Made by a program: the position numbers and the translations under genes. The notes beneath the pieces are model-generated. The model did no database searches and was not told the DNA's origin. It saw nothing but the letters and a program-made list of their open reading frames with translations. A DNA stretch of 64,000 nucleotides from Candidatus Methanoperedens sp. (lineage in GTDB: Archaea; Halobacteriota; Methanosarcinia; Methanosarcinales; Methanoperedenaceae), in NCBI GenBank assembly GCA_012026795.1, contig VEPM01000006.1:124001-188000 (forward strand), in the 5' to 3' direction. Of this stretch, positions 1 to 64,000 are shown in pieces; the stretch's first letter is position 1, and each line of letters starts with the position of its first letter.

Positions 1-1367
1 AAATAATCCCCGGATTCATCCATGGAGAACTGGTTCAGAAGGCTTCCCGGCACTTCGCCTTTAGTCTTATATTCGATAGCGCCATTTTCAATACCTATTT
101 TCTGGATGACCGTCTTTTCCCTTTCCTGTGCGAGTTTTATTTCATATTCTTCAACTGCTTTCCGGACATCTTCCTGGTATTGTTGTTTTTCTTTTTCCGT
201 CATCCTGTTGAAAGTATCTTCAAGAATGGATGATATTTTATCCCATTTCTCATGCTGGCCAAGGTTACTGTTCTTTATCTCATTTATCTTATTGCGGGCA
301 TCCTGTGGAAGTAGCGGCAAAACCACCTCATAGAACCGTTCCTCACGCTGCGATTCGTAATACAATACGGGCATATTTTTCCTGTAAGTGATGTATATAT
401 TATTCCGGGAAACATACAAATTGTCAGAATAACCCATCATGAATGTCTTCGCATTGATGCTGTCTGTTTTTTTAATATTGATAGAAGCGATCGTATGGAA
501 AACGTAATTCTGTTCCGGATTATCAAAGTAATACACATCAGGGGCCATGATCCTGGCTGACCCTTTTCTTATGACAGGCATATCCACGAAATCATTGTAA
601 TAATAAACCTGATCCTTTGCGATGAAATATACATTATCCCCTATCATCCTTGACTGGAAATAACTGCCACTGACACTGTAATTCGCCACTTCACCGGGAT
701 TTTTCCTGTTTGAGATATCATATACCAGGGCTACTGTTTTCATAGTGTCTCTTGGCCTTGGCATATAATCATATTCCGGAATACCGTAGACAGTATCAGT
801 ATCTTCTATGAAAATTAAGAGCCTGTCGCCATTCACGAATATATCCTTTGGCCTTCCCTCGATCAATGTGGAGGAAAGGATTTTTGATTCAGATGCAGGA
901 AATGCATCCAGGATAACAAGCCTGTTCTGGGCAATAACATAGATATATTTTCCATCGTTCTTCACAAAATCAGCCTCATCCACGCCCTCAACCTGGATAT
1001 TTGTTTTTGAATAAGCCGTTGCTGTGTCCCCGGAAGGGGCTTGAATGCTCTTTGTTTCTCCGTTAGGAACAGCTGCCGCTGGCACGGCCGTTGCCCTTCC
1101 CATTCCTGATTCTGCAATTGCAAGATCCCTTCCCATCCAGAAACCACCGGATGCACCTGTACTTTGCGAACTTGCTTTCAGATATTCCCGCAATTCGTAT
1201 GCTGATGAGAATTTCTTCAATTCCTGAGTTGACCCGGGAATCGTGGAGATTGTAATGTTCCCGGTATTATTTTCCTCATCTATTGTTTTCATGTCCTGCC
1301 AGACGCACCCGCTAAAAATCGCAATGCTTGTCATTAATAATATCAGAATTACTACTTTTTTGTTCAT
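1..1367 (-). CDS. Beta-propeller domain surface lipoprotein (partial)
   Basis: A long open frame reads leftward from an ATG at 1367 and leaves the window at position 1, so the C-terminus is missing (about 455 residues seen). Residues 1-21 form a hydrophobic signal ending in a lipobox-like IFSGC with Cys21, so the protein is probably exported and lipid-anchored. Near residue 125 it carries VEGVDEADFVKNDG, the hallmark opening of the archaeal/bacterial Beta_propel family (PF09826), followed by repeated beta-rich blocks. A charged, helix-like insert rich in Glu, Lys and Gln lies around residues 370-430. The family is known for surface propellers of unknown ligand; no catalytic residue can be assigned. 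Transcription is divergent from the PHP gene. Confidence 0.85.
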   Translation of the reverse strand, partial: MNKKVVILILLMTSIAIFSGCVWQDMKTIDEENNTGNITISTIPGSTQELKKFSSAYELREYLKASSQSTGASGGFWMGRDLAIAESGMGRATAVPAAAVPNGETKSIQAPSGDTATAYSKTNIQVEGVDEADFVKNDGKYIYVIAQNRLVILDAFPASESKILSSTLIEGRPKDIFVNGDRLLIFIEDTDTVYGIPEYDYMPRPRDTMKTVALVYDISNRKNPGEVANYSVSGSYFQSRMIGDNVYFIAKDQVYYYNDFVDMPVIRKGSARIMAPDVYYFDNPEQNYVFHTIASINIKKTDSINAKTFMMGYSDNLYVSRNNIYITYRKNMPVLYYESQREERFYEVVLPLLPQDARNKINEIKNSNLGQHEKWDKISSILEDTFNRMTEKEKQQYQEDVRKAVEEYEIKLAQEREKTVIQKIGIENGAIEYKTKGEVPGSLLNQFSMDESGDY

Positions 1368-1599
1368 TTGCTATCACCTGCTTGATAATATCATACCGCC
1401 TGATGATAAATATATCTTTGACTTCGAATTGAATTGGAGTTATAGATTTACTGATATTTTCCAGTGGAAATCATGGGGTATATGATAATAATCATTATAA
1501 TATGAGTTTCTTGCTATCTCTTAGGAGATGAATTGTCAGGTATATGCAGCAATTCATAGCACAGGTATTTTTTTGTATATCTTAAGAAATACAAGGAAT

Positions 1600-2250
1600 A
1601 TGCGTTTTGACCTGCATATCCATTCAAATCATTCCTCAGACAGCGGATTGACTATCGATGATATCCTGAGAAGGGCTGTGGAAAAGGATCTGGACGGGAT
1701 CGCAATATGCGACCACAATACTATAACCGGGAATTTTCTTGCCCGCAAGCGTGCAAAGGATTTGAATCTTCCATTGATGGTTATTCCTGGCATAGAAGTA
1801 TCAACCACGCAGGGTCATCTTATCGTACTGGGGGCAAGGGGGAGCATTCCCCCGGATCTTTCCCCTCAGGAGACGATCAGTATTGCAAGACAACTCGGAG
1901 GCGTTATAATAGCAGCGCATCCTTTTAAGACCAGGAGCCTGGGTAATGTGAAAGGGCTTGATGTTGATGCAATTGAGACATTCAATTCAAGATGCATATT
2001 CAGGGAGAACAAAAAAGCGGAAAAAATGGCATTGGAGTTAGGAAAACCGCAAGTGGGAGGAAGTGATTCACACATGCTTGCAACGATCGGGATCGGATTT
2101 ACGGAAATAGATGCAGAACCTTTTATGGAATCAGTATTGAAAGCCATCAGGGAAGGCAGAACCCGTCCGGGAGGGAGGATCGTACCTTTATATGTAATTA
2201 TATTCCAGATAATGCGCAGGTTTTTCAGGCGCATGAAAACAATTATTTGA
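1600..2250 (+). CDS. PHP-domain metal-dependent phosphoesterase
   Basis: A 216-residue protein beginning MRFDLHIHSNHS, the first PHP motif, where the two His of HIH bind metal. Further motifs are ICDHNT near residue 45, an IPGIE strand, AAHPF near residue 106 and GGSDSH near residue 150. Together they match PHP phosphoesterases that hydrolyse small phosphate esters or nucleotides; the substrate cannot be read from sequence. I chose the ATG at 1600 because the frame upstream encodes a peptide unlike the family and an AAGG stands just before this start. The C-terminus is hydrophobic and Arg-rich (residues 193-216), which may be a membrane-touching tail. An imperfect inverted repeat (GTATTT at 1565, AAATAC ending at 1592) lies just upstream. 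Confidence 0.85.
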   Translation: MRFDLHIHSNHSSDSGLTIDDILRRAVEKDLDGIAICDHNTITGNFLARKRAKDLNLPLMVIPGIEVSTTQGHLIVLGARGSIPPDLSPQETISIARQLGGVIIAAHPFKTRSLGNVKGLDVDAIETFNSRCIFRENKKAEKMALELGKPQVGGSDSHMLATIGIGFTEIDAEPFMESVLKAIREGRTRPGGRIVPLYVIIFQIMRRFFRRMKTII

Positions 2251-2254
2251 TAGT

Positions 2255-2338
2255 ATGCAAAAGCTACCAAAAGCAAATCAGGATTTACCGTTGCAAGAGG
2301 TACTTAAAAAGATAAAAGAAAGTAAAAAATATAAATAG
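2255..2338 (+). CDS. 27-codon ORF after the PHP gene, possibly a remnant
   Basis: A short frame starting 4 bases after the PHP stop codon, MQKLPKANQDLPLQEVLKK at its start, then IKESKKYK and stop. It could be a minor translated peptide or the leftover N-terminus of a larger gene. No recognisable domain and no strong ribosome binding site are visible, so this is a weak call. Confidence 0.2.
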   Translation: MQKLPKANQDLPLQEVLKKIKESKKYK

Positions 2339-2361
2339 TATGAATCACTAATAATTATCTT

Positions 2362-2643
2362 ATGAAAGTAGTTTTCAGAATAATTGGCTCCGAAGAAGAC
2401 CTCAAAGATATTGAAGGGAAAGAAGAAAATGTACATTTCTGTTTCAGGCCATCTGAAAAAAACATATTCGAACTGGTAAACAAAGCGGAAAAGTTAAAAA
2501 GAATACAGTTGCCGTCATCTTACCAGAAAACAATATCTAATACTACAAAAACGCTTTTAAAAATGAAAAATATAAAATTGTTAACAGGGGATATCTGGGG
2601 TCACAGGACAGACATTGACAGGTTTGCAGAGATAGAAGTTTAA
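2362..2643 (+). CDS. Small conserved-looking protein of unknown function
   Basis: A 93-residue soluble protein with balanced charge, starting MKVVFRIIGSEEDLKD. It has an alternating strand/helix look, no cysteine pairs beyond a single Cys, no signal and no membrane segment. I do not recognise the family. It follows the PHP gene on the same strand, but with 111 bases between and an AT-rich stretch (AAATATAAATAG around 2328) that could be its own promoter. Codon use is like that of neighbouring genes. Confidence 0.6.
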   Translation: MKVVFRIIGSEEDLKDIEGKEENVHFCFRPSEKNIFELVNKAEKLKRIQLPSSYQKTISNTTKTLLKMKNIKLLTGDIWGHRTDIDRFAEIEV

Positions 2644-2689
2644 ATCAGGAAATGAAGGGACTCATTTTATGATATAGTGTCAACTATGG

Positions 2690-3289
2690 TCAAAAAATGG
2701 TTTTTTCATCCCTTTTTGTTGCTACTATGACCAGAAGTATCTCAAAACTAATTCTCTCTGTGTTCTTTTCTTTTATATCATAACCCAGTTCTTTCATCTT
2801 TGATTTTACTTCTCCTATTCCCGTGAATGAGGAAAGAAGAATAATTATCCGCCCATTGTCTTCAAGATGATGTACAGCATCCTCAATGAACCGGTTAATT
2901 ATTTGCCTGCCATCGTATCCCCCGTCCAGTGCAATATTTATCCAGTCGTTCGTCCTTTCAGATTCATTAGTAGGAAGATAAGGCGGATTGAATATTATTA
3001 TGTCAAATTTCCCCCTGATACAGTTCAATAAATCACCCCTTATTGCTTCAACTCCGTTGTCTCTTGTGCATGCTGCCGCATAAGGATTTATATCGATACC
3101 TGTGATCCTTGCATTTGTATTTTTCTTAATAACAGCTGAGATTATACCGCTTCCGCAGCCCACTTCCAAAATCCGCTCCGAACCTTTTATCTCATCCAGA
3201 GCTGCCTCTGCCAGCAGAAAAGAATCTTCTGCAGGTTCATAAACGTGGTGATTTGCTTTGATAATTGTATTTTTATAGTAAATATTCAT
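2690..3289 (-). CDS. HemK2/Mtq2-like protein-glutamine methyltransferase
   Basis: A 199-residue class I SAM-dependent methyltransferase. The SAM loop reads VGCGSG (residues 43-48), the acidic ribose-binding strand is GIDINP (64-69) and the catalytic NPPY is at 101-104. The N-terminal VYEPAEDSFLL is typical of the HemK2/PrmC-related archaeal and eukaryotic group that methylates the glutamine of the GGQ motif in the translation termination factor aRF1/eRF1. Length fits the short HemK2 form without the PrmC N-terminal domain. It converges with the 93-residue gene and diverges from cdhA. Assignment to aRF1 is from family knowledge, not seen here. Confidence 0.85.
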   Translation of the reverse strand: MNIYYKNTIIKANHHVYEPAEDSFLLAEAALDEIKGSERILEVGCGSGIISAVIKKNTNARITGIDINPYAAACTRDNGVEAIRGDLLNCIRGKFDIIIFNPPYLPTNESERTNDWINIALDGGYDGRQIINRFIEDAVHHLEDNGRIIILLSSFTGIGEVKSKMKELGYDIKEKNTERISFEILLVIVATKRDEKTIF

Positions 3290-3374
3290 TGACCGGGTTC
3301 TGATTGTTTTTTTATATGATAATATTAATGGTTTTTACCAAATATTTAAAAAAATATAATGGATGATGATGATA

Positions 3375-3387
3375 AAATATAAATATA
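3375..3387 (+). promoter_or_regulatory. Candidate TATA box upstream of cdhA
   Basis: An A/T block reading AAATATAAATATA in the 234-base gap before cdhA. If used, transcription would start near 3412 and leave a leader of about 110 bases. Long cdh leaders are known from Methanosarcina; the exact start here is inference. A second AT-rich stretch near 3340 could serve the methyltransferase on the other strand. Confidence 0.35.
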
Positions 3388-3523
3388 GCGATGCGAATTA
3401 TGATATAATCAATTAAAAAAAAATAGAAGGATTCAAAGAGCATTGGTAAATTATAATAGCATCTGAGGTAGTGAGGATAGGAGAAAAAATCATTCAAATA
3501 TTTGTAATCAGCGGAGAAAATAA

Positions 3524-5896
3524 ATGACCCTAAAGAAAGGAAGTTTTGTAATAGAAGGATTGGAGAATGTCCAGATAAACATAGGTAAAGTGGGCGCAGA
3601 AGAAGAACAAATTGCGCAAGGGCCCACGCCCAGACCAGAAATCATTGGTCTTCGGGACTGGGATTATCGTGTTATTGACCGGTATAACCCGGTTTATACA
3701 CCGACAGGCGATACATGTGATTTCTGCACATACGGTAAATGTGATCTTACAGGGAATAAGGAGGGAGCGTGCGGGATAGACCTGGAGGGACAGTCGGCGC
3801 GGCAGGCGCTGATGACAAGTATTATGGGTGCTGCATGCCACTCAGCCCATGGGAGACATCTCCTGAACTATCTCATAAAGAAGTACGGGGAAGATTTTAA
3901 AATTGATGTCGGGCCAAGTAACCTGCAGGCACCTCTTACTGAAACAATAATGGGAATACAACCAAAAACAATCGGTGATTTCCGTCCTGTCCTTGATTAT
4001 GTGGAAGAGCAGCTAACACAGCTCATTGCTACTACAAATACAGGCCAGGAAGGGGCAGCGCGGGACTTTGAGTCCAAGGCCCTTCATGCAGGAATGCTTG
4101 ATCTTCTTGGTATGGAAGTCGCAGATATCATCCAGATTTCATGCCTCGGATTCCCAAAATCAGATGAAAAAGCCCCGATGGCCGATATCGGAATGGGAAT
4201 ACTTGATCCCAAAAAACCCGTAGTTATATGTGTGGGGCATAATATTGCGGCGCCTGCGTACATTCTTGATAATATGGACAGGAACGGGCAATTCGATAAA
4301 ATAGAGATCGCAGGATTGTGCTGCACAGCCCACGACATGACGCGTTATAACAAAACTGCAAAGATCATCGGTTCCATGAGCAAGGAACTTAAATATATCA
4401 GGTCAGGAATACCCGATGTCCTGGTCACTGACGAACAATGTGTCAGGGCAGATGTATTAAAGGAAGCACAAAAACTTCATATTCCTGTCATTGCCACGAA
4501 TGAAAAAATCACTTACGGATTACCGGACAGGTCAAATGACAGCGTGGATGCGATCATCGATGACCTTGTGAGTGGAAAGCAGCCAGGCGCAGTGCTTCTC
4601 GATTTTGAAAAGATCGGGGAACTTGTCCCGAAACTTGCTATGAAGATGGGGCCGATAAGGAAAGCCAAAGGATTAACTGCGCTTCCGGATGATGAGGAAT
4701 TCAAGAAACTTGTTGCAAAATGTACAAAATGTCTCCAGTGCACACGCGACTGCCCGGAGAGCCTCCCGATTTCGGATGCCATGGCGGCTGCGGTAAAAGG
4801 CGACCTTTCGCTTTTTGAGATACTCCATGACAGATGCGTTGGATGCGGACGATGTGATTACAGCTGCCCTTCTGACATACCTGTATTGAATGTGATCGAG
4901 AAAGCTTCACAGCGTGTGATAAGAGAAGAAAAAGGTAAAATGCGGATCGGGAGAGGACAGATCGGCGACCCTGAGATCCGTGAGGAGGGGCGCAATCTTG
5001 TCCTTGGAACAACGCCGGGAGTGCTTGCTTTTGTAGGATGCGGCAATTACCCGGACGGCACGAAGGATGTTTATGATATTGTTGAAGAGATGATACAGCG
5101 CAGTTATATTATAATTACTTCGGGCTGCTCTGCCATGGATGTGGGAATGTTCAAAGATAAAGAAGGGAAGACCCTTTATGAGCGCTATCCCGGAAGATTC
5201 GTCAAAGGCAACCTTCTTAACACGGGTTCGTGCGTTTCAAATGCCCACATAGCTGCCACAACAATAAAAGTGGCTTCGATATTTGCAGGAAGAAAAACAA
5301 AAGGCAACTGGGAAGAAATTGCGGATTACGTCCTGAACAGGGTTGGAGCCGTTGGGATAGCCTGGGGGGCTTATTCCCAGAAAGCATTCGCTATCGGAAC
5401 CGGCTGCAACAGGCTTGGTATCCCCGTGGTTGTAGGGCCTCACGGAACCAAATACAGGAGAGCTTTTATCGGCAAACCTTACAGGAAAGAGACCTGGAAT
5501 GTTCTTGATGGAAGAGACGGTTCAGTCATCAATGTCGAGCCTGCACCCGAACATCTCATGATAACGGCAGAGACAAAGGATGAACTCATGCCGCTTCTTG
5601 CCAAACTATGTTTCAGGCCAAGCGATAACAGTCTTGGACGTGCAATAAAACTCACCCATTATATTGAATTGAGCGAAAAATACCTGAAAAAGATGCCGGA
5701 TGACTGGCATATTTATGTGCGAAATGAAGCGGACCTTCCGGTAGCTAAAAGGGAGCAACTTATGAAACTGCTGGAAGAAAAGGGATGGAAGATCGATTGG
5801 GAGAAAAAGAAAATACTTGAAGGGCCGCTCAGGAAAGTTGATGTTTCATTCCAGCCCACTAATGTTCCCCGCCTGTGCAAGGAGGTCAAAAAATGA
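3524..5896 (+). CDS. cdhA: CO dehydrogenase/acetyl-CoA synthase alpha subunit
   Basis: A 790-residue Ni-Fe-S CO dehydrogenase that interconverts CO2 and CO within the archaeal acetyl-CoA decarbonylase/synthase complex. N-terminal cysteines ([20 protein letters not shown]) hold the bridging Fe-S clusters, the AACHSAHG motif follows, and two ferredoxin-type motifs are visible: [13 protein letters not shown] near residue 407 and [12 protein letters not shown] near 446. Downstream Cys and His residues ([23 protein letters not shown]) supply the catalytic C cluster. Length is as expected for CdhA. The stop overlaps the cdhB start as ATGA. In this lineage the complex serves autotrophic or acetate metabolism in the cytoplasm. 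Confidence 0.97.
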
Positions 5897-6444
5897 ACGC
5901 AAAGAAACAGGAAGAAAAGGTAATCGACACCACCCGCCAGGCTGTGCCTTACCAGACAGGCAATATTCCCGGACCCGAAATGGCTCGCGCAGTGATGCCG
6001 GCAGTTCCCGGAAAAATGCTTGCAAAGGCAAAACGCCCTCTGTTGATCGTGGGTTCAAAGATCGATTCTGAAGAAGTATTAGCGCGGGTCGTCACAATGG
6101 GAAAAGCCGGGATACAAATAGCTTCTGTCGGTGACTCTTATAAATATCTCGCTGATAAGGGACTTAATGCGCATTATATGAATATGCATGCGCTTGCATC
6201 ATATCTTTGCGACCCCCGGTGGCCGGGATTTGATGGAAAAGGAGGGTATGACCTTGTTGTATTTTTCGGAATAACCTACTATTACGCATCCCAGGCCATA
6301 TCTGCTCTTAAGAATTTCTCAAATATTAAAGTAATTTCCATAGATAAATACTATCATCCGAATGCGGATATGTCATTCGGTAATCTCAAGCAGGACGTGT
6401 TCATTGCAGCACTTGATGAAGTTATAGCCCAGTTACCAAAATAA
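5893..6444 (+). CDS. cdhB: CO dehydrogenase/acetyl-CoA synthase epsilon subunit
   Basis: A 183-residue CdhB, the small partner of CdhA in the alpha2-epsilon2 CO dehydrogenase component. It has a Rossmann-like fold of the DHS/transhydrogenase type: [11 protein letters not shown] near residue 45 and [16 protein letters not shown] near 120. The start at 5893 is preferred over one six codons upstream because AAGGAGGT stands just upstream at 5879 and gives an ATGA overlap with cdhA, indicating translational coupling. The role of epsilon is structural and possibly in electron transfer. Confidence 0.95.
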
Positions 6445-6484
6445 TATATTAAATAATAAAATTAACAGAAAAAGGACGATAATT

Positions 6485-7903
6485 ATGGCAAACGAATTTC
6501 CCTTTGAAATCTCACCTATGTTTGAGGGTGAACGTGTACGGAAAGATGATATGTTTGTTGAACTCGCAGGTCCCAAATCGCGTGGGTTTGAGCTTGTAAG
6601 GGCAGCAGGAGTAGACGAGGTAGAGGACGGAAAATTTACTCTTATTGGTCCTGACCTCTCCCAGATGGAGGAAGGCTCGCGCCATCCTTATGCGATGATA
6701 TACCGGGTTGCAGGAAAACTTGTGGAACCTGACCTTGAAGCGATCGTGGAGAGGCGGAACCACGATTTCCAGAATTATATACAGGGTTATATGCATCTTA
6801 ACCAGCGGTATGATGTGTGGGTGAGGATAAACAAGGATGCTATTAAGAAGGGTCTTACATCTTTCGAGCAGATAGCTAAAGCCACAATGATGCTTTTTAA
6901 GAATGAATTATCTTTTATTGAGAAGATCGATGCAACATATATAACCGATCCTGGTGAAGTAGATAAACGAAGAGAAGAAGCAATAAAGATATATGAGGCA
7001 AGAGATGCAAGGACCCGCGGCCTTCATGACGAGGACGTGGATGTGTTCTATGGCTGCACATTATGCCAGAGTTTTGCCCCGACAAATGCATGCGTTGTTA
7101 CACCTGACAGGATATCCCTGTGCGGGGCTATCAACTGGTTTGACGGCCGCGCCGCAGCAAAGGTTGATCCCGAAGGACCTCAGTTCGCTATTCCAAAAGG
7201 CGAAGTGATCGACGCGATAGGTGGGGAATATTCAGGCGTGAACGAGAAGGCTGTAGCGCTATCGGGCGGTGAATATTCGCGCATCAAGATACATTCTTTC
7301 TTCGAATACCCGCATACAAGCTGCGGATGCTTTGAAGTAGTAGGATTTTATATTCCTGAAGTGGATGGAATAGGATGGGTTGACAGGGATTTCACAGGCA
7401 TTGCCCCTAACGGCCTTGCTTTCTCAACAATGGCTGGACAGACAGGCGGCGGTAAACAGATCATAGGTTTCCTCGGGGTTGGCGTGAATTATTTCCGCTC
7501 GCCAAAATTCATTCAGCCTGATGGCGGATGGAAGCGGGTCGTATGGATGCCAAAGAACCTGAAAGAGAAGATAAAAGCAGATATTCCTCCCGAACTTGTT
7601 GATAAATTACCAACTGAAGAAAATGCTAATGATCTTAAGACCTTAAAAGAGTTCCTTGAGAAAAGCCAGCACCCGATAATGGAGCGCTGGAAAACAGAGG
7701 CTGCTGCCCCTGAAGCAGAAGCAACATCCGAGACCCAGGCAGTGCCCGGCGGATGGTCAATGCCTATGTCTATGCCTTCCATGCCTGCCGGGATGCCCTT
7801 GATGCCGATGCAATTTGGCGGCGGGGACGGAGGAGTGAAGCTGAGTTTCAAAAATGCCAGGATATCTATTGATCGCATTGTGTTCAAGAAAACAGAGAAA
7901 TGA
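6485..7903 (+). CDS. cdhC: Acetyl-CoA synthase beta subunit
   Basis: A 472-residue CdhC, which makes or splits the C-C bond of acetyl-CoA at its Ni-Ni-[4Fe-4S] A cluster. A-cluster cysteines are visible in YGCTLCQSFAPTNACVV near residue 190 and in HTSCGCFE near 278. The C-terminus is a Met/Pro/Gly-rich linker (about residues 425-450) followed by a short conserved strand segment, as known for archaeal CdhC, which lacks the extra N-terminal domains of bacterial AcsB. AAAGGACG upstream is a plausible binding site. It is 40 bases from cdhB and belongs to the same transcript, and ends before a hairpin at 7908. Confidence 0.96.
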   Translation: MANEFPFEISPMFEGERVRKDDMFVELAGPKSRGFELVRAAGVDEVEDGKFTLIGPDLSQMEEGSRHPYAMIYRVAGKLVEPDLEAIVERRNHDFQNYIQGYMHLNQRYDVWVRINKDAIKKGLTSFEQIAKATMMLFKNELSFIEKIDATYITDPGEVDKRREEAIKIYEARDARTRGLHDEDVDVFYGCTLCQSFAPTNACVVTPDRISLCGAINWFDGRAAAKVDPEGPQFAIPKGEVIDAIGGEYSGVNEKAVALSGGEYSRIKIHSFFEYPHTSCGCFEVVGFYIPEVDGIGWVDRDFTGIAPNGLAFSTMAGQTGGGKQIIGFLGVGVNYFRSPKFIQPDGGWKRVVWMPKNLKEKIKADIPPELVDKLPTEENANDLKTLKEFLEKSQHPIMERWKTEAAAPEAEATSETQAVPGGWSMPMSMPSMPAGMPLMPMQFGGGDGGVKLSFKNARISIDRIVFKKTEK

Positions 7904-7907
7904 AGCC

Positions 7908-7941
7908 GCGCTAACTGATCTTAGCGCCCTTTTCGTTCTTT
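7908..7941 (+). terminator. Terminator-like hairpin after cdhC
   Basis: Perfect 7-bp arms GCGCTAA (7908-7914) and TTAGCGC (7921-7927) with a 6-base loop, followed by the pyrimidine-rich CCTTTTCGTTCTTT. It begins 4 bases after the cdhC stop. This looks like an intrinsic terminator or attenuator and could lower read-through into DUF2283 and cooC. Confidence 0.5.
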
Positions 7942-7944
7942 GCG

Positions 7945-8107
7945 GTATCACTTACGAATCCTGAAGCTGTTCTCGATAGTAAAGGTGATGTTAAATCGTC
8001 CATAAACTTATTAAAGATAAGCTACTAAGAACTGTTTATAAATCAGAAAACGATATTTTGGTAATTGTAACTGCTTATTATACACATCCAGAAAGATACG
8101 AGGAATA
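7945..8107 (+). pseudogene. Broken DUF4258-like gene
   Basis: Two adjacent reading frames together read like a DUF4258 protein: SLTNPEAVLDSKGDVKSS from 7948 in one frame and HKLIKDKLLRTVYKS followed by VIVTAYYTHPERYEE from 8001 in another. The switch needs one small insertion or deletion near 7996-8001. The usual N-terminal half is missing or unreadable. DUF4258 genes commonly sit just before DUF2283 genes, as here (stop 3 bases before the next ATG), and the two are thought to be a toxin-antitoxin-like pair. The call rests on pattern recognition. Confidence 0.6.
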
Positions 8108-8110
8108 AGA

Positions 8111-8323
8111 ATGAAAATAACATATGACCCTGATGCAGATGCTATGAATATAAAATTTCAGTCTGGAAAATATAATATAAGCAAAGAAATAGCAGATGGA
8201 ATTATTGTAGATTATACAAAAGATGGGAAAGTTATTTCCATAGAAATCCTAGATGCATCGAAAAGAATGCCCAAGAAAAGCATAGAAGATATTACTATTG
8301 GCATGATGGTAAAAGCAGCTTGA
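8111..8323 (+). CDS. DUF2283 family protein
   Basis: A 70-residue protein starting MKITYDPDADAMNIKF, with ADGIIVDYTKDGKVISIEIL in the middle: the standard DUF2283 (PF10049) signature. The family is small, beta-rich, of unproven function, and often the downstream partner of DUF4258. GAGGAATAAG precedes the start. Here the partner upstream is broken, so this may be an orphan antitoxin-like protein. It lies between cdhC and cooC on the same strand and ends 38 bases before cooC. Confidence 0.85.
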   Translation: MKITYDPDADAMNIKFQSGKYNISKEIADGIIVDYTKDGKVISIEILDASKRMPKKSIEDITIGMMVKAA

Positions 8324-8361
8324 TGATTTATTTTAAGTTTCAACATGTAATTATCAAACAC

Positions 8362-9111
8362 ATGAAAATTATAGCAATAACAGGAAAAGGCGGCACCGGC
8401 AAAACAGCCGTAGCAGGAATGCTGATCAGGCATATATCAAAAAAGAACAAGACCCTTCTTGCAATAGATGCAGACCCTGACTCAAACCTGCCCGATGTGC
8501 TGGGTGTAAAAGTTGAAAAAACCATCGGCGATATGCGCGAATTCATGCTTCAGGAGCGGGATAAGCTGCCTCCTGATACAAATAAGGAGAGCCTGCTTGA
8601 ATCAAAGGTTTATGAGGTCCTCTGCGAGATGCCGCGTTACGACCTTCTTGTTATGGGGCGGCCTGAGGGTTCAGGTTGTTACTGCTTTGCAAATAATCTT
8701 CTTCGCGGTATAATGGATAAGATCCTTAAGAATTATGATGTCACGATTATCGATACTGCGGCAGGGCTTGAGCACCTCTCCCGCAGGATCATCCGCGATG
8801 TTGATGAACTTCTTGTAGTCACTGATGGCTCACGCCGCGGCCTCCAGACCGCACAGCGTATACGGGAGCTTGCAAAATCACTTGACCTGAAGGTTAAACA
8901 AATGCATGTGATCGCGAATAAGGTTACACCGCAAAACCAGGCGCAGATAGAGGAATATGCGCGTGAATTAAAGATGGATCTTATAGGAATTGTGCCTTTT
9001 GATGAGGTGCTTGCGAAATTTGATCTTGAGGGAAGGCCGCTTGCCGGATTGCCGGAGGATTCCAGGGCGATAATAGCAACAGCAGAAATTGCAAAGAAGA
9101 TGGGATTCTAA
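8362..9111 (+). CDS. cooC: CooC-type nickel insertion ATPase for CO dehydrogenase
   Basis: A 249-residue MinD/SIMIBI-class ATPase that matures the Ni-containing C cluster of CO dehydrogenase using ATP. The deviant Walker A GKGGTGKT is at residues 8-15, the DADPDSNLP switch near 37, and the dimer-interface cysteines appear in GSGCYCFANN, the CxC motif that binds nickel in CooC. IIDTAAGLEHLSRR is the second switch. The ATG at 8362 is preferred; the longer frame upstream encodes a peptide not found in the family. Its position after cdhABC supports the role. No cdhD or cdhE follows, and the next gene is on the other strand. Confidence 0.93.
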   Translation: MKIIAITGKGGTGKTAVAGMLIRHISKKNKTLLAIDADPDSNLPDVLGVKVEKTIGDMREFMLQERDKLPPDTNKESLLESKVYEVLCEMPRYDLLVMGRPEGSGCYCFANNLLRGIMDKILKNYDVTIIDTAAGLEHLSRRIIRDVDELLVVTDGSRRGLQTAQRIRELAKSLDLKVKQMHVIANKVTPQNQAQIEEYARELKMDLIGIVPFDEVLAKFDLEGRPLAGLPEDSRAIIATAEIAKKMGF

Positions 9112-9126
9112 GAATTCATTCTTCTA

Positions 9127-9939
9127 TCAGGCTCTTTTAAGTCCATTCTCAATCTTTTTACGCTCAAGGATATCATAGAAAACCAAAACAACCCCTATAA
9201 TATTTTCCTCATCTTTGATCGGTGAGCCAATGATATCAACAGGAATTTTACTTTCGGTCTTTGTCACCAATATTGTATTATCTGCAAGACCGTAGAATAT
9301 CCCTTCCCGGATCACCTTTTTAACAGGGTCTTCTACCAGTTTATCTGTTCCTTCGGTTACAATATTAAAAACAGTAATCAGGTCTTTTCCCAGAGCATCT
9401 TCTTCCTTCCAGCCAGTCATCATTTGTGCTATCGGGTTTATTAATTTAACTATTCCTTTTTCATCTGTCGCGATGACCGCATCCCCGATACTGTCAATAG
9501 CAGCAGCGAGCCATTGTTTACTCTTTCTTAAATTTTCATAACTCTCTTTCAAAATTCTTTCCATTCTGTTTTTATAGAAAGCAATTTCAAGATTTATCTG
9601 TAATTCCCTATCTTTAAATGGTTTTATTATGTATGCATAAGGCTCGGTGATTTTTGCCCTCTCGAGAGTTTTCTCATCTGCATATGCAGTGAGATATATT
9701 ACTGGAATATCGGAAAAAGAATGTATTTTCGATGCGGCTTCAATCCCATCCATTTTACCAAACAGATTTATATCCATTAAAACAAGATCGGGATTATTTT
9801 CTCTTACTTTTATTATAGCTTCTTCTCCAGAAGATACTACAACAGGGACACTATATCCTAAATTTTTCAATCTCCTTTGTATATCCATTCCAATAATTAT
9901 TTCATCTTCAACAACCAGTATCTGTTTATCTATTGTCAT
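9127..9939 (-). CDS. Response regulator: receiver plus PAS domain
   Basis: A 270-residue protein with a CheY-like receiver at residues 1-125 (acidic EDE near residue 12, phospho-acceptor Asp in LVLMDINL near 56, conserved Thr in IYLTAY, Lys in IIKPF) and a PAS domain at about 140-265. It has no DNA-binding output domain, as is common in methanogen-type archaea, so it probably signals through protein contacts. The start follows the stop of the histidine kinase with no base between, which marks the pair as one transcript and a cognate two-component unit. Sequence is AT-rich. Confidence 0.9.
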   Translation of the reverse strand: MTIDKQILVVEDEIIIGMDIQRRLKNLGYSVPVVVSSGEEAIIKVRENNPDLVLMDINLFGKMDGIEAASKIHSFSDIPVIYLTAYADEKTLERAKITEPYAYIIKPFKDRELQINLEIAFYKNRMERILKESYENLRKSKQWLAAAIDSIGDAVIATDEKGIVKLINPIAQMMTGWKEEDALGKDLITVFNIVTEGTDKLVEDPVKKVIREGIFYGLADNTILVTKTESKIPVDIIGSPIKDEENIIGVVLVFYDILERKKIENGLKRA

Positions 9940-11373
9940 TTATACACCTTTAAAATTAATTTGGAATTCTGTTCCCCTGTCCCTATTTAGAATGAGCTCA
10001 CCTTGAAGCTGGTTTTCAGCAAGAGCTGTCACCAGGTGCAAACCCAATGATTTTGTTTTTCGAATATCCAGGTCTTTTGGAATACCTATTCCATCATCTT
10101 TTATTGAAAGCTGGAATCTATTGGAACCTATACTTTTAAATACAATTTTTATTATTCCTTTTCTTCCGTCCGGAAATGCATATTTTAAGGAATTTGTGAT
10201 AAGCTCATTGATTATCAATCCGCATGTTACTCCGGAATCAATATTTATTGGACAATTTTCAACGTCCTGTTCTAATTTAACATTACCTTTACCATAAGAG
10301 TTGAGGAGGTTTGAAGCCATATCGTTAATATATTCATTGAAATTAATTTGCCCAAGGTTTTCCGATTGGTAGAGTTTTTCATGTATAAGCGCCATCGAAT
10401 TTATTCTGCTTTGACTATCAGCCAATATCTCAATGAATTTTTTATCCTCGATATTTTGAGATGAAAGCAGGAGAAGACTGGAAATTATTTGCATATTATT
10501 TTTTACACGATGATGGATTTCCCGAAGAAGGACCTCTTTTTCCTGGAGGGATTTCTGAATTTGTTCATTAGCAATTTTTTGTTCATGAAGGGACATTTTC
10601 AAATCGTGTGTCATTTTATTAAACGCATGACCTAACTCTTCAATTTCATCTTTAGTATTGATATCTATTATAGTCTCCAGATTTCCCTTGCCGATTTCGT
10701 TACTGGCATTTTTCAATTTTACAATTGGAAAAGATAAACGATTTGATATAAATAAACCAATTGATATTGCCAGAACAAATGAAATAAAACCAAACACTAT
10801 TATTTGAAATACGATTTTTTGAATTAAATTATTAGTATTATTAGTTCTTTCATTAAGCTCATTCTGTTCGTGTTTTAATCCATAATCTATATTTTTCAGA
10901 AACTCTATTTCGACCTGGTTTAGTTCCCTTTGTTTTTCACTGATTTTTAGTTCATTATTGCCTTGATCTTTTAAAAAAATCAATTCAGAACTTAATCTCT
11001 TGATATCCTCACCATTGGTTTTTATTTTTTTGACAATTTCTTCTTCTTCTGGAGAATACTTATTTGTCAGAAATTCGTAATGTTCAAATGTTCTGTTATA
11101 TGCTTCTATTGCATGTGCAATCTCTCTAGTTTCTTTACCCGGTTTATCCGGGTCGTTTAATGAGGTAAAGAGTATCTCATTTGTATGATCAACTATACTT
11201 AGAATGGATAATTTTATATTATAAAGGTCATCAATGATAGGTAAGGTTTCGTACGTAATTTGATCATATTGCATTTTTGCAGAAATTGCTCCTATATATC
11301 CGATATACGCTATAAATCCCACTAATAGTGAAATCAACACAAATCCCAGAGTAAGCTTATAAACTATTTTCAT
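9940..11373 (-). CDS. Membrane histidine kinase (HisKA_2 type)
   Basis: A 477-residue sensor kinase. Membrane helices at about 8-30 and 187-210 enclose an all-helical extracellular sensor of the four-helix-bundle kind. HAMP follows (about 211-262), then a coiled coil, then the HisKA_2 box REIHHRVKNNMQ with the phospho-acceptor His at 287/288, and a HATPase domain with NELITNSLKYAF and DDGIGIP. The stimulus cannot be read. AAAAAGGAAAT precedes the ATG, and a TATA-like TTTTATATATTA lies near 11450 on this strand. It is directly followed by its probable response regulator. Confidence 0.92.
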   Translation of the reverse strand: MKIVYKLTLGFVLISLLVGFIAYIGYIGAISAKMQYDQITYETLPIIDDLYNIKLSILSIVDHTNEILFTSLNDPDKPGKETREIAHAIEAYNRTFEHYEFLTNKYSPEEEEIVKKIKTNGEDIKRLSSELIFLKDQGNNELKISEKQRELNQVEIEFLKNIDYGLKHEQNELNERTNNTNNLIQKIVFQIIVFGFISFVLAISIGLFISNRLSFPIVKLKNASNEIGKGNLETIIDINTKDEIEELGHAFNKMTHDLKMSLHEQKIANEQIQKSLQEKEVLLREIHHRVKNNMQIISSLLLLSSQNIEDKKFIEILADSQSRINSMALIHEKLYQSENLGQINFNEYINDMASNLLNSYGKGNVKLEQDVENCPINIDSGVTCGLIINELITNSLKYAFPDGRKGIIKIVFKSIGSNRFQLSIKDDGIGIPKDLDIRKTKSLGLHLVTALAENQLQGELILNRDRGTEFQINFKGV

Positions 11374-11582
11374 ATTTCCTTTTTATGCATATTTAATAAA
11401 TAATAAATGAACACATTAGAATTATAATAATAATACTCATGAGGTAATATATAAAACTAATCATTACTAAAATTTTTAAAATATTTATAGCACCTTTTTT
11501 GCAATGCTTTTTTTATTAATCCTTTTTTTGATATTACGAGGCGGACATTTTGAGTTTCGGAGGAGCCGCATATATGAAAAAA

Positions 11583-12722
11583 TCACAATAACCCGATATT
11601 GCTTTTCCTCACGACTTCATCATAATTCTTAACTCCGAGTATCTTCTCGATCATATCCGAATGTTTGCCTTTGATCATGAGAAGCTCAGACGATGTATAA
11701 TCCGTGATCCCTTTGGCAAACACTTTACCCTCGCTTTCAATCTCGATAATATCCCCGCGGTCAAACATCCCCTCGACCCCGACAATACCCGAAGGCAAAA
11801 GCCCCATACCATTTTTAACCGCATCCTTTGCGCCTTTATCAACGATGAGTTTACCCGATGTTTTTGAAAGGATTATCCAGCGTGTCCTGTTCCTGGATTT
11901 CCCGTTCCTTGCAAGGAACAGGGTACCGATATTATTCCCGCTTATGACTTTTATCACCACATCATCGATGGCGCTGTTGGCGATCACCATGTGGCAGCCG
12001 GCCATAGAGGTTATTTTGGCAGCCTCGATTTTCGTCCTCATCCCGCCCACACCTTTTGTGCTTGTGGGGCTTCCACCGTAACTTTCGATTTCGGGCGTGA
12101 TCTTCTCCACAAAGTTTATGAGCTTGGCATTTCCGTTCTTCTTTGGGTTCTTATCATACAATCCATCGATGTCAGATAAAAGGACAAGGAGTTCAGCCTC
12201 GACCTTGCTTGCAACCATTGCCGAAAGCTTGTCATTATCACCAAAGGTCGCCTCTATCTCATGCACACAGATCGGGTCGTTTTCATTGATGATCGGAACC
12301 ACGCCAGCATCAAGGAGCGCCGAGATGCTGTTCCTGAGATTCAGGTATGTCATCCTGTTTGAGAAGGCTTCGTATGTAAGCAATATCTGTGCAACTTTAA
12401 GGTCATGTTTGTTGAATGCAGTCATCCATTCCTGCATAAGTATATTCTGCCCAACGGCTGCTGCGGCCTGGCGAAGCGGAATTTCACGGGGACGCGTTTG
12501 CATTTTTAACTGGATTACACCGATGCCGATAGCGCCTGAACTTACGATTATGACGGTCTTTCCGAGTTTTCGAAGATGTGCCACCTGGTTTGCGATATCT
12601 TCGGTCAGCCTGCGGTTAAAGCTCCCGTCCTCGTTTGATAAAGAGGTTGTACCGATTTTCAGGACTATTTTTTTCAGGTCTTTAAAAAGGTCTTTGCGGT
12701 CAATGTTTTTAATTGAGTCCAT
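11583..12722 (-). CDS. proB: Glutamate 5-kinase with PUA domain
   Basis: A 379-residue ProB that phosphorylates glutamate to glutamyl-5-phosphate, the first step of proline synthesis. The amino-acid kinase domain (about 1-265) shows KIVLKIGTTSLSN, VIIVSSGAIGIG, INENDPI and STKGVGGMRTKI. A C-terminal PUA domain (about 285-365) carries LIVDKGAKDAVKNG. Length is normal for PUA-bearing ProB. proA lies upstream on the same strand with 5 bases between the genes, so both are surely cotranscribed. No proC is visible in the window. Confidence 0.96.
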   Translation of the reverse strand: MDSIKNIDRKDLFKDLKKIVLKIGTTSLSNEDGSFNRRLTEDIANQVAHLRKLGKTVIIVSSGAIGIGVIQLKMQTRPREIPLRQAAAAVGQNILMQEWMTAFNKHDLKVAQILLTYEAFSNRMTYLNLRNSISALLDAGVVPIINENDPICVHEIEATFGDNDKLSAMVASKVEAELLVLLSDIDGLYDKNPKKNGNAKLINFVEKITPEIESYGGSPTSTKGVGGMRTKIEAAKITSMAGCHMVIANSAIDDVVIKVISGNNIGTLFLARNGKSRNRTRWIILSKTSGKLIVDKGAKDAVKNGMGLLPSGIVGVEGMFDRGDIIEIESEGKVFAKGITDYTSSELLMIKGKHSDMIEKILGVKNYDEVVRKSNIGLL

Positions 12723-12727
12723 ATTCC

Positions 12728-14077
12728 TTATCCTATTTTCCCGGAAAGTTGCGCCTTTAGTTTCTTATGTGTATATTTCCTGGCGTTCTTTCCAACATAA
12801 TCCGCAACCTTATGCCCATTGCCAAGAAGCGCATACTTATAAATAAGCAGCCCCTCCATGCCGACAGGCCCGCGCGCGTGTATCTTGTTGGTGCTAATGC
12901 CAACTTCTGCTCCTTTCCCATAACGGAACCCATCTGCAAACCGGGTTGAGGCATTCCACATCACGCTCGACGAGTCCACAAGGTCTATGAACCTGCTGGC
13001 TGTGGCATTGTTTTCAGTAATGACAGCATCAGTATGATGTGATCCGTATTTGTTGATGTGATCGATGGCTTCTTCTGTCGAATCCACTATTTTTATTGAC
13101 AGTATCAGGTCATTGTATTCAGTTTTCCAATCCTCCTCCGTTGCATGAATTATGGCTTTCAGGAACCCCATATTTTGAAGAATGTTGAATGATCGCTCAT
13201 CGCATCTGAGTTCTACCCCTGCTGCATCGTATTTCTTTCCCATATTCGGAAGAAATGTTCCTGTAATATCCCTGTGAATAAGTAATGTCTCCATCGCATT
13301 GCAGACAGCAGGATACTGGACCTTGGAATCATAACAAACATCAAGAGCCTTTTTCATGTCAGCCTCTTTGTCCACATATACATGGCAGATGCCTGAAGAG
13401 TGTCCAAGCACAGGGATTCGCGTGTTATCCTGTATGTACTTTACGAACTCGTTTGACCCGCGTGGAATGATGAGATTTATATAATCATCAAGTTTTAGCA
13501 TTTCGTTTACTTCTTCCCTTGTTTCCATAAGAGCAAAAGCCCCATGCGGCATGCATTCCGTGCTCTCGATGGCCCTGACAAGCACGTCAAATATCGCCCT
13601 GTTGGAATTACCTGCTTCGCTGCCGCCCTTGAATATTGTGGCATTCCCGCTCTTTAAGCACAGGGACATTATCTGGGGAACGACATCAGGACGGGATTCA
13701 AATATGACCCCGATCAATCCGATGGGGCAGCTTACCTGATACAGTTCAAGGCCGCTGTCAAGCTCAAGCGCAGAGAGAGTTTTCCCTACAGGGTCGTCAA
13801 ATTTCATGACGTCCCTTACGCCTGCTATCATTTCATCTATTTTTGTATCATCGACTTTCAGCCGTTTGACAAGTGATCTTGAGAGCTTGCCTGCGTCGGC
13901 GAGTTTTTCTGCCGCCGAGATGTCTTTTGTGTTGGCTGAGATTATTTTTTCCCTGTTTGAATCAAGCGCCTGTGCCATTGCAGCAAGTGCACTGTTCTTT
14001 ACGGCGCCGGAAACGCTGGCTAAGGGGATCGAGGCGCTTTTTGCGAGGGTTACTCTGGTTATAATATCGTTGGACAT
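12728..14077 (-). CDS. proA: Gamma-glutamyl phosphate reductase
   Basis: A 449-residue ProA that reduces glutamyl-5-phosphate to glutamate semialdehyde with NADPH. Visible family signatures include IFESRPDVVPQ, KGGSEAGNSN, IPRGSNEFV, and the catalytic-cysteine region VQYPAVCNAMETLLIH near residue 255. The C-terminal segment RYGKGAEVGISTNKIHARGPVG is also standard. It is the first gene of a proA-proB operon; the short gap at 14078 onward holds its promoter. Length is at the long end of normal. Confidence 0.95.
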   Translation of the reverse strand: MSNDIITRVTLAKSASIPLASVSGAVKNSALAAMAQALDSNREKIISANTKDISAAEKLADAGKLSRSLVKRLKVDDTKIDEMIAGVRDVMKFDDPVGKTLSALELDSGLELYQVSCPIGLIGVIFESRPDVVPQIMSLCLKSGNATIFKGGSEAGNSNRAIFDVLVRAIESTECMPHGAFALMETREEVNEMLKLDDYINLIIPRGSNEFVKYIQDNTRIPVLGHSSGICHVYVDKEADMKKALDVCYDSKVQYPAVCNAMETLLIHRDITGTFLPNMGKKYDAAGVELRCDERSFNILQNMGFLKAIIHATEEDWKTEYNDLILSIKIVDSTEEAIDHINKYGSHHTDAVITENNATASRFIDLVDSSSVMWNASTRFADGFRYGKGAEVGISTNKIHARGPVGMEGLLIYKYALLGNGHKVADYVGKNARKYTHKKLKAQLSGKIG

Positions 14078-14292
14078 GATCGATAAAGACCTGCATTTTT
14101 TATTTGGGATTCTTTTACATCATTTTAGTTTTTATAGATATGGTCTTTTGTTTTTTGAAGTAACAATGCATCACATTTACATATCGATGATTTAATTAAT
14201 ATTGTAAGTGTAGTATAATTATAAACAATTAAAAGCCAAAATCCCGAAGCAGAAAAAGAACTCATCGATAAATGATAACATAAGGTGCATCA

Positions 14293-14500
14293 ATGGGCAA
14301 ACAATACATAGACTTACCAAAAACCAATATAATTGAATTCTGCAAAAAGTGGAAGATACGTGAGTTCTCCCTTTTTGGTTCAGTGCTCTGAGGATTTTCG
14401 CCCGGACAGCGATATTGATGTTCTTGTAACCTTCAATGAAGATGCTCGGCATACCTTATTCGATCTTGTCCACATGGAAAACGAACTCAAAATGATTTGA
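14293..14500 (+). pseudogene. Frameshifted MNT-type nucleotidyltransferase (antitoxin family)
   Basis: The first frame runs from ATG 14293 to a TGA at 14389 and ends in REFSLFGSVL. The next frame from 14390 continues EDFRPDSDIDVLVTF and ends at 14500. Joined, they give the minimal nucleotidyltransferase motif GSxxREDFxxxSDID known from MntA-type antitoxins, which adenylylate HEPN toxins. One or two bases are missing at about 14388, and the C-terminal third is lost. No HEPN partner can be read nearby. Confidence 0.7.
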
Positions 14501-14694
14501 CGTCAATAATGGAATATATAGAGTTACACAAAAAAGATTACAATATTTTGAAAAAACCACAGATGAAATCTGTATGATAAGAGATTTTTCAGAACGTTTG
14601 AAATCAATCCGCATTTGCGATCAATCAGAATAATACAAGTTAGTTTTCTTTCGAGCGCGCTGATTTTTGATGCTTTTGTTTCATCTGGCATATT

Positions 14695-14724
14695 AACCAC
14701 AGATGAACACAGATGAACACAGAT
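14695..14724 (+). repeat. Left arm of CACAGATGAA inverted repeat
   Basis: A 30-base segment built from two and a half copies of a 10-base unit ACAGATGAAC. It is matched in inverted orientation by 14825-14854, with 27 of 30 positions identical. About 100 bases separate the arms. A partial copy (ACCACAGATGAA) also occurs at 14555. Such units are common mobile-looking or hairpin-forming debris in prokaryotic genomes; origin unknown. Confidence 0.8.
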
Positions 14725-14824
14725 AAGCGTCATGATTTTGGGCGCGCAACAATTTATATATTTCATATAATAATTTAAGTTGTAACCGAGATATCAATAT
14801 GATTTTCAGAGAGCGTAGTAATAA

Positions 14825-14854
14825 ATCTGTGTTTATCTGCGTTTATCTGTGGTT
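14825..14854 (-). repeat. Right arm of CACAGATGAA inverted repeat
   Basis: The inverted partner of 14695-14724, with the unit slightly diverged to ACAGATAAAC. The two arms could pair into a long stem with a loop of about 100 bases. Confidence 0.8.
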
Positions 14855-14923
14855 CCATTTACTCATTATCCATAACAAATGTTATTCTTCAGTGACCACT
14901 ATGGAAAATTAATAAAAAAACTT

Positions 14924-15226
14924 TCAGCCAGATAACTCCTTCAGTGCCTGTGCCGCTGTGTAAACGCAGCCTACACCGCTCAGGTATTGCGCAACTCTTA
15001 ATGCTTCTGTGATCTCTTCTTTTGTGGCCCCGGCTTCCATTGCCTGCTGGGCAAGCGATTTTACGCCCTGGACAGTTCCGTAGGATGCATCAAAGGCCAT
15101 ACCTATCAGTAACTTGAATTTCCTGGGTAATGCGCCATCGGCAAAAACGAATTCACTGGAATTTGTAACTGCTTTTAGAAGTTCCGGGTCTAATTTTTCA
15201 TAAATTTTTAAGGGGTGTTCGGTCAT
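14924..15226 (-). CDS. Carboxymuconolactone decarboxylase (AhpD-like) fold protein without CxxC
   Basis: A 100-residue all-helical protein of the CMD/AhpD superfamily, recognised by AQQAMEAGATKEEITEALRV and the following helix. Redox-active members carry ExxCxxCxxxH before this segment; here the place reads DASYGTVQGVKSLAQ, with no Cys or His. Alkylhydroperoxidase or protein-disulfide activity is therefore unlikely. The only Cys is near the C-terminus (SGVGCVYTA). It may be a non-redox CMD enzyme or a structural relative. It stands alone, divergent from the glutamate-synthase gene. Confidence 0.75.
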   Translation of the reverse strand: MTEHPLKIYEKLDPELLKAVTNSSEFVFADGALPRKFKLLIGMAFDASYGTVQGVKSLAQQAMEAGATKEEITEALRVAQYLSGVGCVYTAAQALKELSG

Positions 15227-15352
15227 AGTATCACTCCAATTTAAATGGAATCAGGTTATAATTAAATATACCATATCTGCATTCATCGTATTTTATATGT
15301 TTTTACATTATTTTGAATAAACCATAAAAAAAATCTCCAGGATAATCCCGCA

Positions 15353-15364
15353 ATATTTAAATAG
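15353..15364 (+). promoter_or_regulatory. TATA box for the glutamate-synthase-like gene
   Basis: ATATTTAAATAG matches the archaeal TATA consensus. Transcription would begin near 15388, leaving a leader of about 90 bases to the ATG at 15481. That leader contains two small hairpins: GCGTT with AACGC around 15388-15406, and AACTCT (15434-15439) with AGAGTT (15447-15452). Confidence 0.5.
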
Positions 15365-15480
15365 AGGAAACACCCTTCCGCTTCCGGGCGTTTTTTGAGA
15401 GAACGCTTACCCAATGTTTACAATGTGTGGAAGAACTCTTTTTGATAGAGTTTTATGAAAACCAACTTGGAGAAAAAAAC

Positions 15481-17070
15481 ATGAATCTTAGACAACCAAA
15501 TGCGAATGAAGCGACGCAGACCTATAATCGCTCAAAGAGCGTATCCCCTATGTCAGGGATATGCACACGGTGTCTTGACGGATGCCGCGGGAATTGCGAA
15601 ATCTTCAAATCCTCATTCAGAGGCAGAGAAGTCATATATCCCGGTCCTTTCGGGACAATAACAGCAGGCGCAGACAAAAACTACCCGGTAGATTACTCAC
15701 ATCTTAATATACAGGGCTATGCAGTGGGCGCATGGGGACTTCCGGAAGGCGAAGATGCAAACCCGGATACCGCCAGATTCCCGATTGTTAATACCGAGAC
15801 CGAATATGGCTGGGATAAAAAAGTAAGGATGAAACTCCCGATCTTCACAGGAGCGCTTGGCTCAACAGAGATCGCACGCAAGAACTGGGAACACTTTGCA
15901 GCTGGCGCAGCAATCTCAGGAATCACTCTTGTATGCGGTGAGAACGTATGCGGTATCGATCCCGGACTTATTCTTGACAGCCACAATAAGATCAAGAATT
16001 CACCTGAGATGGACAGAAGAATTACAACTTATAATAAATATAATGAAGGCTTTGGCGAGATCCTTGTCCAGATGAATGTTGAAGATACAAGACTTGGTGT
16101 TGCCGAATATGTATCATCAAAACATGACCTTGATACCATTGAGTTAAAATGGGGACAGGGCGCAAAATGCATTGGCGGAGAGATAAAAGTCAATAGTATC
16201 GAGCGCGCACTTGAACTTAAGAAGCGCGGATATATCGTCACTCCCGACCCGGAAGACCATGCAATAAAGGCTGCATATAAGGACGGGGCAATAAAAGAAT
16301 TCGAGAGACATTCAAGGCTTGGATTTGTCACAAAAGAAGGATTCTTTGATGAAGTAGACCGCCTGCATGACCTTGGTTTCAAGAGAGTCACACTCAAGAC
16401 CGGCGCTTATTCCATGGTCGAGGCTGCAATGGCAATTAAATACTGCTCAGAAGCAAAGATCGACCTGCTCACAATTGACGGCGCACCTGGCGGAACAGGC
16501 ATGAGCCCGTGGCCCATGATGGAAGAATGGGGTATCCCGACATTCTATCTCCAGTCCCTTATCTATGAGTTCGCAGAAAAGATGAGCAAGAAAGGCTTAA
16601 GAGTACCCGACCTTGCAATGGCAGGCGGCTTCTCAAGCGAAGACGGCGTTTACAAGGCACTGGCAATGGGCGCACCACACTTCAAGGCAGTATGTATGGG
16701 AAGAGCACTCATGATCCCCGGATTCGTAGGCAAGAATATCGGACAGTGGATTAAAAATGGCGATCTCCCCAAGACCGTTTCCGAATTCGGAAGCAGGCCT
16801 GAAGAAATCTTCGTTTGCTATGAGGAACTCGCAGACCGCTTCGGTGACGACATAAAGAACCTTCCACTCGGCGCAATTGGTATCTACACTTATGCCCAGA
16901 AATTCAGGACAGGCTTGCAGCAACTGATGGCAGGCTCACGCAGGTTCAATATTTCAACCATCGGGCGCCAGGATATAATGGCACTGACAGAAGATGCATC
17001 AAAAGTTTCCGGCATTCCATATGTGATGAATGCATACCGGGAAACGGCAGAAGCAATTCTGGACGAATAA
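15481..17070 (+). CDS. FMN-binding glutamate-synthase-family protein (GltB2-like)
   Basis: A 529-residue stand-alone glutamate synthase central domain. The N-terminus has a cysteine cluster CTRCLDGCRGNC (Cys 28, 31, 35, 39), suited to an Fe-S centre. The FMN barrel follows with TLKTGAYSMVEAAMA, TIDGAPGGTGMSPWP and AMAGGFSSEDGVYKALAMGA. It should transfer ammonia or glutamine-derived ammonia to 2-oxoglutarate as part of a multi-subunit archaeal enzyme, whose other subunits are not in the window. I chose the ATG at 15481 rather than the GTG at 15427, whose extra residues lie within the hairpin leader and are unlike the family. Confidence 0.88.
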   Translation: MNLRQPNANEATQTYNRSKSVSPMSGICTRCLDGCRGNCEIFKSSFRGREVIYPGPFGTITAGADKNYPVDYSHLNIQGYAVGAWGLPEGEDANPDTARFPIVNTETEYGWDKKVRMKLPIFTGALGSTEIARKNWEHFAAGAAISGITLVCGENVCGIDPGLILDSHNKIKNSPEMDRRITTYNKYNEGFGEILVQMNVEDTRLGVAEYVSSKHDLDTIELKWGQGAKCIGGEIKVNSIERALELKKRGYIVTPDPEDHAIKAAYKDGAIKEFERHSRLGFVTKEGFFDEVDRLHDLGFKRVTLKTGAYSMVEAAMAIKYCSEAKIDLLTIDGAPGGTGMSPWPMMEEWGIPTFYLQSLIYEFAEKMSKKGLRVPDLAMAGGFSSEDGVYKALAMGAPHFKAVCMGRALMIPGFVGKNIGQWIKNGDLPKTVSEFGSRPEEIFVCYEELADRFGDDIKNLPLGAIGIYTYAQKFRTGLQQLMAGSRRFNISTIGRQDIMALTEDASKVSGIPYVMNAYRETAEAILDE

Positions 17071-17141
17071 AGAGAAAGTAATGGCAGATGGATTTAATCT
17101 ATCTGCTGTCAATATTTTGTATAAACCATCTGATAAAACGA

Positions 17142-17441
17142 CTATCGCTCGCAGCAGTTAATCATTTCTTTCATATCATAAAATGCCCTGCAGAAGAAAT
17201 TACAGGCAGAACTCAATTCTTTTTTTCCTGTATCAGTTAAAGAATAGTATTTACTCTCATCAGATTCTATCAGGCCCCTGTCCTTAAGCTCTTTTAACGC
17301 CGGATATAGTGTGCCAGGGCTCGGTTTTGTGCCTCTTCTTATTTCCAGTTCCCTTGATATCTCGGCCCCATTCATTTTCTTCTTGCTTAATATCCACAAT
17401 ATCAGGTAGGACAAAAAGCCTTTCATATCACAGCAATCCAT
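17142..17441 (-). CDS. PadR-family transcriptional repressor
   Basis: A 99-residue winged-helix protein of the PadR family: MKGFLSYLILWILSKKKMNGAEI at the start, PSPGTLYPALKELKDRGLI as the recognition helix and wing entry, and a C-terminal dimer helix. It is unusual in its cysteines: a CC pair at residues 3-4, two in the last helix (SACNFFC) and a terminal CC, which may sense metal or redox state. The ATG at 17441 gives the family length. It is divergent from a 44-residue Cys-rich protein, with two matching operators between them, one abutting its own TATA region (ATATAAACC near 17480). Confidence 0.88.
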   Translation of the reverse strand: MDCCDMKGFLSYLILWILSKKKMNGAEISRELEIRRGTKPSPGTLYPALKELKDRGLIESDESKYYSLTDTGKKELSSACNFFCRAFYDMKEMINCCER

Positions 17442-17481
17442 GAATATTATATTGGGTACAATGTATAAGAATGTTGGTTTA

Positions 17482-17497
17482 TATCGGATAACCGATA
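17482..17497. promoter_or_regulatory. Operator 1: TATCGG...CCGATA dyad
   Basis: Perfect 6-bp arms TATCGG and CCGATA around ATAA. It overlaps the likely TATA box of the padR gene on the minus strand, which predicts autorepression. A near-identical dyad lies exactly 40 bases to the right. Confidence 0.65.
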
Positions 17498-17519
17498 CAA
17501 TTAAATACTTTAATGTCTT

Positions 17520-17539
17520 ATTATCGTATATCCGATAAT
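17520..17539. promoter_or_regulatory. Operator 2: ATTATCG...CGATAAT dyad
   Basis: Arms ATTATCG and CGATAAT around TATATC, the same core as operator 1. It lies about 25 bases after a TATA-like TTAAATAC (17501-17508), so over the expected transcription start of the small Cys-rich gene, and ends 20 bases before its ATG. Confidence 0.65.
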
Positions 17540-17559
17540 TACGGAGGAGGTGAAAAGAA

Positions 17560-17694
17560 ATGAAAACAAGGGAATTCAAAATAACAAGCGACGGAAAAGA
17601 GGTTGCAACCATTGAATGTACAGACGACGGATTCAATGTAAAATGTACAGAAGAATGCGCCAAACTGTGCAAAGATTTCAAAGGGTGCTGCTGA
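17560..17694 (+). CDS. 44-residue cysteine-rich protein
   Basis: A very short gene with an exceptionally strong ribosome binding site, GGAGGAGGTG at 17543. The protein begins MKTREFKITSDGKEVATIEC and ends CAKLCKDFKGCC, with seven Cys in 44 residues (an ECT, a KCTEECAKLC run and a terminal CC). It has no signal peptide. Cys spacing suggests a metal- or cluster-binding peptide. The divergent PadR repressor with paired operators suggests inducible expression, perhaps by the metal or oxidant that the PadR cysteines sense. It ends 18 bases before the convergent ku stop. Function is not known to me. Confidence 0.75.
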   Translation: MKTREFKITSDGKEVATIECTDDGFNVKCTEECAKLCKDFKGCC

Positions 17695-17712
17695 TGCAGC
17701 ATCTTTTGTTCA

Positions 17713-18537
17713 TCATTTGCCCAGCTTTTTTATCGTCTCTTGAAGTGCTACCATCAATTCTTTGACTTCCTCTTTCTTTGGAACCCGGGCAACAACAACC
17801 CCTCCCTTCATCTTCGTTTCTATGAGTTGTTCTATTCTTTCCCTGTAACTATCCCTGTATTCGGTTATATTAAATTCCCCGGATAACCCTTGAATGATCT
17901 TTGTTGCCAGTTCTATCTCTTTTTGTGAGGGTTTTTTGAGTTTTGAAAAGTCTTCTATATCGCCCGGATTAACAACCTCATCAGCATAACGCAGGGTTGT
18001 CAGGATTAAAACCCCCTTGTATTCATACACAACAACCGGATATTCTTTTGTTCTCATAGTGATCGTTCCCATCCCTGCCTTACCCTCCTGCCGGATCGCT
18101 GTCATCAGCAGGCTGTAGGCATCAAGGTCATTATCAGGTGCAAGGATGTACGACTTTTCAAAATATACAGGATCAATTGAGAGTAAACTGATAAATTTAT
18201 CAAGCTTGATCTTCTGGTCCGATTCGGGTTTTATGGCTTCCAGTTCCTCTTTTTTGAGAACTATAAACTCATTCTTTCGTATTTCATATCCTTTTGCCGT
18301 ATTTTTCCAATCAACCGCTTTATTATCCCTTGTGCAGACCCGCTCATATTTTAAGGGCTGTCCGTCTTCTTTATGCAAAAGCCTGAATGAAAATGCTTTA
18401 TCAAGGATCATTGTATGGACCTTGACCGGTATATTGACAAGCCCTATTGTGATACTGCCGCTCCAGACGGGCCTGCCAGGAGGTTTAGTTGTTTCTTCAT
18501 CATTCCCCACTTTAATTGAGTCTTCATCATTTTCCAT
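17713..18537 (-). CDS. ku: Ku homodimer protein of non-homologous end joining
   Basis: A 274-residue prokaryotic-type Ku: RPVWSGSITIGLVNIPVKVHT at residues 20-40 is the signature, then FRLLHKEDG, VDWKNTAKGYE, and a ring-forming core to about residue 250. The C-terminus is Lys/Glu-rich. Ku encircles DNA ends and recruits the ligase LigD in bacteria. Ku is rare in archaea and suggests acquisition from bacteria. No LigD ligase, polymerase or nuclease is encoded nearby. An acidic N-terminal tail of about 20 residues precedes the core. Upstream, a decayed frame ends one base before the start. Confidence 0.93.
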   Translation of the reverse strand: MENDEDSIKVGNDEETTKPPGRPVWSGSITIGLVNIPVKVHTMILDKAFSFRLLHKEDGQPLKYERVCTRDNKAVDWKNTAKGYEIRKNEFIVLKKEELEAIKPESDQKIKLDKFISLLSIDPVYFEKSYILAPDNDLDAYSLLMTAIRQEGKAGMGTITMRTKEYPVVVYEYKGVLILTTLRYADEVVNPGDIEDFSKLKKPSQKEIELATKIIQGLSGEFNITEYRDSYRERIEQLIETKMKGGVVVARVPKKEEVKELMVALQETIKKLGK

Positions 18538-18538
18538 A

Positions 18539-18667
18539 TTATCCCACTTCCAGTGCCTGTTTATTTTCCAGTAACCCCTCCCAGGGATCGTTCTTTCTTT
18601 TTAATATAGTAAATATGTTGAACTCCTCAGGTCTTAATCCTTTCTTAATTTGTGAATGATACTTTCG
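18539..18667 (-). pseudogene. Possible coding remnant upstream of ku
   Basis: A 42-codon open frame without a start codon, protein-like in composition, ending one base before the ku ATG. Part reads KKGLRPEEFNIFTILKRK, then NDPWEGLLENKQALEVG and stop. Another frame upstream (MAEELTKVSFTN from about 18686) would join after a frameshift. It may be the tail of a lost gene once coupled to ku. I do not recognise the family. Confidence 0.25.
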
Positions 18668-18803
18668 TTAGTTCTTCCGCCATAGTTTTATCAGTATTGC
18701 TGCATAGCCAGCGACCAATATAATAACATGTTTAGATAAGTAATAATAGTTATTTTATCTGCATGGCAGGATTCTTATATTATTCTCACTATAAACATCC
18801 TTT

Positions 18804-19091
18804 ATGGAAATCCGGCTTTCACGCCCCTGTGTTGAAGATCCCACCCGATATATTGCGGAATGTAATTTCGGAAAACAATTCGTCATGGAAAAATTATGCG
18901 ATATCTTGCGTGAAATCGGGGCTAATGAGTTAAAATGCTCGTTAAACCTTGGCGTTGCCCGTTTTGAACTAGAAGGAAAAAGCGTGATGTTATATAAAAG
19001 CGGGCGGGTAGATATCAGGAGAATCCGGAACACAGATGAGGCCCGGATCTTCCTTGAAAAAATATTTTTAATGGTCAGGGATGCTTTTTAG
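18804..19091 (+). CDS. 95-residue protein of unknown function
   Basis: Starts MEIRLSRPCVEDPTRYIAEC, with a central ELKCSLNLGVARFELEGK and MLYKSGRVDIRRIRN near residue 64. The alternation of amphipathic helices and strands, with a basic surface, resembles half of a TBP-like or ACT-like alpha/beta fold, but I cannot assign it. It has two Cys in the N-terminal part. It stands alone, and its 3' end overlaps the convergent membrane gene by 4 bases. Codon use is typical of the window. Confidence 0.65.
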   Translation: MEIRLSRPCVEDPTRYIAECNFGKQFVMEKLCDILREIGANELKCSLNLGVARFELEGKSVMLYKSGRVDIRRIRNTDEARIFLEKIFLMVRDAF

Positions 19092-19408
19092 CGATATATC
19101 CTCTTTGAGAATTCACCGATCTTATCCTCTGTTTTCTGGACAAAAGCATCCATCTTCTTATCAAGATGATCTTCAACACCCTGGATATTTATCCTTAATG
19201 AGCGTTCCTTTGCATCAATACCTTCTTCAATATTTCTTAATCTTCCATCAAGCAGCAATATCATTGCTGCAAGAGAACCAATTAAAAGAACTGCTGCCAG
19301 TATTATCACAGGGTCGGCAGGATTGCCAAGACGTGTCAACCATTTAATAGTCAATACAACTGAAGACAGTGTCATTATCACTGCAAGTGAGATATCCTTA
19401 GTGTCCAT
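19088..19408 (-). CDS. Small membrane protein with coiled coil
   Basis: A 106-residue protein with two hydrophobic helices (about 8-25 and 32-52), separated by a short loop RLGNPADP, then a charged coiled-coil tail (about 55-100) rich in Glu, Lys, Asp and Arg. The layout suggests a membrane anchor with a cytoplasmic oligomerising tail. No family is recognised. A TATA-like TTTTTATATACTGG lies upstream near 19420-19435. Confidence 0.6.
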   Translation of the reverse strand: MDTKDISLAVIMTLSSVVLTIKWLTRLGNPADPVIILAAVLLIGSLAAMILLLDGRLRNIEEGIDAKERSLRINIQGVEDHLDKKMDAFVQKTEDKIGEFSKRIYR

Positions 19409-19531
19409 TCATCCACCTCTGTTTTTATATACTGGATATTCTTTTGCAGATATATATATTTGTTTATAGGTTTCTCGATAATTTCAAGCTCAATCACTTT
19501 TTAAACTTTGCACATTATATTACCACATTAT

Positions 19532-21898
19532 ATGCACAAACCTGAATTACTGGCTCCGGTCGGCAGCAAAGAAGCGCTAATCGCAGCTATCGGGAACGGA
19601 GCTGATGCTGTGTATTTTGGCGGAACGCTTTTTAGCGCGCGGCAGTTTGCATACAATTTCACGAATGAGGAACTCGAATGGGCTATTGATTATGCACATA
19701 TCCGTGGAGTCAGGGCATATGTGACCGTTAATACGCTGGTAAAGGATACGGAACTTGAAAAAGCAGGTGAATATCTGCATTTTCTTTGTAACGCGGGCGC
19801 TGATGCGGTCATAGTCCAGGATATTGGAATCCTGCGCCTGCTTCGGGAGCAGCTTCCTGCTCTTCCGGTTCATGCCAGCACCCAGATGACGATCCACAAT
19901 ATTGAAGGAGCGAAGTTCCTCCAGGAAATGGGCGTCAAGCGCATTGTTCTTGCGCGCGAAATGTCACTTGATGAGATTTCCCGTATCAAATCGCAATCAT
20001 CGATCGAAATTGAAACCTTTATCCATGGCGCCTTGTGTTTTTCTTATTCAGGCCAGTGCTTATTGAGCAGCATGATAGGGGGGCGAAGCGGGAACCGCGG
20101 ATATTGCGCCCAGCCATGCAGGAAAAAATACAGGATCGGTGAAGTCGAAGGTTATCTCCTAAGTCCCAGAGACCTTAACATGAGCGAGCATATCGGCGCA
20201 TTGATGGATGCCGGTATCGATTCATTCAAGATAGAAGGACGGATGAAGCGCCCGGAATATGTTGCAGGAGTAGTTCGGGTTTATCGAAAACTTATCGACA
20301 GGTACCCTGCCGCACCCGCGGATTTCCGGGTAACAAAAGATGAAAAACACACCCTTCTTCAATTGTTCAACAGGGAATTTACAACGGGTTACTTTTTCGG
20401 GAATCCCGCAGGTAAGTTAATGAGCAGGAAATACCCGCATAATCGCGGAACGATGCTTGGAAAAACCGTTGATTATGATGCACGTACAAAATTGGTCTCA
20501 ATAGACATCAGGGCACCGTTAAGGATCGGGGATGGTATAGGCATAGGGAACTGGGAAACAGGAATTACGGTCAGGAATATCTATATTGGCAACAAAATTG
20601 CCACAGAAGCCGCCACGGGTTCTACTGTAAAGATACCTCTTGATATTGAAGTTACAGAGAATGAAGTTGTCTACAAGACTTTTGATAGCAAGCTTATGGC
20701 ATCACTGGAAAGGAATGCCAGGAAAATCCCGATAAAAATGTCTTTTAAAGCAAAAATCGGTGAGCTGCCCGGACTCCTGATCGATGATGGCGAAAATAAA
20801 GTTTCCATGAATGGAAATATAGTAAATCCTGCAAAAACAACACCAGTTTCCAAAAGTTCGATCGCTGAACAGCTAATAAAGCTTGGCAATACTATTTTTG
20901 AAGCAAAAGAAGTGGATTTTGAGCTTGATAAGAATATTTTCATACCCATCTCTGAATTGAACTCCATCCGAAGATCTGCGATTGAGGAGCTTACGAAAAT
21001 CCGCGCCCGGAAATGGAAAAAGGAATGCGGTGAACTGAAAATATCTTTTGAACAACGAAAGTTTGAGATTAAACCTAGATTAGCAGTCAATATGAGTTCT
21101 GTTGATTGTCTTGAAGCTGCTGTTGATGGCGGCGCTGATGTTATTTACATAGGTAACGAATCTTTTGCTAAAGAGAAATACTATGAGGCAATTCAATATG
21201 CGCATACAAAAGGTGTTAAATATATCATCAGCACCCCACGAATTGTAAAAGATTTAAAAGAACTTGATATTCTTGATACCCAATCAAATCCGGATATCAA
21301 AGACCCGGTTGAAATAGCAGATGGTTTTCTTGTTGCGAATCTGGGTGTCCTGCAGCATCTTCGAACAAATTTTGCCAATAAGCCAATTGTTATCGATTAT
21401 CCACTTAACATTTTTAACAGGCAGGCTTTAGATTATTTCTTGAATTTCAGCCAGAGAGTGACACTATCGCCGGAACTTACATTGAATGAAATAAGAGAGC
21501 TTGCGCAATCAGGGCCAGCGGAATGCATCGTGCATGGTTTTTTTCCGCTAATGGTATCAGAGCATGACCTCACAGGAAGTCTTTTTCCAGGAGGAAAGAC
21601 AGGAGATATTTTCCTGAAAGATGAAAAAGGCTTTAAATTCCCGGTCATAACGGACACGCACAAGCGCACTAATATTATGAATTCCCGCGAGTTGTGTTTG
21701 CTTGGATATGTTCCCGATATAATAAAAGCAGGTGTTAGCTGCCTCAGGATAGAAGCAGGAACTTATGATGCAGAGACGACAGGAAAAATCACGAAAGAAT
21801 ACAGGGAAGCGATCGATGATGCTGTTTGCGGACGACAGAATGAAAAACGCTGTCAGGGTGAGCATACCACGGGTCATTACTTCAGGGGGGTTTTATAA
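19532..21898 (+). CDS. U32-family peptidase-like protein (RlhA/TrhP-type)
   Basis: A 788-residue protein with the U32 core at residues 1-290: LAPVGSKEALIAAIGNGADAV at the start and the cysteine motif GALCFSYSGQCLLSS ... NRGYCAQPCR near 175-205. Members once called collagenases are now linked to RNA hydroxylation (RlhA on 23S rRNA, TrhP on tRNA U34), with those Cys likely binding an Fe-S cluster. Residues from about 510 form a second, diverged U32-like barrel lacking the Cys set (AVNMSSVDCLEAAVDGGADV). The ATG at 19532 is preferred over 19508 because the family starts with KPELLAPVG. It stands alone on the plus strand. Confidence 0.88.
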   Translation: MHKPELLAPVGSKEALIAAIGNGADAVYFGGTLFSARQFAYNFTNEELEWAIDYAHIRGVRAYVTVNTLVKDTELEKAGEYLHFLCNAGADAVIVQDIGILRLLREQLPALPVHASTQMTIHNIEGAKFLQEMGVKRIVLAREMSLDEISRIKSQSSIEIETFIHGALCFSYSGQCLLSSMIGGRSGNRGYCAQPCRKKYRIGEVEGYLLSPRDLNMSEHIGALMDAGIDSFKIEGRMKRPEYVAGVVRVYRKLIDRYPAAPADFRVTKDEKHTLLQLFNREFTTGYFFGNPAGKLMSRKYPHNRGTMLGKTVDYDARTKLVSIDIRAPLRIGDGIGIGNWETGITVRNIYIGNKIATEAATGSTVKIPLDIEVTENEVVYKTFDSKLMASLERNARKIPIKMSFKAKIGELPGLLIDDGENKVSMNGNIVNPAKTTPVSKSSIAEQLIKLGNTIFEAKEVDFELDKNIFIPISELNSIRRSAIEELTKIRARKWKKECGELKISFEQRKFEIKPRLAVNMSSVDCLEAAVDGGADVIYIGNESFAKEKYYEAIQYAHTKGVKYIISTPRIVKDLKELDILDTQSNPDIKDPVEIADGFLVANLGVLQHLRTNFANKPIVIDYPLNIFNRQALDYFLNFSQRVTLSPELTLNEIRELAQSGPAECIVHGFFPLMVSEHDLTGSLFPGGKTGDIFLKDEKGFKFPVITDTHKRTNIMNSRELCLLGYVPDIIKAGVSCLRIEAGTYDAETTGKITKEYREAIDDAVCGRQNEKRCQGEHTTGHYFRGVL

Positions 21899-21907
21899 TT
21901 TATGATT

Positions 21908-23287
21908 TTATGACAGCCCAGAATAAAGCAGACCTGAAACAATCGCTCCCGAAATAGTTGCAACAAGATTTACCCCATTGTTTGTAAGATAACCTTTTTG
22001 CTGAAGCGTTGCGCCAAGCAGGCTATCAATGTTCGTACCTATAAATCCTCCTGCTGTCACGATAATTACAAGGGAAAGGTCTATTGATACCAGAATAAAA
22101 GCCAGAAGGGCGATTGCTAATGATCCTAAAAATGCCGCCGTCTCACCCAGGATCGAGACAGCACCATCAGTTCCAGGCTTTACTTTTTTGAATGTTGTGA
22201 TCATCCTTGGCTCTCCTATATAGGTTTCACCTATCTCACTTGCCAGGGTATCACCGCATGCTGTTGCCACTGACCCCAGATAGGCTGCCAGCAAAACCTG
22301 CCCATGCCAGGGAAAGATCCCATACGCTATGGCAAGCGTAAGACCTGCCAGTGAGTTGGAAAACACATTCTTATATCCTCTGATTCCTCCTTTTCCTTCA
22401 GCAATTCCCCTGGCCAATTTAAAATTATATTTATAGCGGGTAAACACGCTGCCAAGCAGGAAAAAAGCAAGAAGCATAAAAAACCAGTTAACACCGCTTG
22501 ATATTATTATCACTACCCCAAGCAGTGTTGCAGAAAGCATGGCAGACACGTCAGCAACATGCGCCCTGTAGGAAAGATAACCGAGAAAGAACGAAAATAC
22601 AAGCACCTTCATAAGATAAGAAGCATCTACATTATATCCGAACATATAAAAAAGCCACATTACCATGGCTGAGCCAAAAGGGATTATAATATTATCTTCA
22701 TCCTTTGTCATGGATTCAAGAAGGGCGCCGGTAAGAGCTCCGATTACAGAAAGAAATATCAGCATTCCGACCGGAACATATAAAGTGAAACCGGATATCC
22801 ATCCTCCTATAAATAAAGCAAATATACTCCCTGAAATCAGGAAAATGATACTTGATTTTGCAGAATAAATTTTAATCCTGATTTGCTTATTATTCACGAT
22901 TTGTTTTTTTTCTTTGTCAATAACATGTATGATATCCGCAACGCCGTCACCAAATGTTGTAATAACAAAAGCAGCCCCGATAATAAATAATGGGAATTTA
23001 TTTACTCCTGCAGTGTCTACCCCGATCAAAAGGCTGATCGCCAGGAGAATTCCCGTCGTCAGGAATAGCTGTATCATATTGATAAGCTTCCCCGCTTTTA
23101 AGTCTGATTCTCTTGCAAAGAACCGGAAAAATGATGAGTTGGCAGGGACAAATGAAAGAATGATCGCTGCAATAAAAAACAAAAGGGCTAACAGGAAAAT
23201 ATTTTCATTGAAAAACGGAAAAAACAGAACCAGCAATCCAAGAAGAATATAATTGATTTGTTTCTCATATTCCTTTGTTGGCATCAT
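21908..23287 (-). CDS. DUF92/TIGR00297 membrane protein with kinase-like N-terminal half
   Basis: A 459-residue polytopic membrane protein. The C-terminal half (about 225-459) is a DUF92 domain: ACGDTLASEIG, KPGTDGAVSILGETAA and FIGTNIDSLLGA are diagnostic. Plant DUF92 (VTE6) phosphorylates phytyl phosphate. The N-terminal half (about 20-225) resembles CTP-dependent polyprenol kinases (SEC59/VTE5): FGDGVADI near residue 112, then KSSIIFLISGS near 145, in degenerate form. Two linked isoprenoid-alcohol phosphorylation steps are therefore possible; this is inference. It diverges from a cis-prenyltransferase-like gene by 60 bases, which supports a polyprenyl-lipid role. Confidence 0.8.
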   Translation of the reverse strand: MMPTKEYEKQINYILLGLLVLFFPFFNENIFLLALLFFIAAIILSFVPANSSFFRFFARESDLKAGKLINMIQLFLTTGILLAISLLIGVDTAGVNKFPLFIIGAAFVITTFGDGVADIIHVIDKEKKQIVNNKQIRIKIYSAKSSIIFLISGSIFALFIGGWISGFTLYVPVGMLIFLSVIGALTGALLESMTKDEDNIIIPFGSAMVMWLFYMFGYNVDASYLMKVLVFSFFLGYLSYRAHVADVSAMLSATLLGVVIIISSGVNWFFMLLAFFLLGSVFTRYKYNFKLARGIAEGKGGIRGYKNVFSNSLAGLTLAIAYGIFPWHGQVLLAAYLGSVATACGDTLASEIGETYIGEPRMITTFKKVKPGTDGAVSILGETAAFLGSLAIALLAFILVSIDLSLVIIVTAGGFIGTNIDSLLGATLQQKGYLTNNGVNLVATISGAIVSGLLYSGLS

Positions 23288-23347
23288 TTGTCACAGAAAT
23301 GGTATTTACAGGCAAATACTTTATCCTTATACTCCATTAAAGGGGCG

Positions 23348-24001
23348 ATGGGATTTATCTCAAAATTATATGAATTGAATCTTAAGACAAAGATAAAAGA
23401 AATGAATATACCGGATCATATTGTTCTTGCACTGTTTGAAACTGATCTTTTTGCAGATGCAGATTACCTGAAATTAAACTCATTTGCGTGCTGGTGCAAA
23501 GAGACCGGAGTAAAAATCGTTACTGTTTATATTAATATAATCGAAGTGGACACCCACATCAGCAATAAAATCTGCAATAAACTATCAACAGAAATTCCGC
23601 CTGCACTTAAAAATATCACACCAAATATTAATATCATAAAAAGAGGAGACAAAGAAATAAGTAAACACAAAACAAAAGATATGGTTATTGATATATCACT
23701 TGGTTACAGCGGAAAATATGAACTGACAAAGGCATTGAAGGAAGTCATGTTACAGGTAAAAAAGGGGAACTTATCTCCTGATGATATAAATGAAGATGTT
23801 ATCGAATCCCATTTATTGTTTAAATCTGAGCCTGATATTGTTATCCGGGCAGGAGGTAAAAGATTGACTGATTTTCTTATCTGGCAGTCTGTTTATTCTG
23901 AACTTTATTTTACAGACGTCAACTGGCTGGATTTCAGGAAGGTTGACTTCCTGAGAGTGCTGAGGGATTTCCAGAAGCGGAAAAGAAGATTCGGGAAATG
24001 A
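23348..24001 (+). CDS. Non-catalytic cis-prenyltransferase-like subunit (NgBR/Nus1-like)
   Basis: A 217-residue protein of the cis-prenyltransferase fold. Where active enzymes have the catalytic MDGNRR, it reads HIVLALFETDL (residues 24-34), so the Asp and phosphate-binding Arg are gone. It keeps the dimer-interface end RAGGKRLTDFLIWQ and SELYF. It finishes in RRFGK, an RxG motif at the extreme C-terminus as in eukaryotic Nus1/NgBR, where it completes the active site of the partner. AAAGGGG precedes the ATG at 23348; the longer frame upstream would overlap the divergent DUF92 gene. It converges with the catalytic homologue, 12 bases apart. Confidence 0.8.
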   Translation: MGFISKLYELNLKTKIKEMNIPDHIVLALFETDLFADADYLKLNSFACWCKETGVKIVTVYINIIEVDTHISNKICNKLSTEIPPALKNITPNINIIKRGDKEISKHKTKDMVIDISLGYSGKYELTKALKEVMLQVKKGNLSPDDINEDVIESHLLFKSEPDIVIRAGGKRLTDFLIWQSVYSELYFTDVNWLDFRKVDFLRVLRDFQKRKRRFGK

Positions 24002-24013
24002 TCGATTAAAAAA

Positions 24014-24958
24014 TTACCACTTGATCATGCTATTTAATACTACATTACGGAGTGCAAGTTCATGGAGTATCTTTATAACCTCTTCTTTCGGTATCGATAT
24101 GGATCTCCTCGATATCCGAATGACATCTTCTGCTTCCACCATACCGTAATAGCTTAAAAGTTTTACAACACGCATAATTGTGTTCTTCTGTCTTTCATGC
24201 TCCCGTGTCTGGAACGTGCGAATGGCCCGGAGAAGGTCGATCCTTCGAAACTCTGGCCAGAAAGGAGCACAAAAGTATGCTGCGCATTCATTGCCATTTG
24301 CCTGCCATGGAAGGAAATTGGAAATTCTTTCATCCCCGCCTGTCCTGATTATAAGATCCACATACGGAACAGAACCGCTTGAAGGATATAAATGATTGGA
24401 AATCGTTTCTTCATTAATATCTTTTATAGATAGTTCTCCATTTTTGACTTTACAGGCCATTTTTCGTGCCGCATCCACAAGTTCCTGCCGCCCCCCATAA
24501 GCAAGAGCCACATTCAGATATAAGCCATTATAATCCCGTGTTATTTCCTCAGCATGTTTTGCAGATGATTTTAATGCTGGCGGAAGCAGGTCTATATTAC
24601 CCAGGACCCTTACCCTCATCCGGCGTTTATGTGTACGCTCATCCGTGCATATTTTATCGAACTTGATCCCGATAAGTTCAAAAAGCCTGTTTTTCTCAGC
24701 CTCATCCCTGTCGAAATTCTCTGTTGAGAAAGCATAGACAGTAAGCTGCTTAATTCCGAGGTCAAAACTCCAGTCAAGGACTTTTTCCGTAGTATCTGCT
24801 CCCTTGAAATGGCCATAATATTGTGCCAATCCGCGAGTTCTTGCAAACCTCCTGTTGCCGTCCATTATAATAGCAACATGCTCCGGGACAGGCTTGTCCT
24901 TTATTTCCCTTGCAAGTAATACCTCATAACCACTATACAATAATCCCGTTAAATTCAA
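24014..24958 (-). CDS. Catalytic cis-prenyltransferase (polyprenyl diphosphate synthase)
   Basis: A 314-residue enzyme that condenses isopentenyl diphosphate into a long Z-polyprenyl diphosphate, the carrier for protein glycosylation. HVAIIMDGNRRFAR (residues 27-40) has catalytic Asp33; VYAFSTENF, AYGGRQELVDA and RTGGDERISNFLPWQ are intact. After the last core helix it reads RTFQTREHERQK, so the RxG motif that homodimeric enzymes carry here is absent. A C-terminal helical extension of about 60 residues follows. The start is TTG; a TATA-like AATTTAAATAG about 25 bases upstream suggests a leaderless message. With the neighbouring non-catalytic homologue it probably forms a heteromeric enzyme. 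Confidence 0.88.
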   Translation of the reverse strand: MNLTGLLYSGYEVLLAREIKDKPVPEHVAIIMDGNRRFARTRGLAQYYGHFKGADTTEKVLDWSFDLGIKQLTVYAFSTENFDRDEAEKNRLFELIGIKFDKICTDERTHKRRMRVRVLGNIDLLPPALKSSAKHAEEITRDYNGLYLNVALAYGGRQELVDAARKMACKVKNGELSIKDINEETISNHLYPSSGSVPYVDLIIRTGGDERISNFLPWQANGNECAAYFCAPFWPEFRRIDLLRAIRTFQTREHERQKNTIMRVVKLLSYYGMVEAEDVIRISRRSISIPKEEVIKILHELALRNVVLNSMIKW

Positions 24959-24999
24959 TTTATCACTGGATTCTCTTACAGTATGAGAACTATTTAAAT

Positions 25000-27900
25000 T
25001 TACCCAAAGTCATGAAGTTTGCGTTGTTCTTCCAATTTTTCTTCCGGTGGGGGAGTGGAACCTATCTGCTTCAAAACTTTAATCGCGACTTTTGTGCCTA
25101 TGATCTTTGCAACTTTACCTGGCTCCTGCACCCGCAGCATCTCCATATCCCTTATCCCTGCATCGAATAATTTGCGTGCGCGTACCCGCCCGATGCCCCG
25201 GATCTGGATAAGATCAAGAAGCTGCAGACTTGCCCCATACTCGACCCGTCTTTCAAGTTCCCTTGCTTTACCTGCTGATGAATGTTTGAGGAACGTTCCA
25301 AGTTCAGCCATTGAATGGACAAGCCAGAGCGTTGTTTCTGAAAGCGCCCTGATATCCCCTTCTCCGATCCCGAATTTTTTCACGATGTCTTCTTCTTTTA
25401 TCTCATTTATCCAGTCAAGCATCACGCATGCTGTTTTTACCTGTGAGAGGAACCATTCATAATCAACTTTGAACTGGGGCGGGATATGTACGAATTCGGT
25501 ATGGTGGTTCATGATAAAATCGCTTAGCCAGTTGTAATCATTTGAGCGCAGATAAAGCTGGCGCATATCGGGTGTCGAGGCAATAAGATGCAGAAGCGTC
25601 ATTTCTGTAAATTGTATGCCTTTTTCGTCTATCTTTTCCATCCCTTCGATCATCAATGAAGCTGAAAGCGGATCGATATACAGGCGTGAGACCATTTCTC
25701 CAAGGCGGGTGGCAAAAAGCCCGTCTTTCTGGACGATCATCTTCTTTTCAACAAGGAAACGTATTATATTGTCAATCACAACTTTGAGACTCCACGGTTC
25801 CTGCTGGGTTGAATAAAAAGTAGCACGCATGAACTCCAGCAATTCAACCATATCTTTTGCAAATCCTGTAACGATCAAAGAAAGGATATGTGTGCGTAAT
25901 GCATTTTCAGAACCGAGCTTCGACCATATATTCTCAGCACCTGCAAGAACATATTGCTTCATGAGTTCACCAAGCTCATCATATGTTTTTGCAACAAGGA
26001 CAGATTCACCATAAGGGTCAAGCCTCGGCCTTCCTGCTCTTCCTGCCATCTGCTTGTATTCAAGAACGGGTATGGGAACCTGGCCAAAATTCATATCATA
26101 ACGCCTGTAACCTTTGATTATCACCCGCCGCGCAGGAAGATTCAGCCCTGCTGCAAGTGTGGGTGTCGCTGCTATCACTTTTATAATTCCATTACGGAAT
26201 CCTGCTTCGACGAGCTTTCGCTGCTCTGAGATAAGACCTGCATGATGGAATGCACTGCCGTTCGCAACACACATCGCAAGTTTTTTTGCAGTATCCACTT
26301 CACTTGTTTCATGAACTTCTGCCGCGAGAACTTTTAGTTTTTCCCTGGTATCATTATCAAGAAGTTCAGATATTGATATACCCACTCGCCCTGCCATACC
26401 TTCAGTGTTCTTCCTGCTGCTTTCAAAAACAAGGCATTGTCCCCCTTCTTTTATAGTATCGGCAGCGAGTGATATGGCGCTGTCCCTGTGGAATTCCCTG
26501 ACCTCGCGCTGGCTCCTGTCCCCGAAATTAATGGCATTCCCGAAAAAGACTCCTTCTTTTAATACGATCGGACGCCATTCACTTAAAACAAGTCCGGCAG
26601 AAAGCCATTTTGCAACTTCCCTGGCATTCCCTATAGTTGCCGAAAGCGCTATTATCTGCGGTTTTTGTTTCATCAATTTCGCGAGTACTATCTCAAGTGT
26701 CGGCCCGCGGTCGGGCGAGTCGATAAGATGCACCTCATCTGCGATCACTACTGTAATTTCACTGATCCAGTGAGACCTGTTACGAAGCAGTGAATCCACT
26801 TTTTCGGATGTAGCAACAATAATATCAAAATTACCCAGCCACTCATCATTGGAATCAAAATCACCTGTGGCAATGCCAGTTGAAACTCCGCGCCCGTCGC
26901 TTTTCTTTATGCTCTCGAAACTGCGGAAACGCTCATACTTTTCACTTGCAAGAGCGCGAAGAGGCACTATATAGAGGGCTTTTCCTTTTTTAGTTTCATT
27001 CAATACCGATTGCAGCATGACAAATTCCGCAAGCAGGGTTTTACCTGAAGCTGTGGGGATAGCGGCTACGATGTTTTTGCCTTCGAGGAGACCTGCATCA
27101 ATCGCTGCTGACTGTGGCGGGTAGAGGGATTGGATCCCTGAATCCATGTAAAATTGTTTTATTTGGGCTGGCAGGTTGAGATCGGTAATTTTTATTCTTT
27201 TTTCATTTTCAACAGGTGCAGGTTTATTAATTTTATTGGCCGGAGTGAATCCGGAATCGGTTATTATTGGTTTTTCGATTTGTTTTTCTTTTATGATTTT
27301 CCCTTTTTTCATTTGTGCGCAATGACCGCAATTTTCCTGTTCTGATTTCAGAAGCAATCGATTACACTTTTTCCCGGAAGGCAGAATATGTGAACATCGA
27401 GGATAATCATGTTTTAAATATATTGGGCATTTTTCAAAATCCAATATTTTATCCTTAATTTCTTTTCTTAAGAAGCAAAGCAGGCGCTTTTCTTCATCAT
27501 CAATACAAAATTGCCCATCGCCATTCTGTTCTATGCAGATAGGTATGAAAGGATTATAAATTTCGTTTTTTTTAATGATGAATTTAATTTCATTTTCAAG
27601 ATGCAATTTTGATTCAATCCAATCTGGCGGTTCAATTTTAAGTATTATTAATTCAATACCCGCTTCTGTCAAATCTTTTATTTTAAAATCATCAGGTGGA
27701 TTTGAGACAACAATTTCTATTGCCCGTATAACTTTACCCTCTTTGTTCAATAAGCTAATATCAGGTCTTCTTCCATTTTCTAAACCTTTTTCACGTTTGA
27801 TATTGTTTATATTTTTTAGAAAGTTAATTCGTTGAATTCTTGGTTCCTTTTCTTGTGAATTAGAATGGGAATCAATATTTACGCCGATATAGAATGATTC

Positions 27901-28170
27901 ATTTTTTTCCAAATGATCGTTTAAAAGGCGATAAACTTCATCTTTAGCATTTGAATGAGCTATTGTTTCTGGAGAGTGACAATGGTTTTTTAGAGCAAAA
28001 TGATGCTTTCTTATTTCTCCTTTTTTTGCTATAACTTCTTTTTGTTCATTATTTTCTTCATAGCAAAGTCTGCAAATGAATGGTTCCAGTTCTATTTTTT
28101 CTTCTTTTGTGAAATCATTGACATTTCTCAATATTAGATTTTTATCATAAGCCCATTCTAATTGAACCAT
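25000..28170 (-). CDS. Hel308-type DNA helicase fused to a CoiA-like PD-(D/E)XK nuclease domain
   Basis: 1056 residues, about 320 more than normal Hel308. The N-terminal part carries C33-x2-C36, HHFAL at 56-60, His72 and Lys76 in a helix, then GRRPDISLLNKEGKVIRAIEIVV (residues 133-155, key residues Asp137, Glu152), a CoiA-like PD-(D/E)XK nuclease core. A zinc-ribbon-like set follows (Cys259, Cys269, Cys281, Cys284), then a Lys-rich linker. From about residue 327 it is a complete Hel308: Walker A IPTASGKT (371-378), DEVH (478-481), QMAGRAGRP, and a C-terminal helix-hairpin-helix (RGIGRVRARKLFDAG). No internal Met could start a separate Hel308. Hel308 unwinds stalled forks and displaces DNA strands. 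It lies 39 bases downstream of a membrane gene and SatD. Confidence 0.9.
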   Translation of the reverse strand: MVQLEWAYDKNLILRNVNDFTKEEKIELEPFICRLCYEENNEQKEVIAKKGEIRKHHFALKNHCHSPETIAHSNAKDEVYRLLNDHLEKNESFYIGVNIDSHSNSQEKEPRIQRINFLKNINNIKREKGLENGRRPDISLLNKEGKVIRAIEIVVSNPPDDFKIKDLTEAGIELIILKIEPPDWIESKLHLENEIKFIIKKNEIYNPFIPICIEQNGDGQFCIDDEEKRLLCFLRKEIKDKILDFEKCPIYLKHDYPRCSHILPSGKKCNRLLLKSEQENCGHCAQMKKGKIIKEKQIEKPIITDSGFTPANKINKPAPVENEKRIKITDLNLPAQIKQFYMDSGIQSLYPPQSAAIDAGLLEGKNIVAAIPTASGKTLLAEFVMLQSVLNETKKGKALYIVPLRALASEKYERFRSFESIKKSDGRGVSTGIATGDFDSNDEWLGNFDIIVATSEKVDSLLRNRSHWISEITVVIADEVHLIDSPDRGPTLEIVLAKLMKQKPQIIALSATIGNAREVAKWLSAGLVLSEWRPIVLKEGVFFGNAINFGDRSQREVREFHRDSAISLAADTIKEGGQCLVFESSRKNTEGMAGRVGISISELLDNDTREKLKVLAAEVHETSEVDTAKKLAMCVANGSAFHHAGLISEQRKLVEAGFRNGIIKVIAATPTLAAGLNLPARRVIIKGYRRYDMNFGQVPIPVLEYKQMAGRAGRPRLDPYGESVLVAKTYDELGELMKQYVLAGAENIWSKLGSENALRTHILSLIVTGFAKDMVELLEFMRATFYSTQQEPWSLKVVIDNIIRFLVEKKMIVQKDGLFATRLGEMVSRLYIDPLSASLMIEGMEKIDEKGIQFTEMTLLHLIASTPDMRQLYLRSNDYNWLSDFIMNHHTEFVHIPPQFKVDYEWFLSQVKTACVMLDWINEIKEEDIVKKFGIGEGDIRALSETTLWLVHSMAELGTFLKHSSAGKARELERRVEYGASLQLLDLIQIRGIGRVRARKLFDAGIRDMEMLRVQEPGKVAKIIGTKVAIKVLKQIGSTPPPEEKLEEQRKLHDFG

Positions 28171-28209
28171 TTTTTTACAATATGGGTTTGGATTAAAAAT
28201 AGCTTGTTA

Positions 28210-28578
28210 TTAATTCCCTATTAAGATTTTCAGTATCAATCCGATCATTATTGAATAGGTCACGTTAATCATGGTTCCCGCAAGAAAAAATAAAGTGTTT
28301 TTACTCATATCTTCCCGCCTGACAATGGCTTTAGCGGCAAATACCAGAGCAAGGGCAGTATAAGCCTCAAGGATCATAAAAGTGAGGATAAGCAGGTTTT
28401 CGCATTTTCCAATAACAAATCCTGTGTCGCGAATTTCCTTACTTATCTTGTTGGTGACAGGCTCAGATGAAATTTTCGATATTATATAATTCACCAAAAT
28501 TCCGCTTGTACCCAGTAATATGATATAGCTGCCCAACAGGATAAATCCATCTATATAGTTCAATTCCCTGAAAATCAT
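28210..28578 (-). CDS. Small membrane protein resembling the DUF3307 C-terminal region
   Basis: A 122-residue protein with three or four hydrophobic helices (about 9-32, 52-78, 90-120). The stretch GKCENLLILTFMILEAYTAL followed by FAAKAIVRREDM and a helix FFLAGTMINVTYS resembles the last membrane part of DUF3307 proteins, which are the usual genomic partners of SatD. It begins 2 bases after the SatD stop, so the two are surely cotranscribed, and its stop is 39 bases before the nuclease-helicase gene. Its biochemical role is unknown. Confidence 0.7.
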   Translation of the reverse strand: MIFRELNYIDGFILLGSYIILLGTSGILVNYIISKISSEPVTNKISKEIRDTGFVIGKCENLLILTFMILEAYTALALVFAAKAIVRREDMSKNTLFFLAGTMINVTYSIMIGLILKILIGN

Positions 28579-28580
28579 AT

Positions 28581-29228
28581 TTATCTTCCGATAGTTCTAT
28601 CCATACTTTCAAGCACTTTATTTAATTCTTCTTCTATATACCGTATCTCTTTCCACATAGAACGTGTGAGGGCTTTCGATACCGCCTGCTGTGTTATCCC
28701 AAGCTCTTTTGCCACCTCGTATTGATTATTTGTTTCCTTATATTTTCTTACTATCAAGTGCTGATTTGCTGACCAGTTTTTCTTTAATAAAATAATTGAA
28801 TTGATCTGTCCACTTATCAGGTTATCTGTTATATCATTGCCAGTTGACATTGCGAAGGTAAGCTTTGATTCTTTCAGGTTTTTAATAAGATCTGATACTT
28901 TATGAAAAGCAGGTCCATCCATTCTTGACGCATCATGTGTCTCTATAGCAGTATCTATAGAATCAAATGCAAACGCAAACCTCATCGAATACGGATATAG
29001 TTGCTCCAATATCGAAGTGATTATTTTATAAATTTTCGATATATTTAGCAGGACTCCTTCTATTTCGTCTATGCCTTTTAATATCTTAAATTCAGCATAG
29101 AGGCTGGCTGAGTAGTCCATGTTTATACTGTCACATATTTTCTCCAGCCGTTCCTGGAATAACTCCTTATTTTTTATACGGCGGGAAGAGACCACATCGC
29201 CTGATATAACATAAAGTTTCTTAGGCAT
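28581..29228 (-). CDS. SatD-family protein with C-terminal HTH
   Basis: A 215-residue protein beginning MPKKLYVISGDVVSSRRI, the signature start of the SatD family (PF16264). A middle alpha/beta domain holds MRFAFAFDSIDTAIETHDAS and MDGPAFHKV. The C-terminus has a helix-turn-helix NQYEVAKELGITQQAVSKAL (about residues 168-187). The ATG at 29228 is 28 bases from the centre of a TATA box (TTTTTATATATAAAA), which suggests a leaderless message; the longer open frame upstream would cover the dyad at 29300. SatD members are probable regulators or nucleotide sensors of uncertain function. First gene of an apparent operon with the membrane protein and nuclease-helicase. Confidence 0.85.
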   Translation of the reverse strand: MPKKLYVISGDVVSSRRIKNKELFQERLEKICDSINMDYSASLYAEFKILKGIDEIEGVLLNISKIYKIITSILEQLYPYSMRFAFAFDSIDTAIETHDASRMDGPAFHKVSDLIKNLKESKLTFAMSTGNDITDNLISGQINSIILLKKNWSANQHLIVRKYKETNNQYEVAKELGITQQAVSKALTRSMWKEIRYIEEELNKVLESMDRTIGR

Positions 29229-29247
29229 AAGTAAAATACTATATGTT

Positions 29248-29263
29248 TTTTTTATATATAAAA
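29248..29263 (-). promoter_or_regulatory. TATA box of the SatD operon
   Basis: On the minus strand the sequence reads TTTTTATATATAAAA, a strong archaeal TATA box. The expected start of transcription is near 29229, at the SatD ATG. Confidence 0.6.
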
Positions 29264-29274
29264 ACAATTGATTT

Positions 29275-29325
29275 GGTTGTATTAATAAATAACAACCATA
29301 ATAGTTGTTATTTACAAATACAACC
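29275..29325. promoter_or_regulatory. 51-bp nested dyad between SatD and pheS
   Basis: Outer arms GGTTGTAT (29275-29282) and ATACAACC (29318-29325), and inner arms TAAATAACAAC (29286-29296) and GTTGTTATTTA (29304-29314), share one centre at 29300. By hand count 22 of 25 base pairs match. It contains four GTTGT half sites in alternating orientation. It lies just upstream of the SatD TATA box and midway to pheS. Probably an operator, possibly bound by SatD itself. Confidence 0.7.
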
Positions 29326-29379
29326 CAAAAACCTATCAAAAATGATTAAATATCCTGCTGTCCATTCTGATGCCATATC

Positions 29380-30846
29380 ATGACCCTCACAATCAATCTC
29401 ACAAATAATGAAAAGCGTGTTTTACTGTCACTATCCAAAAAAGACAGATTTTCACCTGAAGACCTTGCTGCCGCCTCGGGATTAAGCATTGAAGCTTCCA
29501 TGCAATCAGCATTCATGCTTGCTGAAAAAAGTCTTTGCGAGATAAAAGAAACGGTCACGACAACATACAACCTTACAAAAGAAGGGGAACAGTATGCACA
29601 AATTTCACTTCCTGAGCGCCAGGTCATGAATTCACTAAAGGAGCCGCTTTCGCTTTCCGAATTAAAAAAGAAATTCCCGCCGCAGATGGTCGGGATCGCC
29701 CTTGGCTGGCTACGGAAGAAAAACTGGGTAAAAATTGAAGGCGACAGGATCATTCCTGTAGCGAAAGCCGAAGTGGGCGAAGATGAAAATATCCTCACAA
29801 AGCTAAAAAAAGGCCCGCTTTCAGACATCGGGGAGGCGGTGAAGGACCTGATCAAACGTAATCTTGTTGAAAAAACAGAGAAAAAAAGCAGGATCATAAT
29901 AATCACTCCAGCCGGAAAAGCTCTTGTAGCAAAAGGTCTGGCCATCGAAGAGGAAATTGTACAGCTTACACCCACAATAATCGCAGGCGGTTCATGGAAG
30001 AATGCCAGAATCCGTCCTTATGATATTCATACCCCGATAAAACCGATATACGGCGCAAAAATCCATCCATACCAGCGCCTTATAAACGAGATGCGCCAGA
30101 TTTTCCTTGAGATGGGATTTACAGAAATAAAAGGGGACATTGTCCAGAGCTCATTCTGGAATTTCGATGCACTCTTCCAGCCCCAAGAGCATCCTGCGCG
30201 GGAGATGCAGGATACATTCCATCTTGCTACCGAATGCGACCTTCCCGAAGAATATATTGAACCAGTTAAGGAAATGCATGAAAAAGGCGGCAGCATATCA
30301 CGCGGATGGGGGGGCAAATGGAGCGAAGATGTTGCAAGAAAACAGGTGCTTCGCACTCACACAACAGCAGTCACTATAAAATATCTTGCAGACCATCCTG
30401 ACTCTGCTGTAAAAGCTTTCTGTATAGACAGGGCATACAGGCGGGAGGCCATTGACCCTACGCATACGCCTGAATTTGAGCAGCTTGAGGGTGTTGTCAT
30501 GGATAAAGGAGTGAGCTTCAAGAACCTCCTTGGCTGCCTGACAGAGTTCTATCACAGGATGGGCTTTGACGAAGTCCGTTTCAGGCCCGGATATTTCCCA
30601 TACACAGAACCAAGCGTTGAGCCTGAAGTATATATCGAAAGCAGGGGAAAGTGGGTGGAACTCGGAGGCGCAGGAGTATTCAGGAAAGAGGTCACGCTGC
30701 CGCTTGGTATCAAACAACCCGTGCTTGCATGGGGCCTTGGTGTGAGTCGCGTTGCGATGCTGCGCCTGGGATTGAAGGATCTAAGGGAGTTGTACCAGAG
30801 CGATATCGACTGGCTGCGGAAGAGTACGGTTACTTCATACTCTTAA
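29380..30846 (+). CDS. pheS: Phenylalanyl-tRNA synthetase alpha chain
   Basis: A 488-residue archaeal/eukaryotic-type PheS. The N-terminal winged-helix repeats (about 1-170) begin [19 protein letters not shown]. The class II core follows: motif 1 region [19 protein letters not shown], motif 2 [22 protein letters not shown] near residue 350, and motif 3 [19 protein letters not shown] near 455. It charges tRNA-Phe as an alpha2-beta2 complex; pheT is not in the window. It is divergent from the SatD operon and likely shares the 151-base control region. Confidence 0.96.
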
Positions 30847-30851
30847 TAAAG

Positions 30852-30879
30852 GATAAACATATAAATTGAATTGTTTATC
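30852..30879. promoter_or_regulatory. Inverted repeat around the TATA box of the hydrolase gene
   Basis: Arms GATAAACA (30852-30859) and TGTTTATC (30872-30879) flank TATAAATTGAAT, which contains the TATA box. The layout suits a repressor that blocks TBP. The gene starts at 30901. Confidence 0.5.
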
Positions 30880-30900
30880 TTATACATTGGAGTGATGAGA

Positions 30901-31560
30901 ATGGAAGAAATCACATTTATTACAGAAGACGGAGTGAAAATTTCAGGCAACTATTTCAAACCAGAAAAAGAACATGCGCCGGTTTTCCTATTATTGCATA
31001 TGATGCCTTCCACTAAAGAAAGCTGGAACGGATTTGCAACCCGTCTTCAGGAAAAAGGTTTTGCTGCCCTTGCGATCGATCTGCGCGGGCATGGCAGGAG
31101 TACAGATAAGAATGGAATGAAATTAGACTATAAGGAATTCAAAGATGAGGAACACAGGGAATCCATGAAGGACATTGCTGCTGCTAAGGAATTCCTGAAA
31201 GGCAAGGGTGTGGACATATCCAGGATGGCAATCGCGGGAGCAAGCATTGGCGCAAACCTTGCCCTGTGGCAGGCATCCATCGATAAAGATGTTTTGCTCC
31301 TTATCCTGTTATCACCCGGCCTCAATTACAGGGGAATACAGGCAGCCCAACTTGCTCCCCACTATTCCGGCCCGGTCTATATCCTGGCCAGTGCTGGAGA
31401 TACAAAGGCAATACAAGGCAGCAGGGAATTATCTGAGATTTTTCCGGGAGATAAAGAATTAAAGGTCATACAGGGAAATTCACATGGCACTAATATGTTC
31501 ATTTCGGAACCGGACCTGATCGATAAATTATTGGAATGGACAACAAATAAAATAAATTAA
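30901..31560 (+). CDS. Alpha/beta hydrolase (dienelactone-hydrolase-like)
   Basis: A 219-residue serine hydrolase: LLLHMMPSTKESW as the oxyanion strand, AIDLRGHGRSTD, nucleophile elbow MAIAGASIGANLAL with Ser near residue 115, an acidic residue in LASAGDTKAI, and a C-terminal His in QGNSHGTNMF. The substrate, an ester or lactone, cannot be told. I chose the ATG at 30901 because TTGGAGTGA lies 6 bases before it; the ATG at 30895 would be too close. An inverted repeat encloses its TATA box, so it is probably regulated. No signal peptide. Confidence 0.85.
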   Translation: MEEITFITEDGVKISGNYFKPEKEHAPVFLLLHMMPSTKESWNGFATRLQEKGFAALAIDLRGHGRSTDKNGMKLDYKEFKDEEHRESMKDIAAAKEFLKGKGVDISRMAIAGASIGANLALWQASIDKDVLLLILLSPGLNYRGIQAAQLAPHYSGPVYILASAGDTKAIQGSRELSEIFPGDKELKVIQGNSHGTNMFISEPDLIDKLLEWTTNKIN

Positions 31561-31727
31561 AATTTATCTTCTTTAACTCCGGATGGTTTATTGGAATGAC
31601 AAACTGTTCGTATCTCCAGTCAGCTTTAAGACCTGCTCCGAAGCACATCCAGCTAACTTTACGGGTTAGATGATATAGTTTAATGCTGAATAAGGGATAT
31701 GAGTATGACTTAAAAGGGAGGATAATT

Positions 31728-31943
31728 ATGAATGAAAAATTACAGCAATCAGAATATTTGTCTGATTTAATCAATAAAATAGTTGCTTGTGAAACATTTA
31801 GCGGAAAAACAATAACCGGCATATTGACTGAATATAGCAGGTACGAACTTATCCTGGTAGAAACGAAGGATATAAAATCAAAAAAGCCGAAGAAAATAGT
31901 TGTCTTTAAGCATGGTGTTGTCAGTATCCGGGAGATAGAGTGA
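31728..31943 (+). CDS. Hfq/Lsm-like RNA-binding protein
   Basis: A 71-residue protein, MNEKLQQSEYLSDLINKIVA at the start. The segment ETFSGKTITGILTEYSRYEL matches the Sm1 motif of Hfq (strands 1-3 with the GxxxxGxL/I..D/Y turn). IVVFKHGVVSIREIE matches the Hfq Sm2 motif, which in bacteria reads YKHAISTI. The length equals that of known archaeal Hfq (about 71 residues). It likely forms a hexameric ring binding small RNA or mRNA tails. GGGAGGA stands before the ATG at 31728. It has no operon partner. The call is from motif likeness only. Confidence 0.65.
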   Translation: MNEKLQQSEYLSDLINKIVACETFSGKTITGILTEYSRYELILVETKDIKSKKPKKIVVFKHGVVSIREIE

Positions 31944-31996
31944 GCTGCTTTATAGATCACTTAGTCATGGCAGTCAAAAAGAATGGTAAACAGTCA

Positions 31997-32389
31997 CTAT
32001 GAGGCAAAAAGTACCTTCAGATTGTTTACTACTCCTTTGATATGAAATACAAATGCAATTAGTAGAACGATGATCCCGGAAGTATTTGGTATATCCAGCT
32101 TGTTCTCAATTTTTATTGATATTATTAGTAAGTGTGTCTTTAAACCAATATATAATAATACCCAAAAAATCAATTCAATCAGGACTGAGATCATTAGTCC
32201 GGGAACGATTTCAAAATTCTGGATTAAGTAATAGGCTATTGGGTTTTTTTCACGGGTTCCTCTTATGAAAGTGAGTTCAAAAGCTGTGGTTATGACATCA
32301 AGCGTTAGGGTGAATGCAAACCAATAGGAAAGATACTTGATTGTTTTCCTCGAATTAAATAACTCAATTATTTTTCCTTTCAGGTACAT
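31997..32389 (-). CDS. Membrane protein, DUF5658-like
   Basis: A 130-residue protein with three or four hydrophobic helices (about 20-38, 58-78, 80-98, 104-122). The motif LDVITTAFELTFIRGTREKNP fits the pattern D-x-x-T-T ... G-x-x-E-x-N-P of small DUF5658-type membrane proteins found widely in archaea and bacteria. Function unknown. It stands alone and converges with the Hfq-like gene. Confidence 0.6.
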   Translation of the reverse strand: MYLKGKIIELFNSRKTIKYLSYWFAFTLTLDVITTAFELTFIRGTREKNPIAYYLIQNFEIVPGLMISVLIELIFWVLLYIGLKTHLLIISIKIENKLDIPNTSGIIVLLIAFVFHIKGVVNNLKVLFAS

Positions 32390-32678
32390 GTTCTACCTGC
32401 TTGTATTAGTATAGACACCTTATCTGTGGCCAGAAAAATCCTTCGTATCTCTATTTCCACATTCCCACGTCCTGGTCTTTAGAAAATCTATTTAAAATAA
32501 ACAAAGACATTATATAAATTATATATACTTTAATTTAAAGATTTTGGTCGTGTTGCTATGTTGAATAATTCCAATCCTGCTCCGATAAATAAAAACACGA
32601 GAAACATTTTCACAGTTCAAATTTATAAGATACTATAACTATAAGAACATGAATTTCCATTCCTGAAATACCAAAAAT

Positions 32679-33224
32679 ATGGATTGGATTTCACATTTGC
32701 TATTTAGTTTTTCACTTAGTACGATTCTATTGAAAGATATTACCAGGAAAAAGATGTCAATTTTAGTGGTTGCCACTTTATTTCCTGACCTTGATACACT
32801 CTGGCATCATCGCAGCGGATTACATTCGCCACTGATCTTGCTCATGCTGGCATTGGTGTTTGCAATTCAATATCGGACTTATCTCACTACTTTACTAATA
32901 GGTTTCTGGTCACACTCTGCTCTGGATATTTTCCTGTTCAATAACTCAAATCATACATTCCAAAAACTGGCAAGTAATGTCGTATCGAATCAGACCACGG
33001 CTCTAAATATCGAGACTAATGTAATGAGATATACAGCAGCCGATGGAATCATGCTATTCTATCCATTCAACAATGAGAGTTTCTCTATAACCCTGGATGA
33101 AAAGAGCTATCCAATTGTAGCAGGTTTTATCGTAGTAATATCTATACTTGCATTTATATGGTTTTATTTTAAGAGGAAATCCTCTATATATAACAACAAA
33201 GGTAATCTCTCTCATTTACGATAA
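32679..33224 (+). CDS. YdjM/DUF457-family membrane-bound metal-dependent hydrolase
   Basis: A 181-residue membrane protein with metal-binding residues typical of the YdjM family: SHLLFSF near residue 5 (His6), LFPDLDTLWHHRSGLHSPLI at 33-53, and SHSALDIFLF near 75. Four or five hydrophobic segments are visible, the last at 143-163. A potential ligand cluster of His and Asp at the membrane face suggests a hydrolase, perhaps of phospholipid or of a membrane substrate. The region from residue 85 to 135 is a loop rich in Asn and Thr, probably outside the cell. Confidence 0.7.
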   Translation: MDWISHLLFSFSLSTILLKDITRKKMSILVVATLFPDLDTLWHHRSGLHSPLILLMLALVFAIQYRTYLTTLLIGFWSHSALDIFLFNNSNHTFQKLASNVVSNQTTALNIETNVMRYTAADGIMLFYPFNNESFSITLDEKSYPIVAGFIVVISILAFIWFYFKRKSSIYNNKGNLSHLR

Positions 33225-33248
33225 CAGGAAAATTTTAACAGAGGTTAA

Positions 33249-34097
33249 ATGCCGGTACTTAGCATAATTGCATGCGATATGCTTGAAGATGAGCTCGCAT
33301 ACGTACTTTCGGAGGATAGCGAGCTTACTCAGTTGATACTGGTAGACAACGATAAACATTTTGGGCTTCAAAGGAAATTAAAATCCCGGGGATGCCTTCC
33401 CGCGCTTATCGCACTTGATAGGGTTCCGGAAATACTGAAAGGCGAACAAAACCAGCTCCTTCAGACAATCATAAAACCCTTCTGTAGCTTTCGCTTCATT
33501 GAAAGAATCCGCCGCAAACTGGAAAACAGGAATAAAACGAAAGTGACAGTAGTTACCAATATGCTTAAGATGGGATTGCATATGGATATTGAATTATTAA
33601 AAGCGGAAGTGTACAGGAATATCAGGGAAATGTCCTGTTTTTCAGACAGGATTCTTATTTTTTATGGCACATGCGGACATTCGCTTATAAACATTGAAAA
33701 AGATTTTGAAAATCTCGGATGCCAGCTTTATTTTCTGAAAGATAACAAAGGGGAGATCGTAGAAGACTGCATCAGCGCTGCGCTTGGTGGAAATGATGCC
33801 TATGCGAGGGCAATGGTTAACAGTGAGGGTGAAGGTACGTTTTACCTTACCCCGATGTGGGCTTCAGGACAGATGGAGATTCCGAAGGAAATGATCTCAG
33901 AGGTTTCCGGGCTTGGTAAAATGTATATGAAGAGATACAGGAGAGCTGCGAAAATCAATACCGGACTTCCGTATGAGCCGGAATTTGACGAAAATATCAG
34001 GGATTTCGCGCGGTCTTTTAATTTGAAGATTATAGAAGTTCAGGGCAGTATAAAGATAGCTGAGCAAAGTTATCAGAACGCTAAGAAGTTTCCCTGA
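33249..34097 (+). CDS. DUF1638 family protein
   Basis: A 282-residue soluble protein starting MPVLSIIACDMLEDELAYVL, the DUF1638 signature, with a central FYGTCGHSL containing a conserved Cys near residue 140 and a later PMWASGQMEIPKEM. DUF1638 is found mainly in methanogens and anaerobic bacteria, often near corrinoid methyltransferases, and its function is not established. Upstream the YdjM-like gene ends 24 bases earlier, so both may be on one transcript. The C-terminal EVQGSIKIAEQ is also standard. Confidence 0.8.
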   Translation: MPVLSIIACDMLEDELAYVLSEDSELTQLILVDNDKHFGLQRKLKSRGCLPALIALDRVPEILKGEQNQLLQTIIKPFCSFRFIERIRRKLENRNKTKVTVVTNMLKMGLHMDIELLKAEVYRNIREMSCFSDRILIFYGTCGHSLINIEKDFENLGCQLYFLKDNKGEIVEDCISAALGGNDAYARAMVNSEGEGTFYLTPMWASGQMEIPKEMISEVSGLGKMYMKRYRRAAKINTGLPYEPEFDENIRDFARSFNLKIIEVQGSIKIAEQSYQNAKKFP

Positions 34098-34202
34098 CAG
34101 GGAGTATATTCATTTCCGAAAGCCTGACAATATTTAACGCTGAGTGACTGTAACCGAAACGAATAATACTAATCCCAATATCATATATCCCAGATACATA
34201 TT

Positions 34203-34349
34203 ATGCCAAATGAAAAATGTAATTTCTTCTCAGGTGAAAAATGCACGGCCTGTGACCTTGAGCCATGCGATTTCACAGAGGATAATTTTGAGAAATGCCT
34301 CCGCTACAAGCTTCATTTCTTAAGACCCCAGCTTATGCAGTTGCGTTAA
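34203..34349 (+). CDS. 48-residue cysteine-rich small protein
   Basis: Reads MPNEKCNFFSGEKCTACDLE, then PCDFTEDNFEKCLRYK and a basic tail ending LMQLR. Cysteines at residues 6, 14, 17, 22 and 32 give a CxxC plus two further ligands, fit for one zinc or an Fe-S cluster. A TATA-like segment ATATCATATATCCC lies about 25 bases upstream, so the message may be leaderless. Its 3' end overlaps the fprA stop codon by 4 bases on the opposite strand. Unknown function; a link to oxygen defence is only suggested by position. Confidence 0.55.
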   Translation: MPNEKCNFFSGEKCTACDLEPCDFTEDNFEKCLRYKLHFLRPQLMQLR

Positions 34350-35545
34350 CTTGCTTTTACCATAGAAGCAATCCTCTGCCCCATAGCATAGCACTTTTCA
34401 AGGTCATGCCCATCCGGCCTGAAATTCACTTCCAGTGATTCGACAGGTTCGTACCCACCCGATTTTAGTTTCTCGTTGACGGCCCTGACTCCACCTCCGG
34501 CCCAGCCGTATGAGCCGAAAGTCGCCCAGAGCTTGTTCATGGGGCGCAGTCCCATGAGGTATGTTAAAAATCCACCTACAGTGGGGAACATGCCGTTATT
34601 CAAAGTGGGTGAGCCGATGAGAATGGCCTTTGATTCGAGGACCTCCTTTACTATTTCGCTCCATTCGGTCTTTCGCAGGTGAAACAAAGATACTTCAACC
34701 CCTGAATCCGAAACCCCTCTTAAGATGTTATTTGCCATTGTTTCCGTGCTGTTCCACATAGTATCGTAAATGACCAGTACCTTCTTTTTTGACTCGCCTT
34801 TTGCCCATTTAAGATAAGCATTGATGATCTGTCCGGGGTCTGTCCATATCATACCATGCGAAGGTGCGATCATCTTTATTTCAATCCCGAGTTTCCGGAC
34901 CTCCTCGATTTTCTTAAGGATAACTCCGCCAAATGGCATGAGGATATTGGCATAATATTTTGCAGCCTCATCCATTACAGTATCGCAATCATATCCTGTA
35001 AGACTGCAAACATCCTCATCAAACCTGAACGATGAGGCAAGATGCTGGCCGAAACCATCATTGGAGAGGAGGATTTTATCCTCCTTGAGATATGTGAACA
35101 TATTGTCAGGCCAGTGAAGCATTGGCGCTGTAATAAATGAAAGAGTTTTATTGCCAAGTTTTAACTCATCCCCTGTTTTGACCGTCCTGAAATTCCAGTT
35201 GCCCCTGAAATGCCTGATCAGTCCTTCTTTCCCTTTTTCGGTGCAAATCACTTCCGCATCCGGGATAATTCCCATAATATCGGGAAGGGAGCCGGAATGA
35301 TCCATTTCCACATGGTTTGAAATTACATAACCGATCTTTACAGGGTTAATGATTTCCTTTATCCTTTCAAGCATCTCACCTGCAAAACCGTGTTTTACAG
35401 TATCTACAAGCGCAATTTTGTCATCAACTATAAGGTATGCGTTGTAGGTTCCTCCGCGTGGGGTTGTATATCCATGGAAATCCCGGAGATTCCAGTCAAT
35501 AACGCCAACCCAGTAAACTCCTTTTGCTAATTCGATTCTTGTCAT
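34346..35545 (-). CDS. fprA: FprA-type flavodiiron protein (F420H2 oxidase family)
   Basis: A 399-residue A-type flavoprotein. The metallo-beta-lactamase-like domain (1-250) holds the diiron ligands in SNHVEMDHSGSLPDI near residue 80 (H-x-E-x-D-H), MLHWPDNM near 146 and a late His in PSHGMIW. The flavodoxin domain (255-399) has VIYDTMWNSTETMANNI for FMN binding and GSPTLNNGMFPTV. Such enzymes reduce O2 to water with F420H2 in methanogens and their relatives, protecting anaerobic metabolism. It stands alone, with a 21-bp dyad just upstream. Confidence 0.92.
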   Translation of the reverse strand: MTRIELAKGVYWVGVIDWNLRDFHGYTTPRGGTYNAYLIVDDKIALVDTVKHGFAGEMLERIKEIINPVKIGYVISNHVEMDHSGSLPDIMGIIPDAEVICTEKGKEGLIRHFRGNWNFRTVKTGDELKLGNKTLSFITAPMLHWPDNMFTYLKEDKILLSNDGFGQHLASSFRFDEDVCSLTGYDCDTVMDEAAKYYANILMPFGGVILKKIEEVRKLGIEIKMIAPSHGMIWTDPGQIINAYLKWAKGESKKKVLVIYDTMWNSTETMANNILRGVSDSGVEVSLFHLRKTEWSEIVKEVLESKAILIGSPTLNNGMFPTVGGFLTYLMGLRPMNKLWATFGSYGWAGGGVRAVNEKLKSGGYEPVESLEVNFRPDGHDLEKCYAMGQRIASMVKAS

Positions 35546-35573
35546 TTGATCATTCCCATTAAATCTCGAATTA

Positions 35574-35594
35574 TACTTCTTTATCTTAGAAGTA
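35574..35594. promoter_or_regulatory. TACTTCT...AGAAGTA dyad upstream of fprA
   Basis: Perfect 7-bp arms TACTTCT (35574-35580) and AGAAGTA (35588-35594) around TTATCTT, 29-49 bases before the fprA ATG on the minus strand. Could be an operator for an oxygen or redox response; inference. Confidence 0.45.
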
Positions 35595-35626
35595 ATAGTT
35601 TTTGGTGTCGGTGTTAAATATGAAAA

Positions 35627-36046
35627 TCAAATAAACAGGAACGTCTGCTCAGCTTTTATATCTTCATCGATCTCTTCTGCATATCTCCGTTTCAAGCCAA
35701 TAATCGCCTCAGCAGGCAGGACTTTTGCCATCGGGCATCGTTCATCCACCTTATCGACATCGATAACAGGATATAATTTACATAATTCGGGACGGCATAA
35801 ATAAATACGACAGCGGTTCTCCTTATTTAAAAAGATGCACCGTCCTTTTATCATTTTAATAGCATAATATATACCATGTTCCCCTTTTACCTCCCTGAAA
35901 AATTTTTTGGGTTCAAGTTCAATGGAATATCCCTTTCTGGCATTTGTGATCAATTCGGAAACTTCGGCTTTTGTCAGGACAGCGCAGTTATGACAGCAAA
36001 GTGATTTACAGCGTCCAATATCGCAAGCCTTAAATGAAATTTGCAT
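35627..36046 (-). CDS. YkgJ-family cysteine-cluster protein
   Basis: A 139-residue protein, MQISFKACDIGRCKSLCCHNC at the start, then KGRCIFLNKENRCRIYLCRP and ELCKLYPVI: the CxxxC and CxIYxxRPxxCxxYP pattern of the YkgJ/Fe-S-oxidoreductase-like zinc or iron cluster family. Typical length. The longer open frame to 36286 would run through the neighbouring hydrolase gene and has no family likeness, so the ATG at 36046 is used. Its start codon lies inside a palindrome shared with the divergent metallo-hydrolase. Function unproven; metal chelation is assumed. Confidence 0.8.
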   Translation of the reverse strand: MQISFKACDIGRCKSLCCHNCAVLTKAEVSELITNARKGYSIELEPKKFFREVKGEHGIYYAIKMIKGRCIFLNKENRCRIYLCRPELCKLYPVIDVDKVDERCPMAKVLPAEAIIGLKRRYAEEIDEDIKAEQTFLFI

Positions 36047-36064
36047 AATATTGCTATTATGCAA
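36041..36064. promoter_or_regulatory. Palindrome formed by two divergent start codons
   Basis: Perfect 10-bp arms TTGCATAATA (36041-36050) and TATTATGCAA (36055-36064) with spacer TTGC. The ATG of the YkgJ gene (36046, minus) and that of the metallo-hydrolase (36059, plus) sit in opposite arms, so each gene's promoter must lie inside the other gene. Confidence 0.7.
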
Positions 36065-36676
36065 GTCATTAAAATAAATAATTCTCCCTATGATGCCAAT
36101 GCATACCTCGTAAATGGAACAATACTCATAGACGTGGGGATGGACAGCAGCGAAATCATTTCTCAACTTGAGAAACATACAGCCCTCGATGACCTGGAAA
36201 TTATTTTCCTTACACATTGCCATTATGACCATTCGGGAGGGGCATCGGGTGTTGCCAGAGCAACGGGCGCTAAAATAGCAATTCACAAAAATGATGCACC
36301 GCTTCTTGGAAATTCGGATGCGAGCGCTTCACGTTTATTCGGTAAAAAATCTCCCACTGTCGTGCCTGATATCCTTCTTTCCGGGGGTGAGAAATTCGGG
36401 GAGCTTGAAATAATCCATACGCCAGGCCATACTCCCGGAGGGATCTGTCTTTATGATCCTGTATCCAAAATCCTTTTTTCCGGTGACACCGTTTTCCAGG
36501 ATGGAAGTTTCGGGCGCACCGACCTTTATGGCGGGAATTCTTCCCAGCTGATAGGATCAATAAGAAAGCTGACACTCCTTGATGTTAATATCATGTACCC
36601 GGGTCATGGAGAAACCGTAATGAACAATGCAAATGAACAGATCAAATTATCATTGTTGATGGCATCACAATATTGA
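36059..36676 (+). CDS. Metallo-beta-lactamase-fold hydrolase (glyoxalase II-like)
   Basis: A 205-residue enzyme with the full metal site: LTHCHYDHSGGASG near residue 50 (HxHxDH), HTPGHTPGG near 126, SGDTVF near 148 and YPGHGET near 184. It probably hydrolyses a thioester or similar bond; the substrate is unknown. The start at the ATG 36059 gives MQVIKINNSPYDANAYLV, the normal family opening. Divergent from the YkgJ-family gene with 12 bases between the ATGs. It converges with the small membrane-anchored protein downstream. Confidence 0.88.
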   Translation: MQVIKINNSPYDANAYLVNGTILIDVGMDSSEIISQLEKHTALDDLEIIFLTHCHYDHSGGASGVARATGAKIAIHKNDAPLLGNSDASASRLFGKKSPTVVPDILLSGGEKFGELEIIHTPGHTPGGICLYDPVSKILFSGDTVFQDGSFGRTDLYGGNSSQLIGSIRKLTLLDVNIMYPGHGETVMNNANEQIKLSLLMASQY

Positions 36677-36679
36677 ATA

Positions 36680-37018
36680 TCATCTACTTTTGACAAATAT
36701 AGCAATTGTGATGACCAATGTCAATATCAACACTGGTGCAATGATATTTTTCACCAGCCCGTAAATCATATTTACGCTCGAATTAAGGCGATTGATCGAA
36801 TCGACAACAGGCTCCAGATTGACTGGCTTGACAACAGGTGTTATCTTTTCGACCTGAGGTTCTTCGTGCTGGTATCTTTCTACAGGCTGCGCTGCGGCAG
36901 ATGGTCCTGGTACCTCTCTTCTTGGAATACTTTGCGCAACCGGAGGTTTCGGCGGCTGCTGTGGTGGTTTATTTTTTAATAGCGCTTTAAATAACGCATC
37001 TTCGCTCATATTTGCCAT
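36680..37018 (-). CDS. Tail-anchored proline-rich membrane protein
   Basis: A 112-residue protein with an N-terminal soluble part (1-70) rich in Pro, Gln and Glu (KNKPPQQPPKPPVAQ), a short amphipathic helix (about 70-85) and one C-terminal hydrophobic helix (about 91-109) ending KSR. This looks like a cytoplasmic, membrane-tethered adapter. No family is recognised. GAAGGGT lies upstream of the first ATG; MSEDALF three codons on is an alternative start. Confidence 0.6.
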   Translation of the reverse strand: MANMSEDALFKALLKNKPPQQPPKPPVAQSIPRREVPGPSAAAQPVERYQHEEPQVEKITPVVKPVNLEPVVDSINRLNSSVNMIYGLVKNIIAPVLILTLVITIAIFVKSR

Positions 37019-37104
37019 TTTCGTACCCTTCTGCTTCTAATTCTTCTAAGAAGCAAAGTTTAATTTACTTATTTCTATTTAAATGATTTGCATGAATTGC
37101 TTGA

Positions 37105-38145
37105 TCAATGTTGTGTTTCCCCGGCAACGATTAATTGAGCATTATTTAAAACTGGACTCATCACGATCAGGTTTTCCGAACACCGCGATTCATACCTGGT
37201 GCCATGTGAATTCAGGACATTCAGGAGGATTTTTTCAATTGCACTTATTGCGCGTTTATCTGTATTCCCGTGATAAATATACAATGTGTTTTCATTGACA
37301 TCGATCCGCTCAACTATTCCCATGTATTCATATACTGATTTCATAGTCGGGATCAGGACATCAAGGGGAATATCCCTTATAGGGATTTTATGGATAGCTT
37401 CGATGGGTGCAGTGAGATAACTCGGTGCCTCTTTTCCGATCAATAATTCCTGATAGTAATTCCTGGGAATTGTGACCATATTGTAATTAGTCTGTTTGTA
37501 AAGATTTACAATGCATTTCCAGAAATCCAGCTTTTTTGTTATTTCTGATGAGATATCTTCCATATCCCCAAAATAATTAATAAGAGATTGTTTTGCAATA
37601 TTTGCATTAATTTGCTTTCTGAAACTGACAGTAATCTTATTGGACATCTTCTTTAAAGAAACGATCTCCTGTTTCTTATGCGATACTAAGAATGATGAGA
37701 TCAAACCCCCGAGAAATTCAAGTTTATAATTACTATTTCCTGAAAGTGTGAGTGTCAGGTATGATGGATTTACATTGTCGTCATAGTCTTCTATTCTGAT
37801 ATTTGTCTGCCAGCTTGCTCCGTTTGTCATTTCACCCATATACTTTTCAAGGTCAGAGAGCATCACTATCTTTACAGGATCAATAATACTGTTAAGATGC
37901 TCCGGATCGATAATCCTTCCCCGTGCCTGTTTGATCAGCCAGAAAATGACATTTTCAGTCAAATTGTAATCTGTTTTCAATCCATCTATGAGGTTATTAA
38001 TGGCTTCAGGATCCCTTGTCATCGTGTCGATAAGATCTATTATTTCACGCATCGCAGCGCTAAAATTCCCTTTATGTTTAAGGACAAGTGGCTCCAGTTT
38101 TCTTAAATGCCCTTTTTCTAATGAGATATTTTTTCTTACTGACAT
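37105..38145 (-). CDS. Archaeal protein with RHH-like N-terminus
   Basis: A 346-residue soluble protein. The N-terminus MSVRKNISLEKGHLRKLEPL followed by GNFSAAMREIIDLID resembles a ribbon-helix-helix DNA-binding unit of the CopG/MetJ kind. The rest (about 60-346) is alpha/beta with no recognised motif; LSDLEKYMGEMTNGASWQTN and PIRDIPLDVLIPTMKSVYEYM are landmarks. Possibly a large archaeal regulator. Its promoter region carries an element also found before the divergent 62-residue gene, which would fit self-regulation. Confidence 0.6.
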   Translation of the reverse strand: MSVRKNISLEKGHLRKLEPLVLKHKGNFSAAMREIIDLIDTMTRDPEAINNLIDGLKTDYNLTENVIFWLIKQARGRIIDPEHLNSIIDPVKIVMLSDLEKYMGEMTNGASWQTNIRIEDYDDNVNPSYLTLTLSGNSNYKLEFLGGLISSFLVSHKKQEIVSLKKMSNKITVSFRKQINANIAKQSLINYFGDMEDISSEITKKLDFWKCIVNLYKQTNYNMVTIPRNYYQELLIGKEAPSYLTAPIEAIHKIPIRDIPLDVLIPTMKSVYEYMGIVERIDVNENTLYIYHGNTDKRAISAIEKILLNVLNSHGTRYESRCSENLIVMSPVLNNAQLIVAGETQH

Positions 38146-38199
38146 AAAAACGTCCTGATAGCGCTAAACCAATAAATGGTTCACCTGAATATAAACGGA

Positions 38200-38221
38200 G
38201 TTGTGAAAAATGTGTGAATAG
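38200..38221 (-). promoter_or_regulatory. Shared upstream element, copy 1
   Basis: Reading toward the RHH-like gene the sequence is CTATTCACACATTTTTCACA followed by AC. It ends 54 bases before that gene's ATG. Copy 2 lies at 38404 in the opposite orientation. Confidence 0.55.
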
Positions 38222-38403
38222 TTTTTTTTGTGAAGAATATATATCTCATTTTAAAATAAAGTTTTACCATAAATACAATAAAAATAAATACTACGACTTG
38301 TAATTGCTTAATTTCTTATATTTTTGTTTTATTTGAAAAATTAGCCAATATAACTATATAATATTTTAAAACGGTAGTTATTAATAGGATGATTGAAAAA
38401 ATA

Positions 38404-38425
38404 CTATCACACTATTTTTCACAAC
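38404..38425 (+). promoter_or_regulatory. Shared upstream element, copy 2
   Basis: Reading toward the small membrane-protein gene the sequence is CTATCACACTATTTTTCACA followed by AC, nearly identical to copy 1 apart from a one-base shift. It ends 48 bases before that gene's ATG. Confidence 0.55.
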
Positions 38426-38473
38426 GTTTGTTTTATCATTGAGAAACAATTACAATTATAATAGAGACTGAAT

Positions 38474-38662
38474 ATGGTATCAAAAAGCGTAACAATTCTT
38501 AGTTTTTTACTGCCAATAGCCATGGTAATAGGAACAAGTATTGCGATTTATTTCTATGAATACTCTTCAACGATACTGCTTATATTAATTGCACTCGGCG
38601 GACTGATGGTCTGTGTATATGTGTTAATTCTCAAATCACAAAAACACAGATCTGCCAGGTAA
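38474..38662 (+). CDS. 62-residue membrane protein
   Basis: Two hydrophobic helices (about 7-29 and 33-53) joined by a tight YEYSS turn, then a basic tail KSQKHRSAR: a two-span hairpin with cytoplasmic ends. No family is recognised. It has an upstream element in common with the divergent RHH-like gene and converges with the MFS transporter. Small size means function cannot be guessed. Confidence 0.5.
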   Translation: MVSKSVTILSFLLPIAMVIGTSIAIYFYEYSSTILLILIALGGLMVCVYVLILKSQKHRSAR

Positions 38663-38682
38663 TTATAGTTACCAGGTTTTCG

Positions 38683-40053
38683 TTATCCGGTTTTCGATTT
38701 GCTGCGTACAAGTGAGACAAGCACCGCAACCCCGCAAATAATGGCAGAAACAATATATGCATCCCTGAAAGCAGGTAAGAATGAACTCTCATTGTTCCCA
38801 TAAAAGACAAACCTGTTTGAGAATACTGCTCCTGAAACAGCCACGCCAATGACCATACCCATATTTCTCATTGTTCCCATTACCCCTGCTGCAATGCCTA
38901 ACTGTTCTTTTGGAAGCGAACCCATTATTATGCTATTGTTCGGGGGCTGGAAAAGCCCCATGCCAAGACCAAGGAATGAAAGGCGAAGAGCTACATCGGT
39001 GAAACTTGAATCCAGTGTTAAGTAACCCATTGAAAGGATCGATACTGCTGCGATACCGATGCCCAGTGAACTCAGGATATACGAATTTGTCCGGTCAGAT
39101 AGCCAGCCTGATAGAGGCGAGACAACAGACATTACAAGCGGAACTGCCATGAAAATAAATCCCATTTTCTCTGTTGAATATCCAAGTTCATCCTGTAAAT
39201 AAAACGGCATCAACAGTATGACACTGAACATTGCCATGAAGCTTATGAGGGCGCTGATGTTTGCAGCTGCAAATTGCCTGTTCTTGAAATGCCCGATATC
39301 AAGTACTGGCTGTTTTGCTCTGGTTTCAATCCTGACAAATATTATGAAAAATACAATGGATGATATAAATAAGGATATAATGAGACCTGACCCCCAGCCT
39401 TTTTCCTGGCCTTCGCTTAAAGCAAGGAGTAATGATATCAAACTGATAAATAGTGTAATTCCGCCGGGAATATCAAATGTCTGGTCTTTATTAATAGTCT
39501 CATCTTTTTGAAGAATTTTTAAAGCCAACACAGTCCCGATTATCCCGATAGGTAAATTTATTAAAAAAATCGATTGCCATCCAACATTCTGGATCAGGAA
39601 ACCACCCGTTACAGGGCCTGCCATTGAACCAATTGATACAACAGTCCCGATTAATCCCATTGCTTTTCCCCTTTCACGCGGAGGAAATGCATGAGTTACT
39701 ATTGCAACACCTGTCGCCATCAACAATGCTGCTCCGACACCCTGGATTATCCTGAAAAATATGAGCTGCCCTTCTGTTGTGGATATGGCGCAAAGACCTG
39801 AGCCGATCGTGAACAGGGCCAGTCCCCCTGCAAAAATGATTTTCCTTCCCACCATGTCTGAAATCCTGCCAAGGCTAAGAAGAAGGCTTGTTATGGTCAG
39901 GAGATAAGCCATCACTACCCATTCGATCGTTGTTATATCTGTTTTAAAGTAATCTGTAAGTGTGGGAAGAGCGACATTCACTATGCTACCATCAAGAGTA
40001 GCCATAAAGATGCCTATCCAGACCACACCCATTGCTTTCCACTTATATTCCAT
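38683..40053 (-). CDS. MFS drug exporter, DHA2 (EmrB/QacA) family
   Basis: A 456-residue transporter with about 14 hydrophobic helices. Family motifs are visible: VWIGIFMATLDGSIVNVALP in helix 1 (motif D1), LGRISDMVGRKIIF (motif A) near residue 60, RIIQGVGAALLMATG (motif B) and GPVTGGFLIQNVGWQSIFLIN (motif C) near 145. It should expel hydrophobic compounds using the proton gradient. It begins directly after the moaB stop with no base between, so the two form an operon, an odd pairing for MoaB. Confidence 0.92.
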   Translation of the reverse strand: MEYKWKAMGVVWIGIFMATLDGSIVNVALPTLTDYFKTDITTIEWVVMAYLLTITSLLLSLGRISDMVGRKIIFAGGLALFTIGSGLCAISTTEGQLIFFRIIQGVGAALLMATGVAIVTHAFPPRERGKAMGLIGTVVSIGSMAGPVTGGFLIQNVGWQSIFLINLPIGIIGTVLALKILQKDETINKDQTFDIPGGITLFISLISLLLALSEGQEKGWGSGLIISLFISSIVFFIIFVRIETRAKQPVLDIGHFKNRQFAAANISALISFMAMFSVILLMPFYLQDELGYSTEKMGFIFMAVPLVMSVVSPLSGWLSDRTNSYILSSLGIGIAAVSILSMGYLTLDSSFTDVALRLSFLGLGMGLFQPPNNSIIMGSLPKEQLGIAAGVMGTMRNMGMVIGVAVSGAVFSNRFVFYGNNESSFLPAFRDAYIVSAIICGVAVLVSLVRSKSKTG

Positions 40054-40587
40054 TTATTGTCCCTTTATATGTTTCAGGATGTGTCCCATTTCAGGCAGGA
40101 TGAGTTCAAGTGCAAGTTTTACAGCATTCGGCGACCCCGGAAGGCAAAATATGACCTTTCCGCGGGCAACGCCTGCGATCGCCCTTGTAAGCATTATGGA
40201 ATTACCTACCTGTTCTATGCTTTTGAGCCTGAATAACTCCCCAAAACCAGGCATTTCTTTCTCGATGAACGGGGTCACCGCTTCAATGGTCACATCAGTC
40301 CGGGAAAGACCTGTGCCGCCGCTTGATATTATCACATCGGCGTCTGAATATAAGTTTTTCTTGAAAGCATCCCTTATCATTTCCAGATTATCCGGGATCA
40401 ATTCATAATTCACTATCATACTGCCCTTGACCTGCAGCATTCCCCAGATAAGTTTTCCGGATACGTCCTCTGCGCGCTCAGGGCGATCTGTTTTCCCATA
40501 TTTTTCGTACCTGGATGTACTTATGGTCAATATTGCACATTTATAAATTTCCGGCGCGTTTTCCTTATGAAGCAGCGAGGTATCCAT
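40054..40587 (-). CDS. moaB: Molybdenum cofactor biosynthesis protein MoaB/Mog type
   Basis: A 177-residue protein that adenylylates molybdopterin. ILTISTSRYEKYGKTDRPER at about 21-40 and SSGGTGLSRTDVTIEAV at about 90-106 are the MoaB/Mog motifs, and PGFGELFRLKS and FCLPGSPNAVKLALE follow. The cofactor in this lineage is molybdo- or tungstopterin for formylmethanofuran dehydrogenase and other enzymes. TATA-like TTTATATGG lies upstream near 40595. It heads an apparent two-gene unit with the exporter. Confidence 0.92.
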   Translation of the reverse strand: MDTSLLHKENAPEIYKCAILTISTSRYEKYGKTDRPERAEDVSGKLIWGMLQVKGSMIVNYELIPDNLEMIRDAFKKNLYSDADVIISSGGTGLSRTDVTIEAVTPFIEKEMPGFGELFRLKSIEQVGNSIMLTRAIAGVARGKVIFCLPGSPNAVKLALELILPEMGHILKHIKGQ

Positions 40588-40864
40588 GGGGGTTCATATA
40601 TTTATATGGATATATAAGGCTACGGCTCAGAATCTTTACAATTAATATATTTTAACCCCGTTTCTTATCCTAAATGAAGGCTTTATAGTTTTTATTCTTT
40701 TCGTTTATGAAAATGACTAAATATTTAAAATTGATTGTATAATTATATGTTTAATAGAAATACTTTGTTTAAATTCATACATATTTCACAATTTGATTAT
40801 TAACAGACGTTCATCATCAAATTGCCCAATTATCTTGAATCTCCCTACACCCCTTAAATTTTAG

Positions 40865-41133
40865 CTCTTGGCAGAATGGGAAGAGCTTGCCAGACATCAG
40901 GGGCTTAAACGAATTATACATTATCTAAATATAATAATAATTGCATATTTTCTGACAACACTTGCTGATTTAATCTTTTCATCAGTCTTCCCAAACCTGT
41001 TTTTTCTCCTGCTTTAGTTATTGGTTATTCCATAGTCCTATGCATATACATCTTTAATATTACCCTTCTTGTGCTTCCATTGAGAGGACTTCGGGCTATG
41101 TTTAAATTCAGTGGTATGGCAGAAAATGAATAA
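40865..41133 (+). pseudogene. Frameshifted membrane-protein remnant
   Basis: One frame gives AEWEELARHQGLKRIIHYLN and a hydrophobic helix from 40871, stops near 41017, and a second frame continues LVIGYSIVLCIYIF ... LVLPLRGLRAMFKFSGMAEN to the stop at 41131. Joined they make a small protein with about three membrane helices. No start codon is visible at the left side, so the N-terminus is also lost. Confidence 0.5.
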
Positions 41134-41172
41134 ATACATTCTGTTATATTACTTACTTAAAAAAGTGAGATA

Positions 41173-41313
41173 ATGGTCTATCTTGAGACAATCCATACAT
41201 CCATCGTCTGCGGAGAACATCAAGCAGAAAAAGATATGGTTTTCTCACCAATTCTCTATGGATGGCTTTGTTCAGCCTGCAAGCCGAGGGGTCGGCAAGT
41301 GCAATACACTTGA
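41173..41313 (+). CDS. 46-residue decayed zinc-ribbon-like protein, copy A
   Basis: Reads MVYLETIHTSIVCGEHQAEK then DMVFSPILYGWLCSACKPRG and a short tail. It is a paralogue of the protein at 42537: the core KDMVFS and GWLCSACKP are identical, and the DNA shares long identical runs. Copy A has lost the first Cys of its first CxxC (SIVC instead of CTLC), so metal binding is likely impaired. It precedes the AlbA_2 gene on the same strand. Confidence 0.5.
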   Translation: MVYLETIHTSIVCGEHQAEKDMVFSPILYGWLCSACKPRGRQVQYT

Positions 41314-41316
41314 AAT

Positions 41317-41332
41317 AATGGTTTTAACCATT
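41317..41332. promoter_or_regulatory. AATGGTT...AACCATT palindrome before the AlbA_2 gene
   Basis: Arms AATGGTT and AACCATT around TT. About 25 bases on lies a TATA box (TTTTTATATATAAT, near 41355), and the ATG is 25 bases beyond that with no Shine-Dalgarno, so the message looks leaderless and the palindrome sits at the expected BRE-upstream site. Confidence 0.5.
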
Positions 41333-41382
41333 TAACAGTTTCTTTTAGAAATTTTTATATATAATAAATTTAATTTGTTCTC

Positions 41383-42540
41383 ATGTTATTTAATAAGGCA
41401 TTATCAAAAGTTGACTATTCCGATATTGATAAACTAAGGACAAATGAAATCGCTGAATCTGTAATATTAGATTATAAAAGAGATTATAATCTAAAAGATG
41501 AGGGTAAAAATTTATTGAAAGAAGTAACTTCTTTTTCAAACTCAAATGGAGGCTTTTTGATATATGGGATTGAAGAAATTGGGAGTGGTGGCTATCCAAA
41601 AGAAATATTGGGCATTGAAAAAAATATTAATTTGGAAACGTTAGAGCAGATTATAATAGGCAATATTAGACCTCGAATTAATGTTCAAATGAAAAAAATA
41701 GATATTCCAAATTCGGAAAAAATAATATTAATAATCAGCATTCCAGAAGGGCAAAACAAACCATATTATAACAACAAGGTTAATAAATTCTTTAAAAGGT
41801 ATAATTTTGAGGCAAAAGAAATGGATGAACATGAGATAGAAGCACTATATCAACAAAGATTTTTTGGTGTGGGGCGGCTCGCAAAATACGTTGAAGATAC
41901 GATTTTATTTAATCGAGGCTTAATATCAATTGACCTTGCTAAGTTAATAGATGCTCATATTATCATAACTCCTTTGAAAGTGGATGAAAAGATAATAGAT
42001 AGTATGCAAAAATTAAATTTCAATGTTAATTCAACTAAATTTGATCCGGAAAAGGATGATCTTTACTTATCTGGATTTGCTTCACCATCAAGATATGGAA
42101 TAAAATGGAGTGAAGAACATAGGGATATGACTGTAGAAATTCACAGAAATGGTCTAATTCATTATATGAAAGACTATAATGACGGTGATAAAATATCAAA
42201 AGAGTTATGGGAGTATGGTTTATCTGTTGATGTATTACGGACTATTCAATTTTCCAATTTAGTTTACTCAACCTTAAATTTTATAGGCAAAGTCAAGATA
42301 ATTCTTAAGATTAAAAATACCAATAATTCATATATATTTCGTAATTATGGTGATAGGAAAGGTAATGTTTGTTTGGCAGAAGATATTTTCATTGAAAGAG
42401 AATGGGACTCATGGAGATTAAGCGAAGATTACCTAAAGATTGGACAAATTATAATGGATGAATTTAATAACTATTACGGAATGTGGCAATCTCGTTATTT
42501 TTCTGAAGAAAAAGGTGAAATTAAATTCAAAAAACAATGA
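41383..42540 (+). CDS. Schlafen-type AlbA_2 domain protein
   Basis: A 385-residue protein whose residues 20-155 form a Schlafen AlbA_2 domain (PF04326): ILDYKRDYN, EVTSFSNSNGGFLIYGIEEI and IPEGQNKPYY are its core motifs. Schlafen-core proteins bind nucleic acids, and some cut tRNA; the AlbA_2 group in prokaryotes is often found in defence or regulatory settings. The C-terminal part (170-385) is alpha/beta with no recognised motif. Codon use is strongly AT-biased compared with the core genes around it, which suggests transfer. Its stop overlaps the start of zinc-ribbon copy B as ATGA. Confidence 0.85.
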   Translation: MLFNKALSKVDYSDIDKLRTNEIAESVILDYKRDYNLKDEGKNLLKEVTSFSNSNGGFLIYGIEEIGSGGYPKEILGIEKNINLETLEQIIIGNIRPRINVQMKKIDIPNSEKIILIISIPEGQNKPYYNNKVNKFFKRYNFEAKEMDEHEIEALYQQRFFGVGRLAKYVEDTILFNRGLISIDLAKLIDAHIIITPLKVDEKIIDSMQKLNFNVNSTKFDPEKDDLYLSGFASPSRYGIKWSEEHRDMTVEIHRNGLIHYMKDYNDGDKISKELWEYGLSVDVLRTIQFSNLVYSTLNFIGKVKIILKIKNTNNSYIFRNYGDRKGNVCLAEDIFIEREWDSWRLSEDYLKIGQIIMDEFNNYYGMWQSRYFSEEKGEIKFKKQ

Positions 42541-42671
42541 TTTCAGACCCAGAAACAATTTACATTTGCACTCTCTGCCGAGAAGGGCAGGAAGAGAAAG
42601 ATATGGTTTTTTCCATTAATCTTGGCGGCTGGCTCTGCTCCGCCTGCAAGCCAATCACTCGGCATGTATAA
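42537..42671 (+). CDS. 44-residue zinc-ribbon-like protein, copy B
   Basis: Reads MISDPETIYICTLCREGQEE then KDMVFSINLGGWLCSACKPI. It has CTLC at residues 11-14 and CSAC at 34-37, the two CxxC knuckles of a rubredoxin-like zinc ribbon. Its start overlaps the AlbA_2 stop (ATGA), so it is translationally coupled to it. It is the intact paralogue of copy A at 41173. Confidence 0.65.
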   Translation: MISDPETIYICTLCREGQEEKDMVFSINLGGWLCSACKPITRHV

Positions 42672-43117
42672 CCCACCGAAGCAAAAAGAGTGAGTATATC
42701 TGAAATAATAGATGAGGATCTTGATGAAATCATGAAACGCTGATACTGCTCAAATAGTATATTCCTAAATTCCCTATTTTTTGGGCATCAGATCATTTTC
42801 TTAATTGCAGCATAGGGAAATTAGATCTGACTATAACGCCTAATTAGGCACTATTAGATTTTTCCATAGTGGGCTACGTATTACGAAAATTAGTAGTGCC
42901 CTACAAATTATGACTTGTCTGTATTAATTGAACTCGGTGCGATTTGACAGGATTAACAGGATCGACAGGATACGATTTTTATGGCTAATCCTGTAAATCC
43001 TGTTGATCCTGTCTGAAAAAGACACATAAGATATCATGTCACGAAAATTAGTACACTACCCGAAAATTAGAACATAGTGCCAAATTTTTCGGGAATCTAG
43101 GATATTTTCTCTTACAA
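42672..43117. repeat. Repeat-rich gene-free region
   Basis: No gene is seen. A perfect palindrome GCCTAATTAGGC lies at 42838-42849. A unit like GGCACTAYTAATTTTCG occurs in both orientations: GGCACTATTAGATTTTTCC at 42846, its inverse TACGAAAATTAGTAGTGCCC at 42873, CACGAAAATTAGTAC at 43038, CCCGAAAATTAG at 43059 and ATAGTGCCAAATTTTTCGGG at 43074. This looks like the debris of a small mobile element. Confidence 0.5.
42946..43013. repeat. ACAGGAT inverted minisatellite hairpin
   Basis: Left arm 42946-42971 has three ACAGGAT units every 9-10 bases (GACAGGATTAACAGGATCGA and on). The right arm 42988-43013 is its inverse; 23 of 26 positions pair by hand count, with a 16-base loop. A half copy (AACAGAATCTACAGGATAG) appears near 44110. 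Such ACAGGATTA hairpins recur in many archaeal and bacterial genomes; their function is unknown. Confidence 0.8.
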
Positions 43118-43573
43118 TCAACCCTGCTTAACTGGAAGTATATATAGTGTATACCAACACAAAAGCAATAATGCAAAAGTAAATATCGCTTGAAACCTCA
43201 TGCTCCAGTCCTTTAAAAAATCTAATGGATTAGGCTCTTTAAATTTTTTCATGGAATCCGTTGGTTCGATTTTAATTGCGATGTCAATTCGGCTTTTATA
43301 AACAGAAGCCCATATTTTGTCTTTGGCGTTAGCCGCCCAAACACCTCTTAGCCAGAAAATATAAATTATCCAGATAATAATATAAAGACTGAGATGCCAT
43401 ACTTCCAATTTCAATTTGTTTGCGAGAAATCCAGTAGAAACGAAAGCACCTGTCCAAAAAGTGATTGTAATCTTCCATTCATCATCTCTGCGACGATTCC
43501 AGCGATCAAGCTGCTTTTCATACATACGCAAAATTATATCTAAATTTTGTTGCTTATTTTCTTTATTTTCCAT
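43118..43573 (-). CDS. Two-span membrane protein of unknown function
   Basis: A 151-residue protein: a charged N-terminal helix with WNRRRDDEWKITITFWTGAF leading into a membrane helix (about 40-60), a second helix (63-82), a soluble loop with KDKIWASVYKSRIDIA, and a final hydrophobic segment (about 128-148). No family recognised; the D-D-E-W-K motif before the first helix is like small membrane proteins of phage or defence islands. The ATG at 43573 is preferred; starting at 43624 would overlap the upstream gene. It is in an operon with it. Confidence 0.6.
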   Translation of the reverse strand: MENKENKQQNLDIILRMYEKQLDRWNRRRDDEWKITITFWTGAFVSTGFLANKLKLEVWHLSLYIIIWIIYIFWLRGVWAANAKDKIWASVYKSRIDIAIKIEPTDSMKKFKEPNPLDFLKDWSMRFQAIFTFALLLLCWYTLYILPVKQG

Positions 43574-43583
43574 AAGTGACCAA

Positions 43584-43946
43584 TCATTTACTCTGTTGAT
43601 ATAGACCTCCAAAAACATAACCAACTACAGCACCAATAAGACCTGTAGCAGCCGCACTATCGATTATTTTATGATACGCTAGGGTTGAAACCGATCCTAA
43701 AATAGCCAGCATGATTATAAAATTGATGTACTGGTATCGTTTAACTTGAGGGGACTTCAGTTTATAGTATTCAATAATCAGAGGAGATATGGCTTGAACA
43801 AATGGTGTTATTTGCTCAAGTGTTTCTGCAAGGTCTTTTTCTTCAACATAATCTTGTACTGGCTCTATTTGCGTTGGAGCTTCCTGTATTAAAATCTCCT
43901 GTTTCTGTCCCTGTTTCTGTGGCTCTTCTATTCTCAATTCCGTCAT
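43584..43946 (-). CDS. Membrane protein with soluble acidic N-terminus
   Basis: A 120-residue protein. Residues 1-40 are Gln- and Glu-rich and probably disordered; 41-65 form an amphipathic helix (ETLEQITPFVQAISPLIIEY); two hydrophobic helices follow (about 72-91 and 97-115, the latter with GLIGAVVGYVFGGL, a glycine-zipper pattern). Glycine zippers can line pores or oligomerise. The stop is 10 bases before the downstream membrane protein, implying a two-gene unit. A perfect palindrome lies about 50 bases upstream. Confidence 0.55.
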   Translation of the reverse strand: MTELRIEEPQKQGQKQEILIQEAPTQIEPVQDYVEEKDLAETLEQITPFVQAISPLIIEYYKLKSPQVKRYQYINFIIMLAILGSVSTLAYHKIIDSAAATGLIGAVVGYVFGGLYQQSK

Positions 43947-43996
43947 TTTATACTCATCCTTTTTAAAGTTAATACCTTACGATACTAATCATAATA

Positions 43997-44010
43997 AATA
44001 GATATCTATT
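43997..44010. promoter_or_regulatory. AATAGATATCTATT perfect palindrome
   Basis: A perfect 14-base palindrome 51 bases upstream of the membrane-protein pair (start 43946, minus strand). A possible operator; no supporting evidence beyond symmetry and place. Confidence 0.35.
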
Positions 44011-44225
44011 CATAGACCTGTCAAACCTCGGTTGATCACAACACATATCAAAATTCGTTAATATATAAAAATAGTATATATTTTATTAATTTGAGCCATA
44101 CTTCTTAACTTAACAGAATCTACAGGATAGTCGAGCCCATCCATTAAATTATCCCATCATATTTCACTTTTATAAAAAGACCGCACTAGGCCTTGTTATT
44201 ATTCAATATTTTTTAACAACGCGTT

Positions 44226-45335
44226 TTAGCAACCGCCCAGCACCTTCTCCATCACTATCAGCGCCCGCCTCAAATTTTCCTCCGAGGTCGCATACGAAAT
44301 CCTTATATGCCCCTTCCCATTCTCCCCAAACGCAGAACCGGGAACAACAATAACGCCATTTTTCAGCAATTTCTGCGGTGCATCTTCATCTTCAACTTCA
44401 GGGAATGCATAGAATGCTCCTTCCGGCTTAACGCATTTAATATCCATCGATTCCAATCCTTCCATAATAATATCCCTTCGTTTCATGAAACTTTCACGCA
44501 TTACTGCTACGCAATCCTGCGGCCCTTCAATGGCAGCCTGCGCAGCTTTCTGGGCTATCGAATTCGCACATGCCTGGATGTACTGGTGGACTTTAAGCAT
44601 CTGCTCCACATATTCCTTCTTGGCTGCTGCATAACCAATACGCCAGCCGGTCATGGCATATGTCTTTGAGACTGCGTTTATTGTTATTACATTATCAGTG
44701 AATTGCGCGGGGCTGACGTGCTCGCCTTCATAAATGAAATGCTCATACACTTCGTCTGAAATTATTGTGATATCTTTTTCCTCTGCAATCTCTGAGATGC
44801 CCTTTATTTCTTCTCTGGTCTGCACCGTGCCTGTTGGATTTGAGGGTGAATTAACAATAAGCGCACGGGTCCCCGGTGTAATTAATTCATTTACCGCTTC
44901 CGGTGTCATGGTCAATTTTTCCCCGAGCGGGACACCCACGACTTTTGCTCCTGCCATCCTTGTCAGGGCAGAATATGATAAGAATCCCGGGTCCGGGATA
45001 AGAACTTCATCCCCTTTATCCACCAATGCCTGCAATGCAAGATGCAGCGCCTCAGAAGCACCGGATGTAACAATGACTTCATCAGGTGATACCGTAAAAT
45101 GATTTTCGGATTCAAACTTACGGCACAGGGCTGACCGCAATTCAGGAAACCCAAGATTCATTGTGTAGCCGGTCAGGCCTTTATTAATAGCTTCGATAGC
45201 CGCCTCCTTGATGTGCTGCGGCGTATCAAAATCCGGCTGGCCAAGCCCCAGGTTGACCGAATTCGGTCCCGCGCCTTCAAACATCTTGCGGATGCCTGAT
45301 ATATCAATGCTTTTTACGCGTTGTGAGAACATCAT
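44226..45335 (-). CDS. Class I aminotransferase (aspartate aminotransferase type)
   Basis: A 369-residue PLP-dependent aminotransferase: LGLGQPDFDTP near residue 30, VTSGASEALHLAL (near 90), NSPSNPTGT near 163, and the PLP lysine in SKTYAMTGWRIGYA near 228. The C-terminal RISYATSEENLRRAL is standard. It could act on aspartate, aromatic amino acids or 2-keto-4-methylthiobutyrate. The annotated TTG start would overlap hxlB by 8 bases; the ATG at 45335 follows the hxlB TGA by one base and is preferred. It is the last gene of a five-gene operon. Confidence 0.92.
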   Translation of the reverse strand: MMFSQRVKSIDISGIRKMFEGAGPNSVNLGLGQPDFDTPQHIKEAAIEAINKGLTGYTMNLGFPELRSALCRKFESENHFTVSPDEVIVTSGASEALHLALQALVDKGDEVLIPDPGFLSYSALTRMAGAKVVGVPLGEKLTMTPEAVNELITPGTRALIVNSPSNPTGTVQTREEIKGISEIAEEKDITIISDEVYEHFIYEGEHVSPAQFTDNVITINAVSKTYAMTGWRIGYAAAKKEYVEQMLKVHQYIQACANSIAQKAAQAAIEGPQDCVAVMRESFMKRRDIIMEGLESMDIKCVKPEGAFYAFPEVEDEDAPQKLLKNGVIVVPGSAFGENGKGHIRISYATSEENLRRALIVMEKVLGGC

Positions 45336-45336
45336 T

Positions 45337-45945
45337 TCACTCAAAAACCGTATGTCTCTTCTTCAACTCTGCCTCACTTGCACCTGTCCTGACCATAAGC
45401 TCTGAGATCACAGCATCAAGGAAAACAAGCGCAGATATCTCAAATATTGTTCCAAGGGGCGCTAACTGGGGATAGCCTATCATCCTTCGCTCGTGATAGT
45501 CCTCATAAACAACATCTTCCTTGGGTCGTCCCGGAATAATAACAACAATATCTGAAATGCCACCCAGGGTAGAATCCTTGTTTGATGTAATAACAGCAAG
45601 TTTTGATCCGATTTTCTTAGCTATTCCTCCGAGATTTGCAATAGAAGGGGTCTCACCTGAACCTGAGACTGCAATAACAAGATCATCCGGCTGCACGGCA
45701 GGGGTTGTTGTTTCACCCACGAAGTAAACATTAAATCCAAGATGCATAAGCCTCATCGCAAAAGCCCGCGCTGCAAGCCCGGATCTTCCGGCTCCCATCA
45801 GGAATATTCTTTTAGAATCCATTATCCCATTTACAAGTGATGTCACAGAGCCCGTATCAAGTTTTGATGCAATCTTTTTTATATGATCGGCAATAAGGTT
45901 CATCGATACAATAGTTGCCTCACATTCTTTCTGTTCTGATTTCAT
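45337..45945 (-). CDS. hxlB: 6-phospho-3-hexuloisomerase (SIS domain)
   Basis: A 202-residue SIS-fold sugar isomerase. FLMGAGRSGLAARAFAMRLM (about 48-67) and VIAVSGSGETPSIANL (about 90-105) bind the sugar phosphate; YPQLAPLGTIFEISALVFLD is the C-terminal signature of the PHI group, with HERRMIGY before it. It interconverts hexulose 6-phosphate and fructose 6-phosphate, used in archaea to make pentose phosphates by the reversed RuMP route; the partner synthase (HPS) is not here. ATGA overlap with the upstream gene shows coupling. Confidence 0.88.
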   Translation of the reverse strand: MKSEQKECEATIVSMNLIADHIKKIASKLDTGSVTSLVNGIMDSKRIFLMGAGRSGLAARAFAMRLMHLGFNVYFVGETTTPAVQPDDLVIAVSGSGETPSIANLGGIAKKIGSKLAVITSNKDSTLGGISDIVVIIPGRPKEDVVYEDYHERRMIGYPQLAPLGTIFEISALVFLDAVISELMVRTGASEAELKKRHTVFE

Positions 45946-46457
45946 TTTAATACTGATTCCTCTTTATCTTTATATTCGATTCTTTTTACCTTCAACCCAT
46001 CAAGGTTTTTTAATTTATTACAGGTAAAGATGATCTTCTCAGGACTTCCATCCCAGTGAAGTGTTTTCCTTATGTCTTTTTCACACAGCTGGTTAACGAC
46101 TGACCTGACGAAATGGGCTAAAGCTATCTTTCTGGAAAAGGGTATATTAAAAATGACCCTATAACCTTCTTTAGTTTTTGCGTATGATGACAAAACATAT
46201 CCCATATTCTCATATTTACCGATATTCTTGAAATCACATATTATTTCCTGTTCAAGAGCAACCGATGAATCAATATTGGATATTCCAAATATAACATCAC
46301 GTATTAAGGATTCACTCGCCTGCCTGCCAAACCATAATATGATCTTGCCTATTGTAAGGGAAATAGTAATATCATCTCGCCCGAGTTCAACTATATTTAC
46401 TTCCTGCCCGTCTTTATAAAATACTGATTTATCCATTACCTCTTTTTTTGAAATCAT
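45942..46457 (-). CDS. Conserved archaeal protein of unknown function
   Basis: A 171-residue soluble protein, mostly alpha/beta: KSVFYKDGQEVNIVELGRDD, then LTIGKIILWFGRQASESLIRD, and later FNIPFSRKIALAHFVRSVVN. No catalytic motif or metal ligand stands out, and I do not recognise the family. It overlaps both neighbours by 4 bases (ATGA), between MTA phosphorylase upstream and the SIS isomerase downstream, so it must be made with them. Confidence 0.75.
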   Translation of the reverse strand: MISKKEVMDKSVFYKDGQEVNIVELGRDDITISLTIGKIILWFGRQASESLIRDVIFGISNIDSSVALEQEIICDFKNIGKYENMGYVLSSYAKTKEGYRVIFNIPFSRKIALAHFVRSVVNQLCEKDIRKTLHWDGSPEKIIFTCNKLKNLDGLKVKRIEYKDKEESVLK

Positions 46458-47305
46458 GAATATTTGCTAATTATATCATTTAATTTGCGCTTTGTTTCAA
46501 CCGGTATCTTGTCCGGGGAAGTGACAATTGCTCCTGCTAATGCATTTGAGCACACGCAATTTCTCTCAAGAGAGATCCCTGGAATAGCTTCTTTAATAAT
46601 TTTCCTGACTGCTTCCTCATTCTTAATTGCATTGGAAATTACTGTTTCAATATTGACATCAGTTTCATGCCACACATCATAATCAGTAACAGTTGCGATC
46701 ATGCTGTAACAGATCTCTGCTTCCCTTGCAAGTTTTGCTTCAGGAAGCGCAGTCATGCCGATAATATCAAATCCCAGGCTTTGATAAACTTTTGATTCAG
46801 CGCGTGTTGAAAATTGCGGCCCTTCCATACAGACATACGTTCCTTTTTCGTGTATTGAGTACCCGAGATCCCGTGTAATGTCGGCAATCACAGAAGACAT
46901 CTCAGGACAGAAAGGATCGGCAAAACCGACATGCGCAACTATTCCCTCTTCAAAAAAAGTACTGTCTCTCAAACGTGTCCTGTCAAATATCTGGTCAGGT
47001 ATTACGATATCAAGCGGCTTATGTTCAAGCTTCAGGCTTCCCACTGCTGATGCTGAGATTATCCTCTTTACGCCAAGTTTCTTAAGTGCAAGGATATTTG
47101 CCCTGGAATTCAATTTACTGGGTGAGATCCTGTGCCCTTTCCCATGTCTTGGCAGGAATGCCACATTAATTTCACCAAAAGACCCAATTGTAATAGCATC
47201 CGATGGTTTCCCGAAAGGGGTATCGATTTCAACCTCCCGCACATTATCCAGCATTTCCGTATCGTAAACACCGGTTCCTCCGATTACTGCAATATCTGCC
47301 AGCAT
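46454..47305 (-). CDS. mtnP: S-methyl-5'-thioadenosine (or thioinosine) phosphorylase
   Basis: A 283-residue trimeric-type purine nucleoside phosphorylase. AVIGGTGVYD (residues 6-15) and FLPRHGKGHRISPS near 50 bind phosphate; MEGPQFSTRAES near 167 and GMTALPEAKLAREAEICYSM near 190 are substrate motifs; TDYDVWHE contacts the base. It splits methylthioadenosine, the by-product of polyamine or SAM use, to methylthioribose-1-phosphate and base; relatives in methanogens use methylthioinosine. It overlaps the downstream gene as ATGA and follows the phosphoribosyltransferase by 5 bases. Confidence 0.92.
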   Translation of the reverse strand: MLADIAVIGGTGVYDTEMLDNVREVEIDTPFGKPSDAITIGSFGEINVAFLPRHGKGHRISPSKLNSRANILALKKLGVKRIISASAVGSLKLEHKPLDIVIPDQIFDRTRLRDSTFFEEGIVAHVGFADPFCPEMSSVIADITRDLGYSIHEKGTYVCMEGPQFSTRAESKVYQSLGFDIIGMTALPEAKLAREAEICYSMIATVTDYDVWHETDVNIETVISNAIKNEEAVRKIIKEAIPGISLERNCVCSNALAGAIVTSPDKIPVETKRKLNDIISKYS

Positions 47306-47310
47306 TTATT

Positions 47311-48015
47311 TCACGCTCCTTCGTAAGTCCATGATTTTTTCCCTTGAACGTTTTTAGTTTTTATTATCCCTCTTCTTACCATTTCATCAAGTATCTCTTC
47401 CATTCGGTCGGGCTGCGCTATCTCAAAGCTTATGGGATCGATATTGTGATATTTCAAAAGTCCTGTCCTTATTTTTTCAACATTCCATTCGTTTTTCTTT
47501 TCTTTGGCCATGAGGCGGGAGATGATATCTATCATGTCCTCAATAAAATTCCAGGGATATACGATCCAGCCCCATTCCTGAACAACTTCGCCGCAGTAAT
47601 CGGGTTTTATCTCCGATGTGTACAGGTACTGGAGTACTGCGGTCCTGACCTCTTTTGGATTATGTTTGCTTACATATTCTTTTGAGTGTACGATACTTTT
47701 GCCAGTATCGGTAATATCATCCACGATCAGAACTCTTTTCCCGGCAACTGCATTATCTGCAAGCGGATACTTAATACGAGGATCGGCTCCGGCGTTTGCA
47801 GTACCTACATAATGCTCGATCTTAAGGCTTGTCAGGTCGTTAAGCCCCAGAAAATCACAAAGCACTCTTCCGGCAAACCATCCACCGCGGGCCAGTGCAA
47901 TTATCGTATCGGGTTTATATCCCGATTTTTTCACATCATTTGAAACATGCCTGCAAAGGTCGTAAATATAGTCCCAGTTCGTTATTACACATTTGAATTT
48001 ATCAGGAAGTACCAT
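47311..48015 (-). CDS. Purine phosphoribosyltransferase
   Basis: A 234-residue PRTase. RVLIVDDITDTGKSIVHS (about 122-139) is the PRPP loop, TIIALARGGWFAGRVLCDFL (about 40-59) the pyrophosphate loop, and EWGWIVYPWNF follows, a feature of archaeal xanthine/hypoxanthine-type enzymes. A C-terminal winged-helix-like tail is present (about 185-234, EEILDEMVRRGII). It salvages free purine base into nucleotide. The ATG at 48015 has GGTGACCC before it; the longer frame to 48126 would run into the divergent pmbA gene. First gene of the operon. Confidence 0.85.
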   Translation of the reverse strand: MVLPDKFKCVITNWDYIYDLCRHVSNDVKKSGYKPDTIIALARGGWFAGRVLCDFLGLNDLTSLKIEHYVGTANAGADPRIKYPLADNAVAGKRVLIVDDITDTGKSIVHSKEYVSKHNPKEVRTAVLQYLYTSEIKPDYCGEVVQEWGWIVYPWNFIEDMIDIISRLMAKEKKNEWNVEKIRTGLLKYHNIDPISFEIAQPDRMEEILDEMVRRGIIKTKNVQGKKSWTYEGA

Positions 48016-48115
48016 TGGGTCACCACCGTAACGGAAATGTATTACAGGGCTATATATTTTTTGGAAGATTCCTATTGTTCTTTGCAAAGCTTTAACTTGC
48101 TTTAAGTTTAAATTA

Positions 48116-49447
48116 ATGATTCCCATGAATGATATTTTTGATAATGCATATAATGCTCTTGAGTTTGCACAAAAAGAAGGAGCGGATGAAGTTGAGGTTT
48201 ATTGCATAAAAGGCAGGTCTATTTCGATAGACATTCACAGGGACGTAATTGATCTTGCAAAAGAAAGTCTTATTTCAGGCATCGGGATAAGGGCGATCGT
48301 GAAAGGGGCCGTAGGCTTTTCAAGTACTAACGATGTTTTGCGAATTAAAGAAGCTTCCGAACTTTCTGTAAAATCAGCGCGTGTAAGAGGCAGAGACCCT
48401 GAATGGTCAGGACTTCCCGGAAAAAAGAAACTCCCTAAAGTTAAGGGCATTTTTGATAAGAAGATTGCAGATATCCGGATCGAGTCCTGCATTGATTTTG
48501 CTACTGAACTGATAAACGGCGCAAAATCCATCCAGACTATTGTGCCTACTTCAGGACATTTTGCATGCGGGAATTCAACAAAGCTCATCTTGAACTCAAA
48601 CGGCGTTGAGACACAGGAAGAAGATACGATCTTACAGGCTTCAATCGATGTAATTACCAGGGATTCGCCTCTTTCCACCGCTTCCGAGTTTGACATGTCG
48701 AGAAAACTGGATATGGATTTCTACAAAATCGGGGAACGAGCCTCTTCCCTTGCTTTGCGATCACAAAATGGAATAAGCACCAGGACGCGGGATTGCACTG
48801 TACTTCTGGAACCCATGGCTATTGCAGACCTCCTTGAAAATACGATCGTGACCTCGGTAAATGCGGATAATGTCCAGAAAGGCAGGTCATCCTTGAGAGG
48901 GAAAATGGATACTTTGATCGCTTCGGATCAACTATCTATTAGCGATGACGGGATTTTTTCCGGTGGTCTTGGTACATCTTCATGCGATGAAGAAGGGACG
49001 CCATCCCGGGTAACTCCGATTATTAAAAACGGTATCTTATCGTCGTTCATTTATGATTGCTATACTGCAGGGAAAGAGAAGCGGGAAAGCACAGGCAATG
49101 CAGTCAGGGGATCTTACACATCCACGCCCTCAATTGGTATTCGTAACTTAATAATTGAACATCCCTCATCAGATATCATTGCAGAGACATCAGATGGGGT
49201 TATTGTCAATACCGTTATCGGTGCCCATACCGCAAATCCCATATCAGGGGATTTTTCGGTTGAGGCCAGGAATTCATTTGAAATAAAGAACGGCCAGGTC
49301 GCATCACCCATAAAATCATTGATGATCTCCGGGAATGTCTTTGAACTTTTGAAGAATATCGACGGGATCGGGAAAGATGTGAGGAAAGTAGGGAATGTCA
49401 TAACCCCTACGGTCAGGGTCAGTAAAATGAAAGTTGTAGGGAATTAG
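48116..49447 (+). CDS. pmbA: PmbA/TldE-family metalloprotease partner
   Basis: A 443-residue TldD/PmbA-family protein. Landmarks are AQKEGADEVEVYC near the start, GIGIRAIVKGAVGFSSTND near 57, LDSH-like segments absent, and SGNVFELLKNIDGIGKDVRKV near 405. It lacks the zinc-binding HExxxH of TldD, so it is the TldE-type partner. The TldD-TldE complex degrades or trims peptides (microcin B17 maturation, CcdA turnover). No tldD is in this window. Start is ATG 48116 or 48125. Divergent from the salvage operon. Confidence 0.88.
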   Translation: MIPMNDIFDNAYNALEFAQKEGADEVEVYCIKGRSISIDIHRDVIDLAKESLISGIGIRAIVKGAVGFSSTNDVLRIKEASELSVKSARVRGRDPEWSGLPGKKKLPKVKGIFDKKIADIRIESCIDFATELINGAKSIQTIVPTSGHFACGNSTKLILNSNGVETQEEDTILQASIDVITRDSPLSTASEFDMSRKLDMDFYKIGERASSLALRSQNGISTRTRDCTVLLEPMAIADLLENTIVTSVNADNVQKGRSSLRGKMDTLIASDQLSISDDGIFSGGLGTSSCDEEGTPSRVTPIIKNGILSSFIYDCYTAGKEKRESTGNAVRGSYTSTPSIGIRNLIIEHPSSDIIAETSDGVIVNTVIGAHTANPISGDFSVEARNSFEIKNGQVASPIKSLMISGNVFELLKNIDGIGKDVRKVGNVITPTVRVSKMKVVGN

Positions 49448-50508
49448 CCTTTTATAAATTCTTCAAGCTTTTCCCGTGCCTCAACATCCCGCATCTGTTC
49501 AGGGGGATGTTTCATAAAATATGCGGATGCTGGCAGTATTGGCCCGCCGATCTTCCTGTCAAGTGCGATTTTTGCCACACGGATGGCGTCCACGACCACA
49601 CCTGCGCTGTTCGGGCTGTCCTCCACAGAGAGTTTAAGGTCAATGTAAGCAGGGACGTCCCCGAAAAGTTTAAAATCAATTTTGAGGTGGCATACCTTAT
49701 TATCATCCAGGCAATCTATGCAGCCATTGGGGCCTGCGTAAACATAAGCATCATAAGGTATCTGGGAGGCCACGGATTGTGTTTTTGAGATCTTCTTGGA
49801 TTTAAGCCTTGCCTGGTCGGTCATATTCCTGAAGTCCGTGTTCCCACCGATATTTAGCTGGTAGGTACTGTCGATCCTTGCACCCCTGGCCACTATCATC
49901 TGGGTAAGCGCACGGTGAACGATCGTTGCACCCACAAGGCTCTTAATATCGTCCCCTATGACCGGAAGCTTTGCTTTCCTGAACCGGTCAGCCCATTGTT
50001 TATCCGAGGCGATAAAGACAGGTATACAGTTTATGAAACCGCAGCCAGCTTCAAGTGCCTGGGACGCATACCATTTAACGGCTTCTTCCGAACCTACGGG
50101 TAAATAATTTATCAATATGTCTGCCTTTGATTTTTTCAAGACAGATACTACATCTACCGGTTTTTGTTTTTCGTCCACCCTGAAATAATCCTTCATGTGA
50201 GGAGCAACACCGTCAAGCACCTGTCCCTTCATGACCTCGACATTAAATCCGGGCACATCGGAAAACTTTTTCGTGCAATTCGGATCGGAGAATATGGCTT
50301 CGGACAGGTCAGTTCCAACTTTACGCATATCGATATCAAAAGCTGCTACAGGTTTAATATCTGAGATCAGGTAACCGCCCAGCGAATTATGCATTAATCC
50401 GGGAACAAGATCATCGGAATTTTTTATATTTTTATAATATTCAAGTCCCTGAATCAAGGATGATGCGCAATTTCCTACACCAGCTATCGCGATACGTATG
50501 CCTTCCAT
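49444..50508 (-). CDS. Inositol-1-phosphate synthase
   Basis: A 354-residue myo-inositol-phosphate synthase (archaeal short form). IRIAIAGVGNCASSLIQGLE (4-23) is the NAD-binding loop. Conserved segments include NYLPVGSEEAVKWYA near 135, CGFINCIPVFIA near 157, GDDIKSLVGATIVHRAL near 184 and LNIGGNTDFRNM near 218. It converts glucose 6-phosphate to inositol 1-phosphate, the head group for archaetidylinositol. The next gene upstream uses that product. Its C-terminus overlaps the end of pmbA by 4 bases (convergent). Confidence 0.92.
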   Translation of the reverse strand: MEGIRIAIAGVGNCASSLIQGLEYYKNIKNSDDLVPGLMHNSLGGYLISDIKPVAAFDIDMRKVGTDLSEAIFSDPNCTKKFSDVPGFNVEVMKGQVLDGVAPHMKDYFRVDEKQKPVDVVSVLKKSKADILINYLPVGSEEAVKWYASQALEAGCGFINCIPVFIASDKQWADRFRKAKLPVIGDDIKSLVGATIVHRALTQMIVARGARIDSTYQLNIGGNTDFRNMTDQARLKSKKISKTQSVASQIPYDAYVYAGPNGCIDCLDDNKVCHLKIDFKLFGDVPAYIDLKLSVEDSPNSAGVVVDAIRVAKIALDRKIGGPILPASAYFMKHPPEQMRDVEAREKLEEFIKG

Positions 50509-50557
50509 TAAATTTCCTCTTATACCGCTTATTGATATTTATACAACTTAAAATTTG

Positions 50558-51127
50558 TTATTTAAGGACTCTTCTTACGAATATTATCCTCTGGAAAACA
50601 GTTATGAAGGATATAACTGCAACCAGGAGAATAGCCCAGTTTACCATTTTGAAGAAAGCCCCCAGGATGATTATAATTATCCTTACAGGACGGTCTCCAA
50701 ATCCAACTGATGCGCTCGCTCCGGCTGCTTCGGCCCGGGCGCGGGTATAACTGACCATCAGCGAGCCGAAAATCGCAATAGTGCCTATCAACCAGCCCTG
50801 AATGAAATCCAACCGGGTCAAGCCGCCGTACATCGCTCCGATTATTATGGCAGTATCTGCGAACCTGTCGCATACAGAATCCAGAAAACCTCCAAACCGT
50901 GTTGTCCGGTTATTTTCGCGAGCAACAAGACCATCGAGGGAATCAAAAAAACCGCCTGCAAGTAAAAAAGTCCCGGCCCAGTAAAGCTCCTGCCGTGCGA
51001 AAAAATATGCTGATACAAAACTGAGCAGAAGTCCGAACAGGGTCAGCGTATTCGGGTTTATTTCGGTGATCTTTTTTGCCAGGGGTCTTAAAATATCCCT
51101 GACCGATTCCTTGATTTCTTCGAACAT
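50558..51127 (-). CDS. Archaetidylinositol phosphate synthase (CDP-alcohol phosphatidyltransferase)
   Basis: A 189-residue membrane enzyme with the CDP-alcohol phosphotransferase motif D-G-x2-A-R-x8-G-x3-D-x3-D, visible as DSLDGLVAREN ... FGGFLDSVCDRFAD near residues 64-90. About six hydrophobic helices. It joins CDP-archaeol and inositol phosphate to give archaetidylinositol phosphate, a membrane lipid step of archaea. It lies between trpA and the inositol-phosphate synthase on one strand, gaps 26 and 49 bases, so they may be cotranscribed. Confidence 0.88.
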   Translation of the reverse strand: MFEEIKESVRDILRPLAKKITEINPNTLTLFGLLLSFVSAYFFARQELYWAGTFLLAGGFFDSLDGLVARENNRTTRFGGFLDSVCDRFADTAIIIGAMYGGLTRLDFIQGWLIGTIAIFGSLMVSYTRARAEAAGASASVGFGDRPVRIIIIILGAFFKMVNWAILLVAVISFITVFQRIIFVRRVLK

Positions 51128-51153
51128 TGCGTTTTTATTGTTGCGGGATATGA

Positions 51154-51927
51154 TTAAGATTGCTTTCGCTTCAACTCCCGCGCCAGCGCCTCAAGTCTTG
51201 CAGGCACATCTTCACCTTTTGCAATAATATCCACAAATGCAGACCCGACGATCACCCCGTCAGCCCCGGCGCGGATTATTTCAGCAGCCTGCCTGCCATT
51301 CGATATACCGAATCCAACTGCTTTTGGTGTGTTAGTCTTTACTCTTTTTATAAGCTCGCGTGTCGAACCCGCAACATCTGACCGGGCGCCGGTAACACCG
51401 AGCCGTGCTACAAGATAAATAAAACCTGTTCCTTCTTTAAGTATCCTGCTCATTCTTTCTTCATTTGTCGTGGGAGCCACAAGATAAATGAGGTCTATTT
51501 CGTTCTCTTTGCATATCCTCTGGAGTTCATCTGATTCCTCGGGCGGAAGATCCGGCACAATAATTCCGGATATCCCGGATGCTGCGCAGTCCTTTGCGAA
51601 TTTTTCGAGGCCGCGTTTGAATATGAGATTATAATATGTCATCACGACAAGAGGAATATGCAGTTTTAGCGAAGAAATCGTCCTGAAATAAATATCAGGC
51701 GTCATGCCGCCATCAAGCGCTCTCTGGATGCCAGCCTGGATCGTGGGGCCATCAGCCACCGGGTCTGAGAACGGAAGACCAAGTTCAATGATATCCGCGC
51801 CGCCCCGGACAAGTGCTGTCACATACTCTTTCGTGGCTTGCGGCGTAGGGTCGCCAGCGCAGATATATGCGATCAGGGCGCCTTCTTTTCTCGCTTTAAG
51901 CTGTTTGAATTTCTCATCGATTCTCAT
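51154..51927 (-). CDS. trpA: Tryptophan synthase alpha chain
   Basis: A 257-residue TIM barrel that cleaves indole-3-glycerol phosphate to indole. [17 protein letters not shown] near residues 48-64 has the catalytic Glu and Asp, [14 protein letters not shown] near 126 the second set, and [13 protein letters not shown] near 210 the phosphate loop. Its start overlaps the trpB stop as ATGA. All three trp genes here run trpC, trpB, trpA. Confidence 0.96.
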
Positions 51928-53108
51928 TTTCTCATCCCCATAACGGTCTCAAGATCTTTATCGCCTCGCCCTGAAATATTTATAACAACAACATCCCCAA
52001 GCTCTCCTGATGCTGCTGCTTTCCTGACATACGCCACAGCATGAGATGATTCAAGCGCAGGTATGATCCCTTCAAACCTGCAAAGGTCATGGAATGCAAG
52101 AAGGGCCTCACTATCCATTGAGTTGCATGGTTTAAGACGTCCAATATCAGCCAGGTACGCAAGTTCAGGACCAACTCCAGCATAATCAAGACCTGCTGCG
52201 ATCGAGCTTGATTCAAGTATCTGTCCGTACTTATTCTGGAGCACCTTTGTTCGCATGCCGTGGAGGATGCCATCTTCGCCAGTGCAAAGAGTTGCTGAAT
52301 GAAGCGCCTCTTTTTCCGTTGTTTTCATGCCGCTTCCTCCTGCTTCTACTGCGAAAAGATCAACATCTTCTTCTATGAATGGATGAAATATTCCCATCGC
52401 ATTGCTGCCCCCGCCTGTGCATGCCACTATGGAGTCGGGGAACCTGCCTTCCTTTTCCAGTATCTGGGTACGCACCTCTTTTCCTATCACGCTCTGGAAA
52501 TCCCGCACCATGGTCGGGAATGGATGCGGCCCGACCACAGAGCCGATCATGTAATGCGTTGTCCCTACATTTGCCACCCAGTCGCGCATTGCTTCATTAA
52601 TCGCATCCTTTAGAGTCTCTGAACCGCTTTTTACAGGAATGACCTTTGTCCCCATCAGTTCCATCCTGTAAACGTTCATGCGCTGGCGCACAGTATCCCT
52701 GGCGCCCATGTAAACCTCTGTCTTTATATCAAACGCTGCGCCCGCCATTGCACATGCTGTGCCATGCTGGCCTGCGCCTGTCTCTGCGATGATCCTTTTT
52801 TTCCCCATATATTTTGCAAGCAACCCCTGGCCAAGCGTATTATTCAATTTATGGGCGCCGCCGTGGATGAGGTCTTCCCGTTTTAAATAGATCTTTACAC
52901 CGTATTCCTTGCTCAGTCTTTTTGCAAAATATAACGGGGACGGGCGGCCTGCAAAATCCCGGAGATAATGATCCAGTTCATCATTAAAAACAGCATCATC
53001 TTTATATTTTTCATAGTATTCAGTAAGCTCAACAAGTGCAGGCATCAATACTTCAGGTACGAACTGGCCGCCATATTTGCCAAATTTTGATTCAAGCTTA
53101 AGTGTCAT
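51924..53108 (-). CDS. trpB: Tryptophan synthase beta chain
   Basis: A 394-residue PLP enzyme that joins indole and serine. [20 protein letters not shown] near residue 83 contains the PLP lysine; [13 protein letters not shown] near 108, [13 protein letters not shown] near 231 and [15 protein letters not shown] near 350 complete the TrpB1 pattern. The N-terminal [20 protein letters not shown] marks the standard alpha-interacting form. Translationally coupled to trpA; 58 bases separate it from trpC. Confidence 0.97.
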
Positions 53109-53166
53109 ATTTTTATTTATCCTTCTTAATTATTTTTCTTAGTTATTCTTTTTAATTATTCTTATC

Positions 53167-53943
53167 TCAATGATTATTTTTAGTGTTCAATGCATGTACT
53201 AATTCGTAAGTCTTTTCGTAAACATTTCCCAGCATAATGGATGTTCCTACAAGTATCGCATCAGCGCCTGCGTCTATCATACGGACTGCATCATCAGGAG
53301 ATGATATCCCGCTTTCACTTATAATTATCCTGTTGCTGATAATAGGAGCCAGTTTTTCAGTTGTTGATATGTCAACGTTCATTGTAGTAAGGTTCCTGTT
53401 ATTGATCCCGATTATGTTTGTCCGCGTTGCAAGCGCATTTTCAAGTTCATCGCTGTTATGCACTTCAACAAGAGGCTCCCTGCCTGAAGATATTGCTTCG
53501 TTTACGAAACCATCCAGTTCATCTCCCAGGATCCCTGCTATCAAAAGGATCAAATCGCTTTCTACTTCATGGACCTGGTTCTTATTAATAATGAAATCCT
53601 TCCTGAGTACCGGAATCTTAACATTTTCCCTGGCAGATATCAGGTTCCGGATACTGCCTTTAAAGAAATCCGGTTCTGTAAGTACGGATATCGCTGCTGC
53701 ACCCGCAGATTCCATCTGATTTGCAATTCCGGCTGCTTCAAGGGGTGTAACATTCCTGATAAAGCGAGTCGGAGATGATGGTTTTACTTCCGAGATCACT
53801 GGAATGAGTCCCTGTTGTTTTTTATCCTTGATGCTTTTTTTGAAATCTCTTGGGGTTATTCTCTTTATCGTGTTTGAAGTAAGAGGGATCCTGTTTCTTG
53901 TTGATGCAATTATTTCGGTGATTATCTGGTGCATAAGTATCAT
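53167..53943 (-). CDS. trpC: Indole-3-glycerol phosphate synthase
   Basis: A 258-residue TIM barrel. VISEVKPSSPT near residue 49 and VLTEPDFFKGS near 87 carry the catalytic Lys/Glu set; LRKDFIINKNQVHE near 115, GINNRNLTTMNVD near 177 and ISESGISSPDDA near 208 are conserved. It closes the indole ring from CdRP. The minus-strand TATA-like TGATATAAAGC (around 53973) gives an expected start about 5 bases before the ATG 53943. Other trp genes (trpE, G, D, F) are not in the window. Confidence 0.94.
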   Translation of the reverse strand: MILMHQIITEIIASTRNRIPLTSNTIKRITPRDFKKSIKDKKQQGLIPVISEVKPSSPTRFIRNVTPLEAAGIANQMESAGAAAISVLTEPDFFKGSIRNLISARENVKIPVLRKDFIINKNQVHEVESDLILLIAGILGDELDGFVNEAISSGREPLVEVHNSDELENALATRTNIIGINNRNLTTMNVDISTTEKLAPIISNRIIISESGISSPDDAVRMIDAGADAILVGTSIMLGNVYEKTYELVHALNTKNNH

Positions 53944-53984
53944 TATTTAAGTGTTATTCTAAATGTGCTTTATATCATTCAAAT

Positions 53985-54020
53985 TGTACATTTTAGTACA
54001 TTGATGTACAATTATGTTCA
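53985..54020 (-). promoter_or_regulatory. TGTACA box array upstream of trpC
   Basis: Four boxes at exact 10-base spacing: TGTACA (53985), AGTACA (53995), TGTACA (54005), TGTTCA (54015). They lie just upstream of the trpC TATA region. TGTACA is the known TRP box bound by TrpY in Methanothermobacter, so this is a likely tryptophan-responsive operator. The array also faces the dus gene on the plus strand, whose TATA (GTATTTAAAG) is at 54023. Confidence 0.7.
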
Positions 54021-54094
54021 TTGTATTTAAAGATTTTGAATTATGGTGGGGTATGTATTTATGTGGAAATCCAGTAAGATGGATTAAAAAACTC

Positions 54095-55048
54095 ATGAGT
54101 TCTTTGACTATTGGAAAATTGAAACTGGATGGAAATCTTGTTCTCGCGCCGATGTCCGGTGTTACAAACCTTCCATCCCGGCTCCTTTGCAGGAAATATG
54201 GCGCATCTTTAGTCTATTCCGAGATGACATCTTCCGAAGCAGTAGTGCGGCAAAGCAGCAAAAGCATAGAAAGGGGTTTTACCTGCGCGTATGAAAGACC
54301 GATGGGAATACAATTAATGGGCTCTATTCCGGAAAATCTTGCTGCATCTGCAATATTTTTGCAGGAAAAATACAGGCCTGAGCTCATTGATGTAAATTTG
54401 GGCTGTCCTGCACAGGGTGTTATAAAAAACGGGTGCGGGTCAGAACTATTAAAAAAACCTGAACTAACCGGGAGAATCATAAGAATGCTTTCGGATTCCC
54501 TGGATATACCTCTCACAGCTAAAATAAGAATATTGGATAACTTTGATGAAACATTGAAAATAGCGCAAATTATTGAAAAATCAGGCGCTGATGCAATCAC
54601 AGTCCATGGAAGAACGCAAAAACAGGGTTATTCGGGAAAATCCAATCTTGATTTTATCAGAGGCATTAAAAGTGAGCTTGCGATCCCTGTTATAGCTAAC
54701 GGGGATATCTTTGATGAAAATTCTTCACAAAACGTGCTTGAATATACCCGGTGCGATGGGCTTATGATAGGGCGGGCCGCTATTGGCAATCCGTTTATTT
54801 TTAAGAAAATCTCTTATTTTCTAAAAACCGGGGAAATATTGCCTCCCCGGAGTACGGAAGAAAGACTGGCTGATTTTTTCGATTACATAAAACTATGCCG
54901 CAATTATAATATGCTCACTTTTAACGATCTGAAGCGCAACGCCCAGTGGTTTACAAAAGGCATGGAAAACGTGAAGCAGGTTCGTATGAAAATAAACAAG
55001 ACCCATGACATTGATTCGATTATGACAATTATGAATGGGTTAATCTAA
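54095..55048 (+). CDS. tRNA-dihydrouridine synthase
   Basis: A 317-residue Dus-family flavoprotein. LVLAPMSGVTNLPSRLLCRK near residue 13 binds FMN, DVNLGCPAQGVIKNGCG near 98 holds the catalytic Cys, and TVHGRTQKQGYSG near 168 and IANGDIFDENSS near 200 follow. It reduces uridine in tRNA using NADPH. The ATG 54095 removes a spurious 27-residue lead that would place the start inside the trp control array; the codon is preceded by no clear binding site. Stands alone after the divergent trpC. Confidence 0.92.
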   Translation: MSSLTIGKLKLDGNLVLAPMSGVTNLPSRLLCRKYGASLVYSEMTSSEAVVRQSSKSIERGFTCAYERPMGIQLMGSIPENLAASAIFLQEKYRPELIDVNLGCPAQGVIKNGCGSELLKKPELTGRIIRMLSDSLDIPLTAKIRILDNFDETLKIAQIIEKSGADAITVHGRTQKQGYSGKSNLDFIRGIKSELAIPVIANGDIFDENSSQNVLEYTRCDGLMIGRAAIGNPFIFKKISYFLKTGEILPPRSTEERLADFFDYIKLCRNYNMLTFNDLKRNAQWFTKGMENVKQVRMKINKTHDIDSIMTIMNGLI

Positions 55049-55104
55049 GTAATCATGTAATTTTTAATAAATATAGGTTAGGTTTATTAACCACTTATGA
55101 GCAT

Positions 55105-55120
55105 TATGATGTATATCATA
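55105..55120. promoter_or_regulatory. TATGAT...ATCATA dyad before the MinD gene
   Basis: Perfect 6-bp arms TATGAT (55105-55110) and ATCATA (55115-55120) around GTAT, followed by a TATA-like ATATAGGATAAT and then the minD-like ATG at 55156. Confidence 0.4.
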
Positions 55121-55155
55121 TATAGGATAATATTATCACCGTAGAAGGAATCATC

Positions 55156-55956
55156 ATGACAGCACATGTATATACGATAGCTTCAGGAAAAGGTGGTACA
55201 GGCAAGACCACTACCACGCTAAATCTTGGGACAGCCCTGGCTCTTTTGGGGAAGAAGACAGTGGTTCTCGATGCAGATATCGGTATGGCAAACCTGGGTC
55301 TCCTGATCGGCCTTGAAAGAAGCAAAATAACGCTGCATGAAGTAATGAGCGGTAACGCTAATATAAAAGAGGCTATTTACGATGGTCCCGGAGGCCTTAA
55401 AGTAGTGCCCAGTGGCTTATCATTGACGGGATTCCAGAAATCAAATCCTGATATATTGAAAGATGTTATGTCCACTCTTGTTGATGGAATGGATTTTCTG
55501 TTGATAGATACTCCTGCCGGTATTAGCAGGGATGGAGTTATTCCACTTGCTATCGCCGACCAGGTCATCCTGGTTGTAAATCCCGAACTTACATCAATGG
55601 CAGATGCATTGAAAACCAAAGCACTCACTGAAATGCTGGGTAGGACTGTGGAAGGTGCTGTTTTGAATCGTGCCACTCTTGAGAAAACTGAAATAAACCG
55701 CAATAAAGTATCCGAACTTCTGGGTGTAAAGATTCTTGAAATGATACCAGAAGATGCAAATATGAGGCTCTCAGCAGCGTTCAAGATGCCCATAGTCATA
55801 AAATCCCCCAATTCACCTGCTTCAATCGCCTACAAGAGACTTGCTGCCCAGCTTACAGGAGAGAAATACATAGAACCAAAAGTAGAAAAAGATGGGCGAA
55901 GTTTTGTTGATCGTCTTGTAAAGTCTGTTTTTGGAGGAAAAAAGAATGGAAAATGA
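55156..55956 (+). CDS. MinD/ParA-family ATPase
   Basis: A 266-residue SIMIBI ATPase: deviant Walker A SGKGGTGKTTTTLN at residues 10-23, VVLDADIGMANLGLLIGLE near 36-54, and LLIDTPAGISRDGVIPLAI near 115. The C-terminus ends in a basic, possibly amphipathic helix (SFVDRLVKSVFGGKKNGK), the membrane-targeting type of MinD. In archaea MinD homologues position cell-surface machines such as archaella and pili, which agrees with the secretion ATPase and platform genes right after it. AGAAGGA precedes the ATG. Confidence 0.88.
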   Translation: MTAHVYTIASGKGGTGKTTTTLNLGTALALLGKKTVVLDADIGMANLGLLIGLERSKITLHEVMSGNANIKEAIYDGPGGLKVVPSGLSLTGFQKSNPDILKDVMSTLVDGMDFLLIDTPAGISRDGVIPLAIADQVILVVNPELTSMADALKTKALTEMLGRTVEGAVLNRATLEKTEINRNKVSELLGVKILEMIPEDANMRLSAAFKMPIVIKSPNSPASIAYKRLAAQLTGEKYIEPKVEKDGRSFVDRLVKSVFGGKKNGK

Positions 55957-56023
55957 ACTTAGTGAAGGGAAGAACAGGTTTTCCATTACAGATGAAGAAC
56001 TCACACGTGTTAAAAAAATCTGA
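55946..56023 (+). CDS. 25-codon ORF between minD-like and ATPase genes
   Basis: Reads MENELSEGKNRFSITDEELT and RVKKI, stop. It starts inside the minD-like 3' end after a strong GGAGGA (55934) and ends 18 bases before the ATPase ATG. Its composition is charged and helix-prone. It may be a real microprotein or a coupling element. No homologue is known to me. Confidence 0.4.
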   Translation: MENELSEGKNRFSITDEELTRVKKI

Positions 56024-56041
56024 AAAAAAGGCAATGTAAAA

Positions 56042-58306
56042 ATGGCTCAAATGGAAAATAAGTCGGAATCAGAAGAAAATGTGAAATTAAGCTCAGAACT
56101 ATCAGAATCCAAAAAGGGAAAACATCAGAAGGGGAGAAAGCGAAAGGGAATTAGAAAAAGTAAGATATTATCCGAAGAAAAGAACCAAGCTCCAGAAGTT
56201 GTTTTAAAATCGGATAAACCCATTGAAAAACCGGAACATGATGAAAATAAAAACAAAATAAATGTTACTGAGGAAGAATCTGAAAAATCCAAAGAAGAAC
56301 CTAAAGAAGACTCTAAAGAGGAATCTATAAAAAGATCGGATGAACCAACTACTAAAAAGGAAACAAAAGATACCGTAGTAAGTTCAAATATTGGGGATCC
56401 GAAAGAATTGCCAGGTGCGGATGGACATAATACTGAAATAGAAAAAATATCTAAGCCGGATAAGTTACCAGGGAAAGATATAGAAAAAAATTCTTCATCA
56501 ATTGATGAAAATGTTATAGAAGATAAAAAATCTGGAAAGCCTTCCGAAGAGATAGGCGCCATTATTCAGCGCCTGAATATTGATACTGATACAACGAGAA
56601 ATCTCATAGGGGAGAAGATGACCCCTGAAAAGCAGGCTGTTTATGAGATTTTAGAAGATAAATTATTTTCAGATATTGAAACCCGGGTAAAGAAACTAAA
56701 GGAAATGCAATCCCTGGATAGCGTGGAAAAACCTACATCCCTAGTGGGAAAAATTAAACAATTACTGGCAAAGGAAGAGGGCGATAAGGAATTATATGAT
56801 CCTTCGGTTCACGGGCCGCTTGTAACGTATGAAGGTATTAACGGATATAATGAACTGGAACGCTACTGGGTTAATGAACCGTATGCTTTAGTTGTAATTT
56901 TGTTTAACCCTGAAAAGAATTCAAACCTGTATTATGTAGTCGAACCAAAACTTTCTGATTTTGAGGAACTATTCCTCAAGGAAATAAAAGACAGGTTGAA
57001 AGATGTCCTTCTTTTTGAAGATATTAAAAATGATGAAGATAAGAATAAAACCCTTACGGATAAAGTTAGAAAGTTAGTTAAAGAATATTCAATAGATGTA
57101 AGCCCTTTAACAACTGAAAAAATATTATATTATACACGCAGGGATTTTATAAAATTTGGTAAAATCGATCCTCTCATGCATGATGACAGGATTGAAGACG
57201 TTTCAGCGAATGGTTTTGGTGTTCCTATTTATTTATATCATAAGAAATATACCAACCTGGCAACAAACATAATTTACAGGGAAGACGAATTGGATTCTTA
57301 TGTTATACGGCTTGCCCAGCGATGCGGAAAACACATTTCAGTTGCAGAACCGATGATCGACGCAACTATGCCTGACGGCTCACGTATCCAGATGACACTC
57401 GGGAAAAATATAACAACCCATGGAGCTACTTTTACAATCCGAAAGTTCAGTGAAGTCCCGATAACACCAGTTGACCTGATAAACTGGAATACATTCTCAG
57501 CCGAGGAAATGGCCTATCTGTGGCTTTGCATCGAAAACAACAAGAGTCTTATATATGCCGGCGGTACAGCTTCAGGGAAAACTTCATCTCTTAATGCAGT
57601 TTCTTTATTCATCCCGTGGCAGGCCAAGATCATCACGCTTGAAGATACACGGGAATTAAAATTGCCGCATCCTAACTGGATACCCGGAGTAACAAGAGAT
57701 TCCTTTACTGCTGATGGAAAAGGGACTATCGATATGTACGACCTGCTAAAGGCTGCACTCAGGCAGAGGCCGGAATTCCTTCTTGTGGGCGAAGTCAGGG
57801 GCAAGGAAGCACTGACACTTTTCCAGGCAATGAGTACAGGACATACAACATTTTCAACTATGCATGCCGATTCGGTTTCAAGCGCCATCCACAGGCTTGA
57901 GAATCCACCCATCAGTGTTCCAAGGACAATGATACAGGCACTTAATATAATAAGCATTCAGTCGCAAACATTCGTAAGAGGAAAAAGAGCACGGCGAAAT
58001 ATGAAACTTGTTGAGATCACTGATATTGACCCTACAACGAGGAACATAAGGACTAATGATATTTTTTCATGGGATGCACTGACAGATAAATTCAACAGGG
58101 TAGGAGAATCAAAAGCACTCAACGAAATAATGATCCGAAGAGGCTGGAATATTTCAGATTTGAAACAGGAATTAATGAACCGCCAAAAAATTCTCGAGTT
58201 CATGGTAAATAATAAAATATCTGATTTTAATGCGATAGCGACTATTATTCATGATTATCAGGTTACCCCAGACAAAGTACTCAAGAAATTATTGATATCC
58301 GGATGA
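56042..58306 (+). CDS. Type II/IV secretion or pilus ATPase (GspE/PilB-like) with long charged N-terminus
   Basis: A 754-residue ATPase. Residues 1-190 are a low-complexity acidic/basic tail dominated by Glu, Lys and Ser, probably disordered. From about 200 the archaeal GspE-like N-domain begins, and the motor runs to 754: Walker A GGTASGKT at 506-513, Walker B region EFLLVGEVRG near 579, His box MSTGHTTFSTMHADS near 599. It powers assembly of type IV pilus-like or archaellum-like filaments. It is followed with an ATGA overlap by the membrane platform gene, and preceded by a MinD-like ATPase. No pilin or prepilin peptidase is seen in the window. Confidence 0.92.
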   Translation: MAQMENKSESEENVKLSSELSESKKGKHQKGRKRKGIRKSKILSEEKNQAPEVVLKSDKPIEKPEHDENKNKINVTEEESEKSKEEPKEDSKEESIKRSDEPTTKKETKDTVVSSNIGDPKELPGADGHNTEIEKISKPDKLPGKDIEKNSSSIDENVIEDKKSGKPSEEIGAIIQRLNIDTDTTRNLIGEKMTPEKQAVYEILEDKLFSDIETRVKKLKEMQSLDSVEKPTSLVGKIKQLLAKEEGDKELYDPSVHGPLVTYEGINGYNELERYWVNEPYALVVILFNPEKNSNLYYVVEPKLSDFEELFLKEIKDRLKDVLLFEDIKNDEDKNKTLTDKVRKLVKEYSIDVSPLTTEKILYYTRRDFIKFGKIDPLMHDDRIEDVSANGFGVPIYLYHKKYTNLATNIIYREDELDSYVIRLAQRCGKHISVAEPMIDATMPDGSRIQMTLGKNITTHGATFTIRKFSEVPITPVDLINWNTFSAEEMAYLWLCIENNKSLIYAGGTASGKTSSLNAVSLFIPWQAKIITLEDTRELKLPHPNWIPGVTRDSFTADGKGTIDMYDLLKAALRQRPEFLLVGEVRGKEALTLFQAMSTGHTTFSTMHADSVSSAIHRLENPPISVPRTMIQALNIISIQSQTFVRGKRARRNMKLVEITDIDPTTRNIRTNDIFSWDALTDKFNRVGESKALNEIMIRRGWNISDLKQELMNRQKILEFMVNNKISDFNAIATIIHDYQVTPDKVLKKLLISG

Positions 58307-60270
58307 AGATAATGGAAAATATTAGTAGATCCGCCGAATTGATGTTCTTAAAAATAAAGAAACTGCCATTTGTTTTACTTGGCGATAAGATAAAAGCGAA
58401 AAAAGAACAGTTCCGGGATATGCGAATGTCATTAAGGCAGGCGCGCATCCCTATTTCGTATGAAATGTATTTATCAAATGCGGTATTTTATTCGGTAGTT
58501 GCGGGTATTTTTGGAGCAATCCTGGGTTTGATTATTGCATACATTATCGTAGCTATTGTGGGTCTGCCCGAAAGGCTCACTCATCTTACATTTACCCAGG
58601 AAACAGCATGGATGCTGGAATACAAAACAATCTCAATATCGATTTTTATCATTCTTTTCCTGGGCGGATTGTTCGGGATGATCACCTATATGCTCTTTCT
58701 TATGTATCCTGGTTTCAGGGCCGGGGAACGAAAGGGAGATATTGATAAGAATCTGCCTTATTCCGTTACATATATGTATGCATTAAGCAGGGGAGGTATG
58801 AATTTAATAGAAATATTTCGTTCCTTGAGCAAGTGTTCCAGCACATATGGTGAGGTATCAAAGGAAATGGATGTCATCATCAGGGATATGGATTATTTCG
58901 GAAATGACTTGCGAACTGCTCTCCAGAACATTTGTGATGCAACCCCCTCCGTAAATTTCAGGGATCTTATGCATAATCTCCTTACAGTTATTGACAGCGG
59001 TGGAGATATTCCAACTTATTTCAGGGATAAATCTGAATATTACCTGAGCAGGGCCAAGGTGGACCAGAAGGGATTTCTTGAAACCCTGGGATTGGTAGCT
59101 GAATCCTATGTAACAGCATTTGTTGCAGGACCTTTATTTATGATCATTCTTGGTGTCATGATGTCAGTTATGGGTTCGGGCAGTGACATGATGATATATG
59201 CGATAATTTATGCGGTAATACCCATAGGATCGATGATATTTGTGGTAATGGTCAATATTATTACGCCAGGCTCTACCGGTGAGGCGCCCCTTCTTCCTAC
59301 CCAGAGTAATGTTGGTGAAATAATAGTTCCTGAAACTGAAGAAAAGCCAAGATATCTTGGATTTATCAAGGCAAGGAATTCCCTTAAATTAAATGAAATG
59401 ATCCGCGATCCGCTGAAACCACTGAGGGAAAAGCCTATATATACTTTATTATTGAGTTTTCCAATTACTTTAATATATTTAATTATCAATATATATTATG
59501 GGATGAGATCACCGGATTTTGTAGATTATATTGATGATAAAGTTGTTTTCGGTATTTACATTCTTATTATACCTTTGATGCTATTCCATGAGTACAAGAA
59601 GAGAAAGGAAGATAAAATACAGGAACAAATACCTGATTTTTTGAAAAAGCTGGCAAGTACGAATGAGACTGGTATGACACTTCGCGATTCAATAAGACTG
59701 ATGACACGTTCTGATATTGGTATGAGCAAAGAGATCAAAAAGATCAATAATGATATTGAATGGGGACTTCCTGTTAATGAATCACTTGTCCGATTCGCTA
59801 ACCGTTTCAGGACTCATTTCATATCCAGATCTGTCAACTTATTGACAAAAGCAAATGAGTCAAGCGGAGATATTGGTGAAGTATTGAATGTGGCTGCAAG
59901 AGATGTTGCAGCAGAACAGGATTTGAAGAATGAACGTAAAACCAATATGTTCATTTATGTTGTAATTATTTACATATCGTTCATGGTTTTCGTAGGTATC
60001 ATTTATATTATTTCTACTACTTTCCTTACAGAGATGGTAAAAGCAGGAGAAAAGATGTCATCAGGAGGAAGCGGGGCGGTTCCTCTTAGCCTTAGCCGTG
60101 CGAAGCTGGATATGTATAACCGTATTTTCTTCCATGGCGCTCTTATCCAGGGTCTTTCATCAGGTTTGATAGCAGGTGTCATGGGTGAAGGAAATGCCCT
60201 TTCAGGACTGAAACATTCGGTAATTATGATGACTATTGGTTATCTGCTGTTCACATTATTCGTAAACTAG
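58303..60270 (+). CDS. TadC/PilC-like membrane platform protein
   Basis: A 655-residue integral membrane protein with two T2SSF repeats. The first (about 150-270) has LPYSVTYMYALSRGGMNLIE and SKEMDVIIRDMDYFGNDL; the second (about 430-560) has IPDFLKKLASTNETGMTLRD and INNDIEWGLPVNESLVRF. Around eight hydrophobic helices, with pairs at about 65-90, 105-130, 265-320, 395-420 and 545-570. It anchors the filament-assembly ATPase at the membrane. An ATG three codons later (58312) is an alternative start. Confidence 0.9.
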   Translation: MKIMENISRSAELMFLKIKKLPFVLLGDKIKAKKEQFRDMRMSLRQARIPISYEMYLSNAVFYSVVAGIFGAILGLIIAYIIVAIVGLPERLTHLTFTQETAWMLEYKTISISIFIILFLGGLFGMITYMLFLMYPGFRAGERKGDIDKNLPYSVTYMYALSRGGMNLIEIFRSLSKCSSTYGEVSKEMDVIIRDMDYFGNDLRTALQNICDATPSVNFRDLMHNLLTVIDSGGDIPTYFRDKSEYYLSRAKVDQKGFLETLGLVAESYVTAFVAGPLFMIILGVMMSVMGSGSDMMIYAIIYAVIPIGSMIFVVMVNIITPGSTGEAPLLPTQSNVGEIIVPETEEKPRYLGFIKARNSLKLNEMIRDPLKPLREKPIYTLLLSFPITLIYLIINIYYGMRSPDFVDYIDDKVVFGIYILIIPLMLFHEYKKRKEDKIQEQIPDFLKKLASTNETGMTLRDSIRLMTRSDIGMSKEIKKINNDIEWGLPVNESLVRFANRFRTHFISRSVNLLTKANESSGDIGEVLNVAARDVAAEQDLKNERKTNMFIYVVIIYISFMVFVGIIYIISTTFLTEMVKAGEKMSSGGSGAVPLSLSRAKLDMYNRIFFHGALIQGLSSGLIAGVMGEGNALSGLKHSVIMMTIGYLLFTLFVN

Positions 60271-60318
60271 CTTTACAAGGAGCGCGAAGAACGTAAAGCA
60301 AAGCCGCATTTTCATGTT

Positions 60319-61107
60319 TCATTCCGATAATCTCAGAAGCATTCCTGAACGTCTTGCATTAATAATGGCCGAGTCAAGAACTATCATGCCAATAACGAAA
60401 TAAAAAAATCCCAGCCCGAAACCAAACATTACATTTGCTTCCCCGTATCCGTAAAAAGACCTCATGTATTCAAGAAAATAAGTAAGAGGGATCGCTTTTG
60501 CTATTATCTGTATAGCCGGCGGAAGCATTGAAACCGGGTAATATATCCCGCAAATGAACATCATTATCCCTGTTAATGTCCAGGCTACCACCTCAGCACG
60601 CTGTCCGAACCTGAGAATTGAAATGCAAACAAGAATCCCGATCGAGGCTGAGGTCAGGAAAAGCCCCCCCAAAAAAACCATTGTCGGCCAGATTCCGGCA
60701 ATAAGAAAATCAAAGCTGAAAAAATAGAATGACAATACCATGAGGATAACAAAGACAAGTGTGCTTCGAAGAATGCCAAAAAGAAGTGAGCCGATTATGA
60801 GGTGAAAGCCCCTGACCGGCGCCATGAACGTGTGTTTCACACTTTTGCTCCACATATCAAAAAGCATTACATATGCGATATCTATCTGGCATACCTGTAT
60901 GATGGATAGAGCGATAGCACCTATCAGGAGAAAAGATATCGTGGTCTGTGCCATTGAAAAAAATGTTGCCATAAGACCAATAGACATAAGACCGATAAAT
61001 GGCCAGAATATCACCTCAAAAATGGTGAAAAAATTTCGTTTTGCTATTATCCAGCTTTTATAAAAAGAAGCCCATATTCTCCCGGCTTCGATCCCCGGAT
61101 CAAGCAT
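60319..61107 (-). CDS. ABC-2 type transporter permease (no ATPase nearby)
   Basis: A 262-residue permease with six hydrophobic helices (about 20-45, 50-75, 100-125, 135-160, 165-190, 230-250). The N-terminal SWIIAKRNFFTIFEVIFWP and later YYPVSMLPPAIQIIAKAIPL with FLEYMRSFYGYG are ABC-2 signatures. Substrate unknown; drugs or polysaccharide are typical. The start ATG at 61107 is preferred because GGAAGGTGA precedes it; it overlaps the kinase stop by 8 bases. The ATP-binding subunit is not adjacent. Confidence 0.85.
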   Translation of the reverse strand: MLDPGIEAGRIWASFYKSWIIAKRNFFTIFEVIFWPFIGLMSIGLMATFFSMAQTTISFLLIGAIALSIIQVCQIDIAYVMLFDMWSKSVKHTFMAPVRGFHLIIGSLLFGILRSTLVFVILMVLSFYFFSFDFLIAGIWPTMVFLGGLFLTSASIGILVCISILRFGQRAEVVAWTLTGIMMFICGIYYPVSMLPPAIQIIAKAIPLTYFLEYMRSFYGYGEANVMFGFGLGFFYFVIGMIVLDSAIINARRSGMLLRLSE

Positions 61108-63040
61108 TATTTTCACCTTCCTTATTCTCTAATTTTGGCAGGAGTATATAAAAAGTACTTCCTTTACCGTTACTCTGTGCCCATATCTTTCCATAATGTT
61201 TATCTATTATGCTTTTGCAAATGGAAAGCCCGAGTCCTACGCCACCGTATTTCCTTTTTGCTGACCCGTCAACCTGGTAGAATCTTTCAAATACGCTATT
61301 TAATTTATCAGCAGGAATACCAATACCAGTATCTGAAATACTGATTTTAATGTGTTCAAAATCCTCCTCTGCTTTAATTGTGATTTTTCCTTTATGAGGT
61401 GTAAATTTTATTGCATTAATAAGTAGATTTGTTATGACCTGTACCAGCCTTTCTTCATCTCCCCATATTTCAGGAAGTTGCTGGATATCCTTGATGATAG
61501 TAATTTGTTTATCATTTGCCTGTGGATGGATATCCTGTATGGTTTTTGAAAGAATACTGTTTAAGGAAACAAGCCCGAACTGCAATCCAAGCTTATTATT
61601 TTCCAGATTTGAAGTATCCAGTAATTCTTTTATAAGCCTGATCAACCGGTCAGAATTACGAAAAATTATTTCAAGGCTCTTTTTTTGCTCGGCATTGATT
61701 TTACCCATTGTTCCATCATTAAGCAATTCTACAAAACCCCTGATGGATGTAAGAGGAGTTAATAATTCGTGAGTTATATTTGACATGAATTCGGTTTTTA
61801 CATTATCTGCTTCTAACAATTCACTGTAGGATCTTTCCAGTTTTACATGGTAATCCTTGATCTTCTGTTCTAATTTTATTTTTTCAGTGATATCCCTGGC
61901 AATGCCATGTATTGCAATAATCCTGTCATTATCTTTGATTAACCTGTTCTTGAACTCAACAAACAGGTGATTCTTATTTTTGGAGATAATTTCAAGAAGA
62001 ATGGGTTGTTTGGGTGTTTCTCTTGATGTATATTTTTTTATTACTTCTCTGGCGATTTCAAAACTTTCCGGTGTCAGCCAATCGGATATATTAGTGCCTA
62101 TTATTTCATCCTTTCTTGTACATTCAAGTATCTTGCACCCGGCCTCATTTATCGTAAGAATAAAGCCGTTAATATCATGTGTATACATCCCATCATTCGC
62201 ATTTTCAAAGAGTTCCCTGTATTTTGCTTCAGATTCTATGAGTTTTTGTTCTATTTTTATTTTCTCAGTAATATCTCTTACTACGCCATGTATTCCGGTG
62301 ATTATATTACCTTCTTTTAATATTCTTGTTCTGGCTTCACCCCATTTATGTGTTCCATTACTACTTACCACTTCAATAAGAACAGGTAAATCCCACGGTT
62401 CTCCTGATATTTGTTTTTCCAAAACTGCCTGCGAAGATTTCATGCTTTCGGGAGTTAGCCATTTTGAAATATGAGAGTCTATGATATTTTCTTCTGTTCC
62501 CTCCAATATTTTCAATCCTGCCTTGTTCATTGTTTTGATGAAACCTGCGGTATCGATTGTGTACATCGGGTCATTGGCATTCTCGAACAGGTCGCGGTAT
62601 TTTGCTTCGGATTCCTTTAGTTCCTGTTCCATTTTCTTTTTATCTGTCATATCCCTTGCAATGCCATGAGTGCCCGTTATCCTTTCCCCGTTCTTGATAA
62701 ATCTACTCTTAACCTCAACCCATATGTGTTTGCCATCTTTTCGGACCATTTCATAGACCATTGGCCCCATATATATACCGTCAGCATATTCCTTCAGTCT
62801 CTTCCTGGCAATTTCCATACTTTCCGGCGTGAGCCACTCTGATATGTTGCTTCCGATCACTTCATCTTTTGTCGCGCCAAGTGCATTAATCCCCACATTG
62901 TTCATTGAAAGGAAAGTACCATTCATATCCAGGATGTACATGGGGTCCCGGGCATTCTCGAACAGGTCACGATATTTTGCTTCGGAATCTTCCAGGCTGA
63001 TTTTAAGGTTCTTCTTTTCCGAGATATCTTTAGTTACCAT
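61100..63040 (-). CDS. Histidine kinase with three PAS domains
   Basis: A 646-residue soluble sensor kinase. Three PAS domains, each opening SEAKYRDLFENA or similar (about 20, 143, 268) and each ending in a DITEK-type linker, are followed by HisKA (FMSNITHELLTPLTSIRGF near residue 416) and HATPase (INAIKFTPHKG, DTGIGIP, KYGGVGLGLSICKSI). PAS repeats suggest a redox or ligand sensor. The protein begins at the end of a lost PAS domain: upstream codons, in frame but without a start, read like the closing strand (IIYGIKSRGIIN). A 25-codon ORF ends one base before the start. It is coupled to an ABC-2 permease. Confidence 0.88.
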   Translation of the reverse strand: MVTKDISEKKNLKISLEDSEAKYRDLFENARDPMYILDMNGTFLSMNNVGINALGATKDEVIGSNISEWLTPESMEIARKRLKEYADGIYMGPMVYEMVRKDGKHIWVEVKSRFIKNGERITGTHGIARDMTDKKKMEQELKESEAKYRDLFENANDPMYTIDTAGFIKTMNKAGLKILEGTEENIIDSHISKWLTPESMKSSQAVLEKQISGEPWDLPVLIEVVSSNGTHKWGEARTRILKEGNIITGIHGVVRDITEKIKIEQKLIESEAKYRELFENANDGMYTHDINGFILTINEAGCKILECTRKDEIIGTNISDWLTPESFEIAREVIKKYTSRETPKQPILLEIISKNKNHLFVEFKNRLIKDNDRIIAIHGIARDITEKIKLEQKIKDYHVKLERSYSELLEADNVKTEFMSNITHELLTPLTSIRGFVELLNDGTMGKINAEQKKSLEIIFRNSDRLIRLIKELLDTSNLENNKLGLQFGLVSLNSILSKTIQDIHPQANDKQITIIKDIQQLPEIWGDEERLVQVITNLLINAIKFTPHKGKITIKAEEDFEHIKISISDTGIGIPADKLNSVFERFYQVDGSAKRKYGGVGLGLSICKSIIDKHYGKIWAQSNGKGSTFYILLPKLENKEGENNA

Positions 63041-63041
63041 G

Positions 63042-63119
63042 TTAATGATACCCCTGCTTTTTATTCCATATATTATAAATTTTCAATAAAGTTTCCAAGC
63101 TCAATAGGCTCTTACCCAT
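63042..63119 (-). CDS. Upstream 25-codon ORF before the PAS kinase
   Basis: Begins ATG at 63119, reads MGKSLLSLETLLKIYNIWNK and KQGYH, and its stop is one base from the kinase start, so termination could feed translation of the kinase. A TATA-like ATATATTAAAG near 63153 would place the transcript start near 63128. It may be a leader ORF, or the remains of the kinase N-terminus after a frameshift. Confidence 0.35.
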   Translation of the reverse strand: MGKSLLSLETLLKIYNIWNKKQGYH

Positions 63120-63181
63120 AAGTCTCAGTGGATAATGTTCTTTCTATACTTTAATATATCCCAATATTATTTTAAAATATA

Positions 63182-63805
63182 TTACACCGGATTATCGTTA
63201 TTCAAAATTGAAGCTAATTTGATCAACCTATTCATAGTTTTACGCATGCTCTTTAATCCTTCCTCATCTTCTTTTGCCCCTTCTGCCCCTTTGTCCTTTG
63301 ACCAGAACGTTCCGCCCAGGTTCGCTCCGAAAGAGCCTCCGCCGACCGGGATTGCTTCATTTATCGTATAAAAGTCCAGTATCACCCTGATCGATGGTTC
63401 CTGCCCGCCAATGCGGTCGCCCCCAACAGCAAAAGCTGCCCCGGGTTTGTTAAGGATAAAATATGAATCCTGGGCTGCAAGCGCCCTGCACCTGTCCATT
63501 ATGACTTTTGTTTGTCCGCTGACCGATCCCTGATATACTGGTGTTCCTATTATGATAGCATCAGCCCATTTGAGTTTTTCATAAACCTCCTGAAGATCAT
63601 CTTTATGGATGCATCCTTTTTTCTCACGTATGCAATAATCGCAATGGATGCAGAAGTTCATTTTTTTACCCATGGCAGAAAAATACTCTGTCTCAACGTT
63701 ATATTTTTCTTTTGCGAATTTTAAGGCTTCCTGCACAATGTAATCGGTTGCGCCTTTTTTCGGGCTTCCGCAAATACCAAAAAGTTTTATCCTGTGTTCA
63801 GTCAC
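63182..63805 (-). CDS. Iron-sulfur flavoprotein (Isf/NADPH-dependent FMN reductase family)
   Basis: A 207-residue flavodoxin-fold protein: LFGICGSPKKGATDYIVQEA binds FMN, and the compact cysteine motif CIHCDYCIREKKGC near residues 52-65 matches Isf of Methanosarcina, which carries a 4Fe-4S cluster and passes electrons from ferredoxin to O2/H2O2 or other acceptors. IIIGTPVYQGSVSGQTKVIMD follows. The GTG at 63805 is chosen: the TTG at 63865 lies inside the probable TATA box (TTATATTTAAG) and would precede transcription. It is divergent from hsp20. Confidence 0.85.
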   Translation of the reverse strand: MTEHRIKLFGICGSPKKGATDYIVQEALKFAKEKYNVETEYFSAMGKKMNFCIHCDYCIREKKGCIHKDDLQEVYEKLKWADAIIIGTPVYQGSVSGQTKVIMDRCRALAAQDSYFILNKPGAAFAVGGDRIGGQEPSIRVILDFYTINEAIPVGGGSFGANLGGTFWSKDKGAEGAKEDEEGLKSMRKTMNRLIKLASILNNDNPV

Positions 63806-63895
63806 ATATTTTGAATTGGCAGGTATGCTCAAATAGATGACGGCGTTAAACTTAAATATAATCAATCACAAAAATACTATTGGAGGTAGTTAGTA

Positions 63896-64000
63896 ATGGT
63901 AGAATCATCATGGAGTGATTTCAGAAGATTTGAAGATACTATGAACAGGATGTTTGAGAATTTCTGGGGAAGACCAGCATCAAGGCATTTATTATCCTCG
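63896..64000 (+). CDS. Hsp20-family small heat shock protein (partial)
   Basis: The first 35 residues of a gene that runs off the right edge: MVESSWSDFRRFEDTMNRMF then ENFWGRPASRHLLSS. This is the typical N-terminal arm of archaeal small heat shock proteins, with a FxxxMNRMF helix before the alpha-crystallin domain, which is not in view. TGGAGGTAG lies 7 bases before the ATG. Divergent from the iron-sulfur flavoprotein, with TATA-like CTTAAATATAATC (63851) between. Confidence 0.7.
   Translation, partial: MVESSWSDFRRFEDTMNRMFENFWGRPASRHLLSS

Follow-up and report, generated by a model that had tools for sequence, protein, structure and literature searches.

Is the Hel308 helicase gene at one locus of a Candidatus Methanoperedens genome truly joined to a nuclease, do the two genes transcribed ahead of it belong to the same system, and what would such a protein do? 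These questions arise from a 64,000-nucleotide stretch of contig VEPM01000006.1 (here, the window) from a 3.6-Mb genome in 68 contigs that is 99.98% complete. A sequence-only reading had interpreted the locus as a new three-gene system. As that reading described, three codirectional genes lie on the minus strand, encoding in order of transcription SatD (28581 to 29339 as originally called), a small membrane protein (28210 to 28578), and a fusion protein (25000 to 28170; a single open frame of 1,056 codons), with intergenic gaps of 2 and 39 bases, respectively. For SatD, the ATG at 29227 is a more likely start than the TTG originally called at 29339, which places the gene at 28581 to 29227. Downstream lies a UppS-like gene (24014 to 24958, minus strand), an ancestral neighbor that adjoins Hel308 in the Methanoperedens loci compared. 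Upstream and divergent lies PheS (29380 to 30846, plus strand), also an ancestral neighbor and found in the same place in the closest sisters.

The C-terminal part of the fusion protein, residues 327 to 1048 (25027 to 27192, minus strand), is a full Hel308 helicase. It scored 1,019 bits against NF002654, the archaeal Hel308-type equivalog model (cutoff, 887), and 580 against a separate model, NF040935, which is below that model's cutoff of 1,200. The five-domain Hel308 layout is present (PF00270, PF00271, PF20470, PF21280, and PF14520), the region matches the structure PDB 2p6r (E = 1.6e-164), and the helicase motifs are intact (TASGKT at residue 373, DEVH at 478, SATIGN at 510, and QMAGRAGR at 707). 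A complete Hel308 behind some 320 extra residues in one open frame had been claimed from the letters alone, and these results bear the claim out. The fusion gene is also the sole Hel308 match in the genome at E ≤ 1e-100. Between the helicase and the extra part, a linker (residues 293 to 326; 27193 to 27294, minus strand) consists mostly of the native Hel308 N-terminal tail and aligns with the tail of the G021 homolog. The earlier statement that the Hel308 boundary has no start codon nearby was wrong: an in-frame ATG occurs at codon 287 (27310 to 27312, minus strand), about 38 codons ahead of the helicase, where the sequence can be aligned with the native Hel308 tail of sister genomes. Initiation at this codon could yield a shorter, native-like Hel308 of approximately 770 amino acids. 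The fusion nevertheless stands, because the additional module starts from the native Hel308 start codon and keeps the reading frame along its whole length.

Comparison with sister genomes locates the junctions. Four sisters (G018, G003, G004, and G020) carry an unfused Hel308 that is 87 to 94% identical and occupies the same locus beside UppS and PheS. In pairwise alignments with G021, G018, and G003, the window sequence matches through position 28166 (ATGGT) and resumes from 27314, so that the change falls directly after the start codon; a segment of approximately 851 bp (27315 to 28165, minus strand) stands in place of about 23 bp of native Hel308 sequence. The insert is AT-rich (GC, 0.30 versus 0.46; GC3, 0.21 versus 0.43). 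Misassembly is unlikely: seven other genomes, single-contig assemblies among them, have the same architecture, and the junctions align with the sisters. In another fusion (G090), the module ends at the native Hel308 ATG that is still kept in the unfused sister G087. The window fusion is best explained as a recent graft of an AT-rich, horizontally acquired CoiA-type module just behind the start codon of the only Hel308 gene.

The grafted module (residues ~1 to 292; 27295 to 28170, minus strand) shares 46% identity with its counterpart in another Methanoperedens fusion. It comprises a CoiA_N-like zinc segment (residues 21 to 62; 27985 to 28110; C33, C36, and H57-F58), a predicted PD-(D/E)XK core (residues 70 to 178; 27637 to 27963; H72, K76, P136-D137, and E152-I-V), and a second Cys-rich segment (residues 206 to 292; 27295 to 27555) whose Cys pattern is common to the fusions of G010 and G090. 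The only Pfam match in this part of the window protein is CoiA_N (PF25164), which is below cutoff (E = 0.6), and the CoiA_nuc model PF06054 has no match anywhere in the genome. Relatives of the module decided the family assignment. CoiA_N was detected above cutoff in the fusions of G140 and G096 (L095 and L115), where it lies within one frame with the Hel308 domains, and in several stand-alone relatives. Such stand-alone proteins occur in Methanimicrococcus, Methyloglobulus, Flavobacterium, Pseudanabaena, and others, and one plasmid relative is annotated as a "competence protein CoiA family protein." Across an alignment of 17 bacterial and archaeal relatives, C33, C36, H57, E68, H72, K76, P136, D137, I138, L140, and E152 are invariant; the residues that had been singled out by eye are present and invariant or nearly so. 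Alignment of the module profile to classic archaeal CoiA-type proteins (D...E-x-Q) with hhalign gave a probability of 97% (E = 9e-11) and paired the CxxC, HFAH, H...K, D, and E elements. PADLOC matches to SspE and DruD (E = 0.002 to 0.003) were judged to be due to chance. On sequence grounds, assignment of the extra part to a CoiA-type zinc-plus-nuclease module is well supported.

AlphaFold predicted a confident core at residues ~70 to 178 of the window protein, with the order helix-strands-helix-strand, and a good model for a relative (pLDDT, 86.5; pTM, 0.81), also with a confident core. Fold searches with two models returned no match below E = 0.05 (best, E = 0.05); the best matches were weak and mostly to PD-(D/E)XK proteins (YaeQ, SfsA, BstEII, DrdV, NucS, PA endonuclease, and FAN1). 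Thus, of the structure and profile check proposed for the N-terminal part, the profile comparison gave a clear match and the fold search was suggestive. CoiA has been placed in the PD-(D/E)XK superfamily with the site PD-EXQ (PMC1189080). In the candidate catalytic motif PD...E-x-V of the module, P136-D137 and E152 are invariant and V154 replaces the usual lysine, for which the invariant K76 may stand in. The module would probably be a nuclease, and its activity would be controlled.

Fusions of a CoiA-type module with Hel308 were detected as eight genes in eight genomes, all of the same class. They comprise the window gene, five others (G010, G090, G096, G140, and G134), and second, divergent Hel308 copies in G135 and G119. 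Absence of the fusion from other genomes, with read-level evidence of misassembly, had been named as grounds for rejecting it; seven further examples were found. The modules of G140 and G134 are of the classic ELQHS type. When the fused state is mapped on a tree of 52 Hel308 proteins, it requires seven changes, all forced by well-supported branches. Seven gains are the simplest reading, though some of the changes may reflect losses or transfers. The modules of the window genome (G000) and G010 are sisters on the module tree, and therefore one acquisition followed by several losses, or a transfer, is possible for this pair. Module families differ between fusion events. Each CoiA-type domain found in the 238 genomes searched stood alone or was fused to Hel308, and no other fusion partner was seen. 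In the six fusions on non-island genes, the GC content of the N-terminal module is 0.30 to 0.38 versus 0.43 to 0.56 for its own Hel308. Within the G135/G119 pair, the module has a dN/dS of 0.31 and the helicase one of 0.10; the module is thus under constraint yet evolving faster than the helicase. Two other classes of the phylum were sampled, and no CoiA-Hel308 fusion was seen there among the matches listed and checked. Long Hel308 frames in haloarchaea and other classes were also considered as CoiA fusions; those sampled were not, being mostly GC-rich with a start just before Hel308. Together, the profile-profile match, the conserved residues, CoiA_N above cutoff in relatives, the predicted core, and recurrence in other genomes uphold the reading of this protein as a CoiA-type nuclease/Hel308 fusion. 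That these two domain types have been joined repeatedly and independently strongly indicates that they work jointly.

The two genes ahead of the fusion had been regarded as its partners. SatD was correctly named (PF16264, E = 1.8e-21). SatD often pairs with a DUF3307-type membrane protein, as the earlier reading noted; the membrane protein here had no significant match in Pfam, DUF3307 included. SatD is present in 30 of 238 genomes, and at many unrelated loci across the class the next gene after it encodes the membrane protein. In G021, the pair precedes a Hel308 gene that lacks the module, and SatD was not found next to the other fusions examined. Tight gene spacing in the window genome is what speaks for combining all three genes into one system; synteny separates the pair from the fusion, and we therefore reject this proposal as extremely improbable. 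SatD and its membrane partner form a widespread gene pair of their own, which lies upstream of the fusion here by chance.

The genomic company of the module includes defense genes at some loci. The fused second copies of G135 and G119 adjoin McrBC-type genes (PF10117; E = 4e-88 and 2e-78) and also lie beside BrxB or BrxC. A stand-alone relative in G120 adjoins the BREX genes PglZ and BrxL, and another in Flavobacterium (L111) adjoins LmuA/LmuB of Lamassu. Only some stand-alone relatives are near defense genes; others have no evident defense neighbors, and none were seen next to the native-locus fusions, including that of the window. Searches of viral contigs gave no match with the window module and one match (contig L193) with the family alignment, and a search of phage records with one stand-alone relative gave none. 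Two cyanobacterial stand-alone relatives are carried on plasmids. A CoiA domain protein has scored in an experimental anti-phage screen (PMC9519451).

Among known systems, Hachiman is close in design: its Hel308-like helicase HamB carries the nuclease HamA docked at its N-terminal region, and abnormal DNA activates this nuclease (PMC12278908). Like Hachiman (PMC12278908), the fusion couples a nuclease, here a predicted PD-(D/E)XK-type one, to the N-terminal end of a Hel308-like Ski2 helicase, and its helicase part matches HamB models. However, the putative nuclease of the fusion is of the CoiA type rather than DUF1837, the protein is one polypeptide, and its helicase is a genuine housekeeping Hel308 that often keeps its native locus. 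No match to HamA (DUF1837) was found in the module, and the fusion is therefore not a Hachiman member. With the CoiA family (COG4469; PF25164 and PF06054) it shares a zinc N-domain and a PD-(D/E)XK-type core, both as predicted, but it carries E-x-V in place of E-x-Q and is joined to a helicase. Relative to archaeal Hel308, it retains the complete helicase with all domains and the native gene neighborhood and differs by the additional N-terminal module of about 290 residues. Hef likewise combines helicase and nuclease in one chain and acts at forks (PMC7776575), but its nuclease is of the XPF type and C-terminal, and its helicase belongs to another family.

We infer that the most likely selected role of the fusion is defense against viruses or other mobile DNA, as a one-piece, Hachiman-like nuclease-helicase; we give this reading a probability of roughly 0.45. 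The module would use the start codon and upstream region of the single native housekeeping Hel308 gene. The Hel308 part would load on forks, D-loops, and exposed single strands and translocate 3′ to 5′, finding abnormal or foreign replicating DNA for the nuclease, which, tethered at the N terminus, would cut the DNA under unwinding. By analogy with Hachiman, the nuclease might sit against the N-terminal region of the helicase until abnormal DNA sets it free. The helicase part would keep doing ordinary Hel308 work.

The main rival is a repair function, which we consider possible but unlikely. Here, the nuclease would let Hel308 cut stalled forks, D-loops, or cross-linked DNA in the manner of Hef, and the defense company would be incidental. 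Hel308 is active at forks, at D-loops, and in repair, and it is dispensable in most archaea tested; it is linked to the repair of forks and cross-links, and the Hjc resolvase is one of its interaction partners (PMC7776575). That the fused gene is the sole Hel308 of the window genome and has kept its native locus fits such a function. Patchy, recent, AT-rich grafts alongside unfused close sisters nevertheless fit defense turnover better than core repair, and two of the fused copies are extra genes within defense islands.

Two further explanations were weighed. It is improbable that the module is catalytically inactive, binding DNA or partners, or is a neutral, tolerated insertion, with Hel308 made mainly from the ATG at codon 287. 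The E-x-V motif without its usual lysine, the internal ATG itself, and faster evolution than that of the helicase point this way, but D137, E152, H72, and K76 do not vary among the bacterial and archaeal relatives, the dN/dS of the G135/G119 modules indicates constraint, and fusion to the same partner is repeated. More improbable still is a selfish nuclease gene that inserts at the Hel308 start and persists since its loss would damage a useful gene. Insertion at or behind the start codon in the window genome, and at the native start in G090, would suit this idea; against it, no repeats or transposon ends were seen at the window junctions, module families are not the same from one event to the next, and stand-alone relatives occur in defense islands.

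Returning to defense as the preferred role, we tentatively propose that Methanosarcinales repeatedly make an immune effector from their own repair helicase by means of a mobile CoiA-type nuclease placed at the Hel308 start, an undescribed single-chain counterpart of Hachiman; this broader claim is somewhat doubtful. None of the papers searched mentions Hel308 together with CoiA, and the results suggest a previously undescribed family of one-piece nuclease-helicases. The fusion links the poorly understood CoiA family to Hel308, fused and unfused sisters provide natural paired strains for comparison, and the finding suggests a route from housekeeping repair enzymes to immune effectors.

Adjoining Hel308 in the window, two UppS-like prenyltransferase genes lie tail to tail (23258-24958), and many of the Hel308 loci compared within the genus retain this pair. 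SatD and the small membrane protein, which belongs to no Pfam family, form a two-gene module (window 28210-29227) that is conserved in the class and recurs at numerous loci unrelated to one another. In the sister genome G018, the region upstream of Hel308, which SatD occupies in the window, holds other genes, encoding a response regulator/PAS-like protein and a zinc-ribbon protein (locus L033, 5700-7200). In a second sister genome, G021, the Hel308 gene is broken into two overlapping frames (locus L039, 5839-8511), and the membrane protein encoded at this locus is missing an internal stretch; the split and the shortening reflect either real decay or sequencing errors.

The CoiA-Hel308 fusion of Methanoperedens genome G010 carries approximately 220 additional residues, consisting of TPR-like tandem repeats, between the nuclease module and the helicase (locus L032, 7480-8140). 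Genome G119 encodes a Hel308/HamB-like helicase of 1,088 amino acids (locus L108, 484-3747) that is matched by models of the Hachiman helicase HamB (E = 3e-51), and its long C-terminal part matches the model "Effector, PN-superfamily" (E = 2e-18). One CoiA-type relative is encoded on a viral contig (L193, IMGVR_UViG_3300048836_001233) and is 55% identical to the stand-alone Methyloglobulus protein.

Within the window's fusion, codon 287 is an in-frame ATG (27310-27312). Initiation at this codon might yield a Hel308 of native length, such that one fusion gene would give rise to two products.
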